The translations under genes were made by a program, and so were the position numbers. Below are positions 1 through 32,163 of a DNA stretch of 32,163 nt, in pieces. Source of the DNA: Planctomycetota bacterium. Its GTDB lineage: Bacteria > Planctomycetota > Planctomycetia > Pirellulales > PNKZ01. Location: positions 1 through 32,163 of the forward strand of contig JAFLCO010000027.1 in the NCBI GenBank assembly GCA_017303535.1, in the 5' to 3' direction. Every line of letters begins with the position of its first letter. Within the stretch, counting starts at the first letter, position 1. The notes under the pieces are model-generated. The model did not search any database. It saw only the letters and a program-made list of their open reading frames with translations, and had not been told where the DNA came from.

Positions 1-1
1 G

Positions 2-1279
2 CAAACGGAGCGGTCGCCGACGTCGGCCGCCGCGCCGTCGTCGGCCCATCGTGTGCCGCCGGCGTTTTTGGAGTTGGCCAAAAACGTCGCCTGCCATCGC
101 AGCCCGTCGCGGTGGGATGATCTGTACCGACTGCTGTGGCGGCTGACGCACGGTGAGCCGCGATTGCTCGACGTGGCGACCGACGACGACGTGCACTTGT
201 TGCAACGGCAGGCCAAACAGGTGACCCGCGATGCGCATAAAGCGAAGGCGTTCGTGCGGTTCCGCCGCGTGGAAACGCCGGAGGGGGATCGGTACGTCGC
301 TTGGCACAGGCCCGACCATCGCATTCTGCCGCTGGTGGCGCCGTTCTTCTCCCGTCGCTTCAAGGAGATGCACTGGACGGTGCTCACGCCCGACGCTTCG
401 GTGACGTGGGACGGCGAGGAACTGCACTACGGCCCGGGCACCCCGCAAGCGGAAGCTCCGGCCGGCGATGCGCTTGAGGAATTGTGGCGAACGTACTACG
501 CCGGCATTTTCAATCCGGCGCGGATCAAGCTGAAGATGATGAAGCGCGAGATGCCGGTGCGGCACTGGGCGACGCTGCCGGAAACGCGAATCATTCCCGA
601 GCTGCTCGACGACGCGCCGCGGCGCGTGGAAGCGATGCTCCATTATGCGCGAGGGGCCGAGCGCGGCGCGGCGGCGTACTTGCCGACGGAGCGCGACTTG
701 GCGAGCCTCGCCGCGGCGGCGGCCGGGTGCCAAGGGTGCGAGCTGCATTCGCGGGCGACGCAGACCGTGTTCGGCGTCGGCAACCCACGAGCCAGGCTGG
801 TGCTCATCGGCGAGCAACCGGGGGATCAGGAAGATCGGGTGGGGACGCCGTTCATCGGGCCGGCCGGCGAAGTCTTGAGCGGGGCGTTGGAAGAAGCGGG
901 GCTCGCGCGCGAAGACGTGTATCTTACGAACGCCGTGAAGCATTTTCATTGGACGCCGCGCGGCACCCGCCGATTGCATCAACGGCCACCGGCCCGCGCC
1001 GAGGCGGCCTGCAAACCGTGGCTGGAAGCGGAACTCGCCGCGATCGGGCCGCGAGCCTTGGTGTGCTTAGGCGCAACCGCCGCGCAAGCAGTCCTCGGCC
1101 GCAGCTCCGGCCGCGCGCAACAGCGGGGCGTCTGGCAGACGAGCAAGTATTGCGAGCGGACGCTCGTCACCTGGCACCCGGCGGCAATACTCCGGGCTCC
1201 CGACGAAATAGCAGCCGCGCGGATGCAGCACGAACTTATCGAGCACTTGCTGATGGCCGAGCGCGAAGTGAGTTCGTAG
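2..1279 (+). CDS. DUF4130-UdgX fusion, uracil-DNA-binding protein (5' end outside window)
   Basis: The frame is open to the left edge, so the true start is probably upstream; the first in-window start codon is GTG 53. The N-terminal part (roughly the first 130 residues after that GTG) resembles the DUF4130 domain that is coupled to a radical-SAM partner. The rest is a UdgX/family-4-type uracil-DNA glycosylase. Visible marks are CQGC for the Fe-S cluster, GEQPGDQED with GTPFIGPAG (uracil-pocket motif), a loop TRRLHQRP matching the UdgX KRRIH loop whose His bonds covalently to uracil, two further cysteines (AACKPWL and VCLG), and the C-terminal TWHPAAILR motif. UdgX proteins trap uracil in DNA instead of simply releasing it. 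The loop begins with Thr and has Leu where the reference loop has Lys and Ile, but the His is kept. The expected radical-SAM partner would lie to the left, outside the window. Confidence 0.9.
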   Translation, partial: QTERSPTSAAAPSSAHRVPPAFLELAKNVACHRSPSRWDDLYRLLWRLTHGEPRLLDVATDDDVHLLQRQAKQVTRDAHKAKAFVRFRRVETPEGDRYVAWHRPDHRILPLVAPFFSRRFKEMHWTVLTPDASVTWDGEELHYGPGTPQAEAPAGDALEELWRTYYAGIFNPARIKLKMMKREMPVRHWATLPETRIIPELLDDAPRRVEAMLHYARGAERGAAAYLPTERDLASLAAAAAGCQGCELHSRATQTVFGVGNPRARLVLIGEQPGDQEDRVGTPFIGPAGEVLSGALEEAGLAREDVYLTNAVKHFHWTPRGTRRLHQRPPARAEAACKPWLEAELAAIGPRALVCLGATAAQAVLGRSSGRAQQRGVWQTSKYCERTLVTWHPAAILRAPDEIAAARMQHELIEHLLMAEREVSS

Positions 1280-1400
1280 AGCATATACATCGCCGTTCTT
1301 CAGTCACGATTCCACCTATGATTTGTCGCACCTTCTTGCGCAATGTGGTATTTCTAAATCGAAGAAGTACTCAGACACTTACGTGCAGCGGAAACGTGAC

Positions 1401-1796
1401 ATGTCGTTAGAAATCGCCCTCATTGTGTTTTTGGGCACGAACATCGCGGGGCGAATTCTGTCCGAGCGCGCCATGAAGAATCTCTCGGTCGAACAGAAGG
1501 CGTCGCTGGTGGACGCGTTCCGCGGACAACGTGCGTACGGTCTGTTGCCGATATTCGTCCTCTTGGCCGTGAATTTCCTGATGCTTCGCTACACTTCGGT
1601 GTCGCGATCGTTGATTTCCGCAGTCTATTGGGCAGGTTTACTGGTTTATCTCGCCGGGACGTTCTGGTTCACACGCACGCGTCTCGCAGCACTCCATTTG
1701 CCGCAAACGTATCTCACGCAATTCGGTATTGCCCGCGCCATCCAATATGTCGGAATCGGCGTCCTACTGGCCGTCGTTATTGCGGAAGGCGTCTGA
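1401..1796 (+). CDS. Small integral membrane protein, unknown function
   Basis: A 131-residue protein with about four hydrophobic segments (near residues 3-16, 47-63, 68-92 and 113-130) and a short charged loop after the first one. ATG 1401 is chosen because the first hydrophobic segment begins right after it and the extension in the same frame has no hydrophobic or domain character. No clear Shine-Dalgarno sequence is seen. I do not recognise the family. It lies between the UdgX gene and another unrecognised gene, 38 bp from the latter, so the two could be co-transcribed. Confidence 0.6.
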   Translation: MSLEIALIVFLGTNIAGRILSERAMKNLSVEQKASLVDAFRGQRAYGLLPIFVLLAVNFLMLRYTSVSRSLISAVYWAGLLVYLAGTFWFTRTRLAALHLPQTYLTQFGIARAIQYVGIGVLLAVVIAEGV

Positions 1797-1834
1797 ACGC
1801 CGAAGGTTCAAGGTTCGATTTGGCGAGGCAAACA

Positions 1835-2239
1835 ATGAATGAAAAAGAACGCCTACTTAAAGTCATCGACGAGCAGCCGGAAGCGCAGCAGGGAGGGGCC
1901 GTCGTGACAATCGATGAGTTCTTCACCGGGAATGTGGATCTCGGATCTATCGGGTGTAATCTTATCGACCATCCCGGGCTTCCGTTCTTCCGTCAACGTC
2001 TTAAGGAGATGGAAGCTCGTGACGACGTTGCGGCCGTGTGGTTTGAGATATACGAATCTGACGAACTCGATTGGCCGTTTTCAGAGAACGTCATCATCCA
2101 GGGCACGATCACGGAAGCCGAAGTGCGAAAGCTCACCGAAAAACTAGAACCCAGCGAGATTTGGCTAAGAGAGATTAAATCACCGCATTCGCGAGATAGC
2201 CGCTTGGTCGGGTCGGTTTGGAATCTTTGGTGGGACTAA
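1835..2239 (+). CDS. Conserved-looking small cytoplasmic protein, unknown function
   Basis: A 134-residue soluble acidic protein. It has a segment VTIDEFFTGNVDLGSIGCNL followed by DHPG, then a stretch with the feel of an alpha/beta domain (DDVAAVWFEIYE, WPFSENVIIQG). There is no signal peptide or membrane segment. ATG 1835 is the first ATG giving a sensible N-terminus (MNEKERLL); a longer frame runs upstream through the preceding membrane gene but is not plausible. The compact size and proximity to an Imm5-like relic would fit an immunity-type protein, but that is only a guess from context. I cannot assign a family. Confidence 0.6.
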   Translation: MNEKERLLKVIDEQPEAQQGGAVVTIDEFFTGNVDLGSIGCNLIDHPGLPFFRQRLKEMEARDDVAAVWFEIYESDELDWPFSENVIIQGTITEAEVRKLTEKLEPSEIWLREIKSPHSRDSRLVGSVWNLWWD

Positions 2240-2431
2240 ACAGAGCCGTACGCGATTCTGAGTGGCCGATTGTTAGTTTTACGTACCGGATTTACTCGCC
2301 TGCTCTGTGTTTCCAAACGCCCCTAAGTCGGCGCGGCCGCCGCTGGGCATCGTTCGACCGCCGACACCGGATGGGAGCGACGGGCAACAATGCGAGACCG
2401 ACGATTCGTCGCCGTGCATCGAGGGGGCCAT

Positions 2432-2634
2432 TTGGGACGCACCGATCACGGTTTGCTGGCTCGTTGGGCGGCCGATTGCGCGGAGCGGGTGTTACCGCTG
2501 TTTGCTCGCCATTCCGCCGACGAGCGCTGGAGATCGCAAGGGCCTGGGCCGCGGGAGGGCTGAAAACAGGCGCGGCGATGAAAGCTTCGTTGACCGCGCA
2601 CGCCGCCGCCCGCGAGGCCACGGACAAAGCCTCG
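2432..2634 (+). pseudogene. Relic of Imm5-like putative immunity protein, frameshifted and truncated by a repeat
   Basis: Two consecutive reading frames together spell a familiar protein. In one frame positions 2441-2524 read DHGLLARWAADCAERVLPLF followed by ARHSADE. One frame over, positions 2524-2634 read RALEIARAWAAG, then AAMKASLTAHAAAREATDKA. In intact members of the putative immunity protein (Imm5-like) family these blocks lie in one frame, so a small indel near 2510-2525 has broken the gene. The family's usual C-terminal part (an Ala/His-rich helix) is missing, and the composite hairpin repeat begins within about 10 bp. TTG 2432 with GAGGGGG five bases upstream is a possible old start. 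The recognition is by eye, so the family name should be confirmed. Confidence 0.6.
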
Positions 2635-2640
2635 GGTGTC

Positions 2641-2909
2641 CCCGACAACTCGTTGTCGGGGTCGCGAAGCGACAAGTGGTCTCCGCGTAATCGCTGCCTT
2701 AAACTGATCCTCTTGCGCCTTCGGCGCACGGACAACGAGTTGAAGCCGTCCGGTAATTAGAATGGGCGTTTTGTCGGCGAAATGCAGGCGTTTTCGGTTG
2801 CCGCCACGACGTACATGTCCCCGATGCAACGCGCCTGAGTTGAAACCCTCGAATCACAGACGTTTTCGAGTTTGAATTCCCGGACGGCCTCAACTTGTTG
2901 TCCGTGCCA
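2641..2909 (+). repeat. Composite hairpin element, copy A (MITE-like)
   Basis: Contains a 31-bp module CAACTCGTTGTC... with stem GTCGC-gaa-GCGAC (2646-2676), an inverted variant of the same module with stem TGCGCC-ttc-GGCGCA (2712-2742), a ~116-bp core (2759-2874) and a partial third module (2891-2909). The core is bounded by imperfect terminal inverted repeats of about 33 bp (2726-2758 and 2875-2907) that share AATTNCCGGACGGC and GTTGTCCGTGC. A homologous copy in the opposite orientation lies at 17500-17693. A shorter one at 3905-4016 has the modules but no core. No transposase is encoded. Confidence 0.8.
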
Positions 2910-3056
2910 CACCGCCACACCGCGAGAATGCGTCAAGGCCGGCTCGGCGAGCGCTGGCGACGGGCAAAGTCGGATGCTATCAAGATGATGAGACGACGAG
3001 GCAATTGATAGAGGAAGGGCCGAATCGCAAGGCAAGCGACGAATTGTTGAGCCCGA

Positions 3057-3086
3057 GCGAGCGGCGGGGTTTATCCCCGCCGTCTG
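3057..3086 (+). repeat. 30-bp hairpin repeat, left arm of a perfect inverted pair
   Basis: The sequence includes the hairpin CGGCGGGG-tttat-CCCCGCCG. The whole 30 bp is repeated exactly in inverted orientation at 3507-3536, so the pair brackets the small gene at 3180-3473. Each arm can fold by itself as a GC-rich stem-loop. Confidence 0.85.
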
Positions 3087-3179
3087 ATTGAGTTTATATC
3101 CGCTGAGTTGGAGAGAGCCGAGTCATCGGCGGCGGCGCTTTGTTTCGCTTCACGCACAAACTATCGACGCCTTTAGCGC

Positions 3180-3473
3180 ATGAAAACAGACAAGCCGAGG
3201 CGGACGCTGATCCAAGCATGTCCAGTTTGCCGGCAGGGTGCATCGCTGCAGTTTTTGACATGCCCGTCGTGTAGCAACGTGGTTGTTGCCTGCGACGAAG
3301 ACGGGACGCTTTTTCCGAATCCGAAGGACCTCTACCAGCAGGCGGACTATGCTTGCGATCCTCGGGAGTCTAGCGTGTCTATGTGCTCGCAATGCCGGAC
3401 GATTCAAAAGTTTCGATGGTCGACGGACGCCGAGATTCAATTGTGCGGCTTATCTCGAGATGAATATTCCTAA
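3180..3473 (+). CDS. Small zinc-ribbon-like protein, unknown function
   Basis: A 97-residue protein with three Cys pairs: CPVC near residue 14, CPSC near residue 28, and CSQC near residue 69, plus a further Cys in the tail. The pattern is that of a zinc ribbon or a small treble-clef-like metal-binding protein. The middle portion (VVVACDEDGTLFPNPKDLY) looks like a genuine folded segment. No signal peptide or membrane segment is present. It is the only apparent gene between two inverted copies of a 30-bp hairpin (3057-3086 and 3507-3536), so it may travel as a small cassette. No specific function is inferred. Confidence 0.6.
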   Translation: MKTDKPRRTLIQACPVCRQGASLQFLTCPSCSNVVVACDEDGTLFPNPKDLYQQADYACDPRESSVSMCSQCRTIQKFRWSTDAEIQLCGLSRDEYS

Positions 3474-3506
3474 CTGTCGACTTCGCCGTTCCGCGAGCAT
3501 CAATCG

Positions 3507-3536
3507 CAGACGGCGGGGATAAACCCCGCCGCTCGC
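3507..3536 (-). repeat. 30-bp hairpin repeat, right arm of the inverted pair
   Basis: Exact reverse complement of 3057-3086. It includes the self-complementary CGGCGGGG-ataaa-CCCCGCCG. It lies 33 bp after the stop codon of the zinc-ribbon gene and could also act as a transcription stop, although no T-run follows. Confidence 0.85.
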
Positions 3537-3904
3537 CGAGGTATGATTGACTTCGGATGTCGCTGATTGTGAAACGGTTCACGAGGCGGGCGGTCTGGTC
3601 ACGCTGTCGCATCGCATCAAAATCTTTTGTGCGATTTTTCTTGCTTGTCGCTCAGCGGCGGCGATAGGTTGAGCCGTGTGGCCCTGACGCACGAATCGCT
3701 TGGGCGGTCCGGTCCGGTTGATCGCTAGGCCCGCATGTGATTTCTGCGCACGTTTCAATTCCGCGAAGAACGGCACCTCTGAAGTTCTACGGTTGAAAAG
3801 TCTGCGGCGGATCCGAACCAACGCCGGTCGGGCCGCCCCCTTTCGCGACGTCCCGCGCCACACACGAGTCTGGGAAGAGTGAACGCCGATGCCGCCGGCC
3901 GATG
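3537..3904. other. Gene-free spacer
   Basis: No gene, RNA or repeat could be supported in these 368 bases. Open frames on both strands exist (for example around 3700-3882), but none has a ribosome binding site, a domain or a composition that sets it apart from chance frames in G+C-rich DNA. Confidence 0.5.
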
Positions 3905-4016
3905 CCGACAACTCGTTGTCGGGGTCGCGAAGCGACAAGAGGGTGTGCTTTATCGCTGTCGTAGGATGATCCTCTTGCGCCTTCGGCGCACGGACAAGCA
4001 AGTTGTCCGTGCCACC
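3905..4016 (+). repeat. Composite hairpin element, copy B (core-less)
   Basis: The 31-bp module (3909-3939, stem GTCGC-gaa-GCGAC) matches copy A exactly. It is followed by a ~51-bp diverged spacer and the inverted variant module beginning at 3974 (stem TGCGCC-ttc-GGCGCA). Where copy A carries its 116-bp core, this copy has only a five-base loop, giving the hairpin GCACGGACAA-gcaag-TTGTCCGTGC (3988-4012). It ends 73 bp before the start codon of the CBS gene. Confidence 0.8.
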
Positions 4017-4077
4017 CCGGGGCGTCTCCTTTCGCACGCTCGTCGTCGATTTCTGTTCGCCGCTTGTCGCACTTTTC

Positions 4078-4083
4078 GGAGGT
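4078..4083 (+). promoter_or_regulatory. Ribosome binding site deciding the GTG start of the CBS gene
   Basis: GGAGGT lies six bases before GTG 4090. It is one of the few canonical Shine-Dalgarno sequences in the window and fixes the start against the upstream ATG at 4003. Confidence 0.75.
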
Positions 4084-4089
4084 GCCGCC

Positions 4090-4551
4090 GTGGACGTACG
4101 TATGAAACTCTCGCTGGAATGCGTCGACGAGGCCGATCCGATTCCGGCCCGATGCGTGGCGCCGCAAACGAGTTTGCGGGAAGCGCTGGCCGTATTGGAA
4201 GAGAACCACGGCGGCGTACTCGTGTGCCATGAAGGAATGCTGGTCGGCATCTTCACGGAGCGCGACGCCCTGCGCGCCCTGGCCGACGAAGGGCCGCTCG
4301 ATACGCCGGTCGGCCGATTGATGACGGTCTCCCCGGTGACGGCCCGCACGAGCACGTCGATCGCGGCGGCCGTCCGCAAGATGGCGGTCGGCGGATATCG
4401 CCGGATGCCGATCCTCGACAACCAAAACCGACCGGTCGGCGTCGTGACGACCGCCGGCCTCGTGCATTACTTGGTCGAACAGTTTGCCCGCACCATTTAC
4501 AACCTGCCGCCGACCTCGACTGCGGCGGCGCCGGAACAGGAGGGAGCTTGA
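4090..4551 (+). CDS. CBS-domain protein (two CBS repeats)
   Basis: A 153-residue protein made almost wholly of a CBS pair: first repeat about residues 17-72 (ending GIFTERDALRAL), second about 78-137 (VSPVTARTS... RRMPILDNQNRPVGVVTT). CBS pairs bind adenine nucleotides and act as energy sensors. GTG 4090 is chosen over later ATG 4102 because GGAGGT at 4078-4083 lies six bases upstream. The longer frame from 4003 would run into the repeat copy B. The gene is followed within five bases by an inverted repeat, then by korA. With the second CBS gene at 7860 it brackets korAB on the same strand, which suggests a role in setting or sensing activity of that enzyme; this is inference from order only. 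Confidence 0.9.
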   Translation: MDVRMKLSLECVDEADPIPARCVAPQTSLREALAVLEENHGGVLVCHEGMLVGIFTERDALRALADEGPLDTPVGRLMTVSPVTARTSTSIAAAVRKMAVGGYRRMPILDNQNRPVGVVTTAGLVHYLVEQFARTIYNLPPTSTAAAPEQEGA

Positions 4552-4555
4552 AGAA

Positions 4556-4675
4556 GTGATGAGTGGGGAGTGGGGAATGACGGAACCGGAATGATCCAGC
4601 AGCGTCGACAGCGAGCCGGGAGCGTGAGCGACCGGAGTCTCCTTGTTCCCCACTCATCACTCCCCACTCCCCACT
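4556..4675. repeat. Long inverted repeat in korA upstream spacer, copy 1
   Basis: The left arm GTGATGAGTGGGG(AGTGGGG)AA at 4556-4577 pairs with TTCCCCACTCATCAC at 4646-4660, followed by extra CCCCACT units. The interior carries GCGAGCCGGGAG and GCGACCGGAGTCT, both shared with the copy at 7680-7807. It starts five bases after the stop codon of the CBS gene, so it may form a very large hairpin in the read-through transcript. Confidence 0.8.
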
Positions 4676-4730
4676 GGAATCTGCATCAACGTCGCATCGC
4701 CACGCCCCGCATCCCTGGTAGCCCGCGCCC

Positions 4731-6662
4731 ATGTCTACCGTCACACAGCCCACCGATTCATCGACCGCACCGAGTCGTTCGGTGCCGGTCACCGAGTTGT
4801 CCGACGCCACGGTTCGCTTTTGCGGCGACTCCGGCGACGGCATGCAACTCGCCGGCACCCAACTCACGAACACCTCGGCCCTGGTCGGCAACGACATCGC
4901 CACGTTTCCCGATTTTCCCGCCGAGATCCGCGCTCCGCGCGGCACCAAGGCCGGCGTCTCGGGCTTTCAGGTCCATTTCGCCGGCAGCGATATTTACACG
5001 CCCGGCGACCAAGTCGACGCGCTCGTCGCGATGAACCCCGCGGCCTTGGCGACGAACCTCGGCGACTTGGTGCCGGCCGGCATTCTCATCGTCGACCGCG
5101 ACGAATTCGAAGAGAAGAATCTCAAGCCGGCGGGTTACGTGAAGAACCCGCTGCTCGATGGTTCGCTCGACAAGTTTCGGCTGTTTCCGGTCGACATCAC
5201 GCGGCTCACGCGGCAGGCCGTCGACGATTTGGACCTCGGCGTGAAAGAGAGCGACCGCTGTCGCAACTTCTTCGCGATGGGCCTGATCTTCTGGCTCTAC
5301 GAACGTCCGCTGGAGCCGACGCTCCGCTATATCGACGCCAAGTTCGCGAAGAACCCGAAGGTGGCCGAAGCGAATCGCCGCGCGCTCAAGGCCGGCTACA
5401 ACTACGGCGATACGACGGAAGCTTTCGCGGCCCGCTATCACGTGAGCAAGGCCTCGCTCCCGCCGGGCAAGTATCGCAACATCATGGGGAACGAAGCCCT
5501 GGCCTATGGGCTCATCGCGGCCGCCAAGCAGAGCGACTGCGAACTCTTCTTGGCGACGTACCCGATCACGCCGGCGAGCGACATTCTGCACGAGCTGGCG
5601 AAGCATAAGAATTTCGGCGTGCGCACGTTTCAAGCCGAAGACGAGATCGCGGCCGTTACCGCCGCGCTTGGCGCGAGCTTCGGCGGAGCGATGGGGGTCA
5701 CCTCTTCGAGCGGGCCCGGCATCGCGCTCAAGCAAGAAGGAATTGGCCTGGGAGTGATGACCGAGTTGCCGCTGATTGTGATCAACGTGCAGCGCGGCGG
5801 CCCGAGCACCGGCCTCCCCACCAAGACCGAGCAAGCCGATTTGCTACAGGTATTGTTCGGCCGCAACGGCGAGTGCCCGGTGCCGATCGTCGCAGCCCGC
5901 AGCCCGGCCGATTGTTTCGACACGGCCCAAGAAGCGTGGCGGATCGCCGTGCGGTTTATGACGCCGGTCTTCATCCTCTCCGACGGCTACATCGCCAACG
6001 GCAGCGAGCCTTGGCTCGTGCCCGACGTCGCCAAGCTGCCGAAGATCGCCGTTCGTCATCCCAGCGCCGCGGAGCACGATACGCAAAGCGGCGGACGGCC
6101 GTTCCTGCCGTACGAGCGCGACGAGCGCCTGGCCCGGCCGTGGGCCATTCCCGGTACGCCGGGCCTCATGCACCGTATCGGCGGCCTCGAAAAGCAAGAC
6201 GTGACGGGCAACGTCAATTACGAACCGGCGAACCACGAGCACATGGTCCACCAAAGGGCCAAGAAAATCGCCGGCATTGCCGACGACATCCCGCCGCAAA
6301 CGGTCGACGGTCCAGATGCCGGCGATTTGCTCGTGCTGAGTTGGGGCGGCACGTACGGCGCCTGCGCCACGGCCGTGCATCAAGTGCAACAGTCGGGCAC
6401 GGCCACGGTCGCGCACGCTCATCTGCGTTACTTGAACCCGCTGCCCGCAAACCTCGGCGATATTCTCGCGCGCTACAAGCGCGTGTTGATTCCGGAACTG
6501 AACCTCGGTCAGTTGCGGCTTTTGATCCGCGGCCGGTATTTGGTCGATGCGATCGGCCTGAACAAAGTGCAGGGCCGGCCGTTCCACGTGGCCGAGGTCG
6601 TGCAGAAGATTCAAGACGTTCTCCGCCTGGAACCCACGAGCGAGGTGCGCGATGGCCGTTGA
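4731..6662 (+). CDS. korA: 2-oxoacid:ferredoxin oxidoreductase, fused gamma/alpha subunit (KorA type)
   Basis: A 643-residue protein joining the gamma domain (about residues 25-215, starting [15 protein letters not shown]) to the alpha/pyrimidine-binding domain (about 250-630). Marker motifs are YPITPAS at 277-283 and [17 protein letters not shown] at 354-370, both typical of the 2-oxoglutarate and related 2-oxoacid oxidoreductases. With the beta subunit it would oxidise a 2-oxoacid, probably 2-oxoglutarate, to the acyl-CoA, reducing ferredoxin, in the cytoplasm. It overlaps korB by 11 bp, so the two are co-translated. The substrate is inferred from the family; some members act on other 2-oxoacids. 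ATG 4731 gives a Ser/Thr-rich leader of about 20 residues before the domain. Confidence 0.95.
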
Positions 6663-7674
6663 AGTCCCGCTGCTGACGCCGCAGCAATTCGCCACCGATC
6701 AAGACGTTCGCTGGTGCCCCGGCTGCGGCGACTATTCGATTCTCGCGCAGATGAAGAAGGTGCTGCCGACGCTCGGCATCCCGCCCGAACGCACCGTGTT
6801 CGTCTCCGGCATCGGCTGCTCGAGCCGGTTTCCTTACTACGTGAACACCTACGGCATCCACGGCATTCACGGTCGGGCTCCGGCCATCGCGACCGGACTC
6901 AAGTGCGCGCGGCCGGACCTTTCCGTCTGGGTCATCACCGGCGACGGCGACGCGCTCTCCATCGGCGGCAACCATCTGATGCACGCGATCCGCCGCAACT
7001 TGGACCTCAACATCGTGATGTTCAACAACCGCATTTACGGGCTCACCAAAGGCCAGTACTCGCCGACGTCGCCGCTCGGGAAAGTCACGAAAAGTACGCC
7101 GATGGGCTCGATCGACAACCCGCTGAGTGCGCTGTCGCTGGCCATCGGTTGCGAGGCGACTTTCGTGGCCCGCAGCATCGACGTGAACATCAAGCACTTG
7201 GCGGCGACGCTCAAGCGGGCCGCCGAACATCGCGGGACGTCGTTCGTCGAGGTGTACCAGAACTGCAACGTGTTCAACGACGGCGCGTACGACTACGCCA
7301 CCGATCGCGACACGAAAGCCGATACGGTCGTCGAACTCGAACACGGCAAGCCGCTGGTGTTCGGCAAGAACCGCACGAAAGGCATTCGCTTAAACGGCCT
7401 CACGCCGGAAGTCGTCGAACTTGGCGCGGCGACCGGCATCCGTGAGGACGATCTGCTGTTCCACGATGAAGCGGCCCACGAACCGACGGCCGCGTATTTG
7501 CTCTCACGAATGCGCTATCCGGAGTTTCCCGAACCGATCGGCGTGCTACGCTGCGTCGATCGCCCGAAGTACGACGAACAACTGACGGCGCAAGTCGAAG
7601 AAGCCAAAGCGAAACGCGGCCCCGGCGACCTGCAAAAGCTATTTCTGAGCGGCGATACTTGGGATGTGAACTAG
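6652..7674 (+). CDS. korB: 2-oxoacid:ferredoxin oxidoreductase beta subunit (KorB type)
   Basis: A 340-residue thiamine-diphosphate subunit. [11 protein letters not shown] (residues 21-31) and [11 protein letters not shown] (53-63) are the beta-subunit signatures. [12 protein letters not shown] (97-108) with the following [12 protein letters not shown] is the thiamine-diphosphate/Mg site. The start ATG lies inside the end of korA (11-bp overlap), which makes translational coupling likely. No ferredoxin-like delta subunit is present in the window; electrons would go to a separate ferredoxin. An inverted repeat begins six bases after the stop codon. Confidence 0.95.
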
Positions 7675-7679
7675 AGGAA

Positions 7680-7807
7680 GTGGGGAGTGATGAGTGGGGA
7701 GTGGGGAATGACGGACCCGAAACTATCAACGACGCCAACAGCGAGCCGGGAGAATAAGCGACCGGAGTCTTCCGAAGTTCCCCACTCATCACTCCCCACT
7801 CCCCACT
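7680..7807. repeat. Long inverted repeat in korB downstream spacer, copy 2
   Basis: Same family as 4556-4675. The left side (7680-7708) is built from GTGGGGAGTGATGAGTGGGG units, and TTCCCCACTCATCAC plus CCCCACT units lie at 7778-7807. The middle again contains GCGAGCCGGGAG and GCGACCGGAGTCT. The two copies sit at corresponding places on either side of korAB, and diverge mainly between the arms and the conserved centre. Confidence 0.8.
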
Positions 7808-7859
7808 CGAAACACAATTCGATAACGCCGATGCCTCGGCGCAACACGGAGAACAGACC

Positions 7860-8384
7860 ATGTCGAAATGCGTCTACTGCGGCAGCGTGAATATCGACGG
7901 GGCCGACGTTTGTGAGCAGTGTCTCGAACCGCTCGGCGAGCAAGGCTTCGCACCTCAGGTCGACGTCGAGATGCAGCGTTCGCTGTTGCACGACAAGGTC
8001 GTGCTGCTGTTGCCGCGGCGGCCGATCATCGTCGAGCCCGGTCTGCCGGTGCGCGAAGTGTTGCAAACGATGATGGAGCGCACGATCGGCTGTGTGCTCG
8101 TGGTCGACGAAGGGCAACTGCTCGGCATCTTCACCGAGCGCGACGCCGTGACGCGCGTCGGCGTCAACGCCGAGAAGTTCGCCGAGCGGCCGATCTTCGA
8201 GTTCATGACGCCGACGCCCGAGTCCGTCGACGTCGACGCGCAGATCGCCTTCGCCCTGCAAAAAATGGACGTCGGCGGCTACCGCCACTTGCCCGTCATG
8301 TCGGCCGGAAGAATCGTCGGCGTCATCTCCATCCGCGACATCCTCCAGTACCTGGCTCGGCACTTGGAAGTCGTGGAGTACTAG
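7860..8384 (+). CDS. Zinc-ribbon CBS-domain protein
   Basis: A 174-residue protein. An N-terminal zinc ribbon has Cys at residues 4, 7, 18 and 21 (CVYC...CEQC). A CBS pair follows, about residues 50-105 (ending GIFTERDAVTRV) and 115-170 (HLPVMSAGRIVGVISIRDIL). ATG 7860 is supported by GGAGA at 7848-7852. The CBS portion is clearly related to the protein at 4090-4551, especially MDVGGYRHLPV against MAVGGYRRMPI, so the two genes may be old duplicates, one of which gained or lost the ribbon. It is placed directly after korAB with the same orientation. A nucleotide-sensing regulator of the oxidoreductase is a reasonable but unproven reading. Confidence 0.9.
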   Translation: MSKCVYCGSVNIDGADVCEQCLEPLGEQGFAPQVDVEMQRSLLHDKVVLLLPRRPIIVEPGLPVREVLQTMMERTIGCVLVVDEGQLLGIFTERDAVTRVGVNAEKFAERPIFEFMTPTPESVDVDAQIAFALQKMDVGGYRHLPVMSAGRIVGVISIRDILQYLARHLEVVEY

Positions 8385-8390
8385 CGGGGG

Positions 8391-8513
8391 AAATGACCAA
8401 GGATCAAGCACCACATTCCAAACAAACCTTAAAGCTCCATTTTCAATTGACCGTGACGGCGCGGTTTGGTCATTCAGAATTGGTTCTTGTTTGGAGTTTG
8501 GTGCTTGGTCATT
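8391..8513. repeat. Inverted repeat between convergent genes (second spacer family)
   Basis: The left arm at 8391-8425 (AATGACCAAGGATCAAGCAC... CCAAACAA) is nearly the reverse complement of 8487-8513 (TTGTTTGGAGTTTGGTGCTT...). It starts six bases after the stop of the CBS gene and ends five bases before the stop of the convergent methyltransferase gene. It therefore fills the whole intergenic space and would form a hairpin in either transcript. Confidence 0.8.
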
Positions 8514-8518
8514 GGAGT

Positions 8519-9574
8519 TTATTGCTTTATTCCTTCCAACACTCCGCAATGGATGGCCGTCGGCGTCAACGGGCCCGGTCGTAAACCGGCGGCCGTGAGC
8601 ATGGCGCGATATTCGGCGGCGCTGTACGCCCGCCCTTCGGTTAGCGTGAAGAGCGCCGCGGAATAGAGCGCGATCGGTAGCGGCCCGTCGTGCGCGTCGT
8701 TTAGGAAGACGTCGTGGATCCACAGCCGCCCGCCCGGCGCGAGCGCCTCGGCTGCCCGACCGACGAGCGTGCGGCACTCCGGCACGTCCCAATCGTGCAA
8801 GATGTTCGAGAGCAGCACGAGGTCGCAACCGGTCGGCAGCGCGTCGACGAACATATCGCCCGGCTGCAACTGCACGCGATCGGCCACGCCGTACTCCGCC
8901 GTCATTTCCGCGGCCACCTTCAAGACCTCGGGCCGATCAAACACGACGGCCCGCAACTCGGGATTCCGCTGCACGAGCGCAATCGAGTAGATGCCCGTGC
9001 CGCCGCCGAGGTCCAAGAGCGTCCGCGCGCCCGAGGTGGAAAGGTTCGCCGCCAGCGCCGGGGCGACGTTCTTCGCCCGTCCGGCCAAGGCCAAGGTCAA
9101 ATGCCTGGCCTTCGCTTCCTGCTCCATGGCCGACGGCGTCCCCTCGCGATAGATGAACGCCGCTCCTTCTTCGCTCTTATCGTTCGCCCCCCAAGGCCGA
9201 TTGGTCCGCAGCCGCTCGACCATGCCAAGCACGCCGGGACTCTCCGCCGCCAAGCCGACGTAATCGCCGACAAAAAACTCCCCGCCGGGCAGCAGGTGCT
9301 CGCGCGCGAGCGCCGTTAACACGAACCGCCCCGCGCGATCAACCTCCAGCAACCCCATGGCCCGCAGTGCCGTGGTCAGCACGACGAGCGGCCGCGCGGC
9401 CAGCGACAAAGCTCCGGCCAACTCATCAAACGACAGTGCCCGCTCCGCCAAAGTTTCAAACACCCGCAAATGCGCGACGGCGGCCGTGAGCAGTTCGGTG
9501 CCGAAAGCGCCGCGGTAATGCTCAAAAATCGGCGTCGGATCCACGGTCGCCAAGTTCAGCGCGCTGCGGCTCAC
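8519..9574 (-). CDS. SAM-dependent methyltransferase, O-methyltransferase (family 2) type
   Basis: A 351-residue protein with an N-terminal winged-helix dimerisation domain (about residues 15-85, AVAHLRVFETLAERALSFDELA) and a C-terminal class I Rossmann domain. Motif I is TLLDLGGGTGIYSIAL. The NILHDWD stretch and GGRLWIHDVF are typical of acetylserotonin/hydroxyneurosporene-type O-methyltransferases. GTG 9574 is preferred over the TTG at 9589: it forms a GTGA overlap with the stop of the preceding gene and has GGGGGAA about six bases upstream inside that gene. This makes it the second gene of a translationally coupled pair with a secreted protease. The substrate is unknown; a small hydroxylated molecule is the family norm. 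Confidence 0.85.
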   Translation of the reverse strand: MSRSALNLATVDPTPIFEHYRGAFGTELLTAAVAHLRVFETLAERALSFDELAGALSLAARPLVVLTTALRAMGLLEVDRAGRFVLTALAREHLLPGGEFFVGDYVGLAAESPGVLGMVERLRTNRPWGANDKSEEGAAFIYREGTPSAMEQEAKARHLTLALAGRAKNVAPALAANLSTSGARTLLDLGGGTGIYSIALVQRNPELRAVVFDRPEVLKVAAEMTAEYGVADRVQLQPGDMFVDALPTGCDLVLLSNILHDWDVPECRTLVGRAAEALAPGGRLWIHDVFLNDAHDGPLPIALYSAALFTLTEGRAYSAAEYRAMLTAAGLRPGPLTPTAIHCGVLEGIKQ

Positions 9575-10374
9575 GGCAGTTTCCCCCAAATCTTCTCCAG
9601 CAGCGCGTGCATCGCCGGGTCGTGTTCCTTCAGCTCGCCCCGTACGAACGGATAAAAATCGTTTGTGCCGAAGTACGCTTCCGAAAGTTCCGCAAAGTAT
9701 TCCATCGGCGTGGTGAGTGCGTAGTGCTTCGTGCGGTGACCCATGATGTGCAACACTTCGTCGTACTTGCCGCCGGACTTGGCCGATTCGTAGGCCGAGC
9801 GCACGTCTTTGTGGTCGAAGCCCAGCACTTGGTCGTGGTAGGCGTGGGCCAACTCATGCAACACGCACCACGGCTGCACGCGCTGATGGTGCAAGTCGAC
9901 CATTCGCGGGGCGCTCGGCACATGCACGCACTTCGCCAAGTCGGCCGCGTAGCCGTTGCCGGTCAGCCAGCCTGCGCTCGGGTGATATTGCATGCTCGTC
10001 AAGCGTCCGTGATCGAGATCGACGACGATCACCACCTTCCGCAACTTCGCGAGCGGTTCGGCCGGCGTAAGCTGCGCGATCTCGTAGAGTTTGTCCTTGA
10101 GCAGCCGCTGGGCCCGCTCGCCGATCGGCGCCGCCGGACCTTCGAGCAGCCGCCGATCGATCCGTACGCGCCAGCCTTCGATGTCGCGCTCCTCGCGAAC
10201 GATCGGCGGCACGACGTCTTTCTCCTTTGCGGCTTCCTTCTTCTTATCCGGCTCGGGCTTCTTCACGGCCGGCGGCGCGGGCGACTTCGCCGGTTCGTCG
10301 GCGGCGGGGCTCGACGAAGCCGGAAGCACGATGATCAGCGCAACCAGCACGAAGGAAGCAAGGCGGCGATGCAT
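9571..10374 (-). CDS. Secreted zinc metallopeptidase-like protein (HExxH)
   Basis: A 267-residue protein with a signal peptide (MHRRLASFVLVALIIVLPAS, predicted cleavage near residue 25), then a Lys/Glu/Pro-rich linker to about residue 58. The catalytic domain carries HELAHAYHD at 173-181 and, downstream, EYFAELSEAYFG at 225-236, which probably supplies the third zinc ligand. The arrangement resembles bacterial relatives of the anthrax lethal-factor/Pro-Pro endopeptidase fold. The product should be exported to the periplasm or beyond. It overlaps the methyltransferase gene by four bases. The activity is inferred from the motif only. Confidence 0.8.
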   Translation of the reverse strand: MHRRLASFVLVALIIVLPASSSPAADEPAKSPAPPAVKKPEPDKKKEAAKEKDVVPPIVREERDIEGWRVRIDRRLLEGPAAPIGERAQRLLKDKLYEIAQLTPAEPLAKLRKVVIVVDLDHGRLTSMQYHPSAGWLTGNGYAADLAKCVHVPSAPRMVDLHHQRVQPWCVLHELAHAYHDQVLGFDHKDVRSAYESAKSGGKYDEVLHIMGHRTKHYALTTPMEYFAELSEAYFGTNDFYPFVRGELKEHDPAMHALLEKIWGKLP

Positions 10375-10417
10375 GGAGCAACCTCACGAATGACTCAGTG
10401 TCAAGAACGAAGCGAAC

Positions 10418-10627
10418 TCAAACGGCATCATCGTGCGGCCCGCTCTCGCGATCGATCCGGCGACTTCGACTCCGCAGCATAATCAACCAGAAGCCGAGGA
10501 ACGCCAGCGTGCAACCGAGCACGACCAGCGGCCGTGCTACGTTGTGGTTCAACCGATAAGCGCCCACGGCGTGAAATACGCCCCAGGCCAGCACGCCCAG
10601 AAATATCAACACGATCAGTCGTTGCAT
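10418..10627 (-). CDS. Small two-helix membrane protein
   Basis: A 69-residue protein starting MQRLIVLIFLGVLAWGVFHA. It has two hydrophobic helices (about residues 3-20 and 35-52) and a basic/acidic tail beginning RSRSRRIDRE. ATG 10627 is chosen over the longer frame from 10696, whose extra residues show no membrane or domain character. It lies 43 bp upstream of the protease gene on the same strand and could share its transcript. The function is unknown. Confidence 0.65.
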   Translation of the reverse strand: MQRLIVLIFLGVLAWGVFHAVGAYRLNHNVARPLVVLGCTLAFLGFWLIMLRSRSRRIDRESGPHDDAV

Positions 10628-10738
10628 GGATCGATCAGCAGGGGTACGGAAATACGCCGCGGCGACGACGAGCCCGGCCTCGCTATCATAACCCAAACGC
10701 CCCGCCGCGGCCTCTCGCCGAATCGCAGTCGGCCCGAA

Positions 10739-11914
10739 TTACCGCCGCCAGAGCAGCATCGCGCTCACGGCCGCGCCCGGGGCGATGTGCAATTCGTCGC
10801 GGCGATCGTCCGAGAACGACTCCGCTTGGAAGATCGACCGATCGAACACGTAGGCCGCGCTCACGTCGAGCGCGAAGCCGCCGGGCAGCGACCGTTCGAA
10901 GCCCACGGCCGCGCGTTGGTCGAACAAAAATAGCCGGTCCTGCGAGTTCGTCCGCTCGGCCAACCAATAGATGTCGTTCACGATCTCGTACCGCGCATAA
11001 ACCTGCCAAGCGTCTCCCAGCTTGCGGGCCGCACGCAGGTTCACGGCCGTCAGCGGTCGATAGTCGGCGGAAAACGTCCACAGGTCGCCGTCGTATCGCA
11101 GCGAGAACGGCACGCCGATGTTCGCCGTCAGCCGCTCGCTCGGTCGCCACACGTACGCCACGCCGGGAATCGGAAACGGCAACTGCGACGTCGGCGAATA
11201 GAACAAGCTGAAGTTCCAAGCATCGCGCGAGCCCCAAGGAACCTCGACGAACCCGACCGACGTCAGCGTCAGGTCCTCCAAATCCGCAAACGGCCGATCG
11301 GACGCCGTACCCACGGTCAGCAAACCGCCGGCTTTCCAGCCGTTGTCGAACTCGCGGCGATGCATCCCGCCGAAGTTCACCTTCCACAAATCGTTGGGGA
11401 CGCCGATGAGCGAGTCGGGCAGGATCGCCTCGGTGTCGAGCGTGAGATGCTCCAGCGACGACATCGCGAGCCAGATTGAGCGACCATCGGGCGCGATCCG
11501 CACCGGCACCGCGAGTTCGGCCGAGAGGCCCGTCATCTCCAAGTCCGTCGCCTGACCTTCGACATCGCGGCCGGGCAACCACGAGGCCGAAAGTCGAAAC
11601 GGCGCCCGCTGCCCGCCGGGTGACCGACTTCGCGCCGGCCGCGCTTCCGTCGCAGGCGGAGCAGGGGGTGCGGCGGGCGAAACAAACGGCTCTACCGTTG
11701 ATTCCTCCCGCTTCGATTCCTCTGCCGTCGTCGGTGCCGTTCCGGCGCAGGAAGTCGCCGGCTGCAGTTCCTGCGCGTCGACGCGCTGCCGCGCGGCCAA
11801 GCACAGCCCTACCAGCCCGATGATCAAAAGTCTCGCCGGCAATCCAAGCTTCCTTGCTGTTTGCCTCGCCAAATACGTCGGCCGTGAAAGGCCCCGTCGC
11901 CGCTCACGACACAT
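10739..11914 (-). CDS. Predicted outer-membrane/beta-barrel protein, DUF6268-like
   Basis: A 391-residue exported protein. The hydrophobic signal segment is LPARLLIIGLVGLCLAARQ, followed by QELQPATSC and a Pro/Ala/Glu-rich linker. The remainder is rich in alternating hydrophobic strands with aromatic girdle residues (WNFSLFYSPTSQL, VAYVWRPSERLTANIG, WQVYARYEIVNDIYWL) and ends in an aliphatic/basic strand (AMLLWRR), which suits a beta barrel. It resembles the DUF6268 proteins common in planctomycetes. The start is uncertain: ATG 11914 leaves a long basic N-region, while TTG 11842, with AAGGAAG six bases upstream, gives a standard signal peptide. Confidence 0.75.
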   Translation of the reverse strand: MCRERRRGLSRPTYLARQTARKLGLPARLLIIGLVGLCLAARQRVDAQELQPATSCAGTAPTTAEESKREESTVEPFVSPAAPPAPPATEARPARSRSPGGQRAPFRLSASWLPGRDVEGQATDLEMTGLSAELAVPVRIAPDGRSIWLAMSSLEHLTLDTEAILPDSLIGVPNDLWKVNFGGMHRREFDNGWKAGGLLTVGTASDRPFADLEDLTLTSVGFVEVPWGSRDAWNFSLFYSPTSQLPFPIPGVAYVWRPSERLTANIGVPFSLRYDGDLWTFSADYRPLTAVNLRAARKLGDAWQVYARYEIVNDIYWLAERTNSQDRLFLFDQRAAVGFERSLPGGFALDVSAAYVFDRSIFQAESFSDDRRDELHIAPGAAVSAMLLWRR

Positions 11915-12148
11915 CCTTAGCAGATTTTAAGTATTGCGCGACCCGCGAAATCGCACAGAGCCCACGTCCGCAAAACTTCCGCCGCGCCGGCAGTGCAGGC
12001 TCACCCTCGAGCGAGCCTTCCGCCGACTGGCCTGATCCGGCCCGCCGACAATAATCCCTGGCCCGGCTCCCATGCGCGACCGCTCGACGTACCACACCAA
12101 CCACCTCTCGCCGCGCCGCTCGGCCATCACCTGCTCGAGGACCATGCC

Positions 12149-13072
12149 ATGCTGATGTTCCGTTCGCGACCGCTCGCGCCGCCTCGCCGAAGCCGGCCTG
12201 CATCGTCGAGCTTGCTCGGCGCCGTCGGTCTTCCTCTCTACCTCGGCCTGTTCGCAACTCTCGCGCTCCCCGGCGGCGCGGCGGCCGACGAGGTCGACGA
12301 CCGACGCCTGGCCGCCGCCGCCAAACTCGACGCCGCACTCGCCGACGCCAAGCTCGCCGCGGAACCGGCCCGACAAGCGGCTCTGCTCCAAGCGGCGGCC
12401 GACGAAACCCTGCAAACGTTTCCTAACAACGTCCTGCTTCGCGACACCTTTGCGAAGCTCGGCGCCGCGACGGTCGCCGATCCGCGCGCGGCCGCTGAGG
12501 CTTGGCGCGGGGCGGTCGTCGAGGCCCGCGACGTCCTGCGGTTTCAGCCGCTCATCGAAGCGCCGCTGCCGGTCGGCTTTCCCGCGCCGACGCCGGTGGG
12601 GGAGATCGAAGTCAAACAACTCCCCAAGTACCGTCTCGCCGAAACGCCGCTGCCGCTGCTGGAAGGGCGCGCCTTCTGGACCCTCTTCAATCACATCAAG
12701 AGCCGCGACATCGCGATGACCGCGCCCGTGCAAATGGGCTACACGGCCGCCGCCGACGGCAAGCTCAAGAAGGCGTCGATGTCGTTTCTGTATCGCAGCA
12801 CCGAGCAAGGGGAACTCGGGGCCGACGGCGGCGTGACCGTCGTCGAAACTCCGGCGCAGCTCGTCGTCGGCATCGGTCTGCGGGGCGACGCCTCGCAGCG
12901 CCGCATCGACGAAGCTCGTGCCCGCCTGGAAGCCTGGCTCGAGGCCCATGCCGACCAGTACCGCGCCGCCGGAACGCTGCGGGTCATGGCCTACAACAGC
13001 CCGTTCGTCGCCGAAAGCAAGCGGTTCACGGAAGTGCAAATCCCGGTGATCCCCGCCGGCGCGGCCAAGTAA
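12149..13072 (+). CDS. Secreted SOUL-type heme-binding-family protein
   Basis: A 307-residue protein. The signal peptide ends near AADEVDD (about residue 50). A helical Ala-rich region at about 50-115 is followed by a SOUL/HEBP domain from about residue 140: IEVKQLPKYRLAET, then AFWTLFNHIKSRDIAMTAPVQM, and near the end VMAYNSPFV. SOUL proteins bind tetrapyrroles weakly or act in porphyrin transport; the bacterial role is poorly known. ATG 12149 has GAGG at 12137-12140. The longer frame from 11993 has no signal character and would bury the signal peptide inside the protein. The divergent neighbour is the predicted outer-membrane protein. Confidence 0.85.
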   Translation: MLMFRSRPLAPPRRSRPASSSLLGAVGLPLYLGLFATLALPGGAAADEVDDRRLAAAAKLDAALADAKLAAEPARQAALLQAAADETLQTFPNNVLLRDTFAKLGAATVADPRAAAEAWRGAVVEARDVLRFQPLIEAPLPVGFPAPTPVGEIEVKQLPKYRLAETPLPLLEGRAFWTLFNHIKSRDIAMTAPVQMGYTAAADGKLKKASMSFLYRSTEQGELGADGGVTVVETPAQLVVGIGLRGDASQRRIDEARARLEAWLEAHADQYRAAGTLRVMAYNSPFVAESKRFTEVQIPVIPAGAAK

Positions 13073-13667
13073 CCGCCGGCCCGCGGACTTAGCGGGACCT
13101 GTGAAGCTACGCCCTGACTTCGGCAGAGTCTTCGGCAAGACCGCGGCGCCACAGTTTGCCTTGTTGATGCCTGAAGTCTGACGTCCGACGTCTTTTCGTC
13201 GCCGTAAGTCATCTTCGAAAAAACTTTTTTTGGCCTCACTTACGTCGACCCGTTTTTGGCCACTGCGCACTAATTCGCTCCCGATGTGCGCACCCTTAAT
13301 TCCTAAGTTTGTCATGCGCACTTCCAGGCCTGCGCAGTGCGCAGTAGTGCGCAGCGCGATCGACGTAAGTTGTTTCCATTTTGTTGAAATCTTCGAGCAC
13401 TTACGTCGATTTTCCATCGCTATTTTCTCCCCGTTTGAAGCCCTCCGCGCCACTCCGCAACTTAGCAAATAGGAGAATCCATTCAAGGAAGTTTTTGGCC
13501 GGCGACTATTTTGTCAATTCGCGTCCGTTGCCCATAAATCGCCTTGCTTTTGGCCACGCGATTTCGCTTGCAGAAAAGCCTCGCGCAAAGACGCCAAGCC
13601 GCGGAGACGCGAAGAAGAAAGGGAGATGATGGAGATGAGAACGAGATTGTGGAGATGAAGCGAGAGA
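13073..13667. other. Gene-free spacer with repeated motifs
   Basis: About 600 bases with no supported gene. It holds three ACTTACGTCGA sites (13238-13410) and several TGCGCAC/GTGCGCA motifs. Near 13572-13615 a stretch (CTCGCGCAAAGACGCCAAG) is of the kind often found dispersed in bacterial genomes. An A-run then T-run at about 13217-13230 could help end the SOUL-gene transcript. A large minus-strand frame crossing this region and the SOUL gene is judged a shadow. Confidence 0.6.
13238..13410. repeat. Three ACTTACGTCGA sites in mixed orientation
   Basis: ACTTACGTCGA at 13238-13248, its reverse complement ATCGACGTAAGT at 13359-13370, and ACTTACGTCGAT at 13399-13410. The last two form a perfect 12-bp inverted repeat separated by 28 bases. 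TGCGCAC/GTGCGCA motifs are interspersed. This may be a protein-binding cluster or part of a dispersed repeat; the sequence does not decide. Confidence 0.55.
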
Positions 13668-13826
13668 AATGGGGAAGTCGGAATGGGGAATGGGGAACCG
13701 ACGCGCCAACTTCCGGCGTCCACTTTCTCCCCCCTCCGCCCTCCGCCTTCCCCCCTTGAGTCTTCAGTCTTCCGTCTCTAGTCTGACGTACTCGCATTCC
13801 CCACTCCCCACTCCCCATTCCCCACT
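13668..13826. repeat. Long inverted repeat abutting the MBL-fold gene (spacer family 1 relative)
   Basis: The left side AATGGGGAAGTCGGAATGGGG units (13668-13697) is complementary to CATTCCCCACTCCCCACT units at 13794-13826. The terminal units resemble those of the korAB spacer repeats, but the interior is unrelated and pyrimidine-rich. The right end runs directly into the ATG at 13827. Confidence 0.7.
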
Positions 13827-14606
13827 ATGCTCCTCCATCTCAACTGCGGTCTCCTTCACGTGCCGCCCGGGCCGCAGGCCGCTTGTCATTGTTTGTTAGT
13901 CGAGCTCGAAAGCGGCCGGCTGGCGCTCGTCGATACGGGTATCGGCTTGGAAGACATCGCGCGGCCGCGGGAGCGCATCGGGCAGGCGGCGATCGACGGC
14001 GCCGGCTTCCAGTTTCATGAGCGGCTCACGGCCCGGCGGCAGATCGAACGGCTCGGCTACGCGGCGGCCGACGTTAGCGACATTGTCCTCACGCACGGCG
14101 ATCCCGACCACGCCGGCGGCTTGGCCGATTTTCCCGCGGCCCGCGTGCATGTGTCGACCGAAGAACACACCCAGATCACGGCCGGCGGGCCGCGCTACTC
14201 GGCCGCGCAGTTCGCGCACGGCTCGCGCTGGGAAACTTACGGACCGTCGCCGCGCCGCTGGTTCGGGCTCGAAGCCCGAGCGATCCCGGCGCTGGCCGCG
14301 TGCGAGGGAATGTTAGTTCCGCTCTTCGGCCACACCCACGGCCACTGCGGCGTAGCGCTGCGCGACGGCGAGCGTTGGCTCCTCCACGTCGGCGACGCCT
14401 ACTACCTCCGGGCCGAACTCACCGACGACAACCACCCGGTCTCAGCACTCGCCCAACTCCGCGCCGAAGACGACCAAGAGCGCCGCGCCACCCTAACGCA
14501 CCTCCGCCGCCTCGCCCAACACCACGCCGAAGAAGTGAATCTCACCGGCTACCACGACCTCACCGAATTCCCGCCGGACACACTCAGCGAAGGGTCAGTC
14601 CAGTAG
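13827..14606 (+). CDS. Metallo-beta-lactamase-fold hydrolase
   Basis: A 259-residue cytoplasmic protein (no signal peptide). Metal motifs run in family order: THGDPDHAGG at residues 89-98, FGHTHGHCG at 168-176, VGDAYY at 188-193 and a terminal His in GYHD. The usual HxHxDH is HxDxDH here (His90, Asp92, Asp94, His95), a variant known in parts of the superfamily that should still bind metal. The substrate cannot be told; lactones, thioesters and nucleic acids are all handled by this fold. The start codon directly touches the preceding inverted repeat, leaving no Shine-Dalgarno sequence, so initiation must be leaderless or SD-independent, or lie elsewhere. Confidence 0.85.
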   Translation: MLLHLNCGLLHVPPGPQAACHCLLVELESGRLALVDTGIGLEDIARPRERIGQAAIDGAGFQFHERLTARRQIERLGYAAADVSDIVLTHGDPDHAGGLADFPAARVHVSTEEHTQITAGGPRYSAAQFAHGSRWETYGPSPRRWFGLEARAIPALAACEGMLVPLFGHTHGHCGVALRDGERWLLHVGDAYYLRAELTDDNHPVSALAQLRAEDDQERRATLTHLRRLAQHHAEEVNLTGYHDLTEFPPDTLSEGSVQ

Positions 14607-14664
14607 ATTCGGTCGCGCCAACGCGTAAAGGGTGCTCGCGTCGCCGCCCGCGCGAAGGGCTTAG

Positions 14665-15399
14665 TCACGCGAATAACTGCTGCTGATGGGTTGGACGATC
14701 AGGCATCTCGTCCCACGTTTTGCCTTCCAGTTTGCGTCCTGTCTTCTTCTTGTTGACCCCACCCCATTGCTTGAAGAAAAACGGCACCTTTGCCTTTTTA
14801 CATTGATCGCGGATGTCAAGTACCCACACTTCGCTCATGGGTCGGCAGCCAGGGCCTGACTCTCCACCAACGATTGCCCAATGGACCCCTTCAAGATTCA
14901 TGTTTGGAAGCGGTCCGATTAACGGTTCGAGCGACAAGAACTTCGTCTTCGCACCCGTTCGGCGAAGATGGTCGATGCGCGACAAATACTTCTCGCTCTC
15001 AACGCTCACACCCATCCATACGTTTTCTGGCCACTCAATCGATGGGCTCAACTCTTCAAGACGGTCGGCGCGCTTGGTGAGCACTTGGAACTGATGCCAG
15101 TGAGCGCGACGCATGACGTCAAAAACCTGCTGGATATAATATTCAGGAATATCCCGGTGAAATAAATCACTCATCGAGTTGACGAAAATGACTTGCGGCT
15201 TCTTCCATGACAGCGGCTTTTCGAGCATGGATGGCTGAAGCGTCAGTTCGAAGCCATTACGGTAGTTCGCTTGCCCCATCGCCCTCAGCCGAAAGGCGAG
15301 GCGCTCTGCGTAGCAAAACTTGCAACCAGGGCTGATCTTATCGCAGCCGGTTACGGGATTCCACGTCGCTTCAGTCCATTCGATTGATGACTTGGACAT
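14665..15399 (-). CDS. Three-Cys-motif (DUF5131, phage Gp37/Gp68 family) protein
   Basis: A 244-residue protein opening [16 protein letters not shown] and carrying Cys19, Cys26 and Cys29 (CX6CX2CY), the 'three-Cys motif' expected to hold an iron-sulfur cluster in a radical-SAM-like barrel. Other family blocks are [11 protein letters not shown]-like [56 protein letters not shown] and FFFKQWGG. Its start is three bases after the stop of the tcmP-like gene, with GAGGT overlapping that stop, so the two are translated together. Family members occur in phages and genomic islands; the reaction is unknown. Base composition is more AT-rich than in the neighbours. Confidence 0.9.
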
Positions 15400-15402
15400 G
15401 GC

Positions 15403-16533
15403 CTACCTCTTTTTCTTTGGAAACGTCACTTCCACACGATCCGCAAACGTGCGAACGCCGTTCCGCATCTGCCGCTTTGCAGCTGGAGGATTGCAGGAGA
15501 TTAGTTCTTCTTCTTCCATCCCACGCAGAACGTCCTTGTAGTTTGCATCGATGAATCGATGCCCATAATTGTGCTCTTCGTAAATCTCACCCATCGTAAG
15601 CGTCTTGCCAGCGAACGTCTCCAGCAGCATCTCTTTCAATTCATCTAGCGGACGCGCGAAGTCGAACAGCAACCCCTCGTTCTTGTATGACGGGTTGTAT
15701 TCGAAGCTCGGGACGCCCTGGTCGTCCGACGAACTTTCTCGCGCCATCACGCCTTTCATGATCTTGTAGCCAAGCGGATGCTTGCTCACGAAAATAAGAT
15801 GGTGACTGGTTCGACTCCCGTCTGGTCGCTTGAAGCGGAACGGAAGCACGTACTTGCCGCCCATTTCGATAAGTGCCTCACAAATCGCCTCGACAATCGC
15901 GAGTTCTCGTTGCGCCGCATTCAACGTTTCTAATTTCGGCCGCAGCTCATCCGCACGCTCTTCGCCAAACAGCGCATTCATGTGTTCACGAACGATGGGA
16001 TTCGCAAGTCCCATGTTAATGCGCGTGTAATTAAAGAAGAAAATGCACTCGCAGGCCCAATCTTTAAGAACTGAGTTAATTAGCTTTAGAGAGAGGCCCT
16101 TGTATCCCCACGGATCAACGAAGAACAATGTGGGAACGAAGCTCATCCCCTCGAATTCTTTGACGATCTCGGAACCGACTTCTTCGTTGTCGACCTGCGG
16201 CTTGTACTTCAGCGTTTCAATTCCCGGCAACGATTCGATCGCGGCCTGAAGTGATTTGCTATTGTCCTCGTTCTTATCATTGAAAATTGTGACAAGCATC
16301 TGCCTCAGATCCGGATCGTCGATCGCTTCTTTCAAGACGAGCAACGGCGTCGAGGTGGTTCCATCCTTGTATCGTCCAGGCCCGGCGAACAGATCGAGGT
16401 ACGCGATCTTTTTGCTGCCGTACTTGTTGACGGTGGATTTGATCGCGGTGGCCCACGCCTTGAAGTATTTCCGCACGATAGCGGACTTCACTTCCGACTG
16501 TTCCTTCGCTTCGTCGAAGAACTGCTTCGCCAC
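15403..16533 (-). CDS. tcmP: Three-Cys-motif partner protein TcmP
   Basis: A 376-residue protein. The N-terminal FFDEAKEQSEVKSAIVRKYF block is typical of TcmP. DLFAGPG (about residues 47-53) resembles motif I of Rossmann methyltransferases, and FFVDPWGYKG (about 137-146) resembles a DPxx catalytic motif, so a methyltransferase-like fold is likely. A C-terminal part with TMGEIYEEHNYGHRF looks like a winged helix. GTG 16533 is chosen: GGGGAGA lies about five bases upstream and the family N-terminus begins right after it. An ATG at 16590 lacks a binding site and would run through the palindrome. It is encoded next to its three-Cys partner and divergent from a DUF4145 gene. Confidence 0.85.
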   Translation of the reverse strand: MAKQFFDEAKEQSEVKSAIVRKYFKAWATAIKSTVNKYGSKKIAYLDLFAGPGRYKDGTTSTPLLVLKEAIDDPDLRQMLVTIFNDKNEDNSKSLQAAIESLPGIETLKYKPQVDNEEVGSEIVKEFEGMSFVPTLFFVDPWGYKGLSLKLINSVLKDWACECIFFFNYTRINMGLANPIVREHMNALFGEERADELRPKLETLNAAQRELAIVEAICEALIEMGGKYVLPFRFKRPDGSRTSHHLIFVSKHPLGYKIMKGVMARESSSDDQGVPSFEYNPSYKNEGLLFDFARPLDELKEMLLETFAGKTLTMGEIYEEHNYGHRFIDANYKDVLRGMEEEELISCNPPAAKRQMRNGVRTFADRVEVTFPKKKR

Positions 16534-16560
16534 GCGTCTCTCCCCTTCAGGGACCACAGG

Positions 16561-16583
16561 TAGTATACACGTGTACAATACTA
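16561..16583. promoter_or_regulatory. Palindromic operator-like site in a divergent promoter region
   Basis: The perfect palindrome TACACGTGTA (16566-16575) is flanked by TAGTA on the left and TACTA on the right, the right flank being offset by three bases. It lies 28-50 bp upstream of the tcmP start and about 100 bp upstream of the DUF4145 start. A TATACT-like -10 for the minus strand (16562-16567) overlaps it, so a bound protein would block tcmP transcription. No regulator is encoded in the cassette. Confidence 0.5.
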
Positions 16584-16684
16584 TCGCCATACCGACAATC
16601 GCATCTTCGACGAATTCGTTGGTAGCCGCAACAGTTTCTAACTCTAATGGGCCAGATAATCAGGCTCATCCTGGTGGAGCGGCT

Positions 16685-17437
16685 ATGTCTATCGACCGCA
16701 GCATCTGGAAGAAGTCATTCCTTCTCAATGACGTACCAGCATGGCCTTGCCCAAAGTGCAAGATGGCAAGCCTGGCAGTCTGCGGTACCGGCACGGGCCA
16801 CATGATTCACGACCCCGAGTTTCCGTGGTCTGGCGCGTCAGATCCCGGCACTGAACGCGGCGGTCTTTTCGCTGCCGTGCTCGAATGCAGTCGAGGCAGT
16901 TGCAAGCAAATCGTTGCGGTCTGTGGTGAAGCTCGCGGAGCCGCAACGCGGGCCGAGGGATGGACGCTGCTGCGCGAGTACACGCCGCGCTACTTCAACC
17001 CAACGCCGCCCATTTTTCAGTTGCCGCCGGAGTGTCCGGATAAGGTGTGTGAGGTGATCGAGTCAGCATTCGCGCTCTATTGGTGCGATCCGCGAGCTTG
17101 TGTAAACCGCATCCGGACCGCTATTGAAACATTGCTCACTGAGTTTGGAATTGCCAGATATAAAAAGCCGAAGAGCGGATCGAAGCGCGTCCGGTTATCC
17201 CTTCATGATCGGATTGAGTTATCTCGAGCAAAGCAACCAGATCTCGCTGATTCGTTGATGGCGATCAAATGGCTCGGCAACATCGGTACGCACGAGTTGA
17301 AGATCACGACCGACGATGCTCTCGACGGATTTGTATTGCTTGAGCACGTGCTCGACGAGAAGTACGGCCAGCATCGGCTTCAAATCACCCGGTTGGCGAA
17401 AAAGTTGATCAAGCGGAAGGGACGAAGTTCACACTGA
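16685..17437 (+). CDS. Zinc-ribbon DUF4145 protein
   Basis: A 250-residue protein. The N-terminal half holds a zinc ribbon, CPKC at residues 22-25 and CSRGSC at 68-73. The C-terminal half (about 118-232) is a DUF4145 domain, with helices PDKVCEVIESAFALYWCDPR, ACVNRIRTAIETLLTEF, LADSLMAIKWLGNIGTHE and DALDGFVLLEHVLDE. DUF4145 proteins are frequent near restriction-modification and other defence genes, but their activity is not established. ATG 16685 has GGTGGAG ending five bases upstream; a longer frame upstream runs antisense through tcmP and is rejected. It is divergent from tcmP across a 151-bp spacer and has the same AT-shifted composition. Confidence 0.85.
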   Translation: MSIDRSIWKKSFLLNDVPAWPCPKCKMASLAVCGTGTGHMIHDPEFPWSGASDPGTERGGLFAAVLECSRGSCKQIVAVCGEARGAATRAEGWTLLREYTPRYFNPTPPIFQLPPECPDKVCEVIESAFALYWCDPRACVNRIRTAIETLLTEFGIARYKKPKSGSKRVRLSLHDRIELSRAKQPDLADSLMAIKWLGNIGTHELKITTDDALDGFVLLEHVLDEKYGQHRLQITRLAKKLIKRKGRSSH

Positions 17438-17499
17438 GCGAACTGCGTTACGCAGGGTCGCTTGAGGTTTTGGGTTAGGCCTGAGTCGCCCTTGCTCCT

Positions 17500-17693
17500 C
17501 TTGTCGCTGCGCGACCCCGACAACGAGTTGAGGGCGTCCGGGAATTCAAAATTTAAAACGTCTGCGATTCGAGCGTTTCAAGTCAGGGGCGCTGCATCCG
17601 GAACTAGTACTGTCATGACAGCAACCGCAATCGCCTGCATTTCGCCGATAAAACGCGAATTTCAATTCCCGGACGGGCTCAACGGGGTTTCCG
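17500..17693 (-). repeat. Composite hairpin element, copy C (MITE-like)
   Basis: Read on the minus strand this copy has an AATT-bounded core of 117 bp (17547-17663), nearly the same length as in copy A (116 bp), with long matching stretches such as CGGCGAAATGCAGGCG and CAGACGTTTT. The 31-bp module with stem GTCGC-gca-GCGAC follows at 17500-17530. The opposite terminal repeat begins AATTCCCGGACGGG (17664-17693) but its module has decayed. The membrane gene at 17662-18750 stops inside this terminal repeat. Confidence 0.8.
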
Positions 17694-18750
17694 GGCCGTC
17701 GTGCGAAGGGCGCGGGCCGGGGCCGATAGCCGCTTCGAGGTTGAGGATTGCTAGGGGGATCAGGACCGGGAGGCTTTCGTAGAAGTTGCGCCATTCACCG
17801 GGGTTGGCCATGGCGAGGAAGAAGAGGGCGTTGACCGCGGGGATGGCCGTGAGGCGTTGCAGGGCCGGCGGTTTGTCGGGGAAGCGGGCGAAGTACACGA
17901 GCATCAGCACGAGGAAGCAGACCGCTTCCGTGATGGTGCGCTGCGATAACCAGCCGAGTTGCTCCGGCAAGGCGAAGAACATCCGGCCGCCGGGATTTTC
18001 GGCGTAGAGCACCAGCGCACCGACGTAGACGGCGCTGAAGATGCCGGCTTGATAAACGATCATCCGCACGAACTTCGCCGGCGGCAGGCGATCGAGGAAG
18101 TAGCAGGCGTAGCCGACGGACGCGAAGACCGCGGTTTCCTTCGTGCAGCAGGCGAGCACGAACACGATTAGGTACCAGCCGTGGCGATGGGCGGTGATCG
18201 CATCGACCAAGGCCGCCATCGTCAGCAGCGACGTCGGGTCGTAGAGGTGGCCGTAATGCCCTTCGATGATCGGAAACAACGCGACCAGCGCCAGCGGCGC
18301 CGCGAAGTGAGCCAGCCGGCTATGCGGGGCGCAGCGTCGGGTGATGCGCTCGACCAGCCAGGCGTACCCGACGAACGAGAGAAGCTGGACGACGAAGACC
18401 CAGTAGTAAGCCAGCGGGCGCTCGAGATCGGTGAGCCCGGGACGGAGCAGCCAGTCCTGCGCGGGCCGCATCAACGTTTCGATCCGGTCGGCGACGGACG
18501 GCGGCGTGAGCTCTAGCAGCAGCCGCGACAACTGCGGCGTCAGCATCCGATGGACGAACGGATGCTCGATCGTGCCGTCGAAGTACTTCGGGAGCTGAAC
18601 CCGTTCTTCGACGAGCATCAGCGTGTGACGGATCTGATTGTTTTCGACGCCCAGCGCCAGCAGAAAGACGAGCAGGCACTTGCCGAAGACGAATCCGCGC
18701 CGGAAGAACGGTGATCGGGCGAGCCGATATACGCCTGCGGGCCATTCCAT
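17662..18750 (-). CDS. Polytopic membrane protein, unknown function
   Basis: A 362-residue protein with about eight or nine hydrophobic segments. Early in the sequence, between membrane segments, is IEHPFVHRMLTPQLSRLLLE, reminiscent of the arginine-containing loops in membrane glycosyltransferase-like and DUF2029-like proteins. Charged loop residues GHYGHLYDPTS and CTKETAVFAS lie at later membrane borders. No catalytic assignment is safe. ATG 18750 has AGGT six bases upstream. The last residues (TPLSPSGN and the stop) are read from the terminal inverted repeat of the hairpin element, so the original C-terminus was probably replaced. Confidence 0.7.
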   Translation of the reverse strand: MEWPAGVYRLARSPFFRRGFVFGKCLLVFLLALGVENNQIRHTLMLVEERVQLPKYFDGTIEHPFVHRMLTPQLSRLLLELTPPSVADRIETLMRPAQDWLLRPGLTDLERPLAYYWVFVVQLLSFVGYAWLVERITRRCAPHSRLAHFAAPLALVALFPIIEGHYGHLYDPTSLLTMAALVDAITAHRHGWYLIVFVLACCTKETAVFASVGYACYFLDRLPPAKFVRMIVYQAGIFSAVYVGALVLYAENPGGRMFFALPEQLGWLSQRTITEAVCFLVLMLVYFARFPDKPPALQRLTAIPAVNALFFLAMANPGEWRNFYESLPVLIPLAILNLEAAIGPGPRPSHDGPETPLSPSGN

Positions 18751-18829
18751 GCCGTGACCTGCTCCATTTTTTAACCCCCCCGCGCACCTGACTTCTCCGC
18801 CGAAGGAGCGAGGGGGGATTTTCCGGGAA

Positions 18830-21397
<2,568 letters not shown>

Positions 21398-21403
21398 TTA
21401 TTC

Positions 21404-21506
21404 GTTCAAGGTTCAGGGTTCGGGGTTCAGAGTTAAAGGGCGGCATCGCCGGGATTCAAGGTTCAAAGTCTTTCAACCCTGAACCCTGAACCGGTTAACC
21501 CTGAAC
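21404..21506. repeat. Inverted repeat upstream of gyrB (GGTTCAGGGTT type)
   Basis: GTTCAAGGTTCAGGGTTC and GGGTTCAGAGTTAAA on the left (21404-21437) are complementary to TTTCAACCCTGAACCCTGAA and GGTTAACCCTGAAC on the right (21471-21506). It lies 18 bp before the gyrB start and 17 bp after the stop of the DUF721 gene, so it is in the gyrB leader if the two are co-transcribed. Confidence 0.75.
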
Positions 21507-21510
21507 AGCG

Positions 21511-21543
21511 AGATTGGTTCGGTTCATCGAACCGAACCAATCT
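21511..21543. repeat. Perfect 15-bp hairpin overlapping the DUF721 stop codon
   Basis: AGATTGGTTCGGTTC (21511-21525) and GAACCGAACCAATCT (21529-21543) are exact complements around a three-base loop. The stop codon of the DUF721 gene (21524-21526) lies in the loop and stem end. No T-run follows on the minus strand, so it is not a classical terminator; RNA processing or attenuation between dciA-like and gyrB is possible. Confidence 0.8.
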
Positions 21544-21823
21544 TGCAGCGGATGTCGCGGATTTTTTCGTCCGGGAGCAGGTCCGCGAGTCGGGCTAGGA
21601 TTTGTTGTTTCTGAAATTGCAATTCTTGGGCGACCATCGAGTTCGCCACCGTGACTTCCAGCGTTCCCCGCTTCACGGGACCGACCCGAGTTTGCGGGCC
21701 CAGCTTCTCGCCGACCGCCTCGCGCCACGCCTCTTCCGCACTCTCCTCGGTGCGCACACGCGCATAACCGCGCCGAGCGTGCAACTCGGTGAGAATGTCG
21801 GCAAGTTTGCGAGGGTCGAACAT
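21524..21823 (-). CDS. DUF721 (DciA-like) protein, putative replicative helicase loader
   Basis: A 99-residue protein with the DUF721 fold: LADILTELHARRGYARVRTE, AWREAVGEKLGPQTRVGPVKRGTLEV (the conserved W...A.G..ia.h..p...r.g.L.v pattern), then MVAQELQFQKQQILARLADL. DciA proteins of this family bind the replicative helicase DnaB and are thought to load it in bacteria lacking DnaC/DnaI. ATG 21823 begins MFDPRKL; the TTG extension upstream reads through an inverted repeat and is rejected. It lies between dnaN and gyrB, the usual place for this gene next to recF, but recF itself is absent from the block. The C-terminal codons form the 15-bp hairpin. Confidence 0.85.
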   Translation of the reverse strand: MFDPRKLADILTELHARRGYARVRTEESAEEAWREAVGEKLGPQTRVGPVKRGTLEVTVANSMVAQELQFQKQQILARLADLLPDEKIRDIRCKIGSVR

Positions 21824-21835
21824 TTTTAGTTTTGT

Positions 21836-22042
21836 TTCACCACGGAGGCACAGAGGACACGGAGCCGGACAGAACACAAACACATTAGGGGACTGGGGGG
21901 ACGGAATTCGGGGACTTTGGAGACAAGGCAAAGGGAAGAAATTCATCATCAAATTCTTTCCGTCCCCTCAGTCTCCTGCCTTTTCGTCCCCCATTCTCCT
22001 CAAGTGTTTTCTCCTCCGTGTCCTCCGTGCCTCCGTGGTGAA
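21836..22042. repeat. Long inverted repeat between dnaN and DUF721 gene (CACGGAGGCACAGAGG type)
   Basis: The left arm TTCACCACGGAGGCACAGAG with the following GACACGGA (21836-21863) is nearly the reverse complement of 22015-22042 (TCCGTGTCCTCCGTGCCTCC...). Inside it is a second pair, GGGGACTGGGGGGACGGA against TCCGTCCCCTCAGTCTCC. The repeat begins seven bases after the dnaN stop and reaches within 12 bp of the next start. Phrases of this type are widely dispersed in bacterial genomes. Confidence 0.8.
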
Positions 22043-22049
22043 TCTCGGG

Positions 22050-23165
22050 TTAGCGATCTCGGGCCAGCGGCATGACGACGTAGCTGTAGCCGTCGTCGGT
22101 TGTGCAGACCGCCGCGCTCTCGCCGTCTTTCAGTTCCAGGGTGAACGTCTTCTCGCCGTCGAGCACGCGGAAGAAGTCGCTCACGTAGCGGGGGTCCAGG
22201 GCGATGGTGATCGCCGGGCCGTCGTAGGCGATCGGCAATTCGATCCGCGATTGGCCCGTCTCGGCGCCGCGACCGGCAAGGACGGCCTTACCGTCGGCGA
22301 AGGTGAAGTCGACGCCGCGGCTTTCTTCGCTCGTGACGATCGCCGCTTGCCGCACGGCCGAGTAGGCCTGGCCGACGACGAGTGCGATCTTTTGCGTACC
22401 TTCACGCTTCGGGAAGACGTCGCGCCATTTGGGGAAGCGGCCTTCTACGAGCCGCGAGTAGATCGTCGCTCGCGGGGTGCGGACGAGGATGTCGTTCGCG
22501 CGGGCCGCGATCTGCACTTCGGCGTCGCCGTCGGTGATCGAGCGTTCGATGAGTTGCATGGCTCGGGTCGGCACGATGGTCATCGTATCGGTGGGCTTGT
22601 AATTGCCCGCGGCCGTGGCGGGGCCTTTCATCACGGCCAGCCGGCGACCATCGGTGCCGACCGCCGTGAGTTCGCCGTCTTTGAACTCCAGCAGCACGCC
22701 GCCGAGCGCGTAGCGGCTGCTTTCGTTATCGGTGGCAAACACGGTACGGCGGATCAGTTCGCGGAGCAGACGAGCCGGCACTTCCAGATGGCCCCCTTCG
22801 CTAAACTGGGCGACCGTGGGAAATTCGTCCGGGTTTTCGGCGGGCAGGCGGAATTCGCTCCGCTCGCCGCGCACGACCGTGCCGCGTCCGTCGGTTTCGA
22901 TCTTGATGGTCGGATCGGTCGTCTCACGCAGAATTTGTCCGAAGCGAGCGACTTGCAGCAGAGCGCTGCCCGTGGCATCGGCCGTGATGCCCGGCACGGT
23001 GACGCGCATGCCGACTTCGAGATCCGTGGCCGTGAGCATGGCGCCGTCGTTGGTGACGTCGAGCTTGACGTTTTGCAGAATCGGCTTGGGGCTGCGGGCC
23101 GGCGCGACGGCGGCGGCCAGTTGGAACGCGGCCAAGAGTTTGTCACGCTCACAAGACACTTTCAT
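22050..23165 (-). CDS. dnaN: DNA polymerase III beta subunit (sliding clamp)
   Basis: A 371-residue protein matching the family length, with the three clamp repeats of about 120 residues. The N-terminus MKVSCERDKLLAAFQLAAAVAP and the C-terminal GYSYVVMPLARDR (the usual ending is Y.vMP.r) are diagnostic, as is ATDLEVGMRV near residue 45. The ring-forming clamp tethers polymerase III and other enzymes to DNA. It is the second gene of the dnaA-dnaN block, 446 bp downstream of dnaA, a much longer gap than in the usual dnaAN operon, so it probably has its own promoter in the candidate origin region. Confidence 0.96.
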   Translation of the reverse strand: MKVSCERDKLLAAFQLAAAVAPARSPKPILQNVKLDVTNDGAMLTATDLEVGMRVTVPGITADATGSALLQVARFGQILRETTDPTIKIETDGRGTVVRGERSEFRLPAENPDEFPTVAQFSEGGHLEVPARLLRELIRRTVFATDNESSRYALGGVLLEFKDGELTAVGTDGRRLAVMKGPATAAGNYKPTDTMTIVPTRAMQLIERSITDGDAEVQIAARANDILVRTPRATIYSRLVEGRFPKWRDVFPKREGTQKIALVVGQAYSAVRQAAIVTSEESRGVDFTFADGKAVLAGRGAETGQSRIELPIAYDGPAITIALDPRYVSDFFRVLDGEKTFTLELKDGESAAVCTTDDGYSYVVMPLARDR

Positions 23166-23611
23166 GTTTCAGTCCGTTGCTAAGGGCGAATTCCTCGCGG
23201 CGAAATTCGTTCGGCAGGCACTCCCTGTCGACGCTCGGTCGCTTGAAGGTTCTTCTCTTCTGTTATGTATTTCTAAATTCAGTAGAAGCAGGAATACGAC
23301 GACTCGGCGCGTTCATGCAGGTCGCCGGTCGGCGATAACAACTCTTGCCCGACGACGTTGCGCCGCGCGGCGCGGTGTGCAAAACTCGTTGCGCGGGCGT
23401 CGCGCGGGCCGTCGATGATTTGTCGATGGTTCGCGCGCATGTCGACGCGTCGCGTGCGGCCGTTGATCGCTGTTCACAACATCGCGATCGATCGACGATC
23501 GACGAACAACATTTCCCCAAAACCGTCCTCACTCTCCGTGGCGCCATCCGTGTTTCTCGGCAGTCCGTAATGCGTAATCGCCGGCGTAGCGGCCGTCGTT
23601 TAATCCCGTCG
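23166..23611. other. dnaA-dnaN spacer, candidate replication origin region
   Basis: A 446-bp stretch with no gene. It contains one exact match to the TTWTNCACA DnaA-box consensus (TTTTGCACA, minus strand, 23376-23384), a two-mismatch match (CTGTTCACA, 23470-23478), an AT-rich patch (about 23250-23300) that could serve as an unwinding element, and clustered GATCGA/ATCGACG repeats at about 23480-23515. The dnaA-dnaN gap is a common origin position. With so few boxes the assignment is tentative. Confidence 0.35.
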
Positions 23612-24862
23612 TCATCCTTGTTGCAATCGTTCGCGCAAGGCTGCGAGTGCGGCGCGCTGCGCCGGATCGAGTTCGTCTTGCGCTTCCAACTTCCGGCAGC
23701 TATGCAGCACCGTCGTGTGATCGCGGCCGCCGAAGTAGTCGCCGATTTCTTGCAGGCTCTTCTTCGTCAAACGACGGGCCAAGTAAATGGCCGTGTCGCG
23801 CGCGACGACGACCGAGCGCCGCCGCGAACCGCTTTTCAGATCGGCCGCTTTCAGCCCGAAATGTCGGGCCGTTTGTTCGACGATCTGTTTCAAGGTCGGT
23901 GCGGTGCCCGAGGGCTGCGCGTCGAGAAACCGCTTCATTTGCGGCACATTGATCGCCGGCGGTTCGTCGCCACGAACGGGAAACAGCAGGCCGGCGGCTT
24001 CGCGTCGCGCACGCTCCTTGGCTTCCGCTTCCAGCGACACGACGGTTCCGCGCAGCTCGCGGACGGTCGTCTCGCGATCGGCGGCCAAGAGTTCTAGCGC
24101 CTTCGGTTCCAATTGCAGACCGCGCTCTCGCGCGAGTTCCGCCAGAATCGTCAATCGCGACGACGACGACGGCGGCACGAGCCCGAACACGGCGCCTTCG
24201 GCGAAGCGGCCGACCAGCGCCGGGAGCAAAGTCTCAAACGTTTGCGGCGCGGCATCGAGCGTGACCACGACCGACGCGCCGCGCTGTGCGAGCACGTCGA
24301 GCGCGTGCAGGAGTTCCCATTGGGCCGGCGGCTTCGTCGCCAAACGGCCGGCGTCTTCGAGCACCAGCAGATCGGCGCCGCGAACGTGCCGTCGAAAGGT
24401 TTCGACGTCGTCGCGCTCCACGGCCTCGGCATAGCGGCGGGCAAACTCACTGCCGTCGAGCGTCACGATCACGTCGCCGGCCAAACGCGTGGACCATGCT
24501 TCGAGCAGGCCTTCGACAAGATGCGTCTTGCCGGTACCGCTCACGCCGTAGAGTACGAGCACGCCGCCGGCCGGTTGGGCCGCATCGCACCGTACTTCAT
24601 TGCCAAATTGCGCGTCGGCGACGAACTGTTGCACGCCGGCGAAGGCCAGTCGATTCTCTTCGCCCGCGACGAACCGCCGCCAAGCTTCCGGCAACTCTGC
24701 TTCCGGCAACGAAACTTCCATGTCACGTTCCTCGCCGACACTCACAATCGCGCGCATCGCTTCGCCGATCGGCTGCGAAAGTTCGCGCGAGAAATCGGGT
24801 TGCGAGAGTTCGAACACGTCGATCCGTCCGGCGTGGGGCGCGAGGCGAAAACGAGGCCGCAA
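23612..24862 (-). CDS. dnaA: Chromosomal replication initiator DnaA, without recognisable domain I
   Basis: A protein of up to 416 residues. The AAA+ domain has Walker A GVSGTGKTH (106-114), a variant Walker B LLVLEDAGRL (165-174, usually LLIDDIQFL), sensor 1 TLDAAP, and an arginine-finger position VGRFAEG (217-223). Domain IV carries the DNA-binding signature GGRDHTTVLHSCRKL (378-392), which strongly supports DnaA. The N-terminal ~60 residues show no domain I (DnaB/DnaA-DnaA contact). The start is uncertain: TTG 24862 has AAGGGG upstream; ATG 24757 would give 381 residues. No extension can restore domain I because a stop lies in frame at about 24932-24934. The protein binds origin DnaA boxes and melts the origin. 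Confidence 0.92.
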   Translation of the reverse strand: MRPRFRLAPHAGRIDVFELSQPDFSRELSQPIGEAMRAIVSVGEERDMEVSLPEAELPEAWRRFVAGEENRLAFAGVQQFVADAQFGNEVRCDAAQPAGGVLVLYGVSGTGKTHLVEGLLEAWSTRLAGDVIVTLDGSEFARRYAEAVERDDVETFRRHVRGADLLVLEDAGRLATKPPAQWELLHALDVLAQRGASVVVTLDAAPQTFETLLPALVGRFAEGAVFGLVPPSSSSRLTILAELARERGLQLEPKALELLAADRETTVRELRGTVVSLEAEAKERARREAAGLLFPVRGDEPPAINVPQMKRFLDAQPSGTAPTLKQIVEQTARHFGLKAADLKSGSRRRSVVVARDTAIYLARRLTKKSLQEIGDYFGGRDHTTVLHSCRKLEAQDELDPAQRAALAALRERLQQG

Positions 24863-24944
24863 AACGGCCCCTTTCGCGAACCGCTGAATATACCGGATTT
24901 GACGCCGACAAGCGACGGCAGAGGCCGTAATTCAACGCGAAAAA

Positions 24945-26117
24945 TCACCCGTCGGACGTGCGTCGCAAGCCGTTGAAAACACCTAGGATGCGCTCGGCGG
25001 CAAAGGCGATCTCGGCGCGGTCGGTCGTGAGCCCGACGCTGAACCTCAGCGAGCTTGCCAACTCCGCTTCCGAGCAGCCCATCGCGCGCAACGTCGGCGA
25101 CGGTTCGCTCGAACCGCTGGCACAAGCCGAACCGGTCGAACAGGCCACGCCGGCCTGGTCGAGCGCTAAAAACAACGCCTGCCGATCGGTGCCGACCATG
25201 GCGATGTTTAGTGTTTGCGGCAGCCGCGGCACCTCCGCGCCGTGAACGACGAATTCCGGGTGCGCCGCCGTGAGAAGTTTTTGAAGTTCATCGCGCAGCG
25301 CCGCCAGGCGGGCCGTACGTAGCGCTCGTTCACGCTGCCAAATGTCCAGGGCCGTACGCATGCCCATGACCAGCGCGGGCGACTCCGTGCCGGGCCGCAG
25401 CGCGTCTTGTTGAAAGCCGCCGAAGAGCAGGGGGGCGACCGTCGCGCCGCTACGCACGATCAAAGCTCCGATCCCCAGCGGTCCGCCGAACTTGTGCGCG
25501 GCGACCGTCATCGCATCGACGCCGAGTTGGCGAAAGTCGACGTCGATCTTTCCCACGGCCTGCACCGCATCGGTGTGCATCGGCACGCCGCGAGCCCGAC
25601 ACACGTCGGCCAGCATCGCAATGGGTTGCAGGATGCCGGTTTCGCTGTTCGCCAAGCCGATGGAGACCATGCGCGCGGGCTGCTCCAATCGCTCGGCCAG
25701 CGCCGCAGCCGACACGATGCCCGACCGCTCGACCGCCACGCGCTCGACGACTTCTCCTTCCACGGCGCAGTAATCGGCCGGACCTTGAACGGAAGGATGC
25801 TCGACTGCGGAAACGAGCAGTCTCGCAGAAGTCGGTGCTTCCCCGACTTTGCGGCCGAGGCAACGGACGGCCCAGTTGTTGGCCTCGGTGCCGCCGCTGG
25901 TGAAAATCACGCGATCGGCGTGGATTGACGATTGATCGAGCCCGAGGATTTCGCCGATGCGTTCCCGCGCCTCTTCGACGGTCCGGCGCATCGCCCGGCC
26001 GAAACCATGCTGGCTGGCCGTATTGCCGCAAGCCTCGCGGTTCACGCGGTCCATCGCCGCGGCCACTTCCGGCAGCAGCGGCGTCGTAGCGGCGTGATCA
26101 AGATAAACGCGGGTCAT
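24945..26117 (-). CDS. Cysteine desulfurase (NifS/IscS family)
   Basis: A 390-residue PLP enzyme. MTRVYLDHAATTPL is the classic N-terminus and fixes ATG 26117. FTSGGTEANN binds the cofactor phosphate, HTDAVQAVGKIDVD carries the PLP Asp region, and VAAHKFGGPLGIGAL contains the PLP lysine. The active-site loop CSTGSACASGSSEPS contains the nucleophilic cysteine that forms the persulfide. It releases sulfur from cysteine for Fe-S clusters or tRNA thiolation. No iscU, iscR or tRNA-thiolase gene is adjacent, so the target is undecided. It ends 82 bp upstream of dnaA on the same strand. Confidence 0.93.
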   Translation of the reverse strand: MTRVYLDHAATTPLLPEVAAAMDRVNREACGNTASQHGFGRAMRRTVEEARERIGEILGLDQSSIHADRVIFTSGGTEANNWAVRCLGRKVGEAPTSARLLVSAVEHPSVQGPADYCAVEGEVVERVAVERSGIVSAAALAERLEQPARMVSIGLANSETGILQPIAMLADVCRARGVPMHTDAVQAVGKIDVDFRQLGVDAMTVAAHKFGGPLGIGALIVRSGATVAPLLFGGFQQDALRPGTESPALVMGMRTALDIWQRERALRTARLAALRDELQKLLTAAHPEFVVHGAEVPRLPQTLNIAMVGTDRQALFLALDQAGVACSTGSACASGSSEPSPTLRAMGCSEAELASSLRFSVGLTTDRAEIAFAAERILGVFNGLRRTSDG

Positions 26118-26316
26118 GCCGGCAATCGTAGCGAGGCGGAGATTGAAGAAGCTCGCATTATCGCTGGAGGAGCACACTTAGGCGAGCACTGGGTGCAAGC
26201 GCTAGGGCTATCGCTGCGCGGCGACTGACATTGCGACCTTTTTGTCGCCGCTGCTATTCTCCGCGGCCCGCCGAATCGCTTGAAATCCGCCGCCGCGAGA
26301 ATACGGACTTTTGCTC

Positions 26317-27003
26317 ATGGATGAGACCTCGACGGAAGTCGTCACGCATACCGAGCCGCAGAATGTTCGACTTCGGACCACCGTCGTCGTCGCGGCGATG
26401 TTGATCTTGCCGGCCGCTGCGGTTTTGGGCGTTAAAACGCCGGGCGCCGCCACGAGTCCGAAGAGGAACGAAGCCCTGGCCGCCGCCAGGCCGGAGCCTA
26501 CGCCGGCCGCAGCGCCGCAAACGGCCGCCGAGCCGCGAAGACAGGGCTTGTTTCATCAGACTGCCGCTGCGGCGGACGTCGTCCCGGCAGGCGGCTCTTT
26601 GGCATCGGCCGAGGGGCACGACCCCCACGTTCAACCAGCTTCCGCGAACATCGATGTTCACGGACAGCCCGTCGGACAATTGGCCGGCGGAGCATCGCTT
26701 GGCCCTGATTCGACTTCCGACCGAGCAACATCGTCCGTATCTGCCAATTCCGGCCACGCAGGGCAGGGAGGGACGGAACAGTTTACCCAGATTCAACAAC
26801 GGCTTCGGGCTCTCGGCGCAACTCATTACGCTCTTGAGACTTGGGGCACGGACGGCCAGTTCTACCGGTTTCAATGCCAGATGGCCGCCGGGCACAACGC
26901 GGCCTATACGCGAAAGTTTGAAGCGACCGACAGTGACGCGTTGCGAACGATGCAGGCTGTGCTGAGCGACGTCGAAGCGTGGAAGTCGGGCCGGATGCCG
27001 TAG
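26317..27003 (+). CDS. Membrane-anchored hypothetical protein with conserved C-terminal domain
   Basis: A 228-residue protein. A short N-terminal tail is followed by one membrane segment (about residues 19-40, LRTTVVVAAMLILPAAAVLG). Next come a long Ala/Pro/Ser linker (about 45-150) and a compact C-terminal domain reading TQIQQRLRALGATHYALETW, then YRFQCQMAAGHN and the ending DALRTMQAVLSDVEAWKSG. The domain should face the periplasm. I have the impression of a planctomycete-restricted family but cannot name it. ATG 26317 is chosen over TTG 26311. Confidence 0.75.
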   Translation: MDETSTEVVTHTEPQNVRLRTTVVVAAMLILPAAAVLGVKTPGAATSPKRNEALAAARPEPTPAAAPQTAAEPRRQGLFHQTAAAADVVPAGGSLASAEGHDPHVQPASANIDVHGQPVGQLAGGASLGPDSTSDRATSSVSANSGHAGQGGTEQFTQIQQRLRALGATHYALETWGTDGQFYRFQCQMAAGHNAAYTRKFEATDSDALRTMQAVLSDVEAWKSGRMP

Positions 27004-27016
27004 GATCGAACCGTTC

Positions 27017-27087
27017 GGGTGGCTGGGGCATAGCGCAGCGGTGCCCCAGTTACTGGGCCTTCGCCTTCAGCTCAGACCCAGCCACCC
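27017..27087. repeat. Inverted repeat (GGGTGGCTGGG type) after the membrane-anchored gene
   Basis: GGGTGGCTGGG (27017-27027) and CCCAGCCACCC (27077-27087) are exact complements. A nested hairpin CTGGGGCA...TGCCCCAG (27023-27030 and 27042-27049) lies in the left half. It begins 14 bp after the stop codon. The two hairpins are mutually exclusive, as in a switchable structure, but may merely be a dispersed repeat. Confidence 0.7.
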
Positions 27088-27298
27088 CACGCCACAGGTA
27101 TTTGAAATCGGCTGTAAGTCGTTGCCCGACAGCGGGATGTGACGATATTTCGTACATGCTGTCCGGCGGTTTTGCTCTTGCCGGAATCGCCGGCAGCCCC
27201 AAAATGGCCCGCAAGTCGGCTCTTGTCGCCTGAAGGCGCCGACCGATGTAAGGGACGCTTTTCAAGGGACGGCGGCGTCGAAACGCCCCGAGTAGCGA

Positions 27299-28426
27299 AT
27301 GATGCGCGGCCTTAGGCCAACGACGCGATCGACCGGTTTGCCCGGTGCCGGCGCGCGCAGTCTGAGAGAGCGCTCGAATTTGCCGTCGGCCGACGGCCGA
27401 TCGTCGGCAGGCCGGCTGCCGATGGTCTTGCGCCCCCCCTATCGAGAGACGGCTACAAAGAAGGGGAAGGCGGCGTCGCGCGGACAATTTGTCCGTGACG
27501 CACGGATGGCTCGCGTCGAGGCGGTGTTGTTGCTCTCGGACGAGCCCCTGAATACTCGAAAAATAAGTCAGTTGGCAAACTTGGCGGATGGTACTGAAGC
27601 GCGTACATTAATCCGCCGATTGAACGAATTCTACGACCGCCAAGGAACGGCGTTCCGAGCGGAAGAGGCGGCCGGGGGCTTTCAGCTGCTGACGCGGCGA
27701 AAGTTCTCCGGCTGGTTGCGGAGGCTCGTGCGTACCCACGTCGAGGCTCGGCTCTCCACTTCCGCCTTGGAAACCTTAGCGGTTGCGGCTTATCGTCAGC
27801 CCGTCACGCGTGCCGAGATCGAAGGCATTCGGGGCGTGCAGTGCGACGAGATGCTGCGGCAGTTGCTGGAGAGGAATTTGGTGAAGATCGTCGGTCGCAG
27901 CGAGGAGCTGGGCCGGCCTTACTTGTACGGGACGACGAAGCGCTTCTTGCGGTTCTTCGGCCTGCGGCACCTCGACGAGTTGCCGCGCGCCGCAGAATTG
28001 CGAGCCCGCCGCGACGGCCCTGACACGGTCGCGACGGGGTCCGAGAACGAACAACAGGATTTAAGTACCGCTACGCAAGAGGAGTCTGCAGTGAGCATCG
28101 TTTTCGAAAACGAAATGGAACAGGAAGAAGACCTCAAGCGTCGTCGCCGCGGATTGGCTGATGACGTCCGCGCCGAAGACGACGATGACGACGACTTCGA
28201 AGAGGAAGAAGACGAAGACGACGACGATGATGAGGACGACGACGAAGAAGAAGAGGATGAAGAGTTCGAAGACGAAGACTTCGACGACGACTGGGAAGAA
28301 GTCGACGATGAAGATGAAGACGAGGACGACGACGAAGAAGAGGATGAAGACTGGGACGATGACGAAGAAGACGACGACGATCTCGACGATGATGAAGAAG
28401 AGGAAGAAGAGGACGACGAAGAGTAA
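27299..28426 (+). CDS. scpB: Segregation and condensation protein B with polyacidic tail
   Basis: Up to 375 residues. The ScpB core of paired winged helices spans about residues 69-235: RVEAVLLLSDEPLNTRKISQ, STSALETLAVAAYRQPVTRAEIEGIRG and GRPYLYGTTKRFLRFFGL are family blocks. ScpB joins ScpA and SMC in the chromosome-condensing complex. The last ~87 residues are almost only Asp and Glu (about 80), broken by a few aromatic residues. The first ~65 residues are basic and Ser/Arg-rich and may not be translated; ATG 27422 and ATG 27507 are later candidates and none has a good binding site. No scpA is adjacent. Confidence 0.9.
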   Translation: MMRGLRPTTRSTGLPGAGARSLRERSNLPSADGRSSAGRLPMVLRPPYRETATKKGKAASRGQFVRDARMARVEAVLLLSDEPLNTRKISQLANLADGTEARTLIRRLNEFYDRQGTAFRAEEAAGGFQLLTRRKFSGWLRRLVRTHVEARLSTSALETLAVAAYRQPVTRAEIEGIRGVQCDEMLRQLLERNLVKIVGRSEELGRPYLYGTTKRFLRFFGLRHLDELPRAAELRARRDGPDTVATGSENEQQDLSTATQEESAVSIVFENEMEQEEDLKRRRRGLADDVRAEDDDDDDFEEEEDEDDDDDEDDDEEEEDEEFEDEDFDDDWEEVDDEDEDEDDDEEEDEDWDDDEEDDDDLDDDEEEEEEDDEE

Positions 28427-28480
28427 CTCGTCGCCGCTCTAAATTCGCCGACTTCGGCTCGTCGATTCTGATAAGCCAAG

Positions 28481-28516
28481 GGCCGCCGCGCATGCAGTTG
28501 CGCGGCGGCCTTTTTT
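28481..28516 (+). terminator. Intrinsic terminator of scpB
   Basis: The perfect 11-bp stem GGCCGCCGCGC / GCGCGGCGGCC (28481-28491 and 28500-28510) with an eight-base loop is followed by TTTTTT (28511-28516). It lies 54 bp after the scpB stop codon. It is the only classical intrinsic terminator seen in the window, in contrast to the long inverted repeats at other gene ends. Confidence 0.9.
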
Positions 28517-28548
28517 GTTTCCGACGTCCTACGTTCCCGCCTCACTCG

Positions 28549-28743
28549 TCATTTTTTGAACGGCGGGTGTACAAAGTAGTTGGGGCCGTTGAAACGGCGC
28601 GGGTCGTTCTTCTGCAACAAGTAATGCGGCGTCGGCCGATTGCCTCCGCGCGAGCGGAGGGCCAAGCGGGCCGCTTCGGCGGGCGGCGCCATGAAAGAGC
28701 CGGCGATTATTCCCGCGGCAGTGAGCAATAAGAAACGTTTCAT
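28549..28743 (-). CDS. Small secreted protein, unknown function
   Basis: A 64-residue protein beginning MKRFLLLTAAGIIAGSFMAPPAEA with a likely signal cleavage after AEA. The mature part of about 40 residues is basic and aromatic, ending NYFVHPPFKK. ATG 28743 is well fixed by GGAGGT six bases upstream, one of the best ribosome binding sites in the window. Longer frames upstream are rejected for that reason. It is convergent with scpB. No family is recognised. Confidence 0.7.
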   Translation of the reverse strand: MKRFLLLTAAGIIAGSFMAPPAEAARLALRSRGGNRPTPHYLLQKNDPRRFNGPNYFVHPPFKK

Positions 28744-28856
28744 CGATCTACCTCCGAGGATGCGAGCGACGGACGAGGCACTCGTATAGTCTATGCCTTT
28801 GGAGCGACGTCGGCTCGCGGAGGGCGGCTGACAAATACGCAAGCAAATGCGCAAGG

Positions 28857-29627
28857 TCAGGTCGTCGCCAAGAAATCTTCGTCGGCGAGCGGCAAGCCGA
28901 GTTCGCGCCAGGTTTCCGGCAACGGGGCCGTGATGTCCAGCGGGGTGCCGGTCATCGGGTGGCGGAGTTTGATGCGTCGGGCATGTAGCGCGATCGGACG
29001 TTCGCGTTCTTCCAGTCCGGGATCGCCGAACGTTGAGGAAGCGCCGTAGAAGGCGTCGCCGACGATCGCGTGCCCGCGCGAAGCGGCCTGAATGCGAATC
29101 TGGTGCGTCCGTCCGGTTTCGAGATCGATCTCCAGCCAGGAACCCTCGCGCGGGCCTGAGGTCGTCGCGTCATCGATCTTTTGCCACGTACCGAGCGTGT
29201 GGTAGTTGAGCACCGCTTCACGGCCGTCGGGATCATCGGGCCCGACGACTTCCGTGCGCGGCTTGCCGTAAATCTTCTTGAGCCGATCGGTCCAGGTCCC
29301 TTCGGCGGGCGACACGATTCCCTCGACGCACGCCCAATACGTCTTGCGCACTTGGCGACGCTCGAACTGGTCGGACACTTTCCGCGCCGCGCGTACGTGC
29401 CGAGTGAAAAGAATCACGCCGGAGACCGGGCGGTCGAGCCGCTGCGGCACGCCGAGATAGACGTTGCCTTCTTTTTGCTCGCGAGCCCGCAGCCAGTCTT
29501 TCATCCGAGCTTCCAGGCTGGGGAATTCGGCGGGGGCCTGGGTTGCGAGGCCGGCCGGTTTCCAAACGGCGAACAGGGGCCCGTCGTCGAGCAGCAGCCG
29601 AACGTCGTCGTGGTTGTTTTCAGTCAC
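28857..29627 (-). CDS. RluA-family pseudouridine synthase
   Basis: About 256 residues. LFAVWKPAGLATQAP is the first family motif; GVPQRLDRPVSGVILF holds the catalytic Asp; LETGRTHQIRIQAASRGHAIVGD is the uridine-binding block; and ARRIKLRHPMTG is the C-terminal signature. The enzyme isomerises uridine to pseudouridine in rRNA or tRNA. There is no S4 domain, so it resembles the RluA/TruC side rather than RluC/D. GTG 29627 is chosen because GAGG lies seven bases upstream; GTG 29678 would add 17 residues without any binding site. The RNA target cannot be read from the sequence. Confidence 0.9.
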   Translation of the reverse strand: MTENNHDDVRLLLDDGPLFAVWKPAGLATQAPAEFPSLEARMKDWLRAREQKEGNVYLGVPQRLDRPVSGVILFTRHVRAARKVSDQFERRQVRKTYWACVEGIVSPAEGTWTDRLKKIYGKPRTEVVGPDDPDGREAVLNYHTLGTWQKIDDATTSGPREGSWLEIDLETGRTHQIRIQAASRGHAIVGDAFYGASSTFGDPGLEERERPIALHARRIKLRHPMTGTPLDITAPLPETWRELGLPLADEDFLATT

Positions 29628-29814
29628 CAAGCGGCCTCGTTCGGCAATTTTTTGAGCGGTTTTGTAGCGGAACGGCACTTAGGGAGATGCCGGCATGAGG
29701 TTTCAGGGGGATGGAAATTCCGGCCCCCGGTTCACCTAGGGCTGACATACGTCTGTCACCCCCGCCGGCTATGGTTTCGCTTGTTACCCGTCACCCTAGC
29801 CCAAGAGCCCCGCG

Positions 29815-30492
29815 ATGGAAATGCCGCTCCCGTTCAGCTTGCCGCTGCAACTCCTGGTCGTCGACGATGAAGAATTGGTCCGCGAGGGGCTGGTCCACCT
29901 GTTTCAGAAGTCGCCCCATGTCGACCTAGTCGCCGCCGGCGCCACGGCCGGTGAAGCCATCGAGGCCGCGGCGGGGCGAACCGCGAACATCGCGCTGGTC
30001 GACGTCTGTCACGGGGTCGTCGATTCGTGGAACGGCATTGGTACTCTGCAAAAGACATTTGCGGACATTCGGCTCGTCGTGCTCGACGACGTCGTACGCG
30101 ACGTTCATCTACGCCGCGTGCTGCGCCTGGGCGTTCACGGCTATGCGACGAAGGGGGATTCCTTCCAATCGCTGTACGACATCGTGAGGGCCGTGGGTCG
30201 CGGCGAGCAGCACTTCTCGCCGAAAGCCTTGGAGCGCTTGGTCAGCACCCCGTTCGGCTGGCAACTCTCGACCAGCGACGACGCGCCGGGGCTGCACTTG
30301 CTGACGGTCCGTGAGACCGAAGTGCTCGTCTGCCTCGCGCAAGGGCACACCGCGCGGATCTGCGGCGAGCTGTTGAAGATCAGCTCCAGCACGGTCGACA
30401 ACCACAAAGCGAAGATCATGAAGAAGCTGAAGATTCATCGGATGATCGACCTGGCGAAGTTCGCTGTCCGCGAAGGACTCGTGCCGCGATAG
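29815..30492 (+). CDS. Response regulator, receiver plus LuxR-type DNA-binding domain
   Basis: A 225-residue protein. The receiver domain (about residues 12-135) has the acidic pair VDDEE (16-20), phosphoacceptor Asp63 in ALVDVCHG, and the conserved Lys in YATKGDS. The LuxR helix-turn-helix (about 158-220) includes LTVRETEVLVCLAQGHTARICGELLKISSSTVDNHKAKI in the usual arrangement. It should be activated by phosphorylation and bind DNA as a dimer. No histidine kinase is encoded nearby, so it is an orphan. After the phospho-Asp, CHGVVDSWNG replaces the usual mPgmdG loop, which is less standard. No clear ribosome binding site is seen. Confidence 0.88.
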   Translation: MEMPLPFSLPLQLLVVDDEELVREGLVHLFQKSPHVDLVAAGATAGEAIEAAAGRTANIALVDVCHGVVDSWNGIGTLQKTFADIRLVVLDDVVRDVHLRRVLRLGVHGYATKGDSFQSLYDIVRAVGRGEQHFSPKALERLVSTPFGWQLSTSDDAPGLHLLTVRETEVLVCLAQGHTARICGELLKISSSTVDNHKAKIMKKLKIHRMIDLAKFAVREGLVPR

Positions 30493-30546
30493 TTAAGAAT
30501 CTAATTGAAGAGGTGCACGGAGTGTGCCTGTTACAATGGCCCGACC

Positions 30547-31314
30547 ATGAACAACTTCGCCTCCACCGAGCGTTTCTCGAATCGCGTGGCCGACTACGTG
30601 CGCTATCGGCCCGGCTATCCGCAGGGGGTGCTCGACGTCTTTCGCAACGCCATCGGGCTATCGTCGGCAAGCGTCGTCGCCGACGTCGGCAGCGGTACCG
30701 GCATCTCGGCCGCGCTGTTTCTCGACGCCGGCTGCGAGGTGTACGCCGTCGAACCGAACGACCCGATGCGCGCCGCTGCGGAAGAACTGCTCGGCGACCG
30801 CGCGGGATTTCGCAGCGTTCGCGGCACGGCCGAAGCGACGACGCTCGCCGGCGCATCGGTCGACGTCGTCGCGGCGGCGCAGGCCTTTCACTGGTTCGAC
30901 CGCACGCGCTGCCGCGCCGAATTTCTGCGCATCTTGCGGCCGGCCGGGCATGTCGTGCTGCTCTGGAATTCGCGGCACACCGACACCACGCCGCTGCTCT
31001 GCGGTTACGAAGCGCTGCTCAAAGACTTCGCGACCGACTACACGGCCGTGAACCATCAGAACATCGACGCCGACGCCGTGGCCCGATTCTACGCGCCGGG
31101 CCAATGCACGCGCGCGGTCGTGCCCAACTTCCAAACCTTCGATTACGCCGGGCTGAAAGGCCGGCTGTTGTCGTCGTCGTACGCTCCGGCGGCCGGCGAC
31201 CCGCGCCACGAACCGATGCTCGCCGCGCTGCGAACTCTGTTTGACGAGCACGCGATCAACGGGCAAGTTCGCTTCGACTACGACACGGAAATCTACTACG
31301 GCCGGCTGGTGTGA
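30547..31314 (+). CDS. Class I SAM-dependent methyltransferase
   Basis: A 255-residue protein with the methyltransferase type 11-like fold. RVADYVRYRPGYP at the start is typical of this subgroup. SAM-binding motif I is VADVGSGTGISAALFL (about residues 44-59), acidic motif II is YAVEPND, and AQAFHWFD with LRILRPAGHVVLLWNSR gives the later strands. ATG 30547 is chosen as the family N-terminus (NNFASTERFSNR) follows at once. It lies 54 bp after the response regulator on the same strand and may be co-transcribed. The substrate is unknown. Confidence 0.88.
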   Translation: MNNFASTERFSNRVADYVRYRPGYPQGVLDVFRNAIGLSSASVVADVGSGTGISAALFLDAGCEVYAVEPNDPMRAAAEELLGDRAGFRSVRGTAEATTLAGASVDVVAAAQAFHWFDRTRCRAEFLRILRPAGHVVLLWNSRHTDTTPLLCGYEALLKDFATDYTAVNHQNIDADAVARFYAPGQCTRAVVPNFQTFDYAGLKGRLLSSSYAPAAGDPRHEPMLAALRTLFDEHAINGQVRFDYDTEIYYGRLV

Positions 31315-31388
31315 CCTTTTGCGCCGGGCAATAGTCGATGTAAATTCGCGAAGCTAGAAAGCGCAAGTGGCTGCGGCGTTCGGAAAGA

Positions 31389-31832
31389 TTGACAACCCCA
31401 CGCTCACGTTCGAATATCAACGCGCTTCGTCGGGATAAACAAAATTCGGTCGAGGATGTACGTTTGTTGGAGCAATCCCCTTTTGCACAGACTCTCGGCT
31501 TTACTCGGGCGTGGTTCGCGCTGGGTGTCGTGAACGCTGACATACTTGCCCGGCATCAAGCAGAGTGGGACAGAGGTCACGATACCAACGCGGAGCACTA
31601 CCGATATCGGGCGTTCAGCGAATTCCTCGTCGCACACCGCCCGCTCACTGCTGAAGTAGCCTCAGCCCTGTTTGAGTTAGGCGAGGTCGATCCGGACCGG
31701 CAGATGGGCGGCTCAATAATGGCCGATATCATCCAGCTGCCGGAGTGCCCGCAAGTTGTCCTCGACGCGGCTGTTGCCACGGGTCGCGAACACCTTATCC
31801 GAATAGTAGAAAGGCGGCACGATCCACTGTAG
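31389..31832 (+). CDS. Conserved-looking hypothetical protein
   Basis: A soluble protein of up to 147 residues. The body from about residue 22 (VEDVRLLEQSPFAQTLGFTR, AWFALGVVNADIL, then EWDRGHDTNAEHYRYRAFSEFL) to the end has the even composition and pattern of a real folded protein, mostly helical. TTG 31389 is the only start covering the body, and it has GGAAAG six bases upstream, which is acceptable. The C-terminal part (DPDRQMGGSIMADIIQLPEC) suggests helix-turn repeats. I do not know a function. Confidence 0.65.
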   Translation: MTTPRSRSNINALRRDKQNSVEDVRLLEQSPFAQTLGFTRAWFALGVVNADILARHQAEWDRGHDTNAEHYRYRAFSEFLVAHRPLTAEVASALFELGEVDPDRQMGGSIMADIIQLPECPQVVLDAAVATGREHLIRIVERRHDPL

Positions 31833-31868
31833 TAGCAAACTTCTAGCGTTCATCGCCTTATAACACGG

Positions 31869-31898
31869 CGACCCACGGCTCTTGCGAACCGTGGGTCG
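31869..31898. repeat. Perfect hairpin between convergent genes
   Basis: CGACCCACGG (31869-31878) and CCGTGGGTCG (31889-31898) form a 10-bp perfect stem around a ten-base loop. It lies 37 bp after one stop codon and 53 bp before the convergent one, so it could end both transcripts, although neither side has a strong T-run. Confidence 0.7.
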
Positions 31899-31950
31899 AC
31901 ATGGGAGAGAAAGCTGTTGTGACCGATCGCGCCGGTGAGCGCGTCGTTAA

Positions 31951-32163
31951 CTAGCGAGTCGTCGTCGCCGGGTAGCCGCCGGCCGTCGGGTAGTAACCGC
32001 CGGCCGGAGCCGTGGTCGTGGTCGACGGGTAGACCGACGTCGGGGCTTGCGGAGCGGCGCCCGGCATCGTGGCCGGGGTGCCGTAGCGAGCCGTCGCGGG
32101 AGCCGCGCCACCAGTCGGTGCGGCCGAGGCCATGGCACCGTACCCGCCGGCCGTGCTGCCCGG
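31951..32163 (-). CDS. C-terminal end of a low-complexity Gly/Pro/Ala/Tyr/Thr-rich protein (5' end outside window)
   Basis: The minus-strand frame is open from the right edge to a stop at 31951 and gives about 70 residues rich in Gly, Pro, Ala, Tyr and Thr (APTGGAAPATARYG, STTTTAPAGGYYPTAGGYP). Such tails are common at the ends of secreted or membrane-attached planctomycete proteins. An ATG at 32133 exists, but the frame continues without a break to the edge, so this is probably a fragment. No domain is visible. Confidence 0.5.
   Translation of the reverse strand, partial: PGSTAGGYGAMASAAPTGGAAPATARYGTPATMPGAAPQAPTSVYPSTTTTAPAGGYYPTAGGYPATTTR

Follow-up and report, generated by a model that had tools for sequence, protein, structure and literature searches.

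Is the strongly acidic extension at the end of a planctomycete ScpB a tail of that protein, or is it a protein in its own right that is read in the same frame? The question is raised by a stretch of 32,163 nucleotides from a Planctomycetota bacterium (henceforth the window), in which a reading frame on the forward strand encodes ScpB and continues into a long run of aspartate and glutamate. The reading that we develop below is that this run would belong to a small, very acidic and largely disordered protein (here called AP), with a putative ribosome-binding site and GTG start of its own inside the 3' part of scpB. The features of the locus are as follows.

27422..28426, + strand: frame of an A-type ScpB, running on into the acidic part (PF04079, TIGR00281)
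27512..27988, + strand: ScpB domain (PF04079, 175 bits; AlphaFold2 pLDDT mostly >90)
28004..28090, + strand: open linker under almost no codon constraint, with the frame kept (codon-position rates 0.38/0.43/0.38)
28078..28084, + strand: putative Shine-Dalgarno sequence (SD) AGAGGAG, 6 nt ahead of the start
28091..28426, + strand: predicted acidic protein AP, internal in-frame GTG start at 28091-28093, 111 aa, charge about -78
28175..28423, + strand: acidic stretch, residues 293-375, the densest part (76 of 83 residues D or E)
28292..28309, + strand: motif W-E-E-V-D-D inside the acidic stretch, kept among relatives
28478..28513, + strand: terminator-like hairpin 3' of AP, 15 pairs followed by a T-rich segment

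That the frame encodes ScpB, as the initial annotation had stated, was borne out by two family models, as the mechanically called ORF (27299-28426, + strand) matched PF04079 with an E-value of 4.9e-51 (172.9 bits against a cut-off of 27.4) and TIGR00281 with 118.1 bits (cut-off 89.2). The mechanical ORF opens at 27299, but the real start of ScpB is likely the ATG at 27422, because the pattern PM[VLAG]LR.PY is kept at its Met in five relatives, which share little before that Met. The domain also matched PDB chain 3w6j_B (E-value 8.8e-35), and this sequence match supports the presence of two winged-helix domains since it extends across whole ScpB chains of known structure, 3w6j_B among them. The same genome (G000) encodes one ScpA and one SMC, as well as two ScpBs. 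The second ScpB, which has relatives elsewhere, is divergent and has no tail (G000:C56:11881-12366; L002/L168); at least two ScpB matches were found in 55 of 57 genomes of the order (a few of them being pieces at contig ends), with ScpA and SMC mostly single. In a quick tree of A- and B-type ScpB, built without bootstrap, the second (B-type) ScpB formed a clade of its own (17 rows, SH-aLRT 100; row L095 of that tree is a Pirellulaceae A-type sequence), and the frames at the B-type loci that we read stop only a few residues past the domain.

Elsewhere in the window, gyrB, dnaN, dnaA and a gene for a NifS-like cysteine desulfurase lie together on the minus strand (18830-26177; the DnaA match, at 215 bits, is below the equivalog cut-off of 343.9), so that a replication origin probably lies nearby. 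Also on the minus strand (14668-16590), a DUF5131 gene adjoins one whose product has a GMT-like wHTH domain, a pair that we take to be of the kind found in candidate mobile or defence loci.

We compared 107 non-redundant loci of A-type ScpB. At 101 of them the ScpB domain is accompanied by an acidic protein, encoded in the ScpB frame in 62 (fused loci) and as a separate downstream ORF in 39 (split loci). The remaining six were either cut by contig ends (L018, L153) or came from other orders (L075, L076, L078, L080), and eight further loci of the order (6 fused, 2 split), which were left out of these counts, agree with the pattern. At the split loci the acidic protein lies in frame 0, 1 or 2 relative to scpB in 10, 14 and 15 cases, respectively, with start positions from -1 to 467 nt relative to the end of scpB at its stop. 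The two arrangements occur within a single genus, where one member of a sister pair (L113) is fused and the other (L115) has an in-frame TGA, after which 'GTG ACG ATT' is kept, the SD-GTG being retained. On the best tree (again a quick one without bootstrap) the fused label changes at least 13 times, with strongly supported branches forcing 2 of these changes only.

These comparisons bear on the test that had been put forward to refute a role for the tail, namely that close relatives lack it. Relatives with a tail-less ScpB carry the acidic protein just downstream, and the W-E-E-V-acid pattern was found there in genomes that seemed to have no tail. Tail loss was thus ruled out, as loci that are tail-less by ORF encode the acidic protein in another ORF; since apparent absence of the tail means a separate AP gene, the proposed test would mislead. 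More generally, surveys of tail presence or absence can miss genes of which the connection alone has changed.

The explanation that we prefer, and consider probable on the comparative sequence data, is that the locus yields two products and that AP is a partner of ScpB of some kind. As no stop codon parts ScpB and AP, two products would be expected: a ScpB-AP fusion by read-through, and free AP by internal initiation. AP would then work with A-type ScpB in the SMC-ScpA-ScpB complex; from the conserved adjacency and the recurrent in-frame joining we infer a partnership with ScpB/SMC.

The strongest competing explanation, which we nevertheless regard as unlikely, is that AP has a job unrelated to ScpB (e.g., as a general polyanion or chaperone) and is merely co-transcribed with it, the fusions being tolerated noise. 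Such independence would accommodate an extra acidic protein with W-E-E-V, beside which no ScpB was found (L154; G048:C32:5500-11000, minus strand), and the small, free-standing acidic ORFs in some genomes of sister family f21, in which Phe recurs at regular intervals (L227, L228, L229, L230, L232), possible relatives of AP around which the 2-3 kb stretches that we read contained no ScpB. It would also fit the linker, where codon constraint is so slight that the fusion may, in some lineages, be no more than a consequence of losing a stop. What it leaves unaccounted for is the adjacency of ScpB at all loci other than the two truncated ones and the four from other orders, and the repeated in-frame joining with subsequent keeping of the frame, which suggest a working partnership. 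Specifically, in two clades that were picked from the tree as all fused, every linker can be read through in the ScpB frame (27 of 27 and 9 of 9 members, respectively), while the other two frames are open in 18 and 4 members of the first clade and in 2 and 0 of the second; linker lengths in both range from 63 to 231 nt and are all multiples of three. Single open linkers prove nothing, given that shuffled linkers stay open with a median probability of 0.28; among all 62 fused loci, frame +1 of the linker is open in 37.

The strict W-E-E-V pattern matched 10 of 292 genomes of the phylum, 9 of which belong to the same order (9 of the 11 order genomes searched, G022 and G055 being missed), and its use as a phylum-wide marker was thereby ruled out. 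The tenth match (L196 in G189) is a 451-residue frame with a Lys-rich end and looks unrelated. Within the order, the pattern was also seen in a long repeat-like ORF elsewhere in a genome (L160) and, as W-E-E-V-D-D-D, in the acidic tail of a long coiled-coil-rich ORF (L159; G027:C2:9500-15000, minus strand). AP had no Pfam match and no PDB match in our family and PDB searches.

The two-product reading depends on the internal start. As our start chooser favours GTG preceded by an SD, the starts that it chose (60 GTG, 1 TTG and 1 ATG at fused loci; 32 GTG and 7 ATG at split loci) are a biased test, and the unbiased one is the Val column in an alignment of the proteins alone. This column was found in 59 of the 62 fused loci. 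The aligned codon was GTG in 58 of 62, with GTA, ATT, TTC and TTG once each; on inspection, exceptions L005 and L006 proved to be misaligned, yet with SD and GTG present, while L022 has an SD with a TTG start and L063 an SD with an ATG start. The background share of GTG among Val codons of the same ORFs is 27% (369/1362), and for three Val columns that are conserved within the ScpB domain it is 47, 37 and 33%. The codon at the SD position ends in G at all 62 fused loci, with K (31), E (28), Q (2) or A (1) as the encoded residue. When loci were thinned by ScpB identity to 80, 70, 65 and 60%, GTG was retained in 31/33, 18/18, 11/11 and 5/5 representatives, for which the probabilities by chance are about 1e-15, 6e-11, 6e-7 and 0.0015, respectively, the last of these, from five representatives, being weak. 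Among the representatives with less than 70% identity, GTG came with an SD core in 18 of 18; of the codons in the ScpB domain that resemble a start and are in frame, 12 of 965 have such a core. A search for the corresponding anti-SD 3' end of 16S rRNA (GGATCACCTCCTTT) found it in the genome that the window comes from and in 35 of 54 relatives; in the other relatives the 16S end may be unassembled or differ by one base.

Within the window's own genus group, nucleotide differences at codon positions 1, 2 and 3 were 0.52/0.48/0.42 for codons -15 to -6 before the start, 0.13/0.13/0.00 for the three codons preceding it, zero for the start codon itself, and 0.32/0.30/0.68 for codons +1 to +10. On these rates, conservation of the nucleotides peaks abruptly at the SD-start region, with a drifting linker on one side of it and a coding stretch on the other. 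The locus thus has a conserved in-frame SD and start inside an ORF, i.e., the arrangement of a Cas11-type gene. An SD-GTG pair can be weak or unused, which is a point against internal initiation; even so, we judge that the internal start is very probably used, and that both products are likely to be made in fused genomes.

Another alternative is that the acidic part is only a long C-terminal tail of ScpB, which would mimic DNA or behave like a chaperone, and would do so in cis alone. In favour of it, the ORF in the window is open throughout, whole clades keep the fusion frame, and in sister family f21 nine ScpBs that we read have moderately acidic extensions of 40-66 residues (38-56% D/E) with no conserved internal start (in three of the nine, a loose SD accompanies some start-like codon). 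We nonetheless hold a tail alone to be improbable, as the acidic protein is a separate ORF in 39 of 101 loci and the nucleotides of the internal SD-start are conserved although the residues that they encode change. The original description of a ScpB tail therefore holds for the reading frame of this locus, and falls short in that the acidic part has its own SD and GTG start and is elsewhere a separate gene. In family f95, the nine ScpBs read have tails of 0-15 residues. No ScpB match was found in 20 listed genomes of family f22 (a further four match-less genomes being unnamed), unlike the other families of the class, nearly all of which have two ScpBs.

The acidic stretch was real as initially described, with small corrections: instead of about 80 of the last 87 or so residues, exactly 77 of the final 87 residues of the ScpB ORF are D or E, and the tract, which had been placed at 28140-28426, was begun some 35 bases early, its densest part opening at 28175. 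Residues 293-375 comprise 42 D and 34 E, the remainder being 3 F, 2 W, 1 V and 1 L. The acidic codons are mixed (31 GAC, 25 GAA, 11 GAT and 9 GAG), and the stretch is therefore not a fresh expansion of a single unit. A search of the whole genome with (GAN)20, allowing up to 2 mismatches, gave 27 overlapping matches, all on one strand and all within 28175-28364 of the window; by that pattern the tract is unique in the genome, and the confinement of the matches to it argues that the acidic stretch is not due to chance. The charge of AP is close to the median of the acidic proteins (-80). W[EKD]EV[DE] is present in 88 of the 101 acidic proteins, and in a 50-sequence alignment W267, E269, V270 and D272 are nearly invariant.

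Within the own genus group, differences in the acidic part were 0.075/0.081/0.467 at codon positions 1/2/3, and D or E was replaced by another residue in about 2% of pairs (8% in the Rhodo2 group). The low rates at the first two positions and the rare loss of D/E indicate that AP is constrained for acidity; judged by these substitutions, its acidity is under purifying selection, and the acidic part is widespread. A neutral, functionless expansion of trinucleotide repeats, for which one could cite the low complexity of the tract (TRF reported only degenerate period-3/6/30 arrays with 66-70% matches) and the variation in length among species (89-197 aa), is very improbable and was rejected on these codon-position rates and on the conservation of the W-E-E-V motif.

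How might such a protein act? The SMC-ScpA-ScpB complex must capture and release DNA. With its charge concentrated on 111 residues beside a complex of this kind, AP has the strong negative charge of a DNA mimic, and a DNA-competing polyanion is the simplest model. Under this model, AP would cover the basic surfaces that bind DNA, both as a tethered part of the fusion and, in trans, as the free protein, and would thereby tune DNA loading or release. We put forward this action on SMC-ScpAB tentatively, as a possibility that falls short of even chances, and the broader proposal, that an order-wide, host-encoded DNA mimic sets in cis and in trans the DNA held by the SMC-ScpAB condensin, is more doubtful still. 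In an AlphaFold2 model of the fusion, run on an alignment of 50 of the 60 complete fused sequences, the ScpB domain was confident, a helix near the N-terminus of AP was weakly predicted, and the acidic part was disordered (pLDDT about 43-55) and did not dock; a partner could order it. Downstream of AP, the region contains 3 hairpin sites against a mean of 2.0 in shuffled sequence, so that the terminator-like hairpin is credible through its long stem only.

If free AP is indeed produced, apparent ScpB tails have been hiding a conserved, order-wide planctomycete protein, and ScpB gains a partner. The fused, separate and (in one genome) orphan forms of AP would then provide a natural test of whether bacterial condensins are controlled by polyanions. 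We found no report of an acidic ScpB tail or of an internal scpB start in open-licence full texts, a body of literature outside which most subscription papers fall.

Among known systems, the organisation of the locus most resembles that of Cas11b, which is described as an internal, in-frame translation product of cas8b and shown as such by experiment (PMC11899642). In both cases a single ORF would encode a long protein together with a short C-terminal product, translated from an internal start, that serves the same complex. Cas11b starts at an internal Met, whereas AP starts at a GTG predicted from sequence; AP is a polyanion and is a separate gene in relatives. With respect to the proposed action, the nearest counterpart is gp5.9 of phage T7, a DNA mimic that blocks the DNA cleft of MukE in MukBEF (PMC7617805). 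The likeness is that gp5.9, as proposed for AP, is small and acidic and targets an SMC complex of bacteria; gp5.9 is viral and folded and its binding has been shown, whereas AP is host-encoded and predicted to be disordered, with much longer D/E runs. A third parallel is the acidic linker of MukF, which is bound in part by MukE (PMC5812716) and which is likewise unstructured and belongs to an accessory protein of an SMC complex. The MukF segment is internal to the kleisin, while AP is attached to or lies beside ScpB and has a predicted start of its own. Finally, compared with known ScpB (PF04079, TIGR00281, 3w6j_B), the protein in the window has the same ordinary N-terminal domain, and differs in carrying AP in frame and in sharing its genome with a divergent, tail-less second ScpB.
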